This document shows, one piece after another, positions 1 through 64,000 of a stretch of DNA of 64,000 nucleotides (position 1 is its first letter; each line of letters starts with the position of its first letter). Made by a program: the position numbers and the translations under genes. The notes beneath the pieces are model-generated. The model saw only the letters and a program-made list of their open reading frames with translations, did not search any database and had not been told where the DNA came from. The DNA is from Pseudoalteromonas piscicida (GTDB lineage Bacteria > Pseudomonadota > Gammaproteobacteria > Enterobacterales > Alteromonadaceae), in contig NZ_CP011924.1 of NCBI RefSeq assembly GCF_000238315.3, positions 4,114,001 to 4,178,000 of the forward strand, written 5' to 3'.

Positions 1-486
1 GGCATCTTTCACATCGGTAATTTGATGCTGGTTGATTAAAAATGCAGGCACCATTGAGTGTGTACCATACATCTGATTGACCGGATAAGAATGATAACGC
101 CATTTAAAATCTGCAATGGTGTTTTCAAGACCTTGCTTGAATAAGTCGTAGCTCACTTGCGTATTGGCATCTAGTTTATTTCGATCAATTGCATTAAGTG
201 CAGCTAAGTCTTGTTTCGTCAGTTCAAGATCTTCAAGTTGGCGCGCTTCGCTGCCGTCATCCCACTTGTCGTAGTCTTGTTTGATACCCATATAAGTTTG
301 GTAAACTGGGCTACGCATTACGCCACGGGTAAACGACGCTTCAAAAAGTGCGTTTGCCTTTTCTACTTCACTTTTTACGACTTGTTGTTCAGCTTTTGGT
401 GCAGGTGCTGGAGAGTGTGTGGTTTGTTGACAGCCAGCAAAAAGCGCGACGCTTACCGCTGCTGCTAAAATGGTTAATTTACGCAT
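1..486 (-). CDS. DUF885 family lipoprotein, 3' part outside window
   Basis: The frame starts at the ATG at 484-486 on the minus strand and runs off the left edge, so only the first 162 residues are visible. Residues 1-20 are a typical lipoprotein signal ending in the lipobox LFAGC with Cys20, so the product should be anchored in the cell envelope. The following region (FEASFTRGVMRSP, YDLFKQGLENTIADF) resembles the N-terminus of DUF885 proteins, large envelope proteins of uncertain function sometimes proposed to be metallopeptidases. The catalytic part cannot be checked here. The family call is from recognition of the sequence style, not from a search. Confidence 0.72.
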   Translation of the reverse strand, partial: MRKLTILAAAVSVALFAGCQQTTHSPAPAPKAEQQVVKSEVEKANALFEASFTRGVMRSPVYQTYMGIKQDYDKWDDGSEARQLEDLELTKQDLAALNAIDRNKLDANTQVSYDLFKQGLENTIADFKWRYHSYPVNQMYGTHSMVPAFLINQHQITDVKDA

Positions 487-565
487 TTTATACCCTTTTA
501 TTATATGTTGCCGAATGGCGGTTTTCATGCGGGTTGCAGTGAATATCACCCGCATAATTTCTATA

Positions 566-1702
566 TTAAACAAATAACTCTAGCAGATCGTTGAGGTATC
601 GGTGGCCTTTATTTGTAACTAGCCATGAATCGTTGGTTTCCTCAATCAAACCCTTATCTACGGCCTCAGCAATTTGCGTTGCAATAGCGCTAAGTTCAAG
701 ACCAGTGTAGTCAATAAACTGTTGTTTTGATGCGGCAGTTTTTAAACGGAACACATTCATAAAAAACTCAAATGGTCTGTCGTCGCTTGCAACATGCCAC
801 TGCTCATACAAATAGGGTTTACTCAGATCCATATAGCCGCGAGGGTGTTTTATCTTTACGGTTCTTAAGATCTGTTGCTGCTCAGGCAAAGTGATTTTGC
901 CATGTGCACCACAGCCGATCCCGAGATAATCGCCAAATTGCCAATAATTCAAGTTATGTCGACATTGAAATCCCGCTTTGGCATAGCCTGAGATCTCATA
1001 TTGCTGGTAGCCGTGCTCTGCAAGTAGTGCTTGACCTTGTTCTTGGGTGTCCCACAGTGTTTCATCCTCAGGTAAAACCGGAGGCTTAGAGGCAAACTGC
1101 GTATTTGGCTCAATGGTTAATTGATACCAAGAAAGGTGTGGCGGTGCCATCGCAATGGCTTTTTCTAAATCACCTAAGGCATCGCTAACAGATTGATTGG
1201 GAAGGCCATGCATCAAATCAAGATTAAAGCTGTTTAACCCAGCTTGGTGGGCTTCTTGAGCGGCGTTTAGCGCTTCTTGCTCGCCATGAATGCGACCAAG
1301 TTGAGTAAGCTTTTCCTGTTGTAAGCTTTGCACACCTATCGAAATACGATTGATGCCAGCCGCAACATAATGTTTAAAACGATCTGTCTCAACTGTGCCT
1401 GGATTTGCTTCTAAAGTGACTTCAATGTCATCCTCAAAACCAATTAGCGCCTCAATTTCACTGAGTAAATAGCGGTACGCTTCACCTGAAAGCAGGCTAG
1501 GGGTGCCACCGCCAATAAAGATACTACTGAGTTTACGGCCCTGAACATAGTGAAGATCGGCTTTGATATCGTGGAGCAAATGTTGAATATATTCCGTTTC
1601 AGGAATATCGCCCTTTTTACCATGGCTGTTGAAATCACAGTAAGGACACTTTTGCACGCACCAAGGTACGTGCACATAAAGACTTAATGGAGGTAGTTTC
1701 AC
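566..1702 (-). CDS. hemW: Radical SAM heme chaperone HemW
   Basis: A 378-residue protein with the radical SAM cluster motif CxxxCxxC at Cys15, Cys19 and Cys22 ([12 protein letters not shown]) and the SAM-binding GGGTPS stretch near residue 65. This N-terminus is diagnostic of HemW, formerly taken for an oxygen-independent coproporphyrinogen oxidase, which binds heme and passes it to target proteins in the cytoplasm. The length fits the family. Its start overlaps the 3' end of rdgB by 4 bases, so it is translationally coupled as the last gene of the leftward yggS-proC-yggT-DUF4426-rdgB-hemW operon. Confidence 0.95.
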
Positions 1703-2292
1703 GCGAGGCCTTGAAAGTGACTGACGAGTTGTTTAAGTGCCTGTCCTCTATGGCTGATTGCGTTTTTTTCTTCCTTGGTTAGCTCTGCTGATGTGCAGTC
1801 TAAACCTTGTACCTTAAAGATTGGGTCGTAACCAAACCCTTCTCGGCCTTGTTGTGTTGTGGTGATTTCACCTTCCCAACTGGCCTGACAAATAATCGGC
1901 GTTGGGTCGTCAGCGTGGCGCATATAAACTAAAACACACCAAAAACGGGCGCTGCGCTCAGTTTGTTCACCAAGCGATGCGAGTAAGTGATCAATATTTT
2001 TTTGGTCGTCGGCGTTTGCGCCAGCATAACGCGCTGAATATACACCAGGTGCGCCGTTTAATGCGTCTACCTCAAGGCCTGAGTCATCGGCAATGGCAGG
2101 CAAGCCAGAAACCTTAGCTGCATGACGTGCCTTGATAATGGCGTTTTCCACAAAGGTCGTGCCGGTTTCTGCAACCTCTGGCACGTTGAAATCACTTTGC
2201 GGTAATACCTCAATGTCATACTGATTTAGCATCGCGCTAAGCTCTTTGACTTTACCTTGGTTGCCCGTGGCAAGTACCACTTTATTTGACAT
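1699..2292 (-). CDS. rdgB: XTP/dITP pyrophosphatase RdgB (HAM1 family)
   Basis: A 197-residue Ham1/Maf-fold pyrophosphatase that hydrolyses non-canonical purine triphosphates (dITP, XTP) to monophosphates and keeps them out of DNA. The signature [12 protein letters not shown] near the N-terminus, the [12 protein letters not shown] motif around residues 66-77 and the C-terminal SHRGQALK segment match the family, and the length is typical. It overlaps hemW by 4 bases and follows the DUF4426 gene by 7 bases. The same pairing with hemW and yggT is known in E. coli. Confidence 0.95.
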
Positions 2293-2299
2293 ATTTTCT

Positions 2300-2734
2300 C
2301 TACTCTACATAAAACTTCTGTGAGAACGTGAGTTTGCGGCTTTGCTTACCTTCACTGATCTCAATGTCGAAACGAAAAATATCTTCATCGTCGTAATCTA
2401 ATTGGGCAAGGTAGTATATCGCCTCACCTTCTACGACTTCTTTAAACTCTAACTGTACGGTTTTACCAAGTAAGTTTTTGGCGCTACCTGCAACGCGTGC
2501 CTTAACCGCTGGTTTTCCTGGCTTGTCGGCCAAGACCGAGATATTCACAATCGCTTTGTTACCACTACGAATTAAGCCATACGCTTTTGCAATTGTGGGC
2601 TGAACAAAAGTAGACGGGAAGGCGATGTAATGCACTTCCCAAGGACCTAAGTCTTTAAATTGGCCGCCTTGTTCATCTTGAGCGAATGCGATTGGTGCAA
2701 GCAGCATCATTAACGCAATAATAAATGGTTTCAT
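2300..2734 (-). CDS. DUF4426 domain-containing exported protein
   Basis: A 144-residue protein with an N-terminal signal peptide (hydrophobic core about residues 4-17, likely cleavage after AFA). The mature part ([17 protein letters not shown], then beta-rich sequence to the end) matches the DUF4426 type found in gammaproteobacteria between yggT and rdgB. The function is unknown; location should be periplasm. It sits inside the leftward operon with short spacers on both sides (7 and 10 bases), so it is cotranscribed with proline synthesis and nucleotide-sanitation genes, which by itself does not reveal its role. Confidence 0.8.
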
Positions 2735-2744
2735 TGGGATGCTC

Positions 2745-3278
2745 CTATCTCAGTAAATCCATCATTAGGATCTGCAAAAATTGCATGCCGATAATTAAGA
2801 CTAAAATAGATAAGTCCAGTCCACCTAGTGGTGGTATCACTTTCCGAATAGGTCTTAGCATCGGCTCTGTTAATTGCTCGAACACTGCGGCAACTGGATT
2901 GTAGCCTTGCGCTACCCAACTTAAGATGGCGCGAATAATAAGGATCCAGAACACCAGACTAAATGCTTCTTTAACTACGGTAATAGCGCCGCCAATCAGC
3001 GCGCCTAAAGCGTCAAAGTAACCACCGAATAACGCCATCAGCGTCGCCATTTTGGCAAAGCCAATAATGAATGCCAGCACCAAAGAGGCAAGATCTAAAC
3101 CGCCCACACCCGGAATGATTTTTCTCAGAGGGTTCACGGCAAAAGAGGTTGCTTTAACAACCGCTTGGCTTAGCGGGTTATAAAAGTCCGCTTTGACAAG
3201 CTGCAACCAGAATCGTAGTAATACGACCATTAAAAATAGATCAAATACGATCCCGACTAAAAATTGCATGGCATTCAT
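2745..3278 (-). CDS. yggT: YggT family integral membrane protein
   Basis: A 177-residue membrane protein made of two similar halves, each with a hydrophobic helix pair followed by the YggT signature: NPLRKIIPGVGGLDLASL in the first half and RPIRKVIPPLGGLDLSIL in the second. Four transmembrane segments are visible. YggT proteins lie in the inner membrane and have been linked to osmotic tolerance and, in Gram-positives, cell division, but no molecular function is settled. It lies 10 bases from proC and belongs to the same leftward operon, as in E. coli and many relatives. Confidence 0.92.
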   Translation of the reverse strand: MNAMQFLVGIVFDLFLMVVLLRFWLQLVKADFYNPLSQAVVKATSFAVNPLRKIIPGVGGLDLASLVLAFIIGFAKMATLMALFGGYFDALGALIGGAITVVKEAFSLVFWILIIRAILSWVAQGYNPVAAVFEQLTEPMLRPIRKVIPPLGGLDLSILVLIIGMQFLQILMMDLLR

Positions 3279-3287
3279 TGGTCACCT

Positions 3288-4109
3288 TTAGATTTCTTTT
3301 TCCATTGCTTCAGCGCGCGCGATACATGCATCCATCGCGTCCGCTACGGTTTTTGGTAATTGCAGTGCTTTTAAATGCTCAACGGCTGCGTGGGTTGTGC
3401 CACCTTTAGAGGTGACGTTAGCGCGTAGCTGAGCAATGCTAATATCTGGTTGCGATAATGCCATTTCAGCCGCACCTAGCGCAGTTTGCTGCACAAGCTT
3501 TCTGGCTTCCTCAGGACTAAAACCTAGGGCTTTAGCCTTTTCTTCAATGGCTTCCATAAATAAGAAGAAATACGCTGGAGACGAACCCGTTACCGCAATA
3601 ACGTCGTTGATTTTCGACTCTTCATCAAGCCACAGGGCAATCCCCGTGGATGAAAATACTTGCTCAACATAGTCTTTTTCTTCATCGCTGATGTCGACGC
3701 CATACAAGCCAGACACACCGCGTCCAAGCAGTGATGGCGTGTTAGGCATACAGCGCACCATTTTTACCGGTTGGCCGAGCATTTCTCTCAGTCGTGCAAC
3801 GGTAATTCCGGCGGCGACAGAGATAAACAGTTTATTGCTAATATCAATATCTGCATCTTGGAAGGTCTGACACAGCTCGGCCATCATCTGTGGTTTTACA
3901 GACAAGACAATGACGTCAGCCGCGGCGACTGCTTCTAGATTATCTTGTGTTGTTCTTACCGATAATTGCTCTGCGACTTTGGCAAGTTTCTCTGCATTGC
4001 GGTTGGTGGCAATAATAGACTGCGCGTCAAAGCCACTTTTGATCATGCCACCGATAATGGCATAGCTCATATTTCCCGTTCCAATAAATGCAATTGTCTT
4101 GTTTGACAT
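3288..4109 (-). CDS. proC: Pyrroline-5-carboxylate reductase ProC
   Basis: This enzyme makes the last step of proline synthesis, reducing pyrroline-5-carboxylate with NAD(P)H. The Rossmann motif FIGTGNMSYAIIGGM lies at residues 8-22, VLSVKPQMM follows near residue 70, and the C-terminal P5CR signature VTSKGGTT is present near residue 230. The open frame extends upstream to 4181, but the ATG at 4107-4109 (MSNKTIAFIG) gives the normal family N-terminus; the upstream extension overlaps yggS and is unlikely to be translated. It follows yggS by 13 bases. proB lies 33 kb away in this window, so the proline pathway is not in one operon. Confidence 0.95.
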   Translation of the reverse strand: MSNKTIAFIGTGNMSYAIIGGMIKSGFDAQSIIATNRNAEKLAKVAEQLSVRTTQDNLEAVAAADVIVLSVKPQMMAELCQTFQDADIDISNKLFISVAAGITVARLREMLGQPVKMVRCMPNTPSLLGRGVSGLYGVDISDEEKDYVEQVFSSTGIALWLDEESKINDVIAVTGSSPAYFFLFMEAIEEKAKALGFSPEEARKLVQQTALGAAEMALSQPDISIAQLRANVTSKGGTTHAAVEHLKALQLPKTVADAMDACIARAEAMEKEI

Positions 4110-4122
4110 TGTGTTATTCACC

Positions 4123-4806
4123 TCACTGTCGTTTGCCAAAAATATCAGTACCAATGCGAACCATAGTGGAACCTGCTGCAATCGCAGTATCTAAATCGCC
4201 ACTCATTCCCATCGATAAGGTATCTAGCTGTTGATATTGGTCCTTTAGTCTATCAAAGCAAGCGCGCATTTGCTGGAAATATTGTAATTGCTTTTGTTTA
4301 TCATCGGTTTGCTCAGTGATGGTCATTAAGCCACGAAGCTCCAATTGACGACAGTCATTAATAAACTGCGCCAGCGTATCAACCTCATTGGGATGACAAC
4401 CTGATTTGTTGTCATCACCGCTAATATTGACCTGCAAGAGCACCTTGAGTGGCTTTAAGTTCGTTGGTCTTTGTTCATTTAGCCTGCGTGCGATTTTCTC
4501 TCGATCCACGCTTTGTACCCAATGGAAGTTTTCGGCGACTAATCTTGATTTGTTGGACTGGATTGGACCAATAAAGTGCCATTCAATCGCTTTGTTTTGT
4601 TTGAAGTAGGCAACTTTATCAACGGCTTCTTGTACGTAAGATTCACCGAATCGGGTTTGACCTGCCGCAATCGCAGCCTCAATATCGGCGATAGGTTTGG
4701 TTTTAGAAACCGCGAGTAATTGTACTGTTTCGCTGAATTGACAGTTTTGCTTGGCTTTTTCTATCCTGCCGTAGGCGTTATCTAAGCGTTCTGCTATTGT
4801 AACCAT
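4123..4806 (-). CDS. yggS: YggS family PLP homeostasis protein
   Basis: A 227-residue single-domain alanine-racemase-like barrel protein that binds pyridoxal 5'-phosphate and balances cellular B6 and amino-acid pools without known catalysis. The PLP lysine is Lys35 in LLAVSKTKP; FGESYVQEA, HFIGPIQSNK and the C-terminal SMGMSGDLDTAI phosphate-binding stretch are all present. It is the first gene of the leftward operon and is divergent from pilT, with only 30 bases between the two start codons, so the promoters must overlap or lie inside the coding ends. Confidence 0.95.
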   Translation of the reverse strand: MVTIAERLDNAYGRIEKAKQNCQFSETVQLLAVSKTKPIADIEAAIAAGQTRFGESYVQEAVDKVAYFKQNKAIEWHFIGPIQSNKSRLVAENFHWVQSVDREKIARRLNEQRPTNLKPLKVLLQVNISGDDNKSGCHPNEVDTLAQFINDCRQLELRGLMTITEQTDDKQKQLQYFQQMRACFDRLKDQYQQLDTLSMGMSGDLDTAIAAGSTMVRIGTDIFGKRQ

Positions 4807-4836
4807 ATAGTACTAGTGCTCATTGTGGAGTTATAA

Positions 4837-5883
4837 ATGGATATTACAGAATTATTGGCTTTTAGTGTTCAACACAAAGCATCTGACTTACACCTTTCTT
4901 CAGGTGTTTCCCCTATGATCCGTGTTGACGGGGACGTACGTCGGGTGAATATCCCGCCGTTAGAAGCAAAAGACGTCAGCAGCCTCATCTACGATATTAT
5001 GAATGATAATCAACGTCGTGACTATGAGCAAAACCTTGAGGTAGATTTCTCGTTCGAAGTGCCAAATCTGGCGCGTTTTCGTGTTAACGCTTTTAATTCA
5101 AATCGTGGTCCTGCAGCGGTGTTCCGTACTATTCCAAATCAAGTGCTGAGCTTAGATGATTTGGGGGCACCAGACATTTTTACCAAGATTTCCGACAACC
5201 CACGTGGCTTAGTATTGGTAACCGGCCCGACAGGTTCTGGTAAATCAACCACGCTGGCTGCGATGGTGGATTATATTAATAACAACAAACATCACCATAT
5301 TTTAACCATCGAAGATCCGATTGAATTTGTTCATGACAACAAGCAAAGCCTTATTAACCAACGTGAGGTACATAGAGACACGCACAGCTTTAACGCGGCG
5401 CTGAGAAGCGCACTCCGTGAAGACCCAGACGTTATTTTGGTCGGTGAATTACGTGATCTTGAGACCATTCGTTTAGCGTTAACTGCCGCGGAAACAGGTC
5501 ACCTAGTATTTGGTACTTTGCATACTACCTCTGCGCCTAAAACTATCGACCGTATTGTGGACGTGTTCCCTGGTGAAGAAAAAGACATGGTGCGCTCTAT
5601 GCTGTCAGAGTCGCTACAAGCGGTGATTTCACAAACGTTGGTGAAAAAAGTTGGCGGCGGGCGAATAGCGGCACATGAAATCATGCTTGGGATCCCGGCT
5701 ATTCGTAACCTTATTCGTGAAGACAAGATTGCACAGATGTATTCGGCAATTCAAACCGGTGCAATGCACGGCATGCAGACCATGGATCAATGCCTTACAA
5801 ATCTATTAAACCGTGGTTTGATCACCCAGCAGGATGCGCGTGCAAAAGCCCATGACAAAAATCAGTTTAATAGCGGCTATTAA
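4837..5883 (+). CDS. pilT: Twitching motility retraction ATPase PilT
   Basis: A 348-residue secretion ATPase of the GspE/PilB superfamily that powers type IV pilus retraction from the inner-membrane base. Visible elements are the N-terminal PAS-like region, the Walker A motif GPTGSGKST at residues 130-138, the Asp box and HLVFGTLHT histidine box, and the PilT-specific AIRNLIRE motif around residue 288. The length equals that of typical PilT. It is followed after 14 bases by pilU, the usual pair in twitching gammaproteobacteria. Confidence 0.97.
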   Translation: MDITELLAFSVQHKASDLHLSSGVSPMIRVDGDVRRVNIPPLEAKDVSSLIYDIMNDNQRRDYEQNLEVDFSFEVPNLARFRVNAFNSNRGPAAVFRTIPNQVLSLDDLGAPDIFTKISDNPRGLVLVTGPTGSGKSTTLAAMVDYINNNKHHHILTIEDPIEFVHDNKQSLINQREVHRDTHSFNAALRSALREDPDVILVGELRDLETIRLALTAAETGHLVFGTLHTTSAPKTIDRIVDVFPGEEKDMVRSMLSESLQAVISQTLVKKVGGGRIAAHEIMLGIPAIRNLIREDKIAQMYSAIQTGAMHGMQTMDQCLTNLLNRGLITQQDARAKAHDKNQFNSGY

Positions 5884-5897
5884 GTAGTGGTGTAGCG

Positions 5898-7019
5898 ATG
5901 AATATAGAACCGTTTTTGCAAACAATGGCCAATCAGCAAGCATCCGACTTATTCGTCTCGGCAGGGCTTGCGGTGAGCGCCAAAATTGATGGCGAACTGA
6001 GAGCGTTAAGTGAAGAAAGCTTAGATGCCGAGCAGTCACTGAACCTTGTTACCTCAATTATGAGCGACAAGCAAAAGCAAGAATTCTTTAACACTAAAGA
6101 GTGTAACTTTGCGATTGCTAACGATATTGGGCGTTTTCGTGTTTCAGCATTTTGGCAACGGGATTGTGCGGGCATGGTTATCCGCCGTATCGTTACTGCT
6201 ATTCCAGATGTCAATGAGCTCGGTTTGCCGTCGGTCCTGACCGATGTGATTATGTCCAAACGTGGCTTGGTGTTATTTGTGGGTGGTACGGGCACGGGTA
6301 AGTCAACCTCGCTTGCGGCACTACTCGGGTATCGTAATCGTAATCAACGTGGCCATATTTTGACCATTGAAGATCCTATTGAGTTTGTGCATCAACACCA
6401 AAAAAGCATCATTACTCAGCGTGAAGTGGGCATTGATACTGACAGTTTCGAATCTGCCTTGAAAAGCTCATTACGCCAAGCGCCAGATGTTATTTTAATT
6501 GGTGAGATTCGCTCGCAAGAAACCATGGAATATGCATTGAGTTTTGCTGAAACGGGGCATTTATGCGTTGCAACTTTACATGCCAATAATGCCAATCAGG
6601 CCATCGACCGTATCATGCACTTAGTTCCTAAAGAAAAGCACGATAAACTGAAGTACGATTTGGCGCTGAACTTGCGCGCTATTGTGGCGCAACAACTTGT
6701 GCCTTCTTCAAAAGGTGAAGGTCGAGAGGCGGCCATTGAAGTACTACTGAACTTCCCACTCGTTGCCGAACTTATTAAAAAAGGCGATATTGGCTCAATT
6801 AAAGAGGCAATGGCAAAATCGAAAGACATGGGCATGCAAACCTTTGATCAAGCGTTGTTTGAGCTCTATAAACAACAGCGGATCAATTATGCCGATGCAC
6901 TACATCATGCTGACTCGCCAAATGATCTGCGCCTCATGATCAAGCTTCAAAATAACGAACAAAAAGGTGCGGGCTTCCTACAAGGGGTTACGGTAGATGG
7001 GTTGGATTCGAAGAACTAA
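5898..7019 (+). CDS. pilU: PilT-dependent retraction ATPase PilU
   Basis: A 373-residue paralogue of PilT with Walker A GGTGTGKST (residues 129-137), Walker B region DVILIGEIR and the histidine box ETGHLCVATLH. It lacks the exact AIRNLIRE motif of PilT and carries a longer C-terminus, as is typical of PilU. It assists PilT in pilus retraction under load. It lies 14 bases after pilT and its last 23 bases overlap the start of the next gene, suggesting one transcript. Confidence 0.95.
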   Translation: MNIEPFLQTMANQQASDLFVSAGLAVSAKIDGELRALSEESLDAEQSLNLVTSIMSDKQKQEFFNTKECNFAIANDIGRFRVSAFWQRDCAGMVIRRIVTAIPDVNELGLPSVLTDVIMSKRGLVLFVGGTGTGKSTSLAALLGYRNRNQRGHILTIEDPIEFVHQHQKSIITQREVGIDTDSFESALKSSLRQAPDVILIGEIRSQETMEYALSFAETGHLCVATLHANNANQAIDRIMHLVPKEKHDKLKYDLALNLRAIVAQQLVPSSKGEGREAAIEVLLNFPLVAELIKKGDIGSIKEAMAKSKDMGMQTFDQALFELYKQQRINYADALHHADSPNDLRLMIKLQNNEQKGAGFLQGVTVDGLDSKN

Positions 7020-7884
7020 ACGCAGCTATCTATTCTTCGCTTTTGTGCTGAGCTTTGCTGGTGTGCTTAATGCCAGTGAAGCACTTAATGTCTTTATTAG
7101 AGATGATGTCCTCGCTGATTATCAACGTTTTGTTGGTGAACGCGACGTCACAAAAATCACCGATTTTAGTGGCCAATATCTACGCCGTGATGTTGTCGAT
7201 ATGGTGATAGCACAGCAAGCTTTGCAAAAAGGTGGCTTCGACAAAGCATTTATTTTTACGCCTGGTTTTGTCAGTTTTCGTGAATCCAATTTGCTTGAAA
7301 AAGGGGAACAACTACTTCACTTTGATAGTTATTGGAAAGCAGATCTTGAAAATAAAGGTCGGCTGCTTTTTATCAGTGAGCCTGTTATTCAAAAAGGTCA
7401 GTATTTTGCTGGTATTTATCACGGGATAGATAATCAAAAAGTAAAGCAGCTAAAAGAGGAGCAAGGGCTCACCCAGCTAACTTCGGTATCCAACCCTAAG
7501 TGGCAGACCGATTGGCAAACCTTGGAGTCACTTCCGCTTAAACAGCTTTATGCTGAACCCGATTGGATGTCACAAGCGCGTATGGTGAGCAAAGGTTGGG
7601 TCGACTTTATGTTGATGCCGCTTATGCCTAAGCTAGATAATCGTTTTGTTTTGGAAGATGTTGAGCTCATTGCTAATGAGCATCTAGTTGTGCTGTTAAA
7701 CGACAGCAGACATTTTGCGGTGTCTCGGCTTCACCCAGAAGGTGAGCGAGCGTTTGCTGCATTACAAAAAGGCCTAGCAATACTACGTGAGCAAGGCCGG
7801 ATCACTAGCGCGTATCAGCAAGCAGGGTTAATACCTGATTTGAAGAAGTACCAAGTCGTAAACCCTACACGGGAACTACGCTAG
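6997..7884 (+). CDS. Exported substrate-binding-like protein, DUF unknown
   Basis: A 295-residue protein with a basic N-terminus (RRTKR), a hydrophobic core about residues 11-24 and a probable cleavage near LNASEA, so it should be periplasmic. The rest has the look of a type 2 periplasmic solute-binding fold (paired lobes, TPGFVSFRESNLL, a C-terminal GLAILREQGRITSAYQQAG segment) as seen in TIGR02285-like and SBP_bac_3-like proteins. No ligand can be read from it. The ATG at 6997 lies inside pilU (23-base overlap), which implies coupling to pilTU; a GTG at 7042 would avoid the overlap but would remove the basic n-region. Confidence 0.6.
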   Translation: MGWIRRTKRSYLFFAFVLSFAGVLNASEALNVFIRDDVLADYQRFVGERDVTKITDFSGQYLRRDVVDMVIAQQALQKGGFDKAFIFTPGFVSFRESNLLEKGEQLLHFDSYWKADLENKGRLLFISEPVIQKGQYFAGIYHGIDNQKVKQLKEEQGLTQLTSVSNPKWQTDWQTLESLPLKQLYAEPDWMSQARMVSKGWVDFMLMPLMPKLDNRFVLEDVELIANEHLVVLLNDSRHFAVSRLHPEGERAFAALQKGLAILREQGRITSAYQQAGLIPDLKKYQVVNPTRELR

Positions 7885-8034
7885 TCATTTATACGCCTAC
7901 TCGCGGCTAGAGTTGCTTTGCTAGCTGTACAAAAACGGCGATTTCACCATAGTGTTTAGAGGAATAAGAGTTGCCTTACTGCTGGTGATTGAAAGCGTTG
8001 AGAGTCCGTTAAATATGATGGACTTTTACAGTTA

Positions 8035-8081
8035 GCCGTACCTTTAATATCAGTACTGAATTTTTGATATTAAAGGTCGGC
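8035..8081. terminator. Stem-loop, probable bidirectional terminator
   Basis: A perfect 12-base inverted repeat, CCTTTAATATCA at 8041-8052 and TGATATTAAAGG at 8065-8076, is extended by GCCG at 8035-8038 and CGGC at 8078-8081 after a small bulge. It sits between convergent genes. No long T run follows, so the terminator role is an inference from position. Confidence 0.45.
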
Positions 8082-8087
8082 GCTAGA

Positions 8088-8141
8088 TTGATATTTTTAG
8101 TGTGTTATCGCTACACCGACTACGCCGTGTATAAATATCAA
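8088..8141. repeat. Inverted repeat TTGATATTT / AAATATCAA
   Basis: Nine-base perfect arms at 8088-8096 and 8133-8141 enclose 36 bases. The GATATT core is shared with the neighbouring stem at 8041-8076, so the two structures could compete for pairing. No function is assigned. Confidence 0.4.
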
Positions 8142-8188
8142 TTCACTTGGTGGAAAATAAAGCTCAACAGGCCCAAGAGTTAGTCAGG

Positions 8189-8638
8189 CTATTCCCACAT
8201 TGCTTCAAAGTAGCTTTCGAGAATAATACAAGCAGACATGCCATCTACCTTACCTTTTGCAAGGTTCTTATAGCCACCTTGTTCAAATAAACGTGCTCTG
8301 GCGTCTGCTGTCGTCAAGCGTTCATCTTGTGTTTCTACCGGCAATCGGAAGTGGTTATGCAGGCGGTTGGCAAACTTCTTTGCTCTGAATGTTAAATCTT
8401 GATTGGTACCATCCATATTCAGTGGTAAGCCAACCACCAATAAATCAGGCTGCCACTCGTTAATGAATACGGCGATGTCATCCCAATTTGGAATGCCATC
8501 GTTTGCCTTAACAGCACCTAAACTTGATGCGGTTGCAGTGATTTCTTGACCGATAGCCAAGCCGATACCTTTAGTGCCAAAGTCAAACCCGATGACGCTA
8601 CGTTTACCTTTAGGCACTTTTTCTTTTTTGTTTTCCAT
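8189..8638 (-). CDS. ruvX: Pre-16S rRNA nuclease / Holliday junction resolvase-like RuvX (YqgF)
   Basis: A 149-residue RNase H-fold protein with the N-terminal acidic motif [12 protein letters not shown], the central [14 protein letters not shown] and the C-terminal DERLTT and [10 protein letters not shown] segments carrying the conserved acidic residues. YqgF proteins process the 5' end of pre-16S rRNA and have been linked to recombination. It is the last gene of the leftward block rsmE-gshB-yqgE-ruvX, an order shared with E. coli. Confidence 0.93.
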
Positions 8639-8680
8639 GAATACTTCGTTTATTAACCTAAGCTCAAAATGACAGGCTAG

Positions 8681-9238
8681 TTACGCATGACCCGCTTGCG
8701 AGCTTAATTGTGCAACGTCGATACCAAGCATTTGCACTGCTTTTTCCCAGCGCTTTTCAGGTGGTGTATTAAATATGATTTCGGGGTCTGCCTCGACGAC
8801 TAACCAAGTGTTTTCTTTCAGTTCTTTCTCTAGTTGACCACTTACCCATCCGGCGTAGCCCAAGGTGATGATAAATCCTTCGGGAGAGTGTGATGACGTT
8901 AAAGAGGCTAAAACATCTTTTGATGTGGTGATCATAATTTCAGAGCTAAGCTCTTGGCTTGAGGCGTAACCAAACTTTGGCGTATGTAATACAAAGCCTC
9001 TGTCGGTGTGAACAGGACCACCAGCGTAGATATTTACCTTAGCCGCTTGGCTAGATTTGTCGTTATCGATATCAATTTGATCAAGCAATTCGCCCACGGT
9101 GATATCGATAGGATGGTTTACCACCAACCCCATCGCGCCATCTTCGCTGTGTTCACAAAGATAGGTTACCGTATGATTGAAAAAAGGGTCGTCCATGCTG
9201 GGCATTGCCACTAAAAAGTGATTAGCGAGTGATTTCAT
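8681..9238 (-). CDS. yqgE: YqgE/AlgH family protein
   Basis: A 185-residue cytoplasmic protein of the UPF0301/AlgH family, with the characteristic N-terminus LANHFLVAMPSMDDPFF and the GLVVNHP and YAGGPV motifs. AlgH was first described as an alginate regulator in Pseudomonas, but the biochemical role remains unclear. It lies between gshB (19 bases) and ruvX (42 bases) and is probably cotranscribed with them. Confidence 0.92.
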   Translation of the reverse strand: MKSLANHFLVAMPSMDDPFFNHTVTYLCEHSEDGAMGLVVNHPIDITVGELLDQIDIDNDKSSQAAKVNIYAGGPVHTDRGFVLHTPKFGYASSQELSSEIMITTSKDVLASLTSSHSPEGFIITLGYAGWVSGQLEKELKENTWLVVEADPEIIFNTPPEKRWEKAVQMLGIDVAQLSSQAGHA

Positions 9239-9257
9239 AACCAGACCCCCTTAATGG

Positions 9258-10217
9258 TTAGTTTTTAGTATGGTCGAGTTTTCGCTCGATCGCATCATAA
9301 AACTTATCCATAATTGAAATGTCATATGCCGCTTCAATTTCTTTCACGCAAGTTGGTGCGGTCACATTGATTTCGGTAAGCTTATCGCCAATGATATCTA
9401 GGCCAACGAATATCAGGCCCTTTGCCTTTAACGTTGGGGCAATGGCTTCGGCAATTTTCCGGTCCGATTCGCTAATCGGTCTTGCTTCACCACGGCCACC
9501 TGCCGCGAGATTACCACGAGTTTCACCGCCTTGTGGAATGCGGGCCAAGCAGTACGGCATCACTTCACCATCTACCACTAACACGCGCTTGTCACCGTCT
9601 TTAATGGCTGGTATATAGTTCTGCGCCATAGCATAGCGGGAACCATGCTCGGTAAGTGTTTCGCAGATCACGCCAATATTTGCGTCATCTTGTTTCACTC
9701 TAAAAATAGACGCGCCACCCATCCCATCCAAAGGCTTGAGAATGATATCGCCATGTTTAGCTAAAAACTCGCGAATTTGTGATTGATTACGCGTAACCAA
9801 AGTATCTGGAGTATGTTCGCTAAACCACGCAGTAAAGAGCTTTTCATTGGCGTCGCGCAGGCTTTGTGGTTTATTTACCACAAGCGAACCTGCAAGTTCA
9901 GCGCGCTCAAGAATATAAGTGGCGTAAATATATTCAGTGTCAAAAGGCGGATCTTTACGCATTAAAATAACGTCAAGGTCGCCTAAATCGATTTCTTGTT
10001 TCTCAGCTAGTTCATACCAATGGGAAGTATCGTCAAATACCTGCGCTTTTGCTGCTGTCGCTTTGGCAACGCCTTGGTACAAGAAAAGGTCATTCATTTC
10101 CATGTAATACAATTCATAGCCGCGCTGCTGTGCCGCCAGCATCATGGCAAACCCGGTGTCTTTTTTAATGTTAAAGCCACTGATTGGATCGGAAATGATC
10201 CCTAATTTAATCGTCAT
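9258..10217 (-). CDS. gshB: Glutathione synthetase GshB
   Basis: This ATP-grasp enzyme joins gamma-glutamylcysteine and glycine to form glutathione. Family landmarks are LGIISDPISGFNIKKDTGFA at the N-terminus, VLMRKDPPFDTEY, ILKPLDGMGGASIFR (ATP lysine loop) and the C-terminal INVTAPTCVKEI, where most homologues have NVTSPTC or NVTSPTG. The ATG at 10215-10217 gives the usual MTIKLGI start; an in-frame extension to 10229 exists. The operon context with rsmE and yqgE is standard. Glutathione made here would feed the glutaredoxin and glutathione peroxidase encoded elsewhere in the window. Confidence 0.95.
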   Translation of the reverse strand: MTIKLGIISDPISGFNIKKDTGFAMMLAAQQRGYELYYMEMNDLFLYQGVAKATAAKAQVFDDTSHWYELAEKQEIDLGDLDVILMRKDPPFDTEYIYATYILERAELAGSLVVNKPQSLRDANEKLFTAWFSEHTPDTLVTRNQSQIREFLAKHGDIILKPLDGMGGASIFRVKQDDANIGVICETLTEHGSRYAMAQNYIPAIKDGDKRVLVVDGEVMPYCLARIPQGGETRGNLAAGGRGEARPISESDRKIAEAIAPTLKAKGLIFVGLDIIGDKLTEINVTAPTCVKEIEAAYDISIMDKFYDAIERKLDHTKN

Positions 10218-10274
10218 AGACGCTCCCATTGCGCTTGCTGAGTTTACCCATGATATGGGGGTTACTCTATGTAT

Positions 10275-11009
10275 TTAAAGTGCTAAATCGCCGAATTGCA
10301 GCTGTAGTGCGCTTAGTACTGTTAGAGCCGCGGTTTCAGTACGAAGTACACGTGGGCCTAAACGGACATCAACAAACCGCTGTTGAGCGGTGGCGTCAAG
10401 CTCCTCATCGGTAAAGCCGCCTTCAGGCCCCACTAAAAAGCGGATCCCAGACTGGGTATACGGCAGTGTTTTTATTGAATGTTCGGCCCGAGGATGTAGT
10501 GTGATTTTTAACTCGTCGCTTTGCTGTGCAAGCCATTCAGACAACTCCATCGGCGGGTGAATAACAGTGATGGTATTACGTCCGGATTGCTCGGCTGCGG
10601 CAATTGCTATCTTTTGCCATTGCTGGTGTTTTTTTGCTAGACGCTCACCACTTAATTTAACGCCGCAGCGTGTGGTAAACAAAGGAGTAATTTCGCTCAC
10701 ACCCAGCTCTACCGACTTCTGAATTGTGAAGTCCATTTTATCACCGCGAGAAATCCCTTGCCCAAGATGTATGGCAAGTGGAGATTCTACATTTTTGTCT
10801 TCAAATGACTCTGGTACAGCAACGACTTTCTTTTTCCCAACTTCACTTAATTGACATAGGTACTCGCCACCTTGTCCGTTGAACAGGCTGACTTTATCTT
10901 TGGTTGTCATTCTAAGCACTCGGCCTATGTGTCCTGCGGCGTCATCATCCAAAGTAACTGGAACGCCAATGGCCAAGGGCGAGTCTTGATAAATATGTGG
11001 AATACGCAT
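10275..11009 (-). CDS. rsmE: 16S rRNA m3U1498 methyltransferase RsmE
   Basis: A 244-residue SPOUT-family methyltransferase that methylates N3 of U1498 in 16S rRNA using SAM. It shows an N-terminal PUA-like RNA-binding region, QKSVELGVSEITPL near the middle and the SAM-binding knot FLVGPEGGFTDEEL followed by LGPRVLRTETA near the C-terminus, the family signature. It heads the rsmE-gshB-yqgE-ruvX block, with 57 bases before gshB. Confidence 0.95.
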   Translation of the reverse strand: MRIPHIYQDSPLAIGVPVTLDDDAAGHIGRVLRMTTKDKVSLFNGQGGEYLCQLSEVGKKKVVAVPESFEDKNVESPLAIHLGQGISRGDKMDFTIQKSVELGVSEITPLFTTRCGVKLSGERLAKKHQQWQKIAIAAAEQSGRNTITVIHPPMELSEWLAQQSDELKITLHPRAEHSIKTLPYTQSGIRFLVGPEGGFTDEELDATAQQRFVDVRLGPRVLRTETAALTVLSALQLQFGDLAL

Positions 11010-11071
11010 AATTCGATTATTCAGTTGCTGTTTTGTGGCAATGGTAAGCGCTCGCGCACGGTTAGTCTATA

Positions 11072-11569
11072 TCATCCTGCCACTTTAGCTTTACCGCATA
11101 GTAACCCGGTGAGCTTGGCAAGCATCAAGTCAGGGTCGGGGAGGCCAGCGGTATCCGGATGACAAGATAAGTGATTGATTAATGCTTGTGAGTGCAGTTT
11201 AGTGATCTGAAAACCTTGCGGGGATTGTTCGATTAAAAACCGGTGGGGGTGAAGAGAATCAAAAATAAAGCGCTGCTCCTCGGTGGCTAAATGATAGTCC
11301 AGAGAATAGAGCAGCACGGCATGAATGTTATGGTGACGATGCAAATAGCTGGCAAGTTCAGAGACGCTGATTTCATTGTCAAAGTCACAATAACAGTAGT
11401 CTTTTATTTGCTCTTTAAACATCATCTTAAGCATGTGTTTGGTATTGTCACCCGCGATAATAATGTTGCTGGCTTGGCTAGAGCGCACGTTTTGCAAATG
11501 CTCGACGAGTTCTTGGCTAAAATCCCAATTGCTATCTACCAATAAAAATCCATCACTTAAAGCGTTCAT
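11072..11569 (-). CDS. Hypothetical protein, 165 residues
   Basis: No family was recognised. The product is soluble-looking, without signal peptide or membrane segment. The sequence begins with a region of alternating hydrophobic residues (DGFLLVDSNWDFSQELVEHL, SNIIIAGDNTKHML) that could be a Rossmann-like or receiver-like alpha/beta fold, and ends in a His/Cys/Pro-containing tail. It lies 11 bases after the DUF350-like gene in the same direction, so the two are probably one unit. Confidence 0.6.
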   Translation of the reverse strand: MNALSDGFLLVDSNWDFSQELVEHLQNVRSSQASNIIIAGDNTKHMLKMMFKEQIKDYCYCDFDNEISVSELASYLHRHHNIHAVLLYSLDYHLATEEQRFIFDSLHPHRFLIEQSPQGFQITKLHSQALINHLSCHPDTAGLPDPDLMLAKLTGLLCGKAKVAG

Positions 11570-11580
11570 GCAATATTGCG

Positions 11581-12474
11581 TTACACCGAAAACAAGTTAA
11601 TAAGTAAATAGCCTATGGAGCAGAAAACCGCAAACTCCAAACATGCGATACCAACGTTATCTTGGTGGTCTACCTCTAAGCCAATATTGACCTTAGGTAA
11701 GGATAAATGCAGTAATACGTAGCTACCAATGTAAAGAAAAAGCCACATTACACCGCAATGTATGACAACCGAAAACAAGTTTTCTACCACTTTTGCACCA
11801 TGGTAGGGAGCGCTGTGCAGCCCCGCATACATGGCTAAAGAGAGGCCGATGGATTTGCCCGCATAACGAATACCAATCGAAGTGTTTCTGAGATTAAAGT
11901 TTTGTTGTAAAGAAGCCCCTTGGTTAAACTTGGCAAAACGACTTTCTCTGATTTTACTATCTAGCGTATAAAGTAGCTGCAATAGCATAAAGCCAAGGGC
12001 TACGACTAATAGATCGCTCCAGCCTTTCGGGTGCACCCAATGATATAAACCAAGCACCAATATGGTGTTACCGAGTAACATGCCAGAGTCCACCATCGCG
12101 GCGCAGATATTTTGCTTTAAAATCGCTTCTTCTTCGTCAAACTGATACAAAATCCATTTGCGATGGATCCATTGGCCGAAGTATACAAAGGCAATGATCA
12201 ACCCAATATGTAAGGCCACTTGCAGAGGGTGTGCCTGCGCTCTTACCACGCCTAAATCATTGAATAAATATGCAACACAAATACACAGCATCGTCACTTG
12301 ACTGGCATAGCTGATCCCAAGTGCAAAGTTGTCACGTTGTGCGAGCTCGTCATCCAGGAGATTGTTGGCGCTACGCTGGATCATTAAGCGCAGCAAAATA
12401 GTCAAACCGCAGACAATGACAAAGCAAATCAAAATCGCTAAAAAGTTGATATTGTTTAAAGACAAATAACTCAT
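11581..12474 (-). CDS. DUF350-type polytopic membrane protein
   Basis: A 297-residue inner-membrane protein with about eight hydrophobic segments arranged as repeated pairs (for example LAILICFVIVCGLTILLRL near the start and VVIHCGVMWLFLYIGSYVLL near the end). The spacing and the short polar loops resemble DUF350 proteins (YjfL family), whose function is unknown. It is divergent from glnE, with 79 bases between start codons, and is followed closely by the hypothetical gene at 11072-11569. Confidence 0.65.
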   Translation of the reverse strand: MSYLSLNNINFLAILICFVIVCGLTILLRLMIQRSANNLLDDELAQRDNFALGISYASQVTMLCICVAYLFNDLGVVRAQAHPLQVALHIGLIIAFVYFGQWIHRKWILYQFDEEEAILKQNICAAMVDSGMLLGNTILVLGLYHWVHPKGWSDLLVVALGFMLLQLLYTLDSKIRESRFAKFNQGASLQQNFNLRNTSIGIRYAGKSIGLSLAMYAGLHSAPYHGAKVVENLFSVVIHCGVMWLFLYIGSYVLLHLSLPKVNIGLEVDHQDNVGIACLEFAVFCSIGYLLINLFSV

Positions 12475-12553
12475 ACTCGGTGTAAGGTTGTGTTTTAGAT
12501 AGAGTTACTATAACACTGCTCACAAAGAGAGCCAGCCTACCGTGGAGTTTTTT

Positions 12554-15352
12554 ATGTCGGAATTGTTTGTTCAAGCAGCGCTGAATACGCTTGCTCAAGA
12601 GCGTTACCAAATGATTTATGGTGATGCGCCGATGGAGCCCAAACTGGCACGGTTACTGGCGCTGAGTGATTTTGCCGAGCGTACACTTGCACGATTTCCT
12701 GAGTGGGGAGCTTGGCTGCTCGATGATACGCAGATGCAAATGCGCGATTGTCCTGATGTGTTTGACTTCTCCGCGCCATTGGTTGAAGAAAAACAAGCTT
12801 GGCAGAAGCTGCGTCACTATCGATTAAAGTATTGGCTTAAAGTGATGTGGCTGGATTTGGTTGCAGGCAATGAGATTGATGACAGTATTCGCTATGTTTC
12901 CCAGCTGTCCGATACTTTGGTTTCAAATGCTTACCAATGGGCGTACTTAAGCGTAGAAGCGCAATCAGGCTCACCAAAAGATGAGGCTGGTAACTCGATA
13001 CCTATGACGGTATTAGGCATGGGAAAGCTTGGCGGTAAGGAGCTGAATTTTTCCTCTGATATCGATTTGATCTTTGCCTATCCAAGAAGTGTCGACACAT
13101 CCGGTGGCCGGCGTAGCATTGAGGCGCAAGTTTTTTACACTCGAGTGGCACAAAAACTTATTTCAGCGCTTAATCAAGTTACCATTGATGGCCAAGTATT
13201 CAGAGTCGATATGCGTTTAAGACCGTTTGGGGATAGTGGTCCTTTGGTGATGAGCTATGCCGCGATGGAAGACTATTACCAAGACCAAGGTCGAGAATGG
13301 GAGCGCTATGCGATGTTAAAGGCGCGACCAATTGGTGAGTTATCGCCGTATTGGCAAGAGTTTTACGACCTAATCCGGCCGTTCGTCTATCGCCGTTATA
13401 TCGACTTTTCTGTGATAGATTCACTGCGAAAGATGAAAAACATGATTGCCCAAGAGGTGAGACGCAAAGGCTTAACGAATAACATTAAGCTAGGCGCTGG
13501 TGGCATTCGAGAAGTAGAGTTTATTGTGCAGGCTTTGCAACTGATACGCGGCGGTCGCGAAACGCCATTACAAACACCGTCATTGTTACAGGCGTTAGAA
13601 GAGCTTGAAGCGTTTGAGATTGTCCCTATCGAGGTCAAAAATCGTCTGCATGAGAGCTATTTAGTGCTGCGTAAAGTTGAGCAATATCTACAAGCATTTG
13701 ACGACAAACAAACGCAAACTTTACCCGACAACAACTTAGACTGCCTGCGCCTGAGCCACTTATTGCAATGTAACGATTACGCTGAAGTCGAGCGAATGCT
13801 AAAGGTTGTGACGCAGCATATCCGGGCTGAGTTTAGCCAAGTTATTGGTGAATCGCCCGAAGAAGAATTAGATGAAGACGATAGCGCGGTTTATGCATGG
13901 CAAACGGGAGAAATTGCGCAGCTGGGCCAGTGCCGAGCTGCGCCGTGTTTTGAGACTTGGCAAACTGACTTGATGGAGTTTAAACAAGGGCTAAGTAAAA
14001 AGCAGGCAGGCACCCGTGGTCGCGATATTCTCGATAAGTTAATGCCAGCTTTGTTACGAGAGCTCAGTAAACAAAACATGGCGCCAGCGCTCGCTCGTGT
14101 GCTCAGTGTGATCAATAAAGTGGCGTCTCGTACTGCATATTTGGAGCTACTTTACGAAAATCACGGTGCGTTGACTCAACTTATCAAACTTTGTTGTCAT
14201 AGCGCGTGGATTGCTGAGCATATTGCGAAATATCCGATCCTCCTTGATGAGCTTATCGATCCACAAACTCTCTATAAACCTTTACCATTAACGGCCTATA
14301 AAAATGAGATCCAGCAAGCATTTTTGCGTATAGATGAGCAAGATGTTGAGCTACAGATGGAAGCGCTGCGACAATTTAAACAAACGCATCAGCTAAAAGT
14401 CGCGGCTGCAGACGCCACTGGTGTGCTGGATATTATGAAGGTGAGCGATCATCTAACTGCGCTTGCTGAGGCGATTATCGCAAAAGCCGTCGATATTGCT
14501 TGGGGGCACATGGTGGCACGTTTTGGTGCGCCTGAAGGTGCAACAATAGAAGAAAAAGGCTTTGCTGTAATAGCGTATGGCAAGGCGGGGGGTTATGAGC
14601 TTGGTTACAACTCAGATCTAGACTTAGTGTTTGTGCATAATCGTGACGGCGAAAGTCAAACTCAGGGTGATAAACCTATCTCTTCAAGACAGTTTTATAT
14701 GAAGCTGGCACAGCGCTTAATGCATTTGTTCAATACCAAAACGCTCTCTGGCATGCTTTACGAATTAGACACTCGACTTCGCCCTGAAGGAAACTCGGGC
14801 TTACTCGCTATCAATCTAGAAAGTTTTTACCAATACCAGTTAGAGCAAGCTTGGACATGGGAGCATCAGGCGCTGGTCAGAGCTCGTATGGTGTTAGGTG
14901 AGCCGCAAATGGCTGCACGATTTGAGGAAATACGCCATGCAATACTAATGCAGCAGCGAGACGTGCCTAAATTGGCGGAAGATGTTCGCAATATGCGTGA
15001 AAAAATGCGAGCCCACCTTAACCAAGATAGCGACACTCACTTTGACTTAAAGCAAGGAGTGGGTGGAATGACTGACATTGAATTTATCAGTCAGTTTATC
15101 GTTTTGCGATATGGGAATCAGTACCCGGAACTTTGTATCTATCCAGATAATATTCGTATTTTAGAGGCTGCAAAGCTGGTCTCAGTTATATCAGAGGATG
15201 AGTGCAAAAGTTTAGTGGATGCTTATTGTTTCTACCGTGATACTTATCATTATCAGTGCCTAAATGCGGGCGCACGATGTATTGATTTAACGGAATGCGA
15301 AAGCATGAGAAATGCTGTAAGCGATATTTGGCACATAACTTTAAGTATTTAG
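12554..15352 (+). CDS. glnE: Glutamine synthetase adenylyltransferase/removase GlnE
   Basis: A bifunctional enzyme that attaches AMP to and removes it from glutamine synthetase in response to nitrogen status. Both nucleotidyltransferase domains are visible: the first with GMGKLGGKELNFSSDIDLIF near residues 155-174 and the second with YGKAGGYELGYNSDLDLVFV near residues 675-694; each has the paired catalytic aspartates. The ATG at 12554 is chosen over the GTG at 12542 because a GGAG-like site precedes it. The length of 932 residues is close to the usual figure. The last residues (IWHITLSI) differ from the usual ending, but the gene appears intact. Confidence 0.95.
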   Translation: MSELFVQAALNTLAQERYQMIYGDAPMEPKLARLLALSDFAERTLARFPEWGAWLLDDTQMQMRDCPDVFDFSAPLVEEKQAWQKLRHYRLKYWLKVMWLDLVAGNEIDDSIRYVSQLSDTLVSNAYQWAYLSVEAQSGSPKDEAGNSIPMTVLGMGKLGGKELNFSSDIDLIFAYPRSVDTSGGRRSIEAQVFYTRVAQKLISALNQVTIDGQVFRVDMRLRPFGDSGPLVMSYAAMEDYYQDQGREWERYAMLKARPIGELSPYWQEFYDLIRPFVYRRYIDFSVIDSLRKMKNMIAQEVRRKGLTNNIKLGAGGIREVEFIVQALQLIRGGRETPLQTPSLLQALEELEAFEIVPIEVKNRLHESYLVLRKVEQYLQAFDDKQTQTLPDNNLDCLRLSHLLQCNDYAEVERMLKVVTQHIRAEFSQVIGESPEEELDEDDSAVYAWQTGEIAQLGQCRAAPCFETWQTDLMEFKQGLSKKQAGTRGRDILDKLMPALLRELSKQNMAPALARVLSVINKVASRTAYLELLYENHGALTQLIKLCCHSAWIAEHIAKYPILLDELIDPQTLYKPLPLTAYKNEIQQAFLRIDEQDVELQMEALRQFKQTHQLKVAAADATGVLDIMKVSDHLTALAEAIIAKAVDIAWGHMVARFGAPEGATIEEKGFAVIAYGKAGGYELGYNSDLDLVFVHNRDGESQTQGDKPISSRQFYMKLAQRLMHLFNTKTLSGMLYELDTRLRPEGNSGLLAINLESFYQYQLEQAWTWEHQALVRARMVLGEPQMAARFEEIRHAILMQQRDVPKLAEDVRNMREKMRAHLNQDSDTHFDLKQGVGGMTDIEFISQFIVLRYGNQYPELCIYPDNIRILEAAKLVSVISEDECKSLVDAYCFYRDTYHYQCLNAGARCIDLTECESMRNAVSDIWHITLSI

Positions 15353-15589
15353 TGAAACTGGTATAAGATTCTTTAGTTGTTAGTTTTAGCGTCGAGTGTC
15401 CTAAAGAAGGATAAAAATCAGTATTTTAGCTTTTATCTGGGCTTCACCATTATTCAATGGGAGAAAGCAAACTACAGTACTGTGGTAGCGAGGTAAATAA
15501 CCTGAGGTTTGGATAAGGCATGAGCTAACTCATTGTTTTTTAGTCACCTTAAACTATCTTCTTATCTAGCCTGAGAGTTTTGGGGATAA

Positions 15590-15642
15590 CTCCGCTCTCG
15601 CGTCCTGCTACCGCCCTGGTACCTACATCCTGTAGGCAAGGC
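15590..15642. repeat. Dispersed hairpin repeat, copy 1
   Basis: About 53 bases starting CTCCGCTCTCGCGTCCTGCT and ending GGCAAGGC match a second copy at 37098-37151. The inner hairpin is CCTACA-TCC-TGTAGG at 15622-15636. In copy 2 the same position reads CCTATAT-CC-ATATAGG, so arm changes are compensated on both sides. This suggests that base pairing is kept by selection. Confidence 0.6.
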
Positions 15643-15744
15643 GAACTTACGCACCAATGCCTGGCTATTGGAAGTGAATTCGACGCAGTTAGCGCTAAAA
15701 CTGGCTGCTAGAAAGGCATTAATTATCCGAAGATCAGGTTAAAT

Positions 15745-15778
15745 ATAAGGCCAATACAAATCGAGTGATTGGCCTTAT
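15745..15778. terminator. Bidirectional terminator hairpin
   Basis: A perfect 11-base inverted repeat, ATAAGGCCAAT at 15745-15755 and ATTGGCCTTAT at 15768-15778, is followed by TT on the plus strand and has A-rich sequence upstream. It lies 15 bases beyond the stop of the leftward gene at 15794 and suits termination of that gene and of transcripts from glnE. Confidence 0.65.
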
Positions 15779-15793
15779 TTCAAGTATTTACTA

Positions 15794-16282
15794 TTAAGGG
15801 ATCATACCACAGCGCCACACTCTCACTGTTTGAGTTTCCGTGCGGCAGTTGGTCTTAATTGTCTCTGTTGATGTTGTAGTTACTAGCTTGTTGTTAGTTA
15901 ACCCTATATTACCGCTGTAAGTGTAATTGCTAATCCACCTTCTTCCTTCTGGATCTGTGTACCAATAAGTTCCAGTTCTTGAAGTGTAAACGCTAGAAGG
16001 GCAAGTATTAGACTGTTCAATGATCCTCAAGCCTGTTTCATAGCTTGTCATTGGTAGTGGAAAGTCTGGTTCATGCCATAAATGGCCTAACCAGGTGACA
16101 CCCCCATAGCTACAATGTCTTTTTGTCGTTTCAACCGTTCTCGTTTCAGTGTCACAAACTTGAACTTGTCGTGTTTGATAATCCCAATAACCTTGCCCTC
16201 CTGGGCAGTCGATTCTGGCTTCAGAGACTGAGCTACATGCGAGTAGTGTAGTTCCTAATACGGATAGATAAAAGTTCTTCAT
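15794..16282 (-). CDS. Cysteine-containing secreted hypothetical protein
   Basis: A 162-residue product with an N-terminal signal peptide (MKNFYLSVLGTTLLACSSVS), possibly a lipoprotein since LLAC fits a lipobox. The mature chain is rich in Thr, Tyr and Trp and has several cysteines (CPGGQGYW, CDTETRT, HCSYGG, NTCPSS, NCRTET, RCGMIP) that could pair as disulfides. Two similar segments, VQVCDTETRTVETT and TIKTNCRTETQTVRVWRC, hint at an internal thrombospondin-like or repeat fold. No family was recognised. It follows the gene at 16324-17178 in the same direction after about 40 bases. Confidence 0.6.
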   Translation of the reverse strand: MKNFYLSVLGTTLLACSSVSEARIDCPGGQGYWDYQTRQVQVCDTETRTVETTKRHCSYGGVTWLGHLWHEPDFPLPMTSYETGLRIIEQSNTCPSSVYTSRTGTYWYTDPEGRRWISNYTYSGNIGLTNNKLVTTTSTETIKTNCRTETQTVRVWRCGMIP

Positions 16283-16323
16283 TTTATTCCTTTATTATTA
16301 GTTATAGTTAAATGCAACTTTAA

Positions 16324-17178
16324 TCAGTATGTAAACTGTAGGAGCTGCTGTTCATTGAAAAGTGACTTTATTTCAGCCAGCTTTTCAAAGTCGGTGGAAA
16401 CTTGTTGCTTGGCATAAGGGCTGCCTGCGGTACCTAGCGTGATATCACTTGGCGTACTAAAAACAGATTGACTTAATCGAGATACCTCTTGTTTTTGATA
16501 CTCTGATAATTCAATTTTATTTAATTCATTTTGTAACATGGCTAACTTTTGACTTGCTAACAGCTTTTGCTCTCTTAATTCAAAGGCTTGATATTGCTTA
16601 ATTTGATCTGCGCTTAATAAGCTGCTAACGGTTGTTGCGAAAGACTTGGCATTATTTTGTAGTTTATACTCGAAATCAGCTCGAATTTGAGGAACATTCG
16701 TAGGATCTAATGATGCTGTCGCTTGATAATGCTCCCAGATCTCATAGTCTTGATTTGCCTTTGCCATTAAGGCTTCTTGTAATTCGACTTTTTCAACATC
16801 ATCAAGCTCCATCTCAGCAGACAAGTGACTGACCGTGGGCATAACATTGACAACCTTCAAGTTATCAAGTGAAACAGCGCGAGGCGCTGATAGTTCAGGT
16901 TTTGGCAGTTGAGAGAAGGTTGATTGAAGCTCGTCTGTGTTATCTAAGTTCGTAAAGTTTGAGTCTCTCTTTGTTTGGCTTTCAACTAATCTCTTATGCA
17001 ATTCACTGTTTTTAGATTCGATCTGCGCTAACTCTGTTTGAAGTGTATTAATAGTTTGTAGATGAGTGTCATTAATTGACTCTGCAACCTGTGGCTGATT
17101 AGTGGAGAAGATAAAATAAGCAGAAGCTAAAGTAATGCCCGTAAAAAAGGAAATCAAGGAGTTAAACATGATGCACAT
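16324..17178 (-). CDS. Membrane-anchored coiled-coil hypothetical protein
   Basis: A 284-residue protein with one N-terminal hydrophobic segment (about residues 5-24) followed by a heptad-rich stretch (LQTINTLQTELAQIESKNS) that looks like a coiled coil, then a charged helical region to the end. It is probably an inner-membrane protein with a periplasmic helical domain. A second ATG, three codons in, is equally possible as start. No family was recognised. Upstream DNA (17179-17400) is very AT-rich, and the gene pairs with the cysteine-containing secreted protein downstream. Confidence 0.6.
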   Translation of the reverse strand: MCIMFNSLISFFTGITLASAYFIFSTNQPQVAESINDTHLQTINTLQTELAQIESKNSELHKRLVESQTKRDSNFTNLDNTDELQSTFSQLPKPELSAPRAVSLDNLKVVNVMPTVSHLSAEMELDDVEKVELQEALMAKANQDYEIWEHYQATASLDPTNVPQIRADFEYKLQNNAKSFATTVSSLLSADQIKQYQAFELREQKLLASQKLAMLQNELNKIELSEYQKQEVSRLSQSVFSTPSDITLGTAGSPYAKQQVSTDFEKLAEIKSLFNEQQLLQFTY

Positions 17179-17396
17179 TGTTTTTTATTTTTATTATTTG
17201 TTTCTATATTTGATCCTTTGTTATTTTTTGTAAAGTTTTATTTGTAATTTTGTTGAGCTAAACGATATAAATTAACTTTTAGGAATGCGCTTGAAATTAG
17301 GTATTTGTATGAAGAACAATCGTACTTTCTAAATTTAGTTAGTTGATTTTTATTCTTATTTTTTAATTCTATGGAGGAGGTTGCTTTGGTGTAATT

Positions 17397-17428
17397 GCTT
17401 CCTTTAAGCATAGTGGACTAAAGGAAGC
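17397..17428. terminator. Inverted repeat, probable terminator
   Basis: Arms GCTTCCTTTA at 17397-17406 and TAAAGGAAGC at 17419-17428 are perfect and lie 11 bases beyond the stop codon of the leftward gene at 17439. No strong T tract follows on the minus strand, so termination is inferred from position. Confidence 0.5.
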
Positions 17429-17438
17429 TTGTATTTTG

Positions 17439-18047
17439 TTAGCCCGCTAGCTTACGACAGTTTTCACGTACATAGATTGGTGGGTTTTCGGTGATAACCG
17501 CAGCGCGCTCTCGTGGGCAGAAAAATGTGTAGACTTGAAATTCAAAGTCGTCGTTTATCGCCGTTCCAACCTGATAGAGTGCAGAAACAAAGTCGGTATC
17601 GAGACGGAAGTTATATTTCACCACGTAATCTCGCTCTAGATACCAAAATAGTTCCACACCTTCTTCTTTGGCTTGCTTTGTAAGCACATCTTTAAGTGTG
17701 TCTCCCGTATCGAAGCGTCTTGGTTGCTTCTCACCGGTCCATTTGGGGTTAGATGGTTTAACTGCAAGCGCTCTTTGTGCTAGCGCATCATCGAGCGGAT
17801 AGGTGGGCTTTCCGAGTGTGATAACGTATTTTTCACGATCAGTATCACGATTGCTCATGCTATTTCTAAAGCTTTCGTAAAATTGCGACAGGCCTTGCGC
17901 TGCAACATTGGTGGTTTCTCTAAAGTTCATGTCTTTGGAGGCACCAAAAAGAAAATAGTAGGCAGCCCAAATGAGTAACACACCCAGTGACAGATGTTTA
18001 GCCCAAAACCAGATTGATGATAATTTATTTTTTTTCTTCTTAGCCAT
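17439..18047 (-). CDS. TcpQ-like C-terminal domain protein with membrane anchor
   Basis: A 202-residue protein: a lysine-rich start (MAKKKKNK), one transmembrane segment at about residues 12-30, a linker, and a C-terminal domain (GDTLKDVLTKQAKEEGVELF ... DDFEFQVYTFFCPRERAAVI) that resembles the TcpQ/PilL C-terminal domain of pilus secretin-associated proteins. Such domains bind peptidoglycan or secretin partners; here the role is unknown. It is 19 bases downstream of the lpxL-type acyltransferase gene and is probably cotranscribed with it. The family call is tentative. Confidence 0.5.
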   Translation of the reverse strand: MAKKKKNKLSSIWFWAKHLSLGVLLIWAAYYFLFGASKDMNFRETTNVAAQGLSQFYESFRNSMSNRDTDREKYVITLGKPTYPLDDALAQRALAVKPSNPKWTGEKQPRRFDTGDTLKDVLTKQAKEEGVELFWYLERDYVVKYNFRLDTDFVSALYQVGTAINDDFEFQVYTFFCPRERAAVITENPPIYVRENCRKLAG

Positions 18048-18066
18048 TTCAAACTACTCCAAGACC

Positions 18067-18990
18067 CTAGTAAAACGAAGGTGCCTTTTCATCAGGTCGC
18101 GTTTTAAAGCGACGATGCACCCACATATATTGATCCGGCGCACAATTGATTGCTTGCTCCATTCTCTCGTTGACGCGAGTAACATCCGCAAGGTCATTAC
18201 CACTTGGGAATGATTCTAAAATAGGTTGTATGTCTAAATGATACATCCCTTTTGCGTCTCTCGTACAGTGTAAGCTTAAAGTCTCAGCCTTTTTACTAGC
18301 AGAAAACAATAAAGTACCAGTTGTGGTTGCAGCATCAGGGACGGCGAAGAAAGGTGCAAACTCACAGCGTTTACGACCATAGTCTTGGTCCGGTAAGTAA
18401 TAACAAACGCGTTTGCTTGAGAGCGTTTTCAATAATCCTTTGACGTCTCGCTTTGTCACTAAGTACTCATTTGAGCGCAGTCGCCCACGGGTCATAAAAA
18501 ACTCCATTAGCGGATTGTTATGCGGGCGATAAAATCCAACACCCTGCATTTTAGTGCCCAGCACTCGACTGGCCATTTCAAGGTGCAACATATGGGGGAC
18601 CAGCATAAGCACGCCTTTACCTTGTTTTTGTACGGCTTCAATATGCTCTAAACCTTTGATGGAACCCACTACCTTATTAATACGCCACTGCGGCCACCAC
18701 CATGCCATTCCTGTCTCAAGTGTTGCTATGCCGGTATTTTCCATATTCTTTAGTAGCATCGCTTTATGTTCTGTTTCACTTAGGTGTGGAAAGCAAAGTT
18801 TCAAATTAACATCAGCAATATGGCGGCGACGTTTCATATATTTATGGACTAGACGTCCAAGGCCTTTACCCAGTGCAAATTGAATATTTTGTGGGAGCCA
18901 TGAGATTAAATACAGGGCGAAAACACCAAGCCAAGTCAGCCAAAATTTAGGTGCTAAGAATGACCATTTGAAAGGTGAATGAGTAACCAA
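18067..18990 (-). CDS. LpxL/LpxP-type lipid A acyltransferase
   Basis: A 307-residue inner-membrane acyltransferase that adds a secondary acyl chain to Kdo2-lipid IVA. One N-terminal hydrophobic segment (about residues 14-34) is followed by the catalytic motif HxxxxE at His133 and Glu138 (VPHMLHLEMA), numbering almost identical to E. coli LpxL. GVGFYRPHNNPLME and YYLPDQDYGRK are further family motifs. Whether it transfers laurate or another chain cannot be told from sequence. It is probably the first gene of a two-gene unit with the TcpQ-like gene. Confidence 0.88.
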   Translation of the reverse strand: MVTHSPFKWSFLAPKFWLTWLGVFALYLISWLPQNIQFALGKGLGRLVHKYMKRRRHIADVNLKLCFPHLSETEHKAMLLKNMENTGIATLETGMAWWWPQWRINKVVGSIKGLEHIEAVQKQGKGVLMLVPHMLHLEMASRVLGTKMQGVGFYRPHNNPLMEFFMTRGRLRSNEYLVTKRDVKGLLKTLSSKRVCYYLPDQDYGRKRCEFAPFFAVPDAATTTGTLLFSASKKAETLSLHCTRDAKGMYHLDIQPILESFPSGNDLADVTRVNERMEQAINCAPDQYMWVHRRFKTRPDEKAPSFY

Positions 18991-19049
18991 AGTAATATAC
19001 CTGAGACTTTATTGAAGAGGCTAGTTTATCTATATTGCTGTAAAAATAC

Positions 19050-19075
19050 AAAAAGCCAGCATAGCTGGCCTTTTT
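19050..19075. terminator. Rho-independent terminator after tolC
   Basis: A GCCAGC-ATA-GCTGGC stem at 19055-19069 is flanked by A and T runs on both sides, which allows termination in either direction. It lies between the 3' end of tolC and the start of the acyltransferase gene, so it ends tolC transcription on the minus strand. Confidence 0.8.
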
Positions 19076-19095
19076 AGAGGTGATGACCGAAGTAC

Positions 19096-20442
19096 TTAGC
19101 CTTCAATCAAACCTTGGTTGATTGCTTCAAGATCGGTACGAGATAGCGTACCTGCGGCTTGTTTTAAGCGTAGCGACGATAGTACATAGCGATAACGAAT
19201 ATCAGCTAAGTTGCGTTTCGCGTTATAAAGGTTTTGCGTGCTTACTAGTACGTCAACGATGGTACGAGTGCCTACATCAAAACCCGCTTCAGTTGCTTGT
19301 AATGCACTTTCTGCTGAAACAACCGCTTGCTCTAGTGCACGGTATGTTGCAACATCTGAAACCACTTGGTTATAAGATGTAATCACCGAGCGTGTCATGT
19401 TACGCACTGCTGCTTCCATATCCTCGCTGCTAGCAACGAAGTTTGCGCGAGCTTGATCGGTCGCAGCAACTGTTTGACCACCAGTGTAAATTGGTACGTC
19501 TAATGTTAAGCCAACAGAGGTTCTGTCACTACGAGGTGCGTGCTGTCTACCCGCGCTATCAGCCAGAGAATCAGAATAGGTGGCGTTTAATTTTAGTGTT
19601 GGATAGTGGCCAGCCTTCGCTAAATCGATTTGATCTTTTGCGATATCAACCGCGGATTTTGCAACTTGAAGGTCTAAGTTCTTCGCTTTTGCAATCTCGA
19701 TAAAATCGTTTGTATTCTGCGTAGGCTTAACTGTTGAGAAGGTTTCAGTATTTAATTTATCTAGTTTAGCGTGATACTTACCTGTAATCGTACGTAACGT
19801 TTCACGCGCAGTTTCAACTGCATTACTTGCAACAATTTCGTCTGCAACCGCGCGGTCAAACTGCGCTCTTGCCTCATGTACGTCTGTAATTGCAGTCAAA
19901 CCAACTTCGTAGCGCTGTTTAGTCTGCTCGAGCTGACGTTCAATTGCGCGTTTCTCTGCTTGTACAAACTCTAGGCTATCTAATGCGCTTAGCACGTTGA
20001 AGTAACCTTCAGCTATTCGGACAATCAAAGTTTGCTTTTGCTGTTCATACTGAGTTGCTGCTTGCATTGCACGCTTTTCGGCAATCGATAGTCCTTGCCA
20101 AGATGCCATATTAAAGATGGTTTGGTTCAAAGAGATTGAACGCTGAAAAGTATCAGTGTCAGACTCATGTAAAGTGTAGCCGGTGCCATCATGTTGCTCG
20201 TTCAGGGCGCCTTCTGATGTAACGTCTGTATAGCTCATTTGAAAGCCAAGCTGAGGTAGTAATACCCCTAACGCTTGGTCTTGTGCATATTTTTGTGCAT
20301 CTGCCTGCGCTTTAGCCTTTAATACGGTAGGATCGTTAACCGTTGCAATGTCGTATACTTGCAGTAGATCTTCCGCGTGGGACAGGCTGCTTGAAAGTGC
20401 GCACGACAACCCAACAACTAATGATAGTAGAGTTTTTTTCAT
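19096..20442 (-). CDS. tolC: Outer membrane efflux protein TolC
   Basis: A 448-residue outer-membrane factor that forms the trimeric exit duct for RND and ABC efflux pumps and type I secretion. The signal peptide covers about residues 1-23 (cleavage after SHA). Two OEP repeats follow, each made of long helices and beta hairpins, with QVYDIATVNDPTVLKAKAQ at the start and FDVGTRTIVDVLVSTQNLYN in the second repeat. It is divergent from nudF, as in E. coli, with 247 bases between the start codons, which must hold both promoters. Confidence 0.95.
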   Translation of the reverse strand: MKKTLLSLVVGLSCALSSSLSHAEDLLQVYDIATVNDPTVLKAKAQADAQKYAQDQALGVLLPQLGFQMSYTDVTSEGALNEQHDGTGYTLHESDTDTFQRSISLNQTIFNMASWQGLSIAEKRAMQAATQYEQQKQTLIVRIAEGYFNVLSALDSLEFVQAEKRAIERQLEQTKQRYEVGLTAITDVHEARAQFDRAVADEIVASNAVETARETLRTITGKYHAKLDKLNTETFSTVKPTQNTNDFIEIAKAKNLDLQVAKSAVDIAKDQIDLAKAGHYPTLKLNATYSDSLADSAGRQHAPRSDRTSVGLTLDVPIYTGGQTVAATDQARANFVASSEDMEAAVRNMTRSVITSYNQVVSDVATYRALEQAVVSAESALQATEAGFDVGTRTIVDVLVSTQNLYNAKRNLADIRYRYVLSSLRLKQAAGTLSRTDLEAINQGLIEG

Positions 20443-20689
20443 TTTTCGCTCAGTCCTTAGACAATTTTTATACTGTCAGCATGTTACCCTGTTTTTGCGG
20501 CCCAATTAAAGACCAAATGCGTAAAACATCGCCAACAAGTGTAACAGAATATATTAATACCACTTGGGTATTGTAAAGTGGAAAAAGTTAAAGGTAAACG
20601 ACTTCGTTTACTTATTCAGATATGACCCTACTATAAGGGCGATTGGTTAGCTTTTAAACCGTTGCTATCAAAAAATACAGGATTATTTT

Positions 20690-21292
20690 ATGAAACCTTT
20701 GAGTCAGTTCAACAAAGACGACGTCAATGTTTCTTCAATAGAAACAATCTTCAATGGTTTTTTTACCATTCACAAGTACCAATTTACCCACGCTTTGTTT
20801 AATGGCGGGGTATCAGAGCTAATAACTCGCGAGATATTAGAGCGTGGTCATGCGGTTGCAATATTACCGTACGATCCTATTACAGACAGCGTGTTGCTTA
20901 TTGAGCAAATTCGCATAGGGGCGTTGGCTTCAAAAAATTCCCCTTGGCTTTTAGAGTGCATTGCAGGAATGGCAGAAGGGAGCGAAGATTACGAGTTTGT
21001 TGCAAGAAAAGAAGCCAAAGAAGAAGCTGGGCTTGAGCTTGATAAGCTCATTTATATGCGCTCTTATTTATCAAGCCCTGGTGGTACAACAGAGCGACTA
21101 TATTTGTATTTAGCGCTTGCTGATTTATCTGAAGCGGGTGGGGTTTATGGATTGGCTGCAGAAGGTGAAGATATCAAAGTGCATGTGATGCCACTTGATG
21201 AAGCTCTTGCACGTCTTGATAATGAGGAAATCGATAACGCTGCCACTGTTATTAGTCTACAATGGTTGGCATTAAATAAAGCGCGGATATAG
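20690..21292 (+). CDS. nudF: ADP-ribose pyrophosphatase NudF
   Basis: A 200-residue Nudix hydrolase that splits ADP-ribose into AMP and ribose 5-phosphate. The Nudix box spans Gly93 to Leu115 (GMAEGSE ... EAKEEAGL) and keeps the metal-binding EE pair, but has Lys107 at the position normally held by Arg. RIGALASKN and the downstream YLSPGG-like SYLSSPGGTTERLYLY are NudF-specific. It opens the operon nudF-yqiB-cpdA-yqiA-parE, an order conserved with E. coli. Confidence 0.93.
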   Translation: MKPLSQFNKDDVNVSSIETIFNGFFTIHKYQFTHALFNGGVSELITREILERGHAVAILPYDPITDSVLLIEQIRIGALASKNSPWLLECIAGMAEGSEDYEFVARKEAKEEAGLELDKLIYMRSYLSSPGGTTERLYLYLALADLSEAGGVYGLAAEGEDIKVHVMPLDEALARLDNEEIDNAATVISLQWLALNKARI

Positions 21293-21314
21293 AAGCAGTT
21301 TAGGAGTCGTATTT

Positions 21315-21770
21315 TTGTCACAAGTGCTGAGCTCAAAGCAGTATATTCAATCTCTGCCCCGTTACATCACGCTGTGCGAACGTAATTATTTACGGGCGCT
21401 AAAATTGCTACCTGAAGAAGTGGTCGGTGAGAGTCGAGTGATTGACTTAGCCTCTGCGCGATACAGTTTGAGCGTTGCTGGAGTCAGTAAATACACAACG
21501 GACATTCACATCGAGCAGATGGCGACAGTAAGCGCCCATCTACCTCACTTCTCTTTGTCTGTGCGCCTCTACCATGATGCTAAAGTGGCTGAAGTAATTC
21601 ATCGTGATTATCATCGTCGAATAAAGCCATCCTATGGTTACCCAAATCCTGATATGCACCAAAAAGATGAAAAATATCAAATAAATGCGTTTTTAGCTGA
21701 CTGGCTTATGGTGTGTTTAGAAAAAGGCCGCGTGCATTTAAACTGGGATGTAAACAATGGCTTGGTTTGA
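21315..21770 (+). CDS. yqiB: DUF1249 family protein YqiB
   Basis: A 151-residue DUF1249 protein of unknown function, always found between nudF and cpdA in related bacteria. The start is a TTG at 21315, supported by a TAGGAG ribosome site about nine bases upstream and by the absence of an early ATG. Landmarks are LCERNYLRALKLLPE and MHQKDEKYQINAFLADWL near the C-terminus. Its 3' end overlaps cpdA by 14 bases, indicating translational coupling. Confidence 0.88.
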   Translation: MSQVLSSKQYIQSLPRYITLCERNYLRALKLLPEEVVGESRVIDLASARYSLSVAGVSKYTTDIHIEQMATVSAHLPHFSLSVRLYHDAKVAEVIHRDYHRRIKPSYGYPNPDMHQKDEKYQINAFLADWLMVCLEKGRVHLNWDVNNGLV

Positions 21771-22530
21771 TCTCGAGCTACAACTCGATAAAGCGCAAAT
21801 TCGTATTGGTCATTTTACGGATTGTCATTTGTTTGCCATGCCCTCTGGGGAATACTTTGCGGTAAATACCGCCGCTAACCTTGAACGCACCCTCGCAGCA
21901 ATGGCAAAAGAGCATTTTGATTGTGTGGTGTTTGGCGGTGATTTAACACAAGATCACAGTGCAGCTTCTTATCATGAGTTTGCCCGTATAGTGAGAGAGA
22001 GTGAGTTGCAATGCCCGGTTCTTTGGGTGCCGGGTAACCACGACGAGCTAGCTTTACTCGAAGAAATAAGTGCTGGGCAAATCGTCCGCCAAAAATGCAT
22101 CACAGGCCCGTTTGGGCAGGTGTTACTGTTAAACTCAAAGAGTGAAACACCCGCCGGATGGTGTGCTAAGTCACATTTAGATGCGCTCAAAGACAAGCTT
22201 AACAATAAGATCAACAATACGATTGTTTTTGCTCACCACCATCCTAGACCGATTGATGGCTATTTAGATAAACATATGCTCGAAAATGGTCCTGCACTTT
22301 TAAACCTGTTGGTAGACTCAGAGCAAGTCTTAGGGCTATTTCATGGTCATGTGCATAATGAATATCAACAACAATTTCGCACTTTACCTATCTACGCTAC
22401 GCCTGCAACATCAATCCAATTTGATAAGTACACAAAGGACTGGGAACAGTCTGATTTGGGCCCCGCTTATCGTGTCATCGTATTTAGTAAAAGCGCTATA
22501 ACAACAGAGGTAAAATGGCTCGGAAAGTAG
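21757..22530 (+). CDS. cpdA: 3',5'-cyclic AMP phosphodiesterase CpdA
   Basis: A 257-residue calcineurin-like metallophosphoesterase that hydrolyses cAMP and so tunes CRP signalling. The five metal-binding motifs are present in order: TDCHLF, GGDLTQDH, GNHDE, AHHHPRPID and GHVHNE. The first motif has D-C-H where D-x-H is required, so ligands are intact. It overlaps yqiB by 14 bases and yqiA by 16 bases within the parE operon. Confidence 0.93.
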   Translation: MAWFDLELQLDKAQIRIGHFTDCHLFAMPSGEYFAVNTAANLERTLAAMAKEHFDCVVFGGDLTQDHSAASYHEFARIVRESELQCPVLWVPGNHDELALLEEISAGQIVRQKCITGPFGQVLLLNSKSETPAGWCAKSHLDALKDKLNNKINNTIVFAHHHPRPIDGYLDKHMLENGPALLNLLVDSEQVLGLFHGHVHNEYQQQFRTLPIYATPATSIQFDKYTKDWEQSDLGPAYRVIVFSKSAITTEVKWLGK

Positions 22531-23078
22531 TTTATATTCACGGCTTTAATAGCTCTGAGCTATCCTATAAAGCGACGGCATTTGGTGAATATATGTTGGA
22601 TAAACAAACGCCATACATTGTCCCAAGGCTGCATTATGACCCGAGAGTCGCATTGGCACAGTTGGATAGCGTCATTGATTCTGATACTGTGTTATTAGGT
22701 AGCTCGTTAGGTGGCTATTACGCCACCTACTTTTCGCAACACCTTGGCTGTAAAGCAGTGGTGATAAACCCTGCAGTGAGGCCTTTTTCATTATTAAATG
22801 ACTACCTTGGACCACAATACAATCCTTATCAGGATTGTCATTATGAGCTGCAGCATGCGCATATTGATGCGTTAAAATCCTTGTATGTCGAGCAGCTTAG
22901 TAATCCAGAAAACTTGCTATTATTGCAACAAACGGGCGACGAGGTGCTGCCTTTTGAAGAGGCGGTGCGTTATTATAGTCATTGTCGTCAAATTATTGAG
23001 TTTGGTGGGGATCATAGCTTTGTTGAATTTCCACGCTATTTTGACACCATCACCAAATTTTTAACTATCAAAAATTAG
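22515..23078 (+). CDS. yqiA: Esterase YqiA
   Basis: A 187-residue alpha/beta hydrolase of the UPF0227/YqiA family. The HGFNSSE oxyanion region is at the N-terminus, the nucleophile serine lies in GSSLGGYYATY and the catalytic histidine in GGDHSF. The E. coli protein shows esterase activity on short acyl esters; its natural substrate is unknown. It overlaps cpdA by 16 bases and precedes parE by 65 bases. Confidence 0.92.
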   Translation: MARKVVYIHGFNSSELSYKATAFGEYMLDKQTPYIVPRLHYDPRVALAQLDSVIDSDTVLLGSSLGGYYATYFSQHLGCKAVVINPAVRPFSLLNDYLGPQYNPYQDCHYELQHAHIDALKSLYVEQLSNPENLLLLQQTGDEVLPFEEAVRYYSHCRQIIEFGGDHSFVEFPRYFDTITKFLTIKN

Positions 23079-23143
23079 AATCTATACACAAAGCAGTACG
23101 TTGTGCATATACTAGCGGATAAAAAGATAACTAGAACTAGCCT

Positions 23144-25033
23144 ATGAGTCAGCAAAACTATAATGCCGAAGCTATTGAGGTACTCAATGGCTTAGAGCCA
23201 GTTAAGCGCCGTCCTGGCATGTATACCGATACCACCAGACCTAATCATTTAGGCCAAGAGGTTATCGATAACAGTGTCGATGAAGCCTTAGCCGGACATG
23301 CCACCAAGATTGACGTGATCTTGCACGAAGACAACTCCTTTGAAGTTATCGATGACGGTCGAGGAATGCCTGTGGATATTCACCCAGAAGAGGGTGTGCC
23401 TGGGGTTGAATTGATCCTGACCAAGCTTCATGCCGGGGGCAAGTTTTCCAATAAAAACTACCAGTTCTCCGGTGGTCTTCATGGGGTGGGTATATCGGTT
23501 GTTAATGCGTTGTCGACTCGGGTCGAAATTAGCGTTAAACGCGATGCGCAAATCTATGAAATGGCATTTGAAAACGGCGATAAAGTCGAAGACTTAAGAG
23601 TGACAGGCAGCGTTGGTAAGCGTAATACCGGCACCTCAGTACACTTTTGGCCCGACGCGAGTTATTTTGACTCGGCTAACTTCTCAATTACTAAGTTAAA
23701 CCACTTGCTCAAAGCCAAGGCTGTATTGTGTCCTGGGCTTAGAATTCGTTTTGTAAATAAACAGACGAAAGAAACGCAAGAATGGCACTACGAGGCAGGT
23801 CTTGAGGATTACCTAAAAGACAGCGCTGAAGGCTATGAAGTGCTGCCGAAATCTCCATTTACAGGCAGTTTCAGTGGCTCAACCGAAGGGGTCGATTGGG
23901 CGCTTCATTGGTTGCCAGAGGGCGGCGAATCTATCGCTGAAAGCTATGTAAACCTAATTCCAACGGCACAAGGTGGGACTCATGTAAATGGGTTACGCCA
24001 AGGCTTACTTGAAGCGATGCGAGAGTTTTGTGAATTCAGAAACCTGATCCCGCGTGGCGTGAAACTGACGCCTGATGATGTTTGGGACCGCTGTAGTTAT
24101 GTCTTGTCGGTTAAAATGCAAGATCCACAATTTGCCGGGCAAACCAAAGAAAAGCTGTCATCACGTTCGTGCGCTACCTTTGTGTCTGGCATTGTCAAAG
24201 ACGCCTTTAGTTTATGGTTAAACGAACACACCGAAACCGCAGAGTTACTTGCTGAGCTATGTATCAGCAATGCGCAAAAACGTTTGCGTGCTGCGAAAAA
24301 AGTGGTTCGTAAAAAAGTCACTTCTGGTCCTGCTTTACCGGGTAAATTAACCGATTGTTCTGGAAGTGAAACCGAACGCTCAGAAATATTTTTGGTGGAA
24401 GGGGACTCAGCAGGTGGCTCGGCAAAACAAGCACGAGACCGTGAGTTTCAAGCAATCATGCCACTGCGCGGTAAAATCCTAAATACCTGGGAAGTGGAAT
24501 CTGGACAGATCTTAGCCTCGCAAGAAGTACATGATATTTCAGTTGCTTTAGGTATTGATCCAGACTCTGAAGATTTATCAGGCCTGCGCTATGGTAAAGT
24601 ATGTATCCTCGCGGATGCGGATTCTGACGGACTTCACATTGCAACTTTGTTATGCGCACTTTTTGTGAAGCACTTCCCTGAGCTTGTTCGTAAGGGCCAT
24701 GTTTTTGTTGCCATGCCGCCGCTATTTCGTATTGATGTTGGTAAAGAAGTTTACTACGCCCTTGATGAAGATGAGAAAAAGGGCATATTAGACCGTATCG
24801 AGGCTGAAAAGAAACGCGGAAAAGTCAACGTACAACGCTTTAAAGGGTTGGGTGAAATGAACCCGTTGCAATTGCGTGAAACCACCATGGATCCAAATAC
24901 TAGACGTTTAGTTCAGCTGACATTAGATGAGCCTGAACAAACCCTCGAAATGATGGATATGCTGTTAGCTAAGAAGCGCTCTGGCGACCGTAAAATTTGG
25001 CTTGAGCAGCACGGAGATAAGGCAGAGGTTTAA
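23144..25033 (+). CDS. parE: DNA topoisomerase IV subunit B ParE
   Basis: The ATPase subunit of topoisomerase IV, which unlinks daughter chromosomes. It has the GHKL ATPase fold (RPGMYTDT, DNSVDEALAG, DDGRGMPV, GGLHGVGISVVNALS), the transducer domain and the TOPRIM domain with VEGDSAGGSAKQ and the DADSDG metal site. Its 629 residues match the usual length. It is followed after one base by a gene for an exported sugar-dehydrogenase-like protein and then parC, so the two topoisomerase IV genes are separated by one insertion. Confidence 0.97.
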   Translation: MSQQNYNAEAIEVLNGLEPVKRRPGMYTDTTRPNHLGQEVIDNSVDEALAGHATKIDVILHEDNSFEVIDDGRGMPVDIHPEEGVPGVELILTKLHAGGKFSNKNYQFSGGLHGVGISVVNALSTRVEISVKRDAQIYEMAFENGDKVEDLRVTGSVGKRNTGTSVHFWPDASYFDSANFSITKLNHLLKAKAVLCPGLRIRFVNKQTKETQEWHYEAGLEDYLKDSAEGYEVLPKSPFTGSFSGSTEGVDWALHWLPEGGESIAESYVNLIPTAQGGTHVNGLRQGLLEAMREFCEFRNLIPRGVKLTPDDVWDRCSYVLSVKMQDPQFAGQTKEKLSSRSCATFVSGIVKDAFSLWLNEHTETAELLAELCISNAQKRLRAAKKVVRKKVTSGPALPGKLTDCSGSETERSEIFLVEGDSAGGSAKQARDREFQAIMPLRGKILNTWEVESGQILASQEVHDISVALGIDPDSEDLSGLRYGKVCILADADSDGLHIATLLCALFVKHFPELVRKGHVFVAMPPLFRIDVGKEVYYALDEDEKKGILDRIEAEKKRGKVNVQRFKGLGEMNPLQLRETTMDPNTRRLVQLTLDEPEQTLEMMDMLLAKKRSGDRKIWLEQHGDKAEV

Positions 25034-25034
25034 C

Positions 25035-26144
25035 ATGAAAATACATAGTAAATTGACCACGGTAGCGACGACGCTGGCAGTAGCGTTATTAAGTTCACCA
25101 GCACTGGCAAACGATATGCTTTCGCGCCTTTCAGTACCTAAAGGGTATGAGCTGAGCTATTTTGCGAAAGATGTTGAAAATGCAAGACAAATGGCGGTGG
25201 GCAAAGATGGCACTGTGTATGTTGGCTCTCGCAAAGCGGGTAAAGTTCACGCACTCATTGACAACAACCGTGATGGCGTAGCCGACAAGAAAATCTTGGT
25301 TGCAGAAGGGCTGAATATGCCCTCCGGTATCGCCCTAAAAGACGGTGACTTATATGTTGCTGAAGTTGAGCGTATTGTGCGTTTTAAGCAAATCGCAAAA
25401 AACCTCAAGGCACCGGTAAAAGAAGTGGTGTTCGATGATTTGCCTGACAAACGCCACCACGGCTGGAAGTACCTAACAGTATCGCCTGAAGGCGAACTGA
25501 TCATTCCTGTTGGCGTGCCTTGTAATATTTGTGCCGAAGACCCTAAGTTTGGTCGTATATTTTCACTAAATCTTGAGACCAAAAAGCTTTCGACGATTGC
25601 TAAAGGCGTGCGTAATTCAGTGGGTTTTGATTATCACCCAGTAACCGGAAAGTTATGGTTTAGCGATAACGGTCGTGACATGATGGGAGATGACATTCCA
25701 CCATGTGAAATCAATCGTGTTGACGAAATTGGTCAGCATTTTGGCTTCCCGTATGTTCATGGTGGCAGTGTGCTTGACCCTGAATTTGGCGAGGGTAAAT
25801 CGGTGACTGACTACGCCATGCCAGCACTTGCACTTCAAGCGCACGTTGCACCGCTGGGCATTCACTTTTACCGTGGCGAGCAATTTCCAAAGGCAATGAA
25901 GCATCAGCTTTTTGTTGCTGAACATGGTTCTTGGAACCGCAGTAAAAAAGTGGGCTATCGAGTAATGCGAGCAAACGTGCAAGATGGCCAAATTAGAGGC
26001 TATGAGCCTTTCCTTACCGGCTTTATGGAAAACGAAACAACCTATGGTCGACCAGCCGCAATTGCAGAGCTCGACGACGGTAGCCTGCTCGTTTCCGATG
26101 ATTACGCCAATGCGATATATCGCATCAGCTACAACAACAAGTAA
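25035..26144 (+). CDS. Exported PQQ-dependent sugar dehydrogenase-like beta-propeller
   Basis: A protein of 369 residues with a signal peptide (about residues 1-25, cleavage near ALA/NDML) and a six-bladed propeller of the sorbosone/glucose dehydrogenase (Yli/GSDH) type. [52 protein letters not shown] and the C-terminal [14 protein letters not shown] are typical blade motifs. The ATG at 25035, two bases after the parE stop, is preferred over the in-frame upstream start inside parE. It should act in the periplasm; whether PQQ is bound is unproven. Confidence 0.85.
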
Positions 26145-26152
26145 GGTGTAAC

Positions 26153-28456
26153 ATGACAGATCCTCAAGCCTTGTCCTTGCAAGGCATTGAACAACTTCCT
26201 ATGGGGCGTTTTACTGAAGACGCCTACCTGAACTACTCCATGTATGTGATCATGGATAGGGCGTTGCCGCATATTGGTGACGGCCTGAAGCCTGTACAAC
26301 GTCGTATTGTATATGCGATGAGTGAGCTGGGCTTATCTGCTCAAGCAAAATACAAAAAATCTGCCCGTACCGTCGGTGACGTATTGGGTAAATATCACCC
26401 TCATGGCGACAGTGCTTGTTATGAGGCTATGGTACTCATGGCGCAGCCGTTTTCTTATCGCTATCCGCTGGTGGATGGCCAAGGTAACTGGGGTGCTGCG
26501 GATGATCCTAAATCATTTGCTGCGATGCGTTATACCGAGGCGCGTTTATCTAAGTTCTCAGAAGTACTGCTGAAAGAGCTTGGCCAAGGTACGGTCGATT
26601 GGACCGCTAACTTTGATGGCACCTTAGATGAGCCACAAGTGTTACCCGCGCGTTTACCACATATTTTGTTGAATGGGGTGACGGGTATTGCGGTGGGGAT
26701 GGCAACCGATATTCCGCCGCATAACGTACGCGAAGTTGCTGAAGCTTGTTGTTTGTTATTGGATAAGCCTAAAACCGAACTAGAAGAAATTCTAGAATTG
26801 GTCAAAGCGCCAGACTATCCAACCGATGCGGAAATCATTACGCCGCAAGAAGAGATCAAAAAGCTTTACACCACAGGTCGTGGCTCAATCAAGATGCGTG
26901 CTGTGTACACCGAAGAGCAAGGCGAAGTGGTGATCACCGCGTTGCCGCACCAATGCTCGGGTGCCAAGGTGCTAGAGCAGATAGCAGCACAAATGACAGC
27001 GAAGAAACTCCCTATGGTGGCGGATTTACGTGACGAATCGGACCATGAAAATCCGACGCGTATCGTCATTGTACCGCGTTCAAATCGAGTTAAGGTCGAG
27101 CCATTAATGGCGCACCTATTTGCCACGACGGATCTTGAAAAGAACTACCGTGTTAACATCAATATGATTGGTTTAGACGGGCGTCCACAAGTTAAAGACT
27201 TGCGTCAGATTTTATCTGAGTGGTTAGTATTCCGTCGTGAAACGGTGCGTAGACGTTTGCAGTATCGTTTAGACAAAGTACTTGCGCGTTTGCATATTCT
27301 TGAAGGTTTGATGATTGCGTTTTTGAATATCGATGAAGTCATCGAAATCATTCGCAACGAAGATAAGCCAAAAGAAGAGTTAATTGCGCGTTTTGGTCTT
27401 TCAGATAAGCAGGCCGAAGCGATTCTAGACCTGAAATTACGCCACCTTGCAAAGCTTGAAGAAATGAAGATCCGTGGTGAGCAGGATGAGCTTGAAAAAG
27501 AGCGTGATGGACTGGAGAAAACCTTAGGCTCTGAGCGTCGTATGTCGACATTGATGAAAAAAGAAATCCAAGAAGCTGCTGAATTGTATGGCGATGATAG
27601 ACGCTCACCGGTAGTTGAGCGTGGTGAAGCCAAAGCGCTTAGCGAAAAGGATTTGATCCCATCAGAGTCTGTAACTGTTGTGCTATCTGAGAAAGGCTGG
27701 GCGCGTTTTGCGAAGGGCCACGATATCGATGCCGAAGGACTAAGCTACCGCTCAGGTGACAGTTATAAAGCCTCGGCCAAAGGTAAGAGTAATCAGCCTG
27801 CGGTGTTCTTAGATACCTCAGGGCGAGCCTTTGCAACCGATGCGCATAGCTTACCTTCAGCTCGGAGTCAGGGCGAGCCGATGACGGGACGCTTTAACTT
27901 GGCGTCAGGATGTAACTTTGAACATGTGGTCATGGGCGAAGAGAAATCGACTTATCTGATGGCGACTGATGGTGGTTACGGCTTTATCAGTGACTTTGCG
28001 GATATGGTGAGCAAGAACAAAAATGGTAAAGCGTTCGTTAGCGTGCCAAAAGGTGCGCATTTGATGGCACCTATCCAGGTATTTGATGTTGCCACTGATA
28101 TGTGTATGGCGATTTCGAGCGAAGGCAGAATGCTGATATTCCCGTTACGTGATCTACCTAAACTTGGTAAAGGTAAGGGGAATAAGATTATCTCTATCCC
28201 TAGCGCGAAGGTGCAAAGCCGTGAAGAGTTTGTCAAAGTATTAGCGGTAGTACCTGAAGGCGTTTCTGTTACCTTGCATGCAGGCAAGCGCAAGCTAACC
28301 TTAAAGCCAAGTGATTTAGAACACTATTACGGTGAGCGAGGACGCAGAGGTAATAAATTACCGCGCGGATTACAGCGTGTTGATAGCTATGATCTGGAGC
28401 ACAATGGTGTCGAGACACCAGAAGGTAATGACGCCAGCGCAGATACCGAAGAATAA
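26153..28456 (+). CDS. parC: DNA topoisomerase IV subunit A ParC
   Basis: The DNA breakage-reunion subunit, 767 residues. The catalytic tyrosine is Tyr127 in AAMRYTEA, and the quinolone-determining region reads [12 protein letters not shown] with Ser87 and Glu91, equivalent to E. coli Ser80 and Glu84, both in the wild-type state. The C-terminal domain with its degenerate blade repeats ([19 protein letters not shown]) binds DNA. It follows the propeller gene by 8 bases. A strong hairpin at 28464-28482 ends the transcript. Confidence 0.97.
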
Positions 28457-28463
28457 CCGATAC

Positions 28464-28490
28464 AGGCCGCCCACCGCGGCCTTATTTTTA
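28464..28490 (+). terminator. Rho-independent terminator of parC
   Basis: The stem AGGCCGC at 28464-28470 pairs with GCGGCCT at 28476-28482 around a CCACC loop, followed by TATTTTTAT. It lies seven bases after the parC stop codon. Confidence 0.85.
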
Positions 28491-28503
28491 TCTGTTGAAA
28501 ACC

Positions 28504-28521
28504 ATCGCGAGGTGAACTCGC
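28504..28521 (-). repeat. Interrupted REP-like palindrome at IS110 copy 1
   Basis: The palindrome GCGAG-GTGAA-CTCGC (28507-28521), read on the minus strand, is the hairpin part of the REP-like family seen at 51410-51906. The GTAG head that should follow is replaced by the IS end starting at 28522. The arm bases differ from those at 29670-29684 but stay complementary. Confidence 0.65.
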
Positions 28522-28537
28522 TTATATGGACTCCTCC

Positions 28538-28809
28538 AATTGTACAAGCCACTTTTAGCATTATTAGTGTGATTGCGTGCTTATATCCGGGCTCTTGATG
28601 AGGTGCTACCTCGGCCTCTTTGATGTATTCGCGCCCTTGTGCCTTCTCTCCCACGCGGTATTTGTATACACCTGCGGTTTAACAGGCTCTCAAGGGTGGG
28701 TCTCACCGCTTAATGCTCTATCTTGGCTTGTTCAATACTGGGGGTAATCTCAGTATGCTTTCTGCTTTTACGTTCTGTTTATCTTGATTTGTTCTTCTGT
28801 TACTCAGTG
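28538..28809 (-). ncRNA. Putative guide (bridge/seek) RNA region of truncated IS, copy 1
   Basis: About 270 bases between the transposase stop and the IS end hold no gene but match the equivalent segment of copy 2 without visible change. In the IS1111 subgroup a structured guide RNA is made from this downstream position. The RNA boundaries are not defined here; the assignment is by position and conservation only. Confidence 0.45.
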
Positions 28810-29534
28810 CTACGCCGCTAAGATTTTTGGCTCGTATGTTGAACCGTTTTTAAGTAAGGCATAGGCGGTTCTAACCGTTTTATTGGCCAATGCAATGGCA
28901 ACACATTTCACGCTTTTCTTGGCGAGTAGGTTTTTTATCCAGCGTTCTTTCTCTGCGGTCGCTTCTTTATGTTTTAGCCTGCTGACTACCGTTCTTGCAC
29001 CGAGAAACAGGTTTTTCCTTAATGTATTGCCTCGTCTTTTGGGGATATGACCTATCTTGGCTTTTCCGCCTGATGAGTGCTGGGTCGGTGTAACACCTGC
29101 ACATGCCGCCGCTCCTCTGGCATCACTAAATTGTGAAGTATTGCCTAAAAATGATAACAGCTCTATCGCGGTAATTGGGCCAACGCCTTCTAATGCCATT
29201 AAACGCTGGCAACTGTCATTTTGCTTGGTTATCGCTTCAACTTGTTTATGTAGTTGTGCTTTAGCGGCACATTGTGTTTTATATAGCTCGTAACTCACCG
29301 CGAGTGCTTGTTTTAATGCGATAGGGAGCGCATTTTCAGCATCTTCTAAAATATCTGGAACCGCTTGTGTTAACGCTGCATCGCCTTGATTAATGACAAC
29401 ACCAAACTCTAATAGCAAGCCACGTATTTGATTTGAAAGCTGAGTCTTTTGTTTATCTACTAAGGTTCTCGCTTGGTTCAATGACTGCAACGTTTGCTCT
29501 TCAACCGTCATGATTTTACAGGGCTTCACGTTAT
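28810..29534 (-). pseudogene. IS110 family transposase, 5'-truncated
   Basis: The remaining part encodes about the last 240 residues of the 343-residue transposase, from NVKPCKIMTVEEQTL to the C-terminus, including the Transposase_20 domain (LMALEGVGPITAIELLSFLG). The N-terminal DEDD nuclease half is lost, so the product cannot be active alone. The open frame extends to 29556 through foreign sequence (MNKAVKYN). Only a few residues differ from copy 2, for example SLNQ for SLSQ, so the two copies diverged recently. Confidence 0.85.
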
Positions 29535-29665
29535 TATATTTAACGGCTTTATTCAAGGGGATTGGACGGACACCGGACAGTTTGCGGACAATAGCTGAAC
29601 GTAACTAAAACTGGCTGTTCGTGACTTACCGCAACATCAAATTTTAGTGGGAACCACAATTAAAA

Positions 29666-29684
29666 GATCGCGGGGTGAACCCGC
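29666..29684 (-). repeat. Interrupted REP-like palindrome at IS110 copy 2, hairpin half
   Basis: GATC at 29666-29669 is followed by the palindrome GCGGG-GTGAA-CCCGC at 29670-29684. The rest of the REP (TCCCAC, which is GTGGGA on the other strand) reappears at 31087-31092 on the far side of the IS. Joining the halves rebuilds a complete REP-like unit with a GTGG head. Confidence 0.65.
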
Positions 29685-29700
29685 TTATATGGACTCCTCC

Positions 29701-29972
29701 AATTGTACAAGCCACTTTTAGCATTATTAGTGTGATTGCGTGCTTATATCCGGGCTCTTGATGAGGTGCTACCTCGGCCTCTTTGATGTATTCGCGCCCT
29801 TGTGCCTTCTCTCCCACGCGGTATTTGTATACACCTGCGGTTTAACAGGCTCTCAAGGGTGGGTCTCACCGCTTAATGCTCTATCTTGGCTTGTTCAATA
29901 CTGGGGGTAATCTCAGTATGCTTTCTGCTTTTACGTTCTGTTTATCTTGATTTGTTCTTCTGTTACTCAGTG
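29701..29972 (-). ncRNA. Putative guide (bridge/seek) RNA region of complete IS
   Basis: This 272-base noncoding stretch lies between the transposase stop and the IS end, the position of the guide RNA in IS1111-type elements. It contains TCTCCCAC at 29810-29817, identical to the target-flank bases 31085-31092. This is the kind of match expected from a target-binding loop, although eight bases could occur by chance. Several short inverted repeats are visible, but no full fold was derived. Confidence 0.5.
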
Positions 29973-31004
29973 CTACGCCGCTAAGATTTTTGGCTCGTAT
30001 GTTGAACCGTTTTTAAGTAAGGCATAGGCGGTTCTAACCGTTTTATTGGCCAATGCAATGGCAACACATTTCACGCTTTTCTTGGCGAGTAGATTTTTTA
30101 TCCAGCGTTCTTTCTCTGTGGTCGCTTCTTTATGTTTTAGCCTGCTGACTACCGTTCTTGCACCGAGAAACAGGTTTTTCCTTAATGTATTGCCTCGTCT
30201 TTTGGGGATATGACCTATCTTGGCTTTTCCGCCTGATGAGTGCTGGGTCGGTGTAACACCTGCACATGCCGCCGCTCCTCTGGCATCACTAAATTGTGAA
30301 GTATTGCCTAAAAATGATAACAGCTCTATCGCGGTAATTGGGCCAACGCCTTCTAATGCCATTAAACGCTGGCAACTGTCATTTTGCTTGGTTATCGCTT
30401 CAACTTGTTTATGTAGTTGTGCTTTAGCGGCACATTGTGTTTTATATAGCTCGTAACTCACCGCGAGTGCTTGTTTTAATGCGATAGGGAGCGCATTTTC
30501 AGCATCTTCTAAAATATCTGGAACCGCTTGTGTTAACGCTGCATCGCCTTGATTAATGACAACACCAAACTCTAATAGCAAGCCACGTATTTGATTTGAA
30601 AGCTGAGTCTTTTGTTTATCTACTAAGGTTCTCGCTTGGCTCAATGACTGCAACGTTTGCTCTTCAACTGTCATGATTTTACAGGGCTTCACGTTATATG
30701 CTTGGCTTGCACTGGCAATGGCGAGGACATCATTTGCATCAGTTTTTTGGCCTTGCCTAAACGCTTTAACAAATTTAGGGGGAAGCAACATGACATCGTG
30801 CCCCAGCGACAGCGCTTTGCGAGCAATGTGCTGGGCGCTACCACAAGCTTCCATCACGACCTTTGAACCCTCGGCTTTTGCTAGCAACTCAAGCATAGGT
30901 TCGCGTTTCATTGGCTTATTAAACTTGAGTTTATTGCCTTTCAGCTGCGCTACTTGGAAAATGTTTTTTGCCAAGTCGATAGCAATTAAATTAGACTGTG
31001 TCAT
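29973..31004 (-). CDS. IS110 family (IS1111 subgroup) transposase
   Basis: A 343-residue DEDD transposase. The N-terminal RuvC-like domain shows IAIDLAKNIFQVAQ, VVMEACGSAQH and KTDANDVLAIA with the acidic catalytic residues; the C-terminal Transposase_20 domain shows LMALEGVGPITAIELLSFLG and GVTPTQHSSGGKAKIG with its serine. The ATG at 31002-31004 (MTQSNLIAID) is the normal family start; an open extension to 31085 runs through the IS end and is rejected. These enzymes cut and rejoin double-stranded DNA guided by an RNA from the same element. Confidence 0.93.
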   Translation of the reverse strand: MTQSNLIAIDLAKNIFQVAQLKGNKLKFNKPMKREPMLELLAKAEGSKVVMEACGSAQHIARKALSLGHDVMLLPPKFVKAFRQGQKTDANDVLAIASASQAYNVKPCKIMTVEEQTLQSLSQARTLVDKQKTQLSNQIRGLLLEFGVVINQGDAALTQAVPDILEDAENALPIALKQALAVSYELYKTQCAAKAQLHKQVEAITKQNDSCQRLMALEGVGPITAIELLSFLGNTSQFSDARGAAACAGVTPTQHSSGGKAKIGHIPKRRGNTLRKNLFLGARTVVSRLKHKEATTEKERWIKNLLAKKSVKCVAIALANKTVRTAYALLKNGSTYEPKILAA

Positions 31005-31105
31005 GTATGGATTCCTTATTTGGTAAAAGTGTTTTGCAATATCTTTATACCGTACTCTCCCGTTAAGGGGGAGGAGTCCATACATCTCCCACCAATTAAA
31101 TAATG

Positions 31106-31143
31106 CTACGCAGGTGTCTGTTCAACCATTGAACTTTGCGTAG
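31106..31143. repeat. Nested hairpin beside the IS and REP
   Basis: Outer arms CTACGCA (31106-31112) and TGCGTAG (31137-31143) enclose an inner hairpin GTTCAA-CCA-TTGAAC (31120-31134). The right outer arm includes the GTAG head of the REP at 31140, so the two elements overlap by four bases. Confidence 0.5.
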
Positions 31144-31164
31144 GAGCCGGTTCACCCAGCGATC
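31140..31164 (+). repeat. REP-like element, single copy
   Basis: The 25 bases begin GTAGGAGCCGG, continue TTCACCCAGC and end GATC. They match unit 1 of the 51.4-51.9 kb array, including the single mismatch in the second arm (CCAGC instead of CCGGC). Confidence 0.7.
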
Positions 31165-31261
31165 CTTAACTTTAGAATATGGCTCCTCAAATCAAAAAAT
31201 GAAAATAAAAAGACACTATTATTGCAGCATTTTATTGCGCTTTACGTTAAAATATTCGGTT

Positions 31262-31310
31262 ATACCAATCACACAAGTGCCTATGGCTTGCAAACAATTG
31301 TAATTGGTAT
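31262..31310. repeat. Short inverted repeat ATACCAAT / ATTGGTAT
   Basis: Arms at 31262-31269 and 31303-31310 match the outer ends of the larger MITE-like element at 37043-37251. This may be a short relic of the same family. It lies just upstream of the phosphoribosyltransferase gene. Confidence 0.4.
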
Positions 31311-31366
31311 CAATTGGCAGCGCTTGCTGCTTGTCACCATCACACGGGCTTCCTAACGGGGTATTT

Positions 31367-31931
31367 ATGTCAGATAAGTGCTATATCACAGCGCAACAAT
31401 TGCTAGAAGATTCATTTCGCTTAGCCGCTAAAGTTTATGAAGACGGGTTTAGACCTGACTTTATTATCGGTATTTGGCGTGGTGGTGCGCCTATTGGTAT
31501 CGCAGTTCAAGAATACTACGATTACAAAGGTATAGAGACTGATCATATCGCAGTACGTACTTCTTCTTACTATGGCATTGGTAAGCAATCTAAAGAAATC
31601 AAAGTTCACGGTTTGCATTACATTGTTGAAAATGCAAACGCTGACGATTCATTGCTAATCGTTGATGACGTGTTTGATTCTGGGCGCAGTATTTTTGCGT
31701 TGAAAGAAAAGCTTGCAGAGCTAATGCGCCTGAATTTGCCTCGCGATATTCGTTGTGGCTTGCCCATACTACAAGCCAGCAAACAAAAAAGTACCAATGA
31801 CACCAGATTACTTTATTCATGAGTCTGATGAGTGGTTGGTATTCCCTCACGAGCTGTCAGGTTTAACACCGGAAGAATTAGTGGAAGGAAAGTCTGACTT
31901 AGCAAATATTAAACACTTATTTGCAAAATAA
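31367..31931 (+). pseudogene. Phosphoribosyltransferase, frameshifted (hypoxanthine/xanthine type)
   Basis: The ATG at 31367 opens a phosphoribosyltransferase with GIWRGGAPIGIAVQEYY and the PRPP-binding motif LLIVDDVFDSGRS. After LPRDIR the frame changes to CGLPILQASKQ and stops at 31822. Removing one T in the CGTTGTGG stretch at about 31751-31758 restores VACPYYKPANKKVPMTPDYF and a natural C-terminus ending at 31931. The total length is one base over a multiple of three, which fits a single insertion. It could be a true mutation, as IS activity is close by, or a sequencing error. The intact product would be a purine-salvage enzyme of about 188 residues. Confidence 0.85.
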
Positions 31932-31946
31932 GCTGATCAGTACTCA

Positions 31947-31968
31947 AGGGCGAGCAAGTACTCGCCCT
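31947..31968. terminator. Terminator hairpin between convergent genes
   Basis: AGGGCGAG (31947-31954) pairs perfectly with CTCGCCCT (31961-31968) around a six-base loop, followed by AGTTATT. It lies between the phosphoribosyltransferase and the leftward Crp/Fnr gene. Confidence 0.7.
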
Positions 31969-31989
31969 AGTTATTCTAACCGCGAAAAA

Positions 31990-32646
31990 TTAAGCTTGCG
32001 CGAAGCTATCAACAAAATCCTCAAGCGCGCCAACATCGACTGGCTTTAAACCTTCACTACTGCGTACTATCAAGCCCTTTTCTACCAATTCACTGACCAC
32101 CCGACGATATGCACGCTCAGTGGTCGCAAATCTTTCGGCTTCAGCACTTACCGTTGAGTAGGCACGAAGTAATGTTGGGTTCGAATTCTCGGCACGCAAT
32201 AAGCAGTCTTTAGCAATGTTGTAGCTAAGCGGCAACAGCAACTTGTCTAAGTTTATCTTTTGGTTTTCAGTAAACTTAGCGGCGATGGTTTGCGCGGTAT
32301 ATAGGCTCAGCTCCGGTTGCTCTAGCAGTAGTTTTCGCCAATACTTTAGCTCAATGGGGTGATAGGTTACATCGCTTAAGCAAGTAACGGTATAAATACA
32401 AGGCTGATGATTCAGCGCTTCGATTTCGCCAATTAGCGTGTTGTTACAGTCCAGCTGTCCGAGTAATAATCGACGACCGTTACCGACATCATAACTAAAA
32501 GACACAGTACCACTGGTCACCAATATGAGTTTACTCAATGGTTCATCTTTGTGGATCAAGACTTCTTTTTTGCTGTGCTGAAAACTATTACCAGCAAATG
32601 CGAGTAACTGTTCGACCAAATTGGTTGAAAAATGATATTGAAACAT
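31990..32646 (-). CDS. Crp/Fnr family transcriptional regulator
   Basis: A 218-residue protein with an N-terminal cyclic-nucleotide-binding-like beta-roll (VLIHKDEPLSKLILVTSG, LIGEIEAL) and a C-terminal winged-helix DNA-binding region (VSAEAERFATTERAYRRVVS, ELVEKGLIVRSSEG). The roll lacks the clear phosphate cassette of CRP, so it may respond to another signal; the YeiL type is a possible relative. It has a single-gene context, convergent with the frameshifted phosphoribosyltransferase gene. Confidence 0.82.
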   Translation of the reverse strand: MFQYHFSTNLVEQLLAFAGNSFQHSKKEVLIHKDEPLSKLILVTSGTVSFSYDVGNGRRLLLGQLDCNNTLIGEIEALNHQPCIYTVTCLSDVTYHPIELKYWRKLLLEQPELSLYTAQTIAAKFTENQKINLDKLLLPLSYNIAKDCLLRAENSNPTLLRAYSTVSAEAERFATTERAYRRVVSELVEKGLIVRSSEGLKPVDVGALEDFVDSFAQA

Positions 32647-32930
32647 CTAGATGGCTCTTCGGACATATGTCCTATTTATTAAACTATAATGACGTTAGCA
32701 TGAATTTTTCAGTTTTACGCTAACTCACACCGTTTAAGTAGTATCGGTTTTATCTCAGCGCTGTGGCGAAGAATTTAATAAACGATATTACCATTAAACC
32801 CCCACTTCCCGTGTTAGAGCTAATTTATTGGTGCTAATTTCTAGGGGCTTGTGGGTTAGCCTTTTTATTCTGCTCCATACGTAAATTCGAGCATAAACTA
32901 TATGCTAACGCAACTTAGGGGAGAGGACAA

Positions 32931-33149
32931 ATGAGTTGGGAATATTTAGGCTATTTAGCCTCTGCTTTTTTGGTCGTTTCTTTGATGATGAGCGATGTTG
33001 CTAAGTTGCGTTGGTTCAATTTAATGGGCTGTATTTGTTTTACCGCCTATGGCGCACTTATCCAGGCTTGGCCGGTGGCGTTAACTAATGGTCTACTGGC
33101 ACTAGTTAACACCTACCACTTGGTTAAATTACAAAAAGATCAACGCTGA
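32931..33149 (+). CDS. Small YgjV-like membrane protein
   Basis: A 72-residue protein with two to three hydrophobic segments (YLGYLASAFLVVSLMM, LMGCICFTAYGALIQAWPVA, NGLLALVNTYHLV), resembling the YgjV family of inner-membrane proteins of unknown function. A clear GGGGAG site precedes the ATG at 32931. Its last ten bases overlap the 3' end of the convergent amidohydrolase gene. Confidence 0.75.
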   Translation: MSWEYLGYLASAFLVVSLMMSDVAKLRWFNLMGCICFTAYGALIQAWPVALTNGLLALVNTYHLVKLQKDQR

Positions 33150-34780
33150 TATTTAAGTTCACCTGCAATCCACGTCTGCTCGACTTTAATATCATCAATT
33201 TTATCTTCGCTTACGGTAAAGTAATCTTGGTCGATTAAGATAAAATCGGCCCACTTTCCCTGTTCTAAACTTCCCAGTTTATATTCTTGAAATGCAGCAT
33301 AAGCAGCATCAACTGTGAATGCTTGTAGTGCTTGTTCTCTGGTTAGCTTTTCTGTTGGGCGCCAGCCATCTTTGGGTAAATCTTGATGGTCTTGTCTGGT
33401 GATAGCGGCATGCAGACCATGGAAAGGATTTGCAAGCTCCACTGGAAAGTCAGAACCCGCCGCCACTCTACTTCCTTGCTTTAAGAATGTTTGCCATGCG
33501 TAAGCGCCGCTAAGCTGTTTGTCGTCTAGGCGCTTTTCGGCCATATGCATATCAGATGTGGCATGAACAGGCTGCATTGATGGAATAATATCTAATGTCT
33601 TAAAGCGAGGGATATCATCCAGGTGGACAATTTGTGCGTGCTCAATGCGATTTCTGAGCAGTCTTCCACCTGCTTTTTTAAAAACGTGTTGATATGAGTC
33701 TAGCACGATGCGATTCGCTCTATCGCCAATGGCGTGCGTGTGCGCACTGTAGCCGCTGCGTATGGCTTGGGTGATCAATGCTTCAAGCGTCGCTTGGTTT
33801 TCGAGCATTAATCCTTTGTGACCTTTGCGGTCATGATAGTCGCGAATAAGTGCTGCCCCTCGGCTGCCAAGTGCACCATCAGCATAGATTTTTACACTAC
33901 GAATAGAGAGTTGATCTCGTGTATCTTTGATCACTCCGGCGTCTAACATCTCTGCGAGTTTGGGCGAGCTTGCACTGAGCATAGCGTAGACGCGCAGAGG
34001 CATTGAGTGTTCCTTGGCGCGTGTTTGGTAGACCTGCCACGTAGTGTGGTCAATCCCAGCATCATGAGCTGAGGTAATGCCTAAACTCAGCAAGTGTTCT
34101 CCGGCTTTATTCAGCGCTTTGTTTACCTGTGCATCTGACTGAGCTGGGACATGAGTACGAATAAGGTCTTCTGCCTTGTCGATAAAAATCCCGCTCGGCA
34201 TACCGCTATTCAGTGTAATGATTTCACCGCCTTCAGGCGTCTTTGTTGATTTGGAAATGTTGGCAAGAGCCATCGCTTTTGAGTTTACCCAAATAGCGTG
34301 ACCATCTACTCGAATGAGCATGACGGGCTTATCTTTTACGTATGTGTCGAGATCGGCTGCGGTTGGGAATTGTCCGCCGGGCCATAAGGTTTGATCCCAG
34401 CCTCGACCTATTATCCATTCACCTTCATGGGCTTTTGCGTAGTGGCTAAGCCGTTTTCCTACTTCTGCAATGGTTTTGCTACCGCGCACGTCGAGTGTGA
34501 GTAAATTATTGCCAAGGCCAATGATGTGACCGTGCGCATCAATTAAACCGGGCAATAGGGTTTTTCCCTCACCATCAAACTTGGTTGCACTCGGATATTG
34601 AGTACTAAGATCTTTTGAACTTGTTTTTACGACTTTACCGTCTTTAATTACCAAAGAAGAAAAGCGCTCAATTTGCTGCGATTTAGTAGGCGTATAACCA
34701 TTTACATTGTGAATTAAGGTTACTTGAGCTGTTGATGACAGGCTAAAGCTAGCCAAAAGCGCGAGGAATGTTTTTTTCAT
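33140..34780 (-). CDS. Exported amidohydrolase (YtcJ-like, Amidohydro_3)
   Basis: A metal-dependent hydrolase of the composite-domain amidohydrolase superfamily, acting on C-N bonds of an unknown substrate. A signal peptide covers about residues 1-18, GLIDAHGHIIG carries the first metal histidines, HTHAIGDRANRIVLD the later ones, and AAGSDFPVE the final aspartate. The ATG at 34778-34780 with an AAGGA site is preferred to the GTG at 34795. The 5' part of this gene, up to codon 81, is included in the 1275-bp tandem duplication, which left a truncated second copy at 35780-36055. This copy is intact. Confidence 0.88.
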   Translation of the reverse strand: MKKTFLALLASFSLSSTAQVTLIHNVNGYTPTKSQQIERFSSLVIKDGKVVKTSSKDLSTQYPSATKFDGEGKTLLPGLIDAHGHIIGLGNNLLTLDVRGSKTIAEVGKRLSHYAKAHEGEWIIGRGWDQTLWPGGQFPTAADLDTYVKDKPVMLIRVDGHAIWVNSKAMALANISKSTKTPEGGEIITLNSGMPSGIFIDKAEDLIRTHVPAQSDAQVNKALNKAGEHLLSLGITSAHDAGIDHTTWQVYQTRAKEHSMPLRVYAMLSASSPKLAEMLDAGVIKDTRDQLSIRSVKIYADGALGSRGAALIRDYHDRKGHKGLMLENQATLEALITQAIRSGYSAHTHAIGDRANRIVLDSYQHVFKKAGGRLLRNRIEHAQIVHLDDIPRFKTLDIIPSMQPVHATSDMHMAEKRLDDKQLSGAYAWQTFLKQGSRVAAGSDFPVELANPFHGLHAAITRQDHQDLPKDGWRPTEKLTREQALQAFTVDAAYAAFQEYKLGSLEQGKWADFILIDQDYFTVSEDKIDDIKVEQTWIAGELKYQR

Positions 34781-34888
34781 TATATTGTCCTTCACTGAGA
34801 GTGTTTATTCAGAATAATCATCTAACTCAATAAAGCCAAGTCTTTGAGTTGAGAGTATACTTGAGTTTTAAAGGAGTGGAGTGTCAAA

Positions 34889-35389
34889 GTGAAGTTGTTT
34901 GTTGTATACCTAGGCGGCCGTATTCAAGGTTGCCATATTGAAATACATGATGTGCGCTTTGTCGCGGCAAATACAATTGAAGAGGCTTATCCCAAATTAA
35001 AGCAGCAATGGGTTGGTGATAAAAACTCGGTGCATATGGATAGCTACACAATCATTGAACATGCCGATGGTTATGCCATTGAACTTACCGAAGAGCGTGT
35101 TGAGCAAGCTGATCATTTATACTTTGTGAACCTGGGAGGATATAAGCCAGATAGGTTAGCTGAGGCGCATGACTTTGGGCTGTTCGTTGCAACGAATGCG
35201 GATGAAGCAAAAGAGAAAGCAAAAGCGTTTTTGCTTAACGGCTTTAGCCATATTCATAAAGACGATTTACATGATGTAGATGACTGTTTTGCCATTGATT
35301 TATTTGATCAAAACTTAAATATCAAGCTCACCCACAGTGGCCAATCAACACCGCTTACCCCTTTGTGGTTTGGTTATCATCCTCTATAA
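34889..35389 (+). CDS. DUF1543 domain protein, copy A
   Basis: A 166-residue protein starting at a GTG preceded by a GGAGTGGAG-like site. It has two similar halves (MKLFVVYLGGRIQGCHIEIH and LYFVNLGGYKPDRLAEAHDF), matching the DUF1543 family, whose function is unknown. It is predicted to be cytoplasmic. It is divergent from the amidohydrolase gene with about 108 bases between starts. An identical second copy lies 1275 bases downstream because of the tandem duplication. Confidence 0.85.
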   Translation: MKLFVVYLGGRIQGCHIEIHDVRFVAANTIEEAYPKLKQQWVGDKNSVHMDSYTIIEHADGYAIELTEERVEQADHLYFVNLGGYKPDRLAEAHDFGLFVATNADEAKEKAKAFLLNGFSHIHKDDLHDVDDCFAIDLFDQNLNIKLTHSGQSTPLTPLWFGYHPL

Positions 35390-35406
35390 CCAATGTGAGG
35401 GATATC

Positions 35407-35634
35407 CTAGCCCTCACCCTCATTGTTTTCATCGTTATCTGCTTTTATGGCTATTTTGATAGCGACAATCACGACGGCAAACATTAAAAACGGCAGTGCA
35501 GCTAGAGAATACTCAACAATGTGGCTGTCTTTGTAGCTAGGTTGCAAAATAAAATGGCCGCCTACACACATTAAGATCACTACAAACAGCAAAGGTAGCA
35601 TCATAATTTCTTTGTTCTTTTTGTGTTTTTTCAT
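35407..35634 (-). CDS. Small two-helix membrane protein, copy A
   Basis: A 75-residue product with a basic start (MKKHKKNKE), two transmembrane helices (MMLPLLFVVILMCVGGHFIL and the stretch around AALPFLMFAVVIVAIKIAI) and an acidic tail (DNDENNEGEG). No family was recognised. It converges on the DUF1543 gene with 17 bases between stops. It is duplicated exactly at 36682-36909. Confidence 0.65.
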   Translation of the reverse strand: MKKHKKNKEIMMLPLLFVVILMCVGGHFILQPSYKDSHIVEYSLAALPFLMFAVVIVAIKIAIKADNDENNEGEG

Positions 35635-35779
35635 TTTGCACTCAGCTAATTATTCTTTCATTGAATGATGAACACTCTCTCACACGCGGTGCAAAAAAGC
35701 CTTGATCGAAATCAGTGCGGCGGATTATACCAATTCACTCTGAGTTAGAAATAAAATTCATGAGTTTATACCAATTGTA

Positions 35780-36055
35780 TTAATTAAATGAGCTATTTGA
35801 AGCGGAGGAATAGTCAATTAAACCGGGCAATAGGGTTTTTCCCTCACCATCAAACTTGGTTGCACTCGGATATTGAGTACTAAGATCTTTTGAACTTGTT
35901 TTTACGACTTTACCGTCTTTAATTACCAAAGAAGAAAAGCGCTCAATTTGCTGCGATTTAGTAGGCGTATAACCATTTACATTGTGAATTAAGGTTACTT
36001 GAGCTGTTGATGACAGGCTAAAGCTAGCCAAAAGCGCGAGGAATGTTTTTTTCAT
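35780..36055 (-). pseudogene. Truncated amidohydrolase gene, copy B
   Basis: The ATG, signal peptide and first 81 codons are identical to the intact gene at 33140-34780. At the duplication junction (35813/35814) the frame enters unrelated DNA and ends after a short tail beginning DYSSAS. The metal-binding histidines are missing, so no enzyme can be made, but the promoter and ribosome site are duplicated and a short exported peptide may be expressed. Confidence 0.9.
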
Positions 36056-36163
36056 TATATTGTCCTTCACTGAGAGTGTTTATTCAGAATAATCATCTAA
36101 CTCAATAAAGCCAAGTCTTTGAGTTGAGAGTATACTTGAGTTTTAAAGGAGTGGAGTGTCAAA

Positions 36164-36664
36164 GTGAAGTTGTTTGTTGTATACCTAGGCGGCCGTATTC
36201 AAGGTTGCCATATTGAAATACATGATGTGCGCTTTGTCGCGGCAAATACAATTGAAGAGGCTTATCCCAAATTAAAGCAGCAATGGGTTGGTGATAAAAA
36301 CTCGGTGCATATGGATAGCTACACAATCATTGAACATGCCGATGGTTATGCCATTGAACTTACCGAAGAGCGTGTTGAGCAAGCTGATCATTTATACTTT
36401 GTGAACCTGGGAGGATATAAGCCAGATAGGTTAGCTGAGGCGCATGACTTTGGGCTGTTCGTTGCAACGAATGCGGATGAAGCAAAAGAGAAAGCAAAAG
36501 CGTTTTTGCTTAACGGCTTTAGCCATATTCATAAAGACGATTTACATGATGTAGATGACTGTTTTGCCATTGATTTATTTGATCAAAACTTAAATATCAA
36601 GCTCACCCACAGTGGCCAATCAACACCGCTTACCCCTTTGTGGTTTGGTTATCATCCTCTATAA
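36164..36664 (+). CDS. DUF1543 domain protein, copy B
   Basis: Identical in sequence to the 166-residue protein at 34889-35389, with the same GTG start and the same upstream region of about 108 bases to the start of the truncated amidohydrolase copy. It should therefore be expressed like copy A and double the gene dosage. Confidence 0.85.
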   Translation: MKLFVVYLGGRIQGCHIEIHDVRFVAANTIEEAYPKLKQQWVGDKNSVHMDSYTIIEHADGYAIELTEERVEQADHLYFVNLGGYKPDRLAEAHDFGLFVATNADEAKEKAKAFLLNGFSHIHKDDLHDVDDCFAIDLFDQNLNIKLTHSGQSTPLTPLWFGYHPL

Positions 36665-36681
36665 CCAATGTGAGGGATATC

Positions 36682-36909
36682 CTAGCCCTCACCCTCATTG
36701 TTTTCATCGTTATCTGCTTTTATGGCTATTTTGATAGCGACAATCACGACGGCAAACATTAAAAACGGCAGTGCAGCTAGAGAATACTCAACAATGTGGC
36801 TGTCTTTGTAGCTAGGTTGCAAAATAAAATGGCCGCCTACACACATTAAGATCACTACAAACAGCAAAGGTAGCATCATAATTTCTTTGTTCTTTTTGTG
36901 TTTTTTCAT
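36682..36909 (-). CDS. Small two-helix membrane protein, copy B
   Basis: Identical to the 75-residue product at 35407-35634, present through the 1275-bp tandem duplication. Its upstream region is also duplicated as far as the unit end. Confidence 0.65.
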   Translation of the reverse strand: MKKHKKNKEIMMLPLLFVVILMCVGGHFILQPSYKDSHIVEYSLAALPFLMFAVVIVAIKIAIKADNDENNEGEG

Positions 36910-37042
36910 TTTGCACTCAGCTAATTATTCTTTCATTGAATGATGAACACTCTCTCACACGCGGTGCAAAAAAGCCTTGATCGAAATCAGTGCGGCGGAT
37001 TATACCAATTCACTCTGAGTTAGAAATAAAATTCATGAGTTT

Positions 37043-37251
37043 ATACCAATTGTATTAATTAAATGAGCTATTTGAAGCGGAGGAATAGCTTTAGTAGCTC
37101 CGCTCTCGCGTCCTGCTACCGCCAAGGTACCTATATCCATATAGGCAAGGCAAAAATTTTGCTATTTAGTTGTTCTAAATGAGAAATTTTTAACGACGCT
37201 AATATGGTATTTCACCCTTCAAATTGGTTGGAGAGTTAATGCAATTGGTAT
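37043..37251. mobile_element. MITE-like element with 16-base terminal inverted repeats
   Basis: ATACCAATTGTATTAA at 37043-37058 and TTAATGCAATTGGTAT at 37236-37251 are inverted copies with one mismatch. The 209-base interior has no gene but has several hairpins: AGCGGAG/CTCCGCT (37077-37104), the repeat core with CCTATAT-CC-ATATAGG (37130-37145), GCAAAA-A-TTTTGC and ATTTAG-TTGTT-CTAAAT. The first 46 bases also occur at 35768-35813 because the duplication ended inside it. No transposase of matching ends is in the window. Confidence 0.6.
37098..37151. repeat. Dispersed hairpin repeat, copy 2
   Basis: Matches 15590-15642 in the CTCCGCTCTCGCG core and GGCAAGGC end, with the hairpin CCTATAT-CC-ATATAGG at 37130-37145. 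Here the core sits inside the MITE-like element, while copy 1 lacks the same outer ends, so the core may be an independently spread module. Confidence 0.6.
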
Positions 37252-37319
37252 TATTACTTGGGAGGGGGGAAGGTCCGTGGTATAACGAAGCTCTATCGCT
37301 GTATAAATCAACAAATACT

Positions 37320-38459
37320 ATGACCAAAAACAATAAACAAACCATTGTTATCAAGCTCGGCACGAGTGTCTTAACTGCAGGCAGCCAGACCTTAAACAAG
37401 CCCAGACTTGTTGAGCTGGTAAGGCAGTGTGTAACGTTACGTCAGGCTGGTCATCAGGTCATTGTTGTCTCCAGCGGTGCTGTTGCTGCTGGGCGCGGTG
37501 TCTTACAGCAACAAATTGGTCATTCGCTAGCTGAAAAACAGATGTTAGCTGCGATTGGGCAAGGTCAATTAATCCATTTATGGCAGTCATTGTTTAGTAT
37601 TTACGACGTCACTGTGGCGCAAATGCTACTGACACGAGCCGATCTTGAGCACCGCAAACGTTATCTAACTGCAAGGGATATGCTCACTAAGCTTCTAGAG
37701 CATCATGTCGTGCCTATCATCAACGAAAACGATGCAGTGGCAACGTCTGAAATCAAAGTTGGCGATAACGACAACCTCTCAGCCTACGTCGCAATTTTAG
37801 CAAATGCCGATAAATTGGTATTACTCACCGATCAGCATGGTCTTTTTACCGCAGATCCCAGAGCCAATCCAGATGCGCAGTTGATAGAGCAAGTAACACA
37901 TATAAACGACGAACTTAGAGCACTAGCTGGTGGCAGTGGCACACAACTTGGAACGGGTGGTATGGCGACTAAGTTGCAAGCCGCCGACATCGCACAACGA
38001 GCAGGTGTTGATGTTGTGATAGCAAAAGGCAGTGAATACGACATTTTACCGCAAGTACTCACCCAAACCGCACCAAGCACGACGTTTTTGAAGTTTGACG
38101 CTCCGGTTGGAGGGCGCAAGCGCTGGTTGCTGTCAGGCCCTAAATCAACCGGTAAAATAATTTGTGATAGTGGCGCAATCAATGCGGTATGTAATCAAGG
38201 AGCAAGTTTACTAGCAAAAGGCATCGTGTCGATTGAAGGACAATTTAAACGTGGTGAGTTGGTTCAAGTGTTTTGCCAACAAGGCACGCTACAGGCACAA
38301 GGTTTAACTAGCTTAAGTAATCAAGAGCTTGGGTTGGTAATTGGCCGTCATAGTAGTGAATTTGCGCAGTGTCTTGGCTTTGAAAGTGCTGAGGAGATCA
38401 TCCACCGTGATAATTTGGTGCTCTTGAATCAACATAGCCAACAAGAAGTATTAAATTAG
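37320..38459 (+). CDS. proB: Glutamate 5-kinase ProB
   Basis: This enzyme phosphorylates glutamate in the first step of proline synthesis. The amino-acid kinase domain shows VIKLGTSVL at the N-terminus, VVSSGAVAAGRGVL, PIINENDAVAT and LGTGGMATKLQAA; the C-terminal PUA domain covers about the last 80 residues (SLLAKGIVSIEGQFKRGE). The ATG at 37320 gives the family N-terminus; the frame is open upstream to 37224, into the MITE-like element. proA, usually adjacent, is not downstream: the next gene is a diguanylate cyclase. The feedback-regulation site was not assessed. Confidence 0.93.
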   Translation: MTKNNKQTIVIKLGTSVLTAGSQTLNKPRLVELVRQCVTLRQAGHQVIVVSSGAVAAGRGVLQQQIGHSLAEKQMLAAIGQGQLIHLWQSLFSIYDVTVAQMLLTRADLEHRKRYLTARDMLTKLLEHHVVPIINENDAVATSEIKVGDNDNLSAYVAILANADKLVLLTDQHGLFTADPRANPDAQLIEQVTHINDELRALAGGSGTQLGTGGMATKLQAADIAQRAGVDVVIAKGSEYDILPQVLTQTAPSTTFLKFDAPVGGRKRWLLSGPKSTGKIICDSGAINAVCNQGASLLAKGIVSIEGQFKRGELVQVFCQQGTLQAQGLTSLSNQELGLVIGRHSSEFAQCLGFESAEEIIHRDNLVLLNQHSQQEVLN

Positions 38460-38530
38460 CCTATAAATTACTGTAAATTCAGAGAGCTGTTCTACACTTA
38501 TCAAGAGTCAATTTTATTGAGAGGCCTTGA

Positions 38531-39499
38531 ATGTCGATTAGCTATTCACCCTGTGGTCACGAACTTACTTTAGAGCTCTTGGCGCAAAAGAGTGAACTGG
38601 TACTAATGCAGGCCCTTGAGCGGGTTATCTCCGATGTTTGTGGGGAAAGCTATGCATTCTATTTCAGTAAAAGTTTATCGGAAAAAGAAGTCCCAAAGTC
38701 TATATTTGTGAGCCATCGCGACTTTTGTGTTGTGGTGGGGCCGGTAGATGCTGTGGTAGATAAATTACAGCAGCGTCAAGATGACAAACATCTCATTCAA
38801 TACCATGGCGATAGTGTTATCCCGTTTTATCATCAAGCTCAGCTCGTTGGTTTTTTATATATAGAAGGCCAAGTAAATCTCACCACTGCGACTTTAATGA
38901 AGCACTTACTCACTGTTTTTGCGCATCAAATGGCAACATTGCACTTTGCTCGTATCGATCCGCTTTCCGAGCTACTCAATCGCCAAACGTTTGATGAAAA
39001 AGTCATGGAAATAACCAATGGGGACGGGTTTACGGTATGTCGTGATGACAGTGAAGACCGCAAGTGGTATTTAGCGATGGTAGATATCGATCACTTTAAA
39101 CAGGTAAACGACAATTTTGGTCATGTGATTGGCGATGAAGTGATCCTGTTGGTAGCGCAAAAGATCAAAGCTAACTTTAGAGCAGAAGACTATGTGTTTC
39201 GCTACGGCGGTGAAGAGTTTGCGGTGCTATTTCAAAGTCACAATGACGATTCTGCTGTAGTAGCACTTGAGCGCTTGAGAAGTACAATAGCTTCTAGCCG
39301 ATTTCCGCAAGTAGAGCATGTTTCTGTCAGCCTAGGTTTTACCGAAGTGGTCGATACACTACAAGTTTCTGAGCAAGTTCATAAAGCCGATCTTGCGCTT
39401 TATCACTCAAAAGAAAATGGCAGAAACCAAGTCACAAACTACCTCGCTTTAGGGTTAGCTGAATCACAATACGCATGTGCAGAAATAGAGTTGTTTTAA
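38531..39499 (+). CDS. GGDEF diguanylate cyclase
   Basis: A 322-residue cytoplasmic protein with an N-terminal region of GAF-like appearance (about residues 1-140) and a C-terminal GGDEF domain. The signature is RYGGEEFAVLF (the GGEEF variant, active in many enzymes) preceded by MVDIDHFKQVNDNFGH with the metal aspartate. It should make cyclic di-GMP, which in such bacteria controls motility against surface life; the pilTU genes in the window are a possible output. It stands 71 bases after proB, probably with its own promoter. Confidence 0.88.
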   Translation: MSISYSPCGHELTLELLAQKSELVLMQALERVISDVCGESYAFYFSKSLSEKEVPKSIFVSHRDFCVVVGPVDAVVDKLQQRQDDKHLIQYHGDSVIPFYHQAQLVGFLYIEGQVNLTTATLMKHLLTVFAHQMATLHFARIDPLSELLNRQTFDEKVMEITNGDGFTVCRDDSEDRKWYLAMVDIDHFKQVNDNFGHVIGDEVILLVAQKIKANFRAEDYVFRYGGEEFAVLFQSHNDDSAVVALERLRSTIASSRFPQVEHVSVSLGFTEVVDTLQVSEQVHKADLALYHSKENGRNQVTNYLALGLAESQYACAEIELF

Positions 39500-39585
39500 G
39501 CTCCGCTTATATATAGCGCTTAAAGATTATGCTAAACTCCCCAACCTATTTTTTAGCGAATGTAGCAAAAGGTTTGGGAAACGTT

Positions 39586-39951
39586 ATGCAATTTGTAAGA
39601 TGGTTTTTAGGACGTCTGATTTTACTTTTTGATTTTATTTTTACCCCGCGCAGTAAAAAACGTGCCGCAGAACAACAGCAAAAGCTAGATGCTATGACGG
39701 CAAACTTAAAGTTATACCAATTTAAGGCATGTCCATTTTGCGTTAAAGTGCGCCGCGCTGCCAAGCGTGAAGGGCTTAAGCTCGAAACCCGTGATGCCAA
39801 AAATGATGAGCAATATCGCCAAGAGTTGCTAGAGCAGGGTGGTAAAGTGAAGGTGCCATGCTTGCGAATCGAAGAGCAAGGCGAAGTCACTTGGTTGTAC
39901 GAATCCAATGACATTGTTGCTTATCTAGAAAAGCTGGAAAAAGCAGCTTAA
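39586..39951 (+). CDS. Glutaredoxin with N-terminal hydrophobic segment
   Basis: A glutaredoxin domain with the active site CPFC (YQFKACPFCVKVRRAAKR) follows an N-terminal hydrophobic stretch (WFLGRLILLFDFIF) and a basic linker. The cis-proline loop KVPCLRI and the C-terminal ESNDIVAYL fit glutathione-binding thioredoxin-fold proteins. The product is probably membrane-associated. The ATG at 39586 is chosen by similarity of the N-terminus MQFVRWFLG to what is expected; an in-frame ATG at 39529 would add 19 residues. Confidence 0.8.
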   Translation: MQFVRWFLGRLILLFDFIFTPRSKKRAAEQQQKLDAMTANLKLYQFKACPFCVKVRRAAKREGLKLETRDAKNDEQYRQELLEQGGKVKVPCLRIEEQGEVTWLYESNDIVAYLEKLEKAA

Positions 39952-39978
39952 TTCACGCGCCTTACTATGCGCTAATCA

Positions 39979-40000
39979 GGCGCTATGCTAGCATAGCGCC
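39979..40000. repeat. Perfect 22-base palindrome before gltX
   Basis: GGCGCTATGCTAGCATAGCGCC reads the same on both strands, with no loop. It lies 28 bases after the glutaredoxin stop and 35 bases before the gltX start, so it could be an operator, a terminator stem or a cruciform site. Upstream the related words GCGCC and ATGCGC (39957-39972) partly repeat the arm. Confidence 0.6.
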
Positions 40001-40034
40001 ATTAATCGACTAATCCATTTTTAAGAGAATTTTG

Positions 40035-41522
40035 ATGACTATCCGTACTCGTGTCGCACCCTCTCCAACAGGTGATCCGCATTTAGGAACGGCTTATATT
40101 GCCTTATTCAACTATTGCTTTGCTAAGCAGCAAGGTGGTGAGTTTGTATTACGAATTGAAGATACCGATCAGGTACGTAGTACTATTGAATCTGAGCAAG
40201 CTATCATGGACAGCCTACGTTGGTTAGGTCTTGACTGGGATCACGGTCCGGATGTGGGTGGCGAGTTTGGTCCATACCGTCAATCAGAGCGTTCTGACTT
40301 ATATAAAAAGTTTGCACAGCAGCTTGTAGATGATGGTAAAGCGTTTTACTGCTTTGCAACGGCTGAAGAGCTAGACCAAATGCGTGAAGAGCAGATGGCA
40401 GAGGGCTTACGTCCTAAATACGACGGCCGTGGCTTACGTCTATCTGAAGAACAAGTGAAGGCAAACCTTGAAGCAGGCAAGCCTTACGTTATTCGCATGA
40501 AAATCCCAGAAGAAGGCACGTTTAAGTTTAACGATTACCTACGTGGTGAAATTGAGATCCCATGGGAAAACGTAGACATGCAAGTTTTGTTGAAAGCCGA
40601 CGGCTTCCCAACTTACTTCCTTGCAAACGTAGTAGATGATCATCACATGGAGATTAGCCATATCTTCCGTGGCGAAGAGTGGATCAACTCTGCGCCTAAA
40701 CTACTAAAATTGTACGAAGACTTCGGCTGGGAAGCGCCTGTGCTTGGTCACTTACCGCTACTTCGTAACCCTGATAAATCTAAGCTGTCAAAGCGTAAAA
40801 ACCCAACTTCAATTAACTACTACAAAGAAATGGGTTTCTTACCAGAAGCACTACTTAACTATTTAGGTCGTATGGGTTGGTCAATGCCGGATGAGCGTGA
40901 AAAGTTCACTTTGGCTGAGATGATTGAACACTTTGATATGAAGCGCGTATCACTTGGTGGACCTATCTTTGATATTGACAAGCTTAACTGGTTAAACGGT
41001 CTGTGGATCCGCGAAAACCTAACCGATGCAGAACTTATCCAGCGCTTTGTCGACTGGAAGTTTAACGGTGATATGTTGGCTCGCGTACTTCCTGAAGCCA
41101 AGGCACGTATTAACACGCTATCTGATTTGGTGGGGTTAGCAGGTCACTTTGTCGCGGGCTTACCTGAATACGATCCAGCGTTATTAACGGCTGGTAAAGC
41201 GGACGAAGAAGTGGTTCGTCAGGCACTGCAATTCTTTATTTGGGAATTAGAAAAGCTGCGTACGTGGAACAAGTCTGAGATCTTCTCTATTGCAAAGGCT
41301 GTGGCAACACATCATGAGTTAAAGATCAAAGAGTTCTTAGAGCCTATCTTTGTTGCTATTACAGGCAAAACCTCATCGACTTCAGTAGTCGATGCGATGG
41401 AAGTGTTAGGTTCAGACCTTTCTCGTGCGCGTTTAAGAGTAGCACTAGAGCATATTGGTGTATCTAAAAAGCAAGCGAAAAAGCTTGAAAAAGCATACCG
41501 TGAGTACCCGTCTATTGCATAA
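40035..41522 (+). CDS. gltX: Glutamyl-tRNA synthetase GltX
   Basis: A class I aminoacyl-tRNA synthetase of 495 residues that charges tRNA-Glu. The HIGH-type motif appears as [19 protein letters not shown] and the KMSKS-type motif as [24 protein letters not shown] is another conserved block. The ATG at 40035 is preferred over the adjacent TTG at 40032. An AAGAG site lies upstream. A strong terminator follows at 41540-41566, so it is a single-gene unit. Confidence 0.96.
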
Positions 41523-41539
41523 TTGCGAGACCGTATTGC

Positions 41540-41566
41540 AAAAGCCGCTGATGTAGCGGCTTTTTT
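41540..41566 (+). terminator. Rho-independent terminator of gltX
   Basis: AAGCCGCT (41542-41549) pairs with AGCGGCTT (41555-41562) around GATGT and is followed by a T run to 41566. The A-rich 5' side permits termination of the leftward ohrR-like gene as well. Confidence 0.88.
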
Positions 41567-41587
41567 ATTGTCTGAAATGTATCGTGT

Positions 41588-42025
41588 TTACCGCTTTCCT
41601 TGCGCCATCAACACATCAAGAGATTGCTTTAACAGTTGAATTTGCTCCATACTTAAGCCCGCTTTTGCCATCATTTGTGCTGGGATACAAGCGCATGATT
41701 GCTCGAGGATTTTACCTGCTTGAGTTAAGTGAATGAAGGTTTGTCGTTCATCATCAGGATTTTTGCTACGGGTAACGAGGCCACGCTCTGCTAAGCGCTT
41801 AAGGAGCGGTGTTAGGGTGTTGCTATTGAGTTCAGCTCGCTCGCCTATTTCTTTCACAAGCTGTCCGTCTTGCTCCCATAAAATCAATAACACTATGTAT
41901 TGCGGATACGTGAGCCCAACCTCTTTGAGTAACGGCTGATAAAGTCGTGTAACCTGTCTTGATGCACTATATACCCGAAAACAGATCTGGTTATCGAGAT
42001 TGAGCTGCGGATTAGATTGACTCAT
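41588..42025 (-). CDS. MarR family regulator, OhrR-like peroxide sensor
   Basis: A 145-residue winged-helix MarR protein. Cys15 in LDNQICFRVYSASR occupies the position of the reactive cysteine of OhrR, and SSNTLTPLLKRL-type recognition helix sequence (LNSNTLTPLLKRLAERGLV) and the wing (RSKNPDDERQTFIHLT) follow. OhrR represses peroxide-detoxifying genes until the cysteine is oxidised by organic peroxides. Its start overlaps the 3' end of the glutathione peroxidase gene by 14 bases, so the two are coexpressed, which fits autoregulation by peroxide. Confidence 0.88.
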   Translation of the reverse strand: MSQSNPQLNLDNQICFRVYSASRQVTRLYQPLLKEVGLTYPQYIVLLILWEQDGQLVKEIGERAELNSNTLTPLLKRLAERGLVTRSKNPDDERQTFIHLTQAGKILEQSCACIPAQMMAKAGLSMEQIQLLKQSLDVLMAQGKR

Positions 42026-42500
42026 TTAGTAACTTTTCAATATCTTTGGCGATTTGTTCAGGCTTGGTGATTGGGGCATAGCGCTTAACGGGTTCACCCT
42101 GCTGATTAAACAAAAACTTAGTAAAGTTCCATTTGATTTTATTACCAAATAGCCCCGGAAGCGCAGACTTTAGGTATTGATACAGTGGGTGTGCTTTATC
42201 GCCATTAACCTCAATCTTTTCCATCATCTGAAAATCAACACCATAATTGATTAAGCAGCCTTCTTGAATTTGTTTTGCATCGCCGGGTTCTTGCTTACCA
42301 AACTGGTTACAGGGAAAGCCGATGATCACAAGTCCCTGATCCGCGTATTTTTGGTGTAGCTCTTGGAGCCCTTCATATTGTGGTGTTAATCCACACTCAC
42401 TGGCCGTATTAACAATAAGCACAGCTTTGCCTTGTAAGTCGGTAAAGTGATATGCCTGACCTTGTAATGTGTTTGCTTCAAACTGATAGAGTGTCGTCAT
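42012..42500 (-). CDS. Glutathione peroxidase family protein
   Basis: A 162-residue thiol peroxidase. The catalytic Cys36 lies in NTASECGLTPQY, the conserved glutamine in FPCNQFGKQEPGD and the tryptophan in KWNFTKFL, so the active-site triad is complete. It reduces hydroperoxides with glutathione or thioredoxin as donor. It is the first gene of a two-gene unit with the OhrR-like regulator, instead of the more usual ohr peroxidase. Confidence 0.92.
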   Translation of the reverse strand: MTTLYQFEANTLQGQAYHFTDLQGKAVLIVNTASECGLTPQYEGLQELHQKYADQGLVIIGFPCNQFGKQEPGDAKQIQEGCLINYGVDFQMMEKIEVNGDKAHPLYQYLKSALPGLFGNKIKWNFTKFLFNQQGEPVKRYAPITKPEQIAKDIEKLLNESI

Positions 42501-42575
42501 TTTTAGTCTTTTATGATTTAATCGTGTGCGATTTAATTTAGACTAAGTATGACCCTTGTGCAACCGCAGTTGAAA

Positions 42576-43433
42576 TTATTTTGCAGGTGTATGTTGATAT
42601 TTGACGCTTAGCATCGCAAGCCGCCTGGTGATCAATGCGTGATCTTGCTTGGGGAGATATTTTAAGTGTGTGGTTAAATAGGTACTAGTGGAATACAGCG
42701 CACGGATCATCTGGTTGGCCTTTTCGATAAATGCTTGTGTTTCTTGGGTATGGCTACAAGCAATATGGCCTTCGAGATGAGGGAGGTTATTCGCTATTGG
42801 TAAGGAACCCACTAGGTGTGCCTTGTCCTTTGGAAAGCTCTGCTGAAAAATAGCGGGGTAGGCTAATATAAAGTCGACTTTACCTGCACTAAACTGCTCC
42901 ATAATGGTTTGTGCTGAGGTTTTATACGGTCTAATGACAACATTTTTGGGTTCAAGTAGCGCTAATGCGGAGTCAATGGTATTGCCATAAGATTTGCCAA
43001 TCTCTTTGATGATGGTGGCTTGTGGATAGTAAGCCATTAAACTTGCAAGTGACTTCAGTTTACCGGTGGCATTCACAAGGCTGGCATCCATCGGGGTGTG
43101 TTGTTTGAAGTAGTATAATCTATGGCTTGGATATAGGTGGATGGGGATGGTAAACAAAAAGGCTTGCTGACGACTTGGGGTTTTTAGGCGAGACACCGCG
43201 CACACGGGCTCTTCACTTGCGAGCAATTGATTAAGTTTGGTTGGGGTGACAATGGTAAAATCAAAGTAATCTCGGCCAAACTGGTTTAACAGCAAGTTGT
43301 TGGTATCTGACTCTAAACTATGGGCTTGTTTGCTAAAAAGTCTTTGCTCATCGGCTGGTTCATTCGAGATCAGCAATATTTTTGCGTTGCAGTACGCACC
43401 AAACAACAGCAGCATTAGCAGTAAATATTTCAT
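42576..43433 (-). CDS. Exported periplasmic substrate-binding-like protein
   Basis: A 285-residue product with a signal peptide (MKYLLLMLLLFGAYCNA) and a two-lobed solute-binding appearance (VCAVSRLKTPSRQQAFLFT, KLKSLASLMAYYPQ, SAGKVDFILAYPAIFQ). It resembles the TIGR02285-like/SBP_bac_3 proteins and shares this overall layout with the gene at 6997-7884. No transporter genes are beside it. The ATG at 43431-43433 is preferred to the upstream one at 43457 because it starts the signal peptide directly. Confidence 0.62.
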   Translation of the reverse strand: MKYLLLMLLLFGAYCNAKILLISNEPADEQRLFSKQAHSLESDTNNLLLNQFGRDYFDFTIVTPTKLNQLLASEEPVCAVSRLKTPSRQQAFLFTIPIHLYPSHRLYYFKQHTPMDASLVNATGKLKSLASLMAYYPQATIIKEIGKSYGNTIDSALALLEPKNVVIRPYKTSAQTIMEQFSAGKVDFILAYPAIFQQSFPKDKAHLVGSLPIANNLPHLEGHIACSHTQETQAFIEKANQMIRALYSTSTYLTTHLKYLPKQDHALITRRLAMLSVKYQHTPAK

Positions 43434-43606
43434 TATCGCTCCAATCCAGCAAAGCAAACACCAGTTTACTATAGAACATTGTGCTTAATTAGCATTTAAA
43501 ACTCGGTGCCAAATCAAGATAAGCGGTTATTTAACCTTAACTCTTTGTGCTGAGTTTTATAACCTGTCATCATTGCAATGATTTTTACCTATGGGGCAAA
43601 TAAACG

Positions 43607-44245
43607 ATGACCAAAGTGTGGGATGGATTTATCCGCGGGTTTCACTGGCTGCTCGTAGCAGGACTAGTAACCTTATATATTACCGGTGAAGAAGGCATGA
43701 TGGATCTTCACTTTGTTACTGGCTATTTATTGTTGGCACTGATGGCTGCGCGATTAATTTGGGGTGTCATTGGTAGCCAAACCGCTAAATTAAGTGCGTT
43801 ATTTCATTCACCTAAAGCGATTTTATCGGCCATTAAATCAAAACAAAGCCATGTAGGACATAATCCTGCGGGAAGTTTGATGGTACTGCTGTTTTTTGTG
43901 CTGATCCTTATTCAGCTCGTTTCTGGCTTGATGACAACCGATGATATTTTGGTGGAAGGGCCGCTTGCACAATATGTATCTTACGACTTAGTTGAATTAG
44001 CTGGCGATATACATCACACCAATATTGAGCTGTTAATTGCGGCCATTGCACTACATATATTTGCGATTGTGGTGTATCGCTTAAAAGGTCAAAACCTAGT
44101 AAAGACGTTAGTAACTGGTAAGCAAGAAAATGCTGTGAGCACGCCTGTCATGAAATCGGGGGTTGTTGCATACCTTATCTTTATTGCGCTTTCTGCTTTG
44201 TTACTCTTTACTTGGGGCGCTGAGCCATTACAAGGGTTAATGTAA
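43607..44245 (+). CDS. Cytochrome b561-type membrane protein
   Basis: A 212-residue integral membrane protein with at least four long helices and histidines suited to bind two b-type hemes: His13 in GFHWLLVAG, the histidine of LHFVTGYLLLALMAARLIWG, the pair GDIHHTNIELL and the one in IALHIFAIVVYRLKG. A final hydrophobic helix is at the C-terminus. Such proteins transfer electrons between the quinone pool and a periplasmic or membrane partner. The partner is not encoded beside it. Confidence 0.85.
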   Translation: MTKVWDGFIRGFHWLLVAGLVTLYITGEEGMMDLHFVTGYLLLALMAARLIWGVIGSQTAKLSALFHSPKAILSAIKSKQSHVGHNPAGSLMVLLFFVLILIQLVSGLMTTDDILVEGPLAQYVSYDLVELAGDIHHTNIELLIAAIALHIFAIVVYRLKGQNLVKTLVTGKQENAVSTPVMKSGVVAYLIFIALSALLLFTWGAEPLQGLM

Positions 44246-44265
44246 CTCAACTCTGAACAGAATTT

Positions 44266-44295
44266 AGCGAGGCTATTGTTTTCAATAACCTCGCT
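44266..44295. terminator. Hairpin after the cytochrome b gene
   Basis: AGCGAGG (44266-44272) and TATTG (44274-44278) pair with CAATA (44283-44287) and CCTCGCT (44289-44295) around a TTTT loop, with one mismatch. It lies 20 bases past the stop codon. A T run is missing, so the terminator role is inferred. Confidence 0.5.
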
Positions 44296-44422
44296 AACCA
44301 TTAGCATCAAATCCGGCCAATGTAATATTTGTTAACAGATTATCGTAACAGATATGACCTCTATTTCAGAAATTTCTGGTAACATGGCGCAGTTTTATCT
44401 TAGAGGTTAGAGAAAAGTAGCG

Positions 44423-45121
44423 ATGTTAGAGCCGTATTATCAACAACAAGCAAATGAGATCACCATTACCAGAGAACAGGGGAGTTTATTTGCAAAAGGA
44501 GTCGCGGACGACTACAACCCATTGCACGACATCGATGCAAAGAAGTTTTGTGTACCGGGTGATCTACTTTTCTCCTTAGTGTTAAAGCACTATGGCTTAA
44601 GCGAGAATATGGAGTTTAGCTTTGTGGGCATGGTTGATGAAACAACAACGCTCACGTTGCCTGAAGGTGCAGCACAATTTGATATTACCGCAAATGATAA
44701 AGTGATGTTGTCTGTATCGCGCACTGGCGAAACCAGCACTTGCCCAACGCTCATCAATAGTTTGACGAGAAATTACGTTGAATTTTCAGGCACCACCTTT
44801 CCTCATGTGATCATCCCATTGATGGGTGAGCAAGAGGTAATGATAAACCCAGCAAGGCCAATGGTGATATACGAATCTATGTCTATTCATATGGATGATA
44901 TCTCGGTAACGGAAGTAACATTGGAAGCGGCTAAACCTGAGTTTAGCTATGAAGGCAAACGTGGCAAAATCAACCTGCGTTTTAACTTACTGTCGAACGG
45001 CACTAAAGTCGGTTATGGTGAAAAGCACATGTTAGTTTCTGGGATCCGCGAGTATTGTCAGCAAACCGTTGATGATTTGATTGCCTATTACAACGATAGA
45101 AAAGTAGCATTAAAGCCGTAA
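44423..45121 (+). CDS. DUF3581 family protein
   Basis: A 232-residue cytoplasmic protein of the DUF3581 family found in marine gammaproteobacteria. Visible is a MaoC-like start (ADDYNPLHDIDAKKFCVPGDLLF), suggesting a hot-dog fold related to acyl dehydratases, then LTRNYVEFSGTTFPHVIIPL and a C-terminal GEKHMLVSGIREYCQQT. The function is unknown. It stands alone between two hairpins. Confidence 0.78.
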   Translation: MLEPYYQQQANEITITREQGSLFAKGVADDYNPLHDIDAKKFCVPGDLLFSLVLKHYGLSENMEFSFVGMVDETTTLTLPEGAAQFDITANDKVMLSVSRTGETSTCPTLINSLTRNYVEFSGTTFPHVIIPLMGEQEVMINPARPMVIYESMSIHMDDISVTEVTLEAAKPEFSYEGKRGKINLRFNLLSNGTKVGYGEKHMLVSGIREYCQQTVDDLIAYYNDRKVALKP

Positions 45122-45130
45122 CCTCCCAAT

Positions 45131-45156
45131 ACACGCTGACGCACCAGTCAGCGTGT
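45131..45156. terminator. Hairpin after the DUF3581 gene
   Basis: ACACGCTGAC (45131-45140) and GTCAGCGTGT (45147-45156) form a perfect ten-base stem with a six-base loop, ten bases beyond the stop. It is followed by TGCCCAC and then a later TTTTCC, so termination is likely but not classical. Confidence 0.55.
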
Positions 45157-45252
45157 TGCCCACACCGTTTTCCTTTTAAACAATAATTCATCCACTCTTC
45201 AGCTGTCCGCTATACTGTTTAGATAAATGTAATTGAATTAAATGGTATTACC

Positions 45253-46203
45253 GTGCCGTACGCAGACTTGCTTAAACCAGAAGCCTCACAACAAACGTTA
45301 TTAAAGTGGCAAAAAACAGTCGATTTGATGGCGAAGATTTTTTCGGCGCCTGCTGCGTTTGTGGTGCAAAAGAAAGAAGATGGCTTTGCAGTGATGATTG
45401 CAAGTGACCAAGAAGAAAACCCGTATCCTGCTGGTGGTTTTATACCGCAAGAAACCAATATCTTTTGTAAGCATGTTGTCGCTAATAACCGTAACCTATA
45501 TGAGCAGCACGCTAGTGTAAATTATCAATGGGACGATAACCCTGAGGTTGCCAATGATGGCTTTGAGTCTTATTTGGGTGTACCTATCCATTGGCCCAAT
45601 GGAAAGTCGTTTGGCACTTTGTGTGTGATGGACTTTAAACCCACGAATTACGGCGCTCCGTTGGTTGAATTTATAGAGCATTTGCGCGATATGCTAGAAG
45701 ACGATTTGGTGATGATTGAGCGCTATAGCAAAATCAAAGCGATAGCGATGCAAGACCCGTTAACTGAAGTATTAAATCGTCGTGCGACTGAAATACTCGG
45801 TGAACATAAGCGTGATATTGCCTTAAAGCTGGGTGGTGCGCTTTACTGTGTCTTTCTTGATTTAGATGGTTTTAAACCAATAAATGACAGCTATGGCCAT
45901 GAAGTTGGTGATCAGGTGTTACAAAGTTTGGCTGAAGCCTTGAAGGCCGCAAGCAGCGAAGATGATATTATCGGGCGCTATGGTGGTGATGAGTTTCTGG
46001 CTATTGTGCAGCGACATGATGAGAAAGCTGTCAACGACTTTATTTTTCAAAGTGAGGCTAATTTCTATCAAGCGTTAAAACAGAAAAAGCTCCCCAAGTG
46101 TGGATTTTCAGCGGGATTTGCCAAGTGTGAAAATAAGTTTGAAAGCATGGCTAGTTTATTTTCTCGGGCAGATAAACACATGTATCAGCAAAAACTGAGC
46201 TGA
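45253..46203 (+). CDS. GAF-GGDEF diguanylate cyclase
   Basis: A 316-residue protein starting at a GTG. The N-terminal 150 residues form a GAF domain (FKPTNYG, YLGVPIHWPNGKSFGTLCVM), followed by a GGDEF domain with VFLDLDGFKPINDSYGHEVG and RYGGDEFLAIV, an intact active site. It is predicted to be cytoplasmic and to make cyclic di-GMP in response to a ligand or redox signal at the GAF domain. It is the second such enzyme in the window (compare 38531-39499). Confidence 0.88.
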   Translation: MPYADLLKPEASQQTLLKWQKTVDLMAKIFSAPAAFVVQKKEDGFAVMIASDQEENPYPAGGFIPQETNIFCKHVVANNRNLYEQHASVNYQWDDNPEVANDGFESYLGVPIHWPNGKSFGTLCVMDFKPTNYGAPLVEFIEHLRDMLEDDLVMIERYSKIKAIAMQDPLTEVLNRRATEILGEHKRDIALKLGGALYCVFLDLDGFKPINDSYGHEVGDQVLQSLAEALKAASSEDDIIGRYGGDEFLAIVQRHDEKAVNDFIFQSEANFYQALKQKKLPKCGFSAGFAKCENKFESMASLFSRADKHMYQQKLS

Positions 46204-46487
46204 ATGCTCGATGTGACCTAAAGCATATAGGCGACACAGTTCCTGACAAGGCATGCCTTTTGTGAACAATGGCGATTTTACGTAAAAAGCTGGACTAATA
46301 AACTAGCCATCACAGCTCACCTTTCATCAACTACCGCAATGGCTATATAACATCTGCTATTTAGCTGCGAAAATTACCGTCATCAAGTTGTTAAAATGGC
46401 CAAGATCGGAGAGAATATAGCAATCTTTGTTCGAATTTAGCGTGGCCGAGTTTTGGTTCGGTTGCCAATGCCATAAGTAGAATTTCA
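46204..46487. other. Intergenic region before prfC
   Basis: This gap of 284 bases has no gene. The only structure noticed is a 12-base perfect palindrome AAGGCATGCCTT at 46248-46259. It must hold the prfC promoter, which was not resolved by eye. Confidence 0.45.
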
Positions 46488-48077
46488 ATGTCAAATATGA
46501 GTATTCCGCAGGAAGTGTCGCGCAGACGTACTTTCGCGATCATTTCACACCCGGATGCGGGTAAAACCACCATCACCGAAAAAGTACTTTTATTCGGAAA
46601 GGCGTTACAAAAAGCCGGTACGGTTAAAGGCCGTGGCTCAAACCAACACGCCAAATCTGACTGGATGGAAATGGAAAAAGAACGTGGTATCTCGGTAACC
46701 ACCTCTGTGATGCAGTTTCCATACAATGATGCCTTGGTTAACCTACTAGATACTCCGGGACACGAAGACTTCTCTGAAGATACTTATCGTACGCTCACCG
46801 CTGTTGACTCGTGCTTGATGGTAATCGATGCGGCAAAAGGTGTAGAAGACCGTACCCGCAAACTGATGGAAGTAACGCGTTTACGTGACACGCCAATCGT
46901 TACCTTTATGAACAAATTGGACCGTGATATTCGTGACCCAATGGAGCTACTTGATGAAGTAGAAACTGAACTGAACATCATGTGTGCGCCGGTTACTTGG
47001 CCAATTGGCTGTGGTAAAGAATTTAAAGGTGTTTATCACATTCATCGTGATGAAACGATTCTGTACCAAACAGGTCAAGGTCATACGATCCAAGACAAAC
47101 GCGTGATCAAAGGGCTAGATAACAGCGAGCTTGACGCTGCTGTGGGTGAAAGCTTGGCTGAGCAACTTCGTGAAGAGCTTGAGTTAGTAATGGGTGCCTC
47201 GCATGAGTTTGACCGTGAATTATTTCTAACTGGCGAATTAACCCCTGTATTCTTTGGTACGGCACTTGGTAACTTCGGTGTTGACCACATGCTTGACGGG
47301 TTAACTGAGTGGGCACCAACGCCACTGCCGCGTCAAACTGATGAGCGTGAAGTAAAAGCCGACGAAGAAAAGTTCTCTGGTTTCGTGTTTAAAATTCAAG
47401 CAAACATGGATCCAAAACACCGCGACCGTATCGCCTTTATGCGTATTGTATCTGGTAAATATAGCCAAGGCATGAAGATGAACCACGTGCGTCTTGGTAA
47501 ACAAGTCAGTATTGCAGATGCGGTAACCTTTATGGCGGGTGACCGTGAGCGTGCTCAAGAAGCGTTCGCGGGTGATATTATCGGTCTACATAACCACGGT
47601 ACTATTCAAATAGGTGATACCTTCACACAAGGTGAAACGCTTAAATTTAGTGGTATTCCAAACTTTGCACCTGAGCTATTCCGTCGCATTCGTCTAAGAG
47701 ATCCACTTAAGCAAAAGCAGCTACTTAAAGGGCTGGTACAGCTTTCTGAAGAAGGTGCGGTACAGGTATTTAGACCACTTATCAATAACGACCTGATTGT
47801 AGGTGCGGTTGGGGTGCTGCAGTTTGATGTGGTTGTGGCACGCTTAAAGTCTGAATACAACGTAGATGCGATTTACGAGAGCGTAACGGTTCAAACTGCG
47901 CGCTGGGTAAGCTGTGATGACGAGAAGAAAATGGCTGAGTTCCGCCGCAAGTGTGAGCAAAACTTGGCGTTGGATGGTGGTGATAACCTAACTTACATCG
48001 CACCAAGCCGCGTAAACCTGAATCTATCTATGGAGCGTTACCCTGACGTGAAGTTCCATGAAACTCGTGAACACTAA
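46488..48077 (+). CDS. prfC: Peptide chain release factor 3 PrfC
   Basis: A 529-residue translational GTPase that recycles RF1/RF2 from ribosomes. The G domain has [14 protein letters not shown] (G1), [11 protein letters not shown] (G2), [17 protein letters not shown] (G3) and TFMNKLDR (G4), and the C-terminal domains follow with the usual RF3 length. It is 24 bases upstream of argS and probably shares a transcript with it. Confidence 0.96.
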
Positions 48078-48101
48078 TCGCTGCGCATTAAAGGAAAACA
48101 G

Positions 48102-49844
48102 ATGAACATCAAAAGTATTTTAATTGAAAAAGCCAATGCAGCGATGCAAGCGGCTGGTATCCCTGAAGGTACAAACCCAGCGGTAACACAAAGCACGCGT
48201 CCTCAGTTTGGTGATTACCAAATTAACGGTGCGATGGGGGCTGCTAAAGCACTAAAAACTAACCCAAGAGAGCTGGCGCAGAAGATCATCGACAACCTAG
48301 ACGTTGCTGATCTTGCAGAAAAAACAGAAATCGCAGGCCCAGGTTTTATTAATATTCACCTCAAACCTGAGTTTTTAGCCGCAAGCCTAGAAGCGGCAAA
48401 TACGGATGCCAAATTAGGTGTTGCTGAACATGCTACGCCTGACAAGGTTGTGGTCGACTTTTCTTCGCCAAACCTTGCTAAAGAGATGCACGTAGGTCAT
48501 CTGCGCTCAACTATCATTGGTGATGCTGTTGTGCGTGCCCTTGAGTTCCGTGGTGACACTGTTATTCGCCAAAACCATATGGGCGACTGGGGTACCCAGT
48601 TTGGTATGTTGATAGCACACCTAGAAGATTTGCTGAACCAAGGTGTTGACCTTGAAAACGTCGCACTTGCGGATCTTGAAAGCTTTTATCGCGATGCCAA
48701 AAAGCGCTTTGATGACGAAGCCGGTTTTGCCGATAAAGCCCGTGATTACGTAGTAAAACTACAAGGTGGTGATGCGCATTGTCAGAAGCTATGGCAAATG
48801 TTTATCGACACCTCTGTTAAACACTCTGAAGAAGTATACGGCAAGCTAAACGTGACGCTTACGCGTGATGACATCATGGCAGAAAGTGCCTACAACGACC
48901 GTCTTGCCGGCGTAATTGAGCTGCTAAAAGAGAAAGGCATTGCGGTCGAAGATCAGGGCGCTCAAGTCGTATTCCTTGACGAATTGGCAAATAAAGACGG
49001 TGAACCTTCCGTATTTATCGTGCAAAAATCAGGTGGTGGTTTCTTATATTCGACGACTGATTTAGCAGCCTGTGATTACCGTTCAAATGAGCTAGATGTT
49101 GATCGTATCCTAATTTTTGTTGATGCGCGTCAGGGTTTACACTTCAACCAAGTTGAGATCACAGCACGTAAAGCGGGTCTTTTAAAAGACAAAACCAGCT
49201 ACGAGCCAAGCCTGTTTGGTACTATGATGGGTAACGATGGCAAACCGTTTAAAACTCGTACTGGCGGCACGGTGAAGCTATCAGACTTACTTGACGAAGC
49301 AGTGAGCCGTGCGACAGAAAAGCTCGCTGACAGAGCCTCTGGCCTATCTGATGAAGCTCGCCAAGAAATCGCGCGTAAAGTGGGTATTGGTGCAGTGAAG
49401 TACGCCGATCTGTCAAAGCACAGAACCAGCGATTATATCTTTAACTGGGATACGATGCTGAGCTTTGAAGGGGCGACGGCGCCATATTTGCAGTACGCCT
49501 ATACCCGTGTTCGTAGTATTTTCCGCAAGGCAAACATGGATAGCGCTAGCCTAACTGGTCGTATTCAAATTCAAGCACCACAGGAAAAGGCACTTGCGCT
49601 TAAACTGCTGCAACTGGAAGAAGTGCTTGATCTGATGATCAGCGAAGCAACGCCACACGTATTATGTAGTTATTTATATGAGCTCGCGAGCTTGTATATG
49701 ACATTCTATGAAGCGTGCCCAATTTTGAAAGATGATGTAGCAGCAGACGTCCGTGAAAGTCGTCTCTTGTTATGTAATCTGGTTGCTAACTCACTGAAAA
49801 CCGGTCTAGATTTGCTTGGTATCGAAGTGATGGAGCAAATGTAA
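48102..49844 (+). CDS. argS: Arginyl-tRNA synthetase ArgS
   Basis: A 580-residue class I synthetase for arginine. The HIGH motif is in [19 protein letters not shown], followed by the N-terminal Add domain typical of ArgS (first 100 residues) and the C-terminal DALR anticodon domain ([19 protein letters not shown]). No exact KMSKS is seen, as is usual in this enzyme. A terminator at 49877-49899 ends the transcript. Confidence 0.96.
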
Positions 49845-49876
49845 GTTAGTTTTAACTTGCATTAAGGTATACTAGA

Positions 49877-49899
49877 AGCCGCTTTATAGCGGCTTTTTT
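49877..49899 (+). terminator. Rho-independent terminator of argS
   Basis: AGCCGC (49877-49882) pairs with GCGGCT (49889-49894) around TTTATA and is followed by a T run. It lies 33 bases past the argS stop and 16 bases before the pdxH start. Confidence 0.88.
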
Positions 49900-49914
49900 G
49901 TAAAGGAAATAGTG

Positions 49915-50553
49915 ATGAAACTTGAAGACATTCGCAGAGAATATACCAAAGACGGTTTACGTCGTGAGATGCTGAAAGACACACCCGTTGAGCAGTTTGA
50001 AACCTGGCTACAGCAGGCGATTGATGCCAAGTTTACCGACCCAACAGCGATGGTCGTCGCTACGGTTGATGAGCACGGTCAGCCGTCTCAACGCATTGTT
50101 TTACTCAAGCATGTAGACCAGCACGGTTTTGTCTTCTTTACCAATACCGGTTCACGCAAAGCGCAAGAACTAAAGCAAAACAACAAGATATGCTTGCACT
50201 TCCCGTGGCATGAAATTGAGCGTCAGGTTATCGTGTATGGTGAAGCAGTCCCGTTACCAACCAGTCGCGTTGCCAAGTATTTCTTATCACGACCAAAAGA
50301 AAGTCAGCTTGCAGCGTGGGCGTCTCAGCAATCGCGCCCCGTATCATCTCGTCAAGCCTTGATGCAAACCTTTAGTAGCATGAAAGACAAGTTCGCTAAA
50401 GGCGAAATTCCACTACCTGATTTTTGGGGCGGTTATTGCGTGGAGCCCACTAAAGTTGAGTTTTGGCAAGGTGGAGAGCACCGTCTTCACGATCGCTTTA
50501 TGTATGTGAAGCAAGCCGATGGCAGTTGGGAAATTGAGCGGCTCAACCCATAA
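49915..50553 (+). CDS. pdxH: Pyridoxamine 5'-phosphate oxidase PdxH
   Basis: An FMN enzyme that makes pyridoxal 5'-phosphate from its amine or alcohol forms. Landmarks are [13 protein letters not shown] at the N-terminus, [18 protein letters not shown] and the C-terminal [15 protein letters not shown] followed by IERLNP, the invariant family ending. The ATG at 49915 (after an AAGGAA site) is chosen over the GTG at 49912. PLP made here would serve YggS and other enzymes. The 3' end overlaps the TatD-family gene by 35 bases. Confidence 0.96.
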
Positions 50554-51322
50554 ATTCGCCTTTATAGATAGTCACTGTCATCTCGATTTTGACGAGTTGG
50601 CAGATGACTTAGCTATGCATATCAAAACTGCCCACGGCGCTGGTGTTGAGCGTTTTGTGGTGCCTGGCGTTACCCTTAAGCAGTCTCTTGAGCTTGTTGA
50701 GTTTCAAGCACATCATCCAGAATGTGAAATCGCCGCGGGGTTACACCCTTATTTTATTGGCGAACATTGCGACGACGATATGGCTGCGTTGGTCGAGCAT
50801 GTAATGCACAATCGTACCCAACTGTGTGCGATAGGAGAGTGTGGCATCGATACAACCTGCGATGCGCTTGAGCGGCAAATTGCACTGTTTGAAGCGCATA
50901 TCGCACTGAGTAATCAGGTAAAGCTTCCGCTAATCGTCCATCACCGCAAAAGTCATCACCTAATTGCTGCCGCGTTTAAACGTGTTAAGCCACAGTATGG
51001 CGGGGTGATCCATGCTTTTTCAGGTTCAAAACAGCAGGCTGAATATTATATTGCTCAGGGTTTTAAACTCGGAGTAGGTGGCACAATCACCTATCCAAGA
51101 GGCGAAAAAACAGCGCAGGCAATATCACAGCTGCCGCTTGAAAGCCTAGTGTTGGAAACTGATGCGCCGTCGATGCCGTTACATGGTTATCAGGGGAAGC
51201 CGAATTCCCCTAAGCGAGTCGTCCAAGTATTTGACAGACTTTGTGAATATCGAAGCGAAACACCGAGCGAGCTTGCCGCAGCGCTTTATCGAAATACCAC
51301 GCAGTTGTTTGGCTTAGGTTAA
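50519..51322 (+). CDS. TatD family hydrolase
   Basis: A metal-dependent TIM-barrel nuclease of the TatD family. [12 protein letters not shown] supplies the first metal ligands, [11 protein letters not shown] the glutamate, [11 protein letters not shown] and GVIHAFSGS further histidines, and [11 protein letters not shown] the last aspartate. TatD proteins act as 3'-5' exonucleases or D-aminoacyl-tRNA deacylase-like enzymes. The ATG at 50519 lies inside pdxH (35-base overlap); a TTG at 50534 is an alternative, and both precede the family start FAFIDSHCH. Confidence 0.88.
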
Positions 51323-51938
51323 ATTGATGATGTCGAGATAAATCTCGACCTACGCGTCAATATTACAAATGGGATATAAAACTATACTTACCAGAAATAA
51401 ATAACCCATGTAGGAGCCGGTTCACCCAGCGATCTTGATGCTTTTACCGCGATATAAAACCATACCTACCAGCAATAGAAAAGTAGGTGTAGGAGCCAGT
51501 TCACCCGGCGATCTTGATGCTTTTACCGCGATATAAAACCATACCTATCAGCAATAGATAACCCGTGTAGGAGCCGGTTCACCCGGCGATCTTTACGCTT
51601 TTACCACGATATAAAACCATACCTATCAGCAATAGATAACCCGTGTAGGAGCCGGTTCACCCGGCGATCTTGATGCTTTTACTACGATATAAAACCATAC
51701 CTACCAGCAATAGAAAAACAAGTGTAGGAGTCGGTTCACCCGGCGATCTTTACGCAGTTACCGCGATATAAAACCATACTTACCAGCAATAGAAAAACAG
51801 GTGTAGGAGCCGGTTCACCCTGCGATCTTTACGCAGTTACCGCGATATAAAATCATACTTACCAACAATAGAAAAGCAGGTGTAGGAGCCGGTTCACCCG
51901 GCGATCTTTATGCTTTTCCGGCATAATACCAACACTAC
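51323..51938. other. Repeat-filled intergenic region
   Basis: The 616 bases between the TatD-family gene and the thioesterase gene are almost entirely occupied by the tandem REP array (51371-51928). No gene is present. Confidence 0.7.
51371..51928 (+). repeat. Tandem array of seven GTAG-REP-like units, period 78-79 bases
   Basis: Units beginning GTAGGAG start at 51410, 51489, 51567, 51645, 51724, 51803 and 51882, spaced 79, 78, 78, 79, 79 and 79. Each has a 25-base REP (GTAGGAGCCGG-TTCAC-CCGGCGATC, hairpin GCCGG/CCGGC) and a conserved 53-54 base linker containing GATATAAAACCATAC and CAGCAATAGA. A partial linker precedes unit 1. The GTAG head with an adjacent palindrome is the form known for REP elements of Pseudomonas and enterics mobilised by RAYT transposases. 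Units 1, 2 and 6 have one arm mismatch each. Confidence 0.85.
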
Positions 51939-52667
51939 TTAAGCCAATTGTTGATTAATAATGGAGATCATCTCATCAGCGTATTGGTGAATAAAAAAGT
52001 GCCCACCGGCAAATTCGGTAATCTGGTATGGCTGTGTCGTTAGCTCTTGCCACGCAATAACATGTTCATTCAAGATCTCATCATCAACGCCATGGAAAAC
52101 ATGGATGGGGATGGGTAATGCACACTGTTCTGCTACATAGGTATCTGCTATTTTAAAGTCAGCTCGGAGCAACGGGAGTAATAGCTCCATAAGCTCTTTA
52201 TTTTCAAGAACTTCTTTTGGCGTACCATTTAAGTCACGAAGCTCAGCAATAAATTCATCGTGTGGTAAGCCATGTAAATGAGACTTAGTTGAGGTGCAAT
52301 GTGGTGCACGACTCGCAGAAGCAAATATTTTACGTGGAGTAGGCAAGCCTGCGTCTAACAATTGAAAAGCAAGCTCATATGAAATGCGACTACCAAGACT
52401 ATGTCCAAAAAACGCGAAAGGCTTACTGGTCATATAGTCTTTGTGTACCATGAGTTCAGAGATAATATCCGGCATGTTGTCTATTGCTGGCTCTACCAGT
52501 CGAGCCCCTCTCCCTGGAAGCTGCACAAAAACGAGCTCAACAAATTCACTTGTTTTATCGATCCAAGGCGTAAATATAGCTGGTGAACCGCCAGCATAAG
52601 GAAAGCAAAATAACCGCAACTCAGCGTTTGGATTGGGTTTTGGGGTAATAAAAAGTTTACTATTCAT
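51939..52667 (-). CDS. Type II thioesterase (alpha/beta hydrolase, GrsT-like)
   Basis: A 242-residue thioesterase of the type that clears misloaded carrier proteins in NRPS/PKS systems. It has LFCFPYAGGSPAIF at the N-terminus, the nucleophile in FFGHSLGSRISYEL, the aspartate in HGVDDEILNEH and the histidine in GGHFFIHQ. No NRPS, PKS or carrier gene is within this window, so it is an orphan here. It borders the REP array on its 3' side and ytjB on the other, with 69 bases to the latter. Confidence 0.88.
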   Translation of the reverse strand: MNSKLFITPKPNPNAELRLFCFPYAGGSPAIFTPWIDKTSEFVELVFVQLPGRGARLVEPAIDNMPDIISELMVHKDYMTSKPFAFFGHSLGSRISYELAFQLLDAGLPTPRKIFASASRAPHCTSTKSHLHGLPHDEFIAELRDLNGTPKEVLENKELMELLLPLLRADFKIADTYVAEQCALPIPIHVFHGVDDEILNEHVIAWQELTTQPYQITEFAGGHFFIHQYADEMISIINQQLA

Positions 52668-52736
52668 ATCCTTTGTTGTTCGATTTTATTTTAGGTTAAC
52701 TATTATGTTATCAACTTTATTACAGTGCTAACAGCT

Positions 52737-53393
52737 TTACCCCTGCTCTAATTCTTCTGCCCGTTTTTCAGGCGCAGGAAGCATCTTTACTTTCTTGCGA
52801 ATTTTGCGTTTTACTTCCCAGCGTTTTAATGCTCGACCTATTTGCCATGTGAATACCATCGTAATCACCAGCATCAGTAAAACGACTCGTCCAAGTTCGT
52901 GGAAATGAGAGTGGCTTTGTGACATAGCAGCTTCTGTCAAATAGACCATATTGACGAACCCAAGAGGCTGTCCGGTTGGCGTATATACTGGTTCAGAAAT
53001 AATGCTTTTGGTTTTACTCAGTCCCGGTAAGGTTTGAGGTAGCTGCTGATAATCTGTGGGTGAGGAATTACCGTCGTTACCAACAACAAAGCGTCCTTGA
53101 TAATCATAAATTGCGACTTGAAGCACAAAGTCATCGCTAGCGAGGTGATTTGCCAGTGCGCTGAGCCTTGGCGTATCACTGCGAGAGAGGGGCAATGCCA
53201 CATTTTTTGCGAGCTGCTTGGTGAGACTTCTTGCGGTAAGGTCTGCGCCATTATGGAGCAAACGATGAGATTCAAAACTGGTATTAAACGCAAGCCAAGT
53301 CACCATAATTAAACACGTCGCGGCGATGCACAGGCGAAATAATCTACGCCCTCTGGTCGAGTTTAACACTTCTAATACATGTAAATTTTTCAT
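52737..53393 (-). CDS. ytjB: AhpA/YtjB family membrane protein
   Basis: A 218-residue inner-membrane protein: an N-terminal transmembrane helix (CIAATCLIMVTWLAFNTSF), a periplasmic domain of about 120 residues with a PAS/Cache look (LQVAIYDYQGRFVVGNDG), a second transmembrane helix (RVVLLMLVITMVFTWQIG) and a basic cytoplasmic tail. This layout and the divergent position to serB are those of YtjB (SMP). The function is unclear; links with envelope stress and hemolysin expression exist in relatives. Confidence 0.82.
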   Translation of the reverse strand: MKNLHVLEVLNSTRGRRLFRLCIAATCLIMVTWLAFNTSFESHRLLHNGADLTARSLTKQLAKNVALPLSRSDTPRLSALANHLASDDFVLQVAIYDYQGRFVVGNDGNSSPTDYQQLPQTLPGLSKTKSIISEPVYTPTGQPLGFVNMVYLTEAAMSQSHSHFHELGRVVLLMLVITMVFTWQIGRALKRWEVKRKIRKKVKMLPAPEKRAEELEQG

Positions 53394-53488
53394 ATTTATC
53401 GCATATTGCCCGCTTTTGCTAAGGTCCAGTGCTGACAGCTTAGCGCAATCATGTTAAAAATCGGCTTAACGCTATCAAGGAGCAACTT

Positions 53489-54502
53489 ATGTCGTCAATC
53501 ATTCAATTCGCTAATAGTGAACTAAACACACCAATTCAGGAACATATGGCGCTGGCTCATTGGTATAGCTGCCAAGGTACCACAAGCCTCACACAAGTAA
53601 ATCAATTACCTGAGATGACGACCCAATCAATATGCTTTTTTGGCCCAAATATACAATTGCAACACCTTGTGGAAGTCACAAAATTTCTTCAAACATTTGC
53701 TATCGAGCAGGCTTATTTTACGGCATATCAACCTCATGAACAGCTTCCTGTTGCACTGGGTATGCGTTTTAACGCATCGCAAATGCCGAATAAGGCTGAG
53801 GTGAGGCATTTTGCCAAAAGCATTAATGCGCAAGGTGCGGTGATAACACAAGCACCTACTTTAGCAGAGCCTGGGTTACTTGTGATGGATATGGACTCCA
53901 CCGCAATTCAAATTGAATGTATTGACGAAATTGCTCGATTGGCCGACCGATATGATGAAGTGGCTTCTGTCACCGCACAGGCAATGGCCGGGGCACTCTC
54001 TTTTTCTGAAAGTCTACACCGCCGCGTTGCGTCACTCTCTGGCGTACCGTTATCACAAATTCAATCATTAAAAGAAAACTTACCGCTAATGCCCGGTATA
54101 GAGCTGTTATGTCAGGCGCTAAAGCTGCATCACTGGCATCTTGCCATCGCCTCGGGTGGCTTTACATGGTTTGCAGAATCATTGATTGAGCCACTCCAAC
54201 TAGACGCTGTATTTGCCAACACCCTAGAGGTGGAAAACGCGCAGCTTACCGGCAAAGTGCTAGGTGATATCGTAGATGCCGACAAAAAGGCAGAAGTGCT
54301 AGGTCAACTTGCAACCCAATATGCGATCCCAATGACTCAAACCGTTGCCATTGGTGATGGCGCAAATGACTTAGTGATGATGGCAAAAGCCCAGCTAGGT
54401 GTGGCAATCCATGGTAAGCCAAAAGTGGTAGAAAGTGCCGGCGCGGCTATTTGTGAAGGATCTTTGTTACAACTGTTATATTTGCTAGGTGTGCCGAAAT
54501 AA
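53489..54502 (+). CDS. serB: Phosphoserine phosphatase SerB
   Basis: The last enzyme of serine synthesis, a HAD phosphatase of 337 residues. The nucleophile motif is DMDSTAIQIECIDEIA, motif II is AIASGGFTWF, and motif IV is AIGDGANDLVMM. An N-terminal ACT-like region of about 120 residues precedes the catalytic domain. It is divergent from ytjB, as in E. coli, with 95 bases between starts. Confidence 0.95.
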   Translation: MSSIIQFANSELNTPIQEHMALAHWYSCQGTTSLTQVNQLPEMTTQSICFFGPNIQLQHLVEVTKFLQTFAIEQAYFTAYQPHEQLPVALGMRFNASQMPNKAEVRHFAKSINAQGAVITQAPTLAEPGLLVMDMDSTAIQIECIDEIARLADRYDEVASVTAQAMAGALSFSESLHRRVASLSGVPLSQIQSLKENLPLMPGIELLCQALKLHHWHLAIASGGFTWFAESLIEPLQLDAVFANTLEVENAQLTGKVLGDIVDADKKAEVLGQLATQYAIPMTQTVAIGDGANDLVMMAKAQLGVAIHGKPKVVESAGAAICEGSLLQLLYLLGVPK

Positions 54503-54684
54503 TATACGCTTTGTTACTTAACGAAAAACACAGCTCAAAAATGTTGCGCTTTTGTTTCTTTTTGTTACTATTTCCCGTTAATGGGTTCGGAGTTGGCGGA
54601 GAAGCAAAGCGTGTAAAGTAAGACTCGTTTACTGCTTCTTTAACATTCGTATAGTAACGATATTATGTTAAGGATATAACTGCG

Positions 54685-54936
54685 TTGTTTTTCTTTAAAA
54701 ATAGCATTTCAGGGGATGACCTTCGCGCACTTAGAAAACGAAAGGGGGTCACCATGCAACAAATGGCAGATAAAATTGGTGTGTCTCTCAGGACGATAGA
54801 GAATTGGGAAACCGGTGTCGGACAACCAAGAATTAACCAATTTTTAGAAATATGTATTTATTGTTCGGTTGATATCAAAGGGCTTATCACTCAAATTAAA
54901 CAGAGTGAGAAAGAGCAAGAAGATATAAAAAAATAG
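54685..54936 (+). CDS. Small XRE-type HTH regulator
   Basis: An 83-residue protein consisting of a helix-turn-helix of the Cro/CI type (ALRKRKGVTMQQMADKIGVS, LRTIENWETGVGQPRINQFL). The start is probably the TTG at 54685, about ten bases after an AAGGA site; the first in-frame ATG at 54754 would cut into the HTH. It is directly followed by the small peptide gene at 54943 and a membrane protein gene, so it probably controls this set. Confidence 0.8.
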   Translation: MFFFKNSISGDDLRALRKRKGVTMQQMADKIGVSLRTIENWETGVGQPRINQFLEICIYCSVDIKGLITQIKQSEKEQEDIKK

Positions 54937-54942
54937 AGATTA

Positions 54943-55119
54943 ATGATGAAGAATTTGATGTCGGAATTTATCGCTCGTTTTTTAAGTATTGACTCAAAAA
55001 AAGATAATGAAGCTTCCCTGCGTATATTGATTGAGACGGATATAAGATTTGTTTCTGGAGGAAGTGGTCCAGAAAATGGTGAGCAGCCTCGCACGGAAAA
55101 AGCACCAGGCAATGGTTGA
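54943..55119 (+). CDS. Small peptide with double-glycine leader motif
   Basis: A 58-residue product, MMKNLMSEFIARFLSIDSKK at the start, with a leader-like charged helix ending in DIRFVSGG followed by SGPENGEQPRTEKAPGNG at the C-terminus. The VSGG site fits the GG cleavage site used by PCAT-type exporters for bacteriocin and RiPP precursors. The core is hydrophilic, Gly/Pro-rich and free of cysteine, so it would not be a class II bacteriocin with disulfides; a signal peptide or modified peptide is possible. Starts at 54943, 54946 or 54958 are possible. It sits six bases after the HTH gene. Confidence 0.55.
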   Translation: MMKNLMSEFIARFLSIDSKKDNEASLRILIETDIRFVSGGSGPENGEQPRTEKAPGNG

Positions 55120-55159
55120 TGTGCAAAAGTAACATACGGAAAATTCATGTAGGTAACCA

Positions 55160-55780
55160 ATGAAATATTTACTCGCGCTTCTTTTTATACCTTTAAGCAT
55201 TTTTGTTTTAAGCTTTCAAGCAGTTCAGATTGGTATGTTGCTCTCGATAGCGTTGATATGTGGAGCTTACTACTCGGACATCAACGTTAGGCATATATGC
55301 GTAGCGCTTTTTGCCACGCACTCACTTGGTTATTCTGCTCTGTACTTTAATATATTTCCACTAGATGATAATTCACTTCATTTATGGAAAAATAATCGTA
55401 TATACTTAATTCATTTAGTAACAGATATTGTTACCTTTCTTGCGGTTGCTTTTCGCCCTGCGTTTTCACGAATTTGGCTAGCTAGAAAAAATATATCGTC
55501 GCATGAAATCAAAATGACTAATGCAGATATGGCCTTGATGACAGTGTTTCTCTTATTCATCAGCGTAGATTTTTTAGCATTTATAGAGAATCTTATCCGC
55601 AACCTAGATTATTTGGGTGTTAACGAAGAGTTTGCCAAGCAGTTTTGGGGTTGGAATTGGGTTTTCTATAACTACTCAATCATGAAAAATATTCTGTTAG
55701 GTCTTGAACTGTTGGCTGTCTTATCAATTACAACTAAAGTGGCGAGACAAAACTTTTCTCGAAAAAAAGCTGCTGCTTAG
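55160..55780 (+). CDS. Polytopic membrane protein of unknown function
   Basis: A 206-residue protein with about five or six transmembrane segments (LLALLFIPLSIFVLSFQA, IGMLLSIALICGAYY, ADMALMTVFLLFISVDFLAF, ILLGLELLAVLSITTKV) and short basic loops. No family was recognised. It follows the small peptide gene by 40 bases and ends at a hairpin at 55799-55831. In context it could serve as immunity, receptor or export helper for the peptide; this is inference only. Confidence 0.65.
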   Translation: MKYLLALLFIPLSIFVLSFQAVQIGMLLSIALICGAYYSDINVRHICVALFATHSLGYSALYFNIFPLDDNSLHLWKNNRIYLIHLVTDIVTFLAVAFRPAFSRIWLARKNISSHEIKMTNADMALMTVFLLFISVDFLAFIENLIRNLDYLGVNEEFAKQFWGWNWVFYNYSIMKNILLGLELLAVLSITTKVARQNFSRKKAAA

Positions 55781-55798
55781 TGGTGTATGCTTAAAATG

Positions 55799-55842
55799 GT
55801 CAGGCTTTAAAACTTCAAATTGAAGCCTGACTTACTTCTTTT
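55799..55842 (+). terminator. Terminator of the small peptide operon
   Basis: GTCAGGCTT (55799-55807) and AAGCCTGAC (55823-55831) form a nine-base stem with a 15-base loop, followed by TTACTTCTTTTT. It lies 18 bases past the membrane protein stop. Confidence 0.75.
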
Positions 55843-55927
55843 TACTACTAGTTCAAGTCGTTATCTGCGCGACAATTCTTAAGTCGATACGAGCCATGGA
55901 GGGATGTTTGATATGTCCTCCAGAAGG

Positions 55928-56455
55928 TTTCGACGCCCATCCATGGGCTACGACTACCTTTTCTTTAATGCCCAAAGAATCGTTGTGCAAAGGAAAGGGC
56001 ACTCCCAACATCACACTGACTCCTCAAGTAAATTGCCAATATGAACGTCACCGCGGTGTAAGGGCCATCCTTGGCCCTGTCACCGCTTTTCACGCATCCA
56101 TGCGTTGAAATGACTCATTGGCAATTTACTTTCGGGTGTGATGAGGGAGACACAAGGCGCTGATAAATTCTTGTGGTGCTTGCAAGCAACTATGTTTCTG
56201 ATGGCTTTGTGGACAGCTAACAGACAACTTATTTCCCCCTCCATCACACCCGAAAAGCATAAGCTGATATGCAATGTGCCGACAGGATGTCGGCCAAGTC
56301 TTGTCTGGCATCATGGACGTGCCTTACAAGACGGTTGCACTATGTCGGCTTAGGATTTGAGGATTAAGTGTGATGCTGGGGCGACGTTTTCTTGGTTCGT
56401 TCTTTTTCGTCGTTTAAAAAGAATGAACGAGGATCGCATGGATGCGCTTTGATAT
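55928..56455. repeat. Large noncoding repeat, copy A
   Basis: The element starts TTTCGACGCCCATCCATGGG and ends GATGCGCTTTGATAT. Its two blocks, 55928-56163 and 56231-56455, are shared with copy B at high identity, while the segment between them differs. Hairpins include GCCCAT-CC-ATGGGC (55935-55948), GCCGACA-GGA-TGTCGGC (56278-56294) and CGCAT-GG-ATGCG (56435-56446). No gene is present. Confidence 0.75.
56009..56143. repeat. Three-way-junction-like structure in repeat A
   Basis: CATCACAC (56009-56016) with GTGTGATG (56136-56143) and AGTAAATTGCCAAT (56027-56040) with ATTGGCAATTTACT (56117-56130) form a long outer stem. Inside lie two hairpins: GCGGTG-TA-AGGGCCA-TCCT-TGGCCCT-GT-CACCGC (56053-56086) and ACGCAT-CC-ATGCGT (56092-56105). 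Copy B has the same layout at 56612-56746. Confidence 0.7.
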
Positions 56456-56530
56456 TAAACATGGAGGTTTATTTTGCTAACGGCTGATAGCTCGAAATTT
56501 ATCGTAAAGTCAGCCCGTCCTCCTGACTGG

Positions 56531-57224
56531 TTTCGACGCCCATCCATGGGCTACGACATACTTTTCTTTGATGCCCAAAGAACAAGTAAGCAAAAGAAAG
56601 GGCACTCCCAACATCACACTGACTCCTCAAGTAAATTGCCAATATGAACGTCACCGCGGTGTAAGGGCCATCCTTGGCCCTGTCACCGCTTTTCACGCAT
56701 CCATGCGTTGAAATGACTCATTGGCAATTTACTTTCGGGTGTGATGAGGGAGATACAAGGCGCTGATAGTTTTGTTTGGTGCTTGTAGGAAAATTAGCTG
56801 CTTTTGAGAGAAAAACTAGAACTTGCAGTCAATACTAATCCCCCTTTACCACACCCGAAAAACATAACAGCCCGGCGGGTAAACCACCTCCCACAAAACG
56901 ATTTAGACTGTTAATTAGGAGTTCACACCGATCGTTTTTGTGGTGCTTGTAAGCTAATTAGCTACTTTACTGGATAAAACCAGAACTAACAGACAGCGCG
57001 ATTTCCCCCTCCATCACACCCGAAAAGCATAGCTGATATGCAATGTGCCGACAGGATGTCGGCTAAGTCTTGTCTGGCATCATGGATGTGCCTTACAAGA
57101 CGGTTGCACTATATCGGCTTAGGGTTTGAGGATTAAGTGTGATGCTGGGGCGACGTTTTCTTGGTTCGTTCTTTTTCGTCGTTTAAAAAGAATGAACGAG
57201 AAGCGCATGGACGCGCTTTGATAT
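56531..57224. repeat. Large noncoding repeat, copy B
   Basis: Blocks 56531-56769 and 57002-57224 match copy A; the middle (56770-57001) is longer and contains an extra partial repetition of the TTGTGGTGCTTG and CACACCCGAAAA words (56780-56870 and 56935-57030). The junction structure recurs at 56612-56746 and the hairpin GCCGACA-GGA-TGTCGGC at 57047-57063. It ends about 220 bases before vgrG. Confidence 0.75.
56612..56746. repeat. Three-way-junction-like structure in repeat B
   Basis: Same arms as in copy A, displaced by 603 bases: CATCACAC at 56612, the 14-base arms at 56630-56643 and 56720-56733, and GTGTGATG at 56739-56746, enclosing the same two hairpins. Confidence 0.7.
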
Positions 57225-57446
57225 CCGCCAAGGAGGGTAAGCTGACACCGTTTTCATTTGGCTTGAGATTTAAAAACAGTCCGTTACACCAAAAGATAAG
57301 CATTCGAATGCTGAGTAAAAAAATGAGTTAAAAATGCTTGCCTTTTATGTAACAATAGCGCGCAAATAAAAACCAATCGCAGCACACTAGGAAGTAGTAC
57401 CGCGTATTGGTGGAACGGCTTTAACCAACAACAGTGGACATAAAAA

Positions 57447-60400
57447 ATGCAAACAAGGATTGTGGTGTATGGTACTAACCATCCTGTACATGTCGTCGAT
57501 TTTGAACTCACGACCTGTATCAATCGCGGCTTTTTACTCAAAGCGAACCTAGAATCCCAATTTGACCTGGCTGATGAGTTACTTGTCGGCAATATGCTCA
57601 CGTTTGAAATTGAGTCACCAGATGCAATATCGACGTATTTCACTGGGACTTTGTTTGATATCCAATCTGGTTTTGTGTCTGAGCACACTTGTGGTGCAGA
57701 GGTGGTCTTAAAGCCTCGCCTTGAGTTACTTAAGCAAACTGAAAAAAGCCAAATCTTTGTACAAGCCAATGTTCAGTCTGTCCTCAATAAGCTGATACAA
57801 AAAGCCGGCTATTCACAAGACCGGATAAAATGGCGAGTCACTAAAGATTTACCCACGCTACCGCAGTGCGTACAAGCGCTAGAAAACGACTACACCTTTT
57901 TCACCCGACTCTTAGCAAAGTACGGCTTAATTTATTGGTTTGAATGCCATGATTTTATTGAGTCGATAGTGATTGCCGAGGGAAACCTTGCAAGCCCCTA
58001 TATTGAGCGAGGCTTACTGTCGGTGACGGATAAAGATAGCCTGGTTCACGAACATGAAACCGGCTTTGTTGGGTTTACGCAGTGCCAAAGCCGCCATCGT
58101 TTTAGAATGGGTGGCTCACAAGTGCATGTGAATGCCCATCCGCCAACCTCGGTCAGCTCGGCGCAGCGTAGCTATTTTGAACCTGCGGCACAAAATCCCG
58201 CTGAGCAATTTGAGCGCACCGGCAATCTCGAGCTTGCCTATCAACAAGGTAAAAATGAAGTCACGCTGGTAGGAAACGTAGCCGAAGCCAATGCTGGTTA
58301 TTCGTTTTCGTTAAATGGTAAATTGGGCACAGCGAAAGGTGGCGATTATACCTGTATTCGCAGTAAACAGATTTATAAGCAAGGCAGTGCCAATGACCCT
58401 AAGCAAGTTGCATATCATAGCGAGTCGGTTTGTGTACCACGGGGTGAGCCAATACGTATCGCGCCCCCAGAGCATAGCCCAAAACCGATGGTGTTTACCG
58501 CCACGGTACGTTCGCTGTCAGGGTCAAAGGCCAATCCTCATGTCGATACACAAGGGCAATATGCCACGCAAGTACATTTTGATAGTCAGGTGACCGAGTC
58601 GGTCAAGCGCCTCACACAATATGTCTGTCGCGGCCAAAAGCAGCCGACGGGGTTACATTTTCCACTGCTGCCAGACAGTAATGTGCTCATCGGTTGCATG
58701 AACAACGACCCAGACCAAAGTTACCTGTTAGGCTTTGCCCTTAACGACACCCAACCGTCGGTTGTTACCAGCGCCAATAACGCCCAAAACGTGTTGTGCT
58801 CTCGCGGCCAAAACCTGTTGATGTTTGATGACACCCCAAATACCCCGCATATTGTGTTGCAAACCTTAGCGGGCAACCAGCACTTGGTGTTACATGGGGA
58901 TAAAAAGCAGCCTTACATTCACTGGCTTGCGCAACTTGGCGCGATGAACATTTTTGCAGCCAAAGACATCCAACTTGGCAGTGTTAAAAGTGCAATCCGA
59001 CTACTCACCAATAAAACCTTTATTGCCAGCGCCAAACAACAACTGGCACTGGAGAGTAAAAAGTCAGTCATTGCCGATGCAGCAACCAACCTAGACGTCA
59101 CCGCCAATCAAATAGACGTCAGCGCCACACAAAATATCACCCTTAAGGCGGGTCGCAGCCATCGCGGTGTTATCCAAAGTGATATCAACCTCAAGGCAGA
59201 CAACAACCTTACCATCACCGCCCCGGCGGGAAGTCAAATCATTCAAAGCCAAGGCAATATCACGATTAAAGGCAGTGGCTCTGGCAACCTCACCCTTGCC
59301 AATGGCGGCAGTGAAATCAGTATTGACTCAAGTGGTAACGTCAACATCTTTGCAGACAAGTTACTGACCTTAAAAGGCAAAGCCATGACTGTGTTTGACG
59401 GTAGCATGGAGCAAGATATTGGTGGTAAACAAAGCGCCACGATGCCGAGTGTACCGCAAATTCAAGCGCTGTCTGAAAATGCTCGACTCTCACTGGCCGC
59501 CGATGGCATTGCCACCATGATGAGCAGTACCATTGAGTTGTCTTATACCTATCAAGATGGCAGCCCAATTATGGGCGCACCTTATATCATTCGATTTGCA
59601 AACGGCACAGAGTTGACTGGTAACTTAGATGACAGCGGTAAAGCAAAAATTGATAATGCACCGCCTGGTCAATACACCGTGCAATATGGTGAGGATAAAC
59701 GCGATTACCTACCAGAAGATAATCGCCCTAAAAACCCTCTGTATGGACAAATCACCCCAGCGCAAGCGGCTGAAATGGTACGCAGCGGTAATACCGCACC
59801 ACTGATAGAAGCCAACGGCATTGCAACCCAAGCAGGTGATTGGTTATGGGGCACACTACAAGGCGACTTTAATCAAAACCCCTCCACGTCACAAATCGTG
59901 GTAGGTACCTTAATTTCCATGATACCAATTATCGACCAAGTCATGGATTTACGAGATATCATTGCCAATGTCATGTTACTGACCGACGATGATGAAGCCA
60001 ACGACACCGACGCTTGGCTTGCTTTTACCCTAACGGGTATTGGTTTAGTGCCAGTTGTGGGCTCAGCGGTCAAAGGCGTAGGCAAGGTTATCTTAAAAAA
60101 TACCGGAGAATCCCTCTCTGCTGCGCTTGCAGTTTTACGCAAGCTCGGTAAAGGCGACCCAGTTAAATACCTAAGAGACATCAACTGGCAAGACCTAGGA
60201 AAACAATCCGCCACGGAAGTTAAAAACATCGTCAAAGGCCTGCGCGATTCACTTGATGACATGTCTAGCAGTTGGCACTACGACCTACTGCTTCCAGACG
60301 CCGCCATCGAAGGCATGCAAGCCACGGTTAAACGCCTAGACGACGTCACCCCAAAAATCGACCAACATATGCAACAAGCCGCCCAAGAAATCGGACAGCG

Positions 60401-61076
60401 AGTTAATAAAGCACTGGATGAGTATCAAGGCCAACCACCAATTCGAGGCGTTACCGACAAGCCCACCAAAGCCAAAGCCGATGAGTTGGAACCACCAAAA
60501 GGGAATGAGTTGCCGGGATCTGCAATAAAACGTATGCCGCAATACAATGTGCCTTGTTTTAAAAAGAATGCCAAAGGAACCGCTGTTGAATATGACCGCC
60601 AATTAAAAGGACAAATGGACGGGCTAAATAGCATGACAGTAAAACAGTATCTTGAAAATCGCGATGCTTATAAAAAGATTGGAAGAAAAGGAACTGGAAA
60701 GGCGCAAAAACAGGCTAGAGAAGAATTCAGAGAGCACCTGATAAGAAAATACGAAAATGACTTCATTTCTAAAGGGGAATATTTTGGTGAAGAGGCACTT
60801 GAGAAAGCCAAAGAGCTAGCAAAGAAGGATATGAAAACTCTTCATGCGTTACATAACCCTGATATGATAGCGGGAGGGTTAGATGAGATCGTTGATTTAG
60901 GTGACGCTAGCGTCAACCAATCTATTGGCGCACGATGGAATAAAAAAGGTTTTGATGACTCAGGTAAAAAGACTACGTTAAGTCGTGTCGAGCTAATGGA
61001 TAATGAGGCAGAGAAAGCGCTAAAAGCATTAGGTCCGGATGCAAAGTTAAATATGAATCTACATAGGTGCAAATAA
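57447..61076 (+). CDS. vgrG: T6SS VgrG with C-terminal Ntox15 (Tde1-like) nuclease toxin
   Basis: A 1209-residue specialised VgrG, the tip of the type VI secretion spike. The gp27-like part covers about residues 1-380 and the OB/gp5 part about 385-450 (TGLHFPLLPDSNVLIGCMNN). The DUF2345 beta-helix follows at about 470-640, then a transthyretin-like module at about 695-750 and a hydrophobic stretch at about 816-880 (VVGTLISMIPIIDQVMDL, TGIGLVPVVGSAVKG) typical of pre-toxin regions. After LPG near residue 1024 comes the toxin tip with His1136 and Asp1139 in LHALHNPDMIAGG, the HxxD motif of Ntox15/Tde1 DNases. The cognate immunity gene overlaps the stop (TAATG). No other T6SS genes are visible. 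Confidence 0.92.
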   Translation: MQTRIVVYGTNHPVHVVDFELTTCINRGFLLKANLESQFDLADELLVGNMLTFEIESPDAISTYFTGTLFDIQSGFVSEHTCGAEVVLKPRLELLKQTEKSQIFVQANVQSVLNKLIQKAGYSQDRIKWRVTKDLPTLPQCVQALENDYTFFTRLLAKYGLIYWFECHDFIESIVIAEGNLASPYIERGLLSVTDKDSLVHEHETGFVGFTQCQSRHRFRMGGSQVHVNAHPPTSVSSAQRSYFEPAAQNPAEQFERTGNLELAYQQGKNEVTLVGNVAEANAGYSFSLNGKLGTAKGGDYTCIRSKQIYKQGSANDPKQVAYHSESVCVPRGEPIRIAPPEHSPKPMVFTATVRSLSGSKANPHVDTQGQYATQVHFDSQVTESVKRLTQYVCRGQKQPTGLHFPLLPDSNVLIGCMNNDPDQSYLLGFALNDTQPSVVTSANNAQNVLCSRGQNLLMFDDTPNTPHIVLQTLAGNQHLVLHGDKKQPYIHWLAQLGAMNIFAAKDIQLGSVKSAIRLLTNKTFIASAKQQLALESKKSVIADAATNLDVTANQIDVSATQNITLKAGRSHRGVIQSDINLKADNNLTITAPAGSQIIQSQGNITIKGSGSGNLTLANGGSEISIDSSGNVNIFADKLLTLKGKAMTVFDGSMEQDIGGKQSATMPSVPQIQALSENARLSLAADGIATMMSSTIELSYTYQDGSPIMGAPYIIRFANGTELTGNLDDSGKAKIDNAPPGQYTVQYGEDKRDYLPEDNRPKNPLYGQITPAQAAEMVRSGNTAPLIEANGIATQAGDWLWGTLQGDFNQNPSTSQIVVGTLISMIPIIDQVMDLRDIIANVMLLTDDDEANDTDAWLAFTLTGIGLVPVVGSAVKGVGKVILKNTGESLSAALAVLRKLGKGDPVKYLRDINWQDLGKQSATEVKNIVKGLRDSLDDMSSSWHYDLLLPDAAIEGMQATVKRLDDVTPKIDQHMQQAAQEIGQRVNKALDEYQGQPPIRGVTDKPTKAKADELEPPKGNELPGSAIKRMPQYNVPCFKKNAKGTAVEYDRQLKGQMDGLNSMTVKQYLENRDAYKKIGRKGTGKAQKQAREEFREHLIRKYENDFISKGEYFGEEALEKAKELAKKDMKTLHALHNPDMIAGGLDEIVDLGDASVNQSIGARWNKKGFDDSGKKTTLSRVELMDNEAEKALKALGPDAKLNMNLHRCK

Positions 61077-61765
61077 TGAACAAATTTTTTGACAATTTTT
61101 ATCACTATAAGGGCTTTGGACCAGCTATAAAGTCGATCCTACCAACCCCAGAGCAGCTACGATTCTACCAAGGCGTTTTACCTGACAACCTGCTTGAGTA
61201 TTGGGAGAAGTACGGCTTTTGTGGTTGGGGAGATGGGCGTCTGTGGATAGTCAACCCAGCAGACTATCAAGATCTTTTGACTGAATGGTTGAAAGGAACT
61301 CAGTTCGAAATAATGCAAAATGAAGGCATCGATATTTTTTCTGTCATTGCGATAGATGCGTTTGGTAAAATGTGCATTTGGGGCAAAAACTCTGGTTACA
61401 GCTTAAAAATAACAAGTAACTATGGAATGATTTTTCCAATGTTTAATAATGAGTTTTATACTCAAAATGGAGCATCTAAATCACTAGATCTATTTTTTGC
61501 TACTCAAAGCCCAAAAGCCGAAATTGATCTAAAAGATCACAATGAAAAACCTCTTTTTGAACGTGCTGTCGAAAAGCTAGGCCCTCTTGAAAATGGAGAA
61601 ATCTATGGCTTCGTGCCAGCTCTTGCCCTTGGTGGCGAACCTAAGCTTGAGAATCTCCAAAAGGTAAAAGCCACGGAACATTTAGCTTTCTTAGCGGACC
61701 TTGGAGAGAAGCGTGTTATGGCCGATATCGTTGCGCTATCTAACCAATTACCCCATAACCAATAG
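61076..61765 (+). CDS. Tdi1-like T6SS immunity protein (GAD-like/DUF1851)
   Basis: A 229-residue protein starting at the ATG that overlaps the vgrG stop (TAATG). The N-terminal GAD-like region contains LPDNLLEYWEKYGFCGWGDG and VNPADYQDLL; the C-terminal DUF1851 region contains LFERAVEKLGPLENGEIYGF and PALALGGEPKLENLQKVKA. This pair of domains is that of Tdi1, the antitoxin of the Tde1 DNase. It should bind and block the Ntox15 tip of the preceding gene in the producer's cytoplasm. Confidence 0.88.
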   Translation: MNKFFDNFYHYKGFGPAIKSILPTPEQLRFYQGVLPDNLLEYWEKYGFCGWGDGRLWIVNPADYQDLLTEWLKGTQFEIMQNEGIDIFSVIAIDAFGKMCIWGKNSGYSLKITSNYGMIFPMFNNEFYTQNGASKSLDLFFATQSPKAEIDLKDHNEKPLFERAVEKLGPLENGEIYGFVPALALGGEPKLENLQKVKATEHLAFLADLGEKRVMADIVALSNQLPHNQ

Positions 61766-61801
61766 CACTTTTTTAAGTCCTTTAAATGCATAGATGTTGT
61801 G

Positions 61802-61829
61802 AGGCTAGGTTCAATCGTCTTCCTAGCCT
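61802..61829. terminator. Hairpin after the first immunity gene
   Basis: AGGCTAGG (61802-61809) pairs with CCTAGCCT (61822-61829) around a 12-base loop, 36 bases beyond the stop codon. It would end the vgrG-immunity transcript and leave the next cassette without that promoter. Confidence 0.6.
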
Positions 61830-61958
61830 ACATTTCTCACCACATTTCTTCTGCTGCTTTCATTTACATTTTTAATTAAAGAAACCACGGTAGCTAACTT
61901 TCAAGTGCTTTATTGAGATAGCGTGCAGTGATAAATAAGGATCCAAGACATATCACAA

Positions 61959-62399
61959 CGTAGGTAAGGCCATCTTAAAAATACTGGAGAATCCCTCTCT
62001 GCTGCGCTTGCCGTTTTACGCAAGCTCGGCAAAGGCGACCCAGTTAAATACCTAAGAGACATCAACTGGCAAGACCTAGGAAAACAATCCGCCACGGAAG
62101 TTAAAAACATCGTCAAAGGCCTGCGCAATTCACTCGATGAAATGTCTAGCAGTTGGCACTACGACCTACTGCTTCCAGACGCCGCCATCGAAGGCATGCA
62201 AGCCACGGTAAAACGCTTAGACGAGGTCACCCCAAAAATCGACCAGCATATGCAACAAACCGCCCAAGAAATCGGGCAGCGAGTTAATAAAGCACTGGAT
62301 GAGTATCAAGGCCAATCACCAATTCGAGGCGTCACCGACAAGCCCACCAAAGCCAAAGCTGATGAATTGGAGCCGCTAAAAGGGAATGAATTGCCGGGA
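61959..62399 (+). repeat. Partial copy of the vgrG 3' trunk
   Basis: The 441 bases match vgrG positions 60077-60518 (442 bases) at very high identity. One A is missing in the run after ATCTT (61971-61981), which shifts the frame relative to vgrG at that point. Similarity ends on both sides abruptly, on the right after the codons for LPG, exactly where the toxin tips become different. Confidence 0.85.
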
Positions 62400-63002
62400 G
62401 GGAAAGGGTTGCACCCTCTCAAAGCAGGCATGAAAGCATACAAGGTCCCCTGTTTTAAACCAAGTGATAACTTAAGGAAAAAACATAAGGGCGACTTACG
62501 TGCTTTAGAGCATAATTACGCAAGGCAGCTTAAGAATCAAGAAAAAGGCTTAAATGATTTAACCATTGGTGAATACAGAGAAAACCGCGATCGATACAAA
62601 AATATGAAGCGCAAAGGGACTGGAACTGTTCAAGAAGGTTTTAGAAAAGACTTCGAAAAAGATTTAAAGAGATCTCTTAAAGACTCATACAGTAGAAAAT
62701 TATCATATGCTGAAGCCGAAAAATTAGCCTTGCAAAGAGCAACAGAAATTATGGGCAATTTACATGCATTACATGACCCTGATATGGGCGCTGGCGGTTA
62801 TGATAATGTTACTCGTCTGGGTGATAAAAGAGTTAATGAATCTATAGGTCCGCAGTGGGCCAAAGCACCTATAGGAAGTAAAAAAGGGGATAAAACACGC
62901 GTGGAATTAATGGATGAGCAAGTTGAAAAAGCATTTAAAGAATATGGCCCAGATGCTAAGTTGAACATTCGACTTGAGCGTTGCCCGTTGAACAAAAAGT
63001 AA
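62142..63002 (+). CDS. Orphan Ntox15-type toxin module (VgrG C-terminal tip)
   Basis: The frame from the ATG at 62142 encodes 286 residues. The first 86 equal the VgrG trunk region (MSSSWHYDLLLPDAAIEGMQ), and the rest is a different Ntox15 tip with His211 and Asp214 in LHALHDPDMGAGG. The trunk part lacks the spike, so the protein could not be exported by itself, and the ATG has no clear ribosome site; it is best seen as a silent cassette that can replace the vgrG tip by recombination in the shared 441 bases. The frame is open upstream to about 61971. Confidence 0.82.
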   Translation: MSSSWHYDLLLPDAAIEGMQATVKRLDEVTPKIDQHMQQTAQEIGQRVNKALDEYQGQSPIRGVTDKPTKAKADELEPLKGNELPGGKGLHPLKAGMKAYKVPCFKPSDNLRKKHKGDLRALEHNYARQLKNQEKGLNDLTIGEYRENRDRYKNMKRKGTGTVQEGFRKDFEKDLKRSLKDSYSRKLSYAEAEKLALQRATEIMGNLHALHDPDMGAGGYDNVTRLGDKRVNESIGPQWAKAPIGSKKGDKTRVELMDEQVEKAFKEYGPDAKLNIRLERCPLNKK

Positions 63003-63014
63003 AGTAGAGAACCT

Positions 63015-63695
63015 ATGATAGAGACGAATGATGACGCATTAGAATATTTTCTAAGCAAATTTAGCCAACCAACAACAATCATACCTGCGACTACCGCTGA
63101 TATAGAAGCGTATCGAGGGAAACTGCCTGACAAGCTACTTGAATACTGGCAAATACTCGGTTTCAGTGGCTTTGCCGATGGTTTATTTTGGTTGACAAAT
63201 CCAGCGGATTATCAAGACATTCTTGACCGATTTTTAGAAGACACCCCGTTTGAGCAAGATGATATCTATTATGTTATAGCGCGTAACGCTTGGGGGGAAC
63301 TTCAGATTTACGGCGAAACAACAGGTGAGTCCCTTGAAATAAGCCCGCACCTAAATTGGATGCGAACAAAAAAAGGGAATGAGCAAGATATTAAAGCAGG
63401 TAACACTGAGCGGACAATAAAAAATTTTATAGCGTTTCAAGAAATTGAAGATCTTGATATTGAAAATAACCAAAGGAAGCCACTCTTTCCTGCGGCATTA
63501 AAAAAACAGGGCCCACTCAATGCCGATGAAGTGTACGGCTTTGCACCATTTTTATTTATGGGTGGCGAGAAAAAAGTCAAGAATATTGAAAAGTGCGATA
63601 TTTTTGCCCATTTGAATTTAATTGCCGACATGGGGGATATGGAAATCATTGATATGGCTTCTATGGTACGTGGCGCTATTAAGCAGCATGAATAA
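63015..63695 (+). CDS. Second Tdi1-like immunity protein (GAD-like/DUF1851)
   Basis: A 226-residue paralogue of the protein at 61076-61765, with LPDKLLEYWQILGFSGFADG, NPADYQDIL, LFPAALKKQGPLNADEVYGF and a C-terminal GGEKKVKNIEKCDIFAHL. It starts 12 bases after the orphan toxin stop with an AGAGA site. It should protect against the second Ntox15 tip, either in kin cells that carry it or after recombination. Substantial divergence from the first immunity protein fits specificity to a different toxin. Confidence 0.87.
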   Translation: MIETNDDALEYFLSKFSQPTTIIPATTADIEAYRGKLPDKLLEYWQILGFSGFADGLFWLTNPADYQDILDRFLEDTPFEQDDIYYVIARNAWGELQIYGETTGESLEISPHLNWMRTKKGNEQDIKAGNTERTIKNFIAFQEIEDLDIENNQRKPLFPAALKKQGPLNADEVYGFAPFLFMGGEKKVKNIEKCDIFAHLNLIADMGDMEIIDMASMVRGAIKQHE

Positions 63696-63811
63696 CGCTG
63701 TATTGTGACACTTGTTGTGATTCAATCAAATAGGACACGACGCTTTCGTGCCCCATACTGGAGGAATGTCTATTTAGGGTGGAGGCTATAAAAAGTAACA
63801 AGGAGCAAAAA

Positions 63812-64000
63812 GTGAATATAATTTGGGAAGAGTATGTAGATCCTCCTTTGCAAGATATCTCGAGCACTGAGATCTCAACAATAGAGGCCATTATAGGTTT
63901 TATACTACCTGCTGATTACAAATCTTTTATAGTTGACAAACAGGGGTTAGTACCATCTAAAGAGGTAATTGAATCAGGTGACTTAGCACCCGTAACGTTT
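63812..64000 (+). CDS. SUKH/SMI1-KNR4 family immunity protein, 3' part outside window
   Basis: The frame starts at a GTG at 63812 with an AAGGAG site at 63800-63805 and continues off the right edge. The 63 visible residues include STIEAIIGFILPADYKSFIV, matching the SUKH fold start (IEEFE-like helix, LPxDYKxF). SUKH proteins are common immunity proteins of polymorphic toxin loci, so this may belong to a further toxin whose gene was lost or lies outside. It was not on the list of long frames because it is cut by the edge. Confidence 0.7.
   Translation, partial: MNIIWEEYVDPPLQDISSTEISTIEAIIGFILPADYKSFIVDKQGLVPSKEVIESGDLAPVTF

Follow-up and report, generated by a model that had tools for sequence, protein, structure and literature searches.

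The window analysed here is a stretch of 64,000 nucleotides from the genome of Pseudoalteromonas piscicida (G000). It carries a complete IS1111-type element, a partial copy of the same IS and, beside them, the halves of interrupted REP sequences. The features of the locus are as follows.

28507-28522, plus strand: REP hairpin half of the native target, GCGAG-GTGAA-CTCGC (28507-28521), with CT core (28521-28522); the first unit of the IS-free array in the relative G071 is similar
28523-29530 (end approximate), minus strand: partial IS (copy 1), the RE-side part alone, without about the first 100 transposase residues
28575-28715: predicted seekRNA region of copy 1, intact, guide at 28648-28654
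29531-29685, no strand: 155-bp segment identical to the C1 1.0-Mb locus, with a foreign REP hairpin half at its end
29531-29534: TTAT microhomology (4 bp) at the segment junction
29670-29684: foreign REP hairpin half, GCGGG-GTGAA-CCCGC, with CT core at 29684-29685
29686-31085, minus strand: complete IS1111-type element (copy 2), 1400 bp core to core
29691-29700 and 31070-31079: subterminal inverted repeats (sTIR) of the complete IS, GGACTCCTCC and GGAGGAGTCC
29738-29878, minus strand: predicted seekRNA (bridge RNA) region, 3' of the transposase gene (tnp), with covarying structure
29811-29817, minus strand: predicted B guide GUGGGAG, i.e., REP head strand plus AG core
29835-29846, minus strand: predicted T guide region GUUAAACCGCAG, hairpin side matched in part
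29973-31004, minus strand: transposase gene, 343 amino acids, PF01548 and PF02371, GVTPTQHSSG motif
31086-31092, plus strand: native target REP, CT core (31086-31087) and head, CTCCCAC

The assignment to IS1111 draws on the DEDD transposase profile, with PF01548 and PF02371 both above cut-off, on the 10-bp sTIR and on a non-coding region (NCR) of 291 nt downstream of tnp, the side on which it lies in IS1111 elements according to the available text of PMC11187229. The order of the predicted seekRNA matches also agrees, the top-strand match being 5' of the bottom-strand match, with the T match weak in the window clade. The IS110 group (IS621-like elements) has its RNA at the other end, upstream of tnp, and a short sTIR, whereas the NCR here is downstream and the sTIR is 10 bp long. 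Elsewhere in the window there are direct repeats, e.g., a 300-nt pair that is 100% identical (34539-34838 and 35814-36113) and starts in an amidohydrolase-like gene, and others (families D4-D6, at least 92% identical) at 55926-57236 and 60096-62276.

Origin of the two IS copies

Both IS copies have their first base directly after CT, the C of which is the final base of the palindrome (28521-28522 and 29684-29685). The preliminary description had placed GCGAG-GTGAA-CTCGC before copy 1, GCGGG-GTGAA-CCCGC before copy 2 and a REP head, TCCCAC at 31087, beyond the second IS end, and all three are where it had put them, the CT core on that side being 31086-31087. It had also held that the target of copy 2 can be rebuilt from that copy's own two sides, and that the two target sites were independent and not a duplication; both proposals fell on comparison with the C1 1.0-Mb locus. 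Window positions 29531-30092 (562 bases) are identical to a stretch at about 1004320-1004881 of that locus, a match that takes in the left REP half of copy 2 together with the preceding 139 bp, which at the 1.0-Mb locus run on into a different, native upstream sequence. The 1.0-Mb locus, like the window, has a partial IS copy (about 1017 bp) and then a full one. The full copies of the two loci agree at every one of their 1400 bases, and at three of four variable alleles the partial copies agree with each other against the full ones. On its head side copy 1, a partial copy, has no flank.

In G071, which at 95% over the parC query was the closest relative found, the window locus carries REPs of the ATCGCGAGGTG type in an IS-free array, the first unit of which is like the left flank of copy 1 and the last like the right flank; GATCGCGGGG was not seen there in the 750 bases inspected. 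The G071 heads at this locus read CTGCCAC, CTACCAC and TTCCCAC, without CTCCCAC among them, and the array is therefore not a base-for-base empty site.

Because of the 562-base identity, the identical full copies, the headless partial copy 1 and the IS-free G071 array, the window locus is to be read as a single REP insertion that was rearranged afterwards, and the proposal of two independent target REPs as wrong. Since the left REP half of copy 2 is foreign and the end units of the G071 array resemble the outer flanks, the native target consists of the left half at copy 1 (28507-28522) and the head after copy 2 (31086-31092). As the simplest reading we infer a tandem duplication followed by recombination within the IS. 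The window copy would derive from a single guided insertion into a REP; the duplication would have arisen at the 1.0-Mb locus and reached the window through recombination inside the IS, so that the window gained a partial copy and a foreign REP half, and about 125 bp would later have been lost at one of the two loci (window or 1.0-Mb). Two separate insertions into two adjacent REPs, as first proposed, would explain why each of the two IS ends follows a different REP half. This is nevertheless extremely unlikely, given that copy 2 shares its left REP half and the preceding 139 bp with a locus of the same partial-plus-full order, that the full copies are identical and that copy 1 lacks a head-side flank. 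In copy 1 (28523-29530) the transposase lacks its N-terminal part, but the predicted seekRNA region is intact, and the copy could therefore supply guide RNA in trans.

REP targets and their supply

The motif RTRAANNNNCTSCYAC occurs 223 times in G000, the window's genome, compared with 13 times for a reversed-pattern control. Its copies have a short palindrome with a constant head, are numerous and form arrays. As to a possible link with a REP-associated tyrosine transposase gene, two genes match PF01797; one (C1:3980721) is flanked by inverted REP pairs, but these are of the CTGCTAC type, and the other has no REP within 1.5 kb. The REP family is genuine, since arrays occur. The heads CTCCCAC, CTCCTAC and CTGCYAC, the last counted by subtraction, number 25, 99 and 99 in G000, 83, 140 and 103 in G072, 41, 122 and 85 in G075, and 37, 88 and 114 in G034. 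The window itself contains seven CTCCTAC-head REPs in an IS-free array on the minus strand (51373-51954, spacing about 79 bp) and a single CTCCTAC REP at 31140-31160, about 55 bp from the IS, all of them unused T heads beside an element with a C-reading guide.

The G000 inventory comprises three full and two partial IS copies, a 319-bp deletion derivative and a solo end, the last two on C2. Beside the hairpin-side IS ends, a REP hairpin half is found at the same point and in the same orientation in 7/7 places. The derivative (C2:622986-623315; L006/L007, L011) is internally deleted, retains both ends and lies in a REP array; with its guide and transposase gone, it is possibly a non-autonomous passenger or the product of deletion in place. 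The solo end (C2:114131-114177; L008) adjoins a REP hairpin half.

The transposase was found at E ≤ 1e-90 in 13 of 108 genomes of the genus, G000 included. In the close clade, 14 copies from four genomes have both ends and a guide (three in G000, one in G034, which is P. flavipulchra, seven in G072 and three in G075); all of them interrupt REPs at the CT/AG core in one orientation, and position and orientation are equally fixed in the REPs of a 74% sister lineage (3/3). The REP-specific targeting with fixed orientation that the preliminary description had suggested is thus supported. More distant relatives, which carry other guides, lie in non-REP sequence. The CT/AG core occurs once in IS-free sites and on either side of the inserted IS, and the sequence past the head differs from site to site. 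Two further elements are a single IS end beside CTCCGAC, with its guide gone (L049, G034), and a 58% relative whose flank reads TTAGGAG with no clear REP (L054).

Uninterrupted REPs in IS-free strains, which the same description had named as support, were found at part of the places compared. For four G072 insertions, 8/16 orthologous places (G000, G034, G071, G075) show the REP unbroken, with exact GTAGGAG and a single core (L060 in G034; L067 in G071; L070 in G000, G071 and G075; L072 in G000, G034 and G075); six of the others are REPs with altered head or core, and two (L067 in G034 and G075) have no REP. The insertion at 53 kb corresponds to an uninterrupted REP in 3/4 close relatives (G071, G072 and G075, not G034). 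These three read CTCCTAC, whereas G000 reads CTCCCAC beside the IS, so that either the REP differed beforehand or the head changed. Repeated units surround the 1.0-Mb site, and one of them reads GATCGCGGGGTGAACCCGCTCCCACC in G072; the corresponding place in G034 has CTCCTAA.

The predicted guide RNA

The genus search gave 31 matches, of which 27 were kept. Three duplicates were dropped (L050 = L044, L052 = L045, L062 = L042), together with L049 (one end, no guide), the partial copies L071 and L073 and one partial G072 match without a locus. The order-level search gave 16 matches, of which nine were tested; three from G000, L137 and L146 (no ends) and L144 and L149 were dropped, the last two having no anchor, so that the rule below is inapplicable to them. 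Some copies with damaged transposase genes are still counted among the resulting 36 elements (27 + 9): L069 and L053 contain stops, and L042 measures 1292 bp rather than 1406. The 319-bp derivative, its guide deleted, is outside the 36, although its head counts in the G000 total given below; a head side is lacking in the solo end.

At offset -22 from a downstream anchor, GCGARNACAT (relaxed for L139, L141 and L151), the non-coding region contains the B guide, seven letters that repeat the head strand and the core. This offset gives the best left-flank match among 294 positions in 31/36 elements and ties for best in the other five. The 36 elements contain ten guides (GTGGGAG, GTAGGAG, GTAGCAG, TCAACAG, TTCCTAG, AAACAAG, ACCGCCG, TTTCGCG, TTTTGCG and AAAAGCG), and the five pre-core letters match in full in 29/36. 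Summed over elements, 170/180 of these letters match the element's own flank, against a mean of 67.8 and a maximum of 149 for permuted guides (0/20000 as high); without the close clade, the figures are 101/110 and a permuted maximum of 87. The rule was first spotted by eye in genus-level copies, and the nine order-level elements were examined later; both the -22 offset and the T offsets (12-14) were picked after part of the data had been seen.

Upstream of the B guide, the T guide matches the other flank at 253/324 letters, against a maximum of 202 in 5000 permutations. The match is 5-7 of 9 in the window clade (n = 14), where the guide has CA and not CT at the core, and 6-9 of 9 in the others (n = 22). 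The weak T guide of the clade may be read as the price of variable hairpin arms, the specificity then coming from the constant head; the two T-guide variants of G072 had no clear link to the hairpin arms.

A 17-sequence alignment, from which the RNA structure was both derived and scored, has 97.3% of cells paired against 83.6 in shuffles. Compensated changes on both sides occur in 11/22 pairs (6.3 in shuffles), and 46 cells have two-sided changes (10.6 in shuffles), with 0/500 shuffles as high on these measures; with the partner slid by 1-3 columns, pairing is at most 46.4%. The single-sequence fold is weakly better than its shuffles (z = -1.58; 15/200 as good), and the structural evidence is carried by the alignment, not by single-sequence folding. 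An Rfam scan of window positions 28400-31300, at E up to 1, matched no family.

More distant relatives in non-palindromic targets follow the same guide rule. Among these related elements, L145, L151 and L150 (G259 and G203; two in one genome) have one or both guides and flanks differing in step, and they would represent a compact natural re-direction outside REPs.

Choice of REP subfamily and its explanation

The preliminary description had stopped at the REP as target, but the element goes further and separates REP subfamilies by head sequence. GUGGGAG and GUAGGAG elements have transposases that are 97-99% identical and differ by one B-guide base. Copies with GTGGGAG (G000, G034 and G075; n = 7) lie six times in CTCCCAC and once in CTCCTAC, and those with GTAGGAG (G072; n = 7) all lie in CTCCTAC (Fisher test of 6:1 vs 0:7, P = 0.0047). 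Relative to supply, the G guide takes C heads over T heads about 17-fold, as estimated from seven insertions. In G000, with the deletion derivative, all four readable heads are CTCCCAC, a type that makes up about 13% of the REPs on offer (uniform choice, P = 2.7e-4), and the 7/7 of G072 gives P = 0.0033; G075 alone (2/3, P = 0.078) and G034 alone (1/1, P = 0.16) are not significant. These P values come from small numbers and assume that copies and REPs are independent of one another. The exception is L048, with guide GTGGGAG and target GTAGGAG, a mismatch that would fit an rG-dT wobble. The 74% sister lineage has the guide GTAGCAG and 3/3 CTGCTAC targets; CTCCCAC and CTCCTAC REPs are almost absent from its hosts, so guide and supply are inseparable there. 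In a tree of 20 rows, built from the element minus its last 300 bases, the forks are open between GUAGG and GUGGG ancestry.

Because the subfamilies are split by head, and the other guides of distant relatives accompany non-REP targets, specificity appears to track the guide and not the palindrome as such. It is very probable that the element is a Pseudoalteromonas IS of the IS1111 type and that a seekRNA (bridge RNA), encoded 3' of the transposase gene, reads its target; we propose this because of the fixed position in the REP, the covarying RNA, the B guide that matches the flank over ten types and the one-base split of subfamilies. The predicted seekRNA, with T then B guides, would choose a REP by head plus core, and the IS would enter at the CT/AG core, with the hairpin on one side and the head on the other, in a single orientation.

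That the transposase might instead recognise the REP hairpin itself, as a cruciform or single strand, with an incidental guide match, is suggested by the palindromic nature of every clade target and by the poor fit of the clade T guide to the hairpin side. We consider this very unlikely, since REPs with other heads, equally palindromic, are avoided within one genome and the guide rule also holds for relatives in non-palindromic targets. It is very unlikely that the head is carried as part of the element end, guide and flank being co-inherited. The 53-kb site, with its different heads in G000 and relatives, would be expected in that case, yet the GTAGG head and one core are already present in exact IS-free sites for each of the four G072 insertions (at least one each), the head of L048 is unlike its guide, and the sequence beyond the head varies among sites.

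IS621 has a CT core and REP targets, and the P. putida REP sequence presumably resembles the target REP here. All copies of ISPpu9 and ISPpu10 in Pseudomonas putida lie in REPs at one position, and ISPa11 is also a REP-targeting IS with a fixed position (PMC1525189, available text); a two-base direct repeat, AG for ISPpu9, is given in the accessible part of PMC8450116. The element described here is like ISPpu9 and ISPpu10 in its REP insertion at one position and its two-base repeat and, going by their descriptions, differs in its genus and in that REP subfamilies are told apart by elements carrying different guides. As far as the text available from PMC11187229 goes, IS1111 elements (ISPa11, ISEc11, ISKpn4 and ISPst6) are guided by seekRNAs, ISEc11 needs the flank match for excision, ISEc11/ISXne4 is a natural re-direction, and ISMch6 is re-directed relative to ISEc21 by three altered bases. 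Our element shares with these four the sTIR, the NCR downstream of tnp and the T-then-B seekRNA matches, and with ISPa11 the REP target; for ISPa11-type systems, transcripts, binding and transposition have been demonstrated, whereas ours is known from sequence alone. The published re-directed pairs are 72% identical in transposase, in contrast to the near-identical elements here, which are one B-guide base apart. In the IS621/IS110 group, RNA loops pair with target strands and the ncRNA covaries with the target (PMC11208160, available part), both of which are predicted here.

Neither REP-targeting IS1111 elements of Pseudoalteromonas nor bridge RNA wobble was found in a literature search at title and abstract level with partial coverage. 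The seekRNA/bridge RNA mechanism, REP targeting and natural re-direction are already known; what the sequences analysed here would add is a new genus, a one-base split between near-identical elements, a fixed-position rule and a possible wobble intermediate.

By a simple rule, the seven RNA letters that precede GCGARNACAT at a constant distance would reveal the target of an Alteromonadales IS1111 element of this kind. Elements that are nearly identical, in related hosts each having all three REP subfamilies and with sites tracking the guide, amount to a natural experiment at single-base resolution, which bears on guide specificity in vivo and on target change with the flank match for excision preserved, and is thus relevant to bridge RNAs as tools. 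More tentatively, and on balance doubtfully, wobble could be a bridge by which IS1111 elements change target and keep their mobility. GUGGGAG would read CTCCCAC by Watson-Crick pairing and CTCCTAC by rG-dT, so that a copy in a CTCCTAC REP (as L048) may mutate its guide from G to A with its own flanks still matched, and the mutated copy would found a lineage confined to CTCCTAC REPs. If this is true, guides would drift along a path, tolerant in one direction, through the REP subfamilies of the host, coupling the evolution of the IS to that of the REPs.
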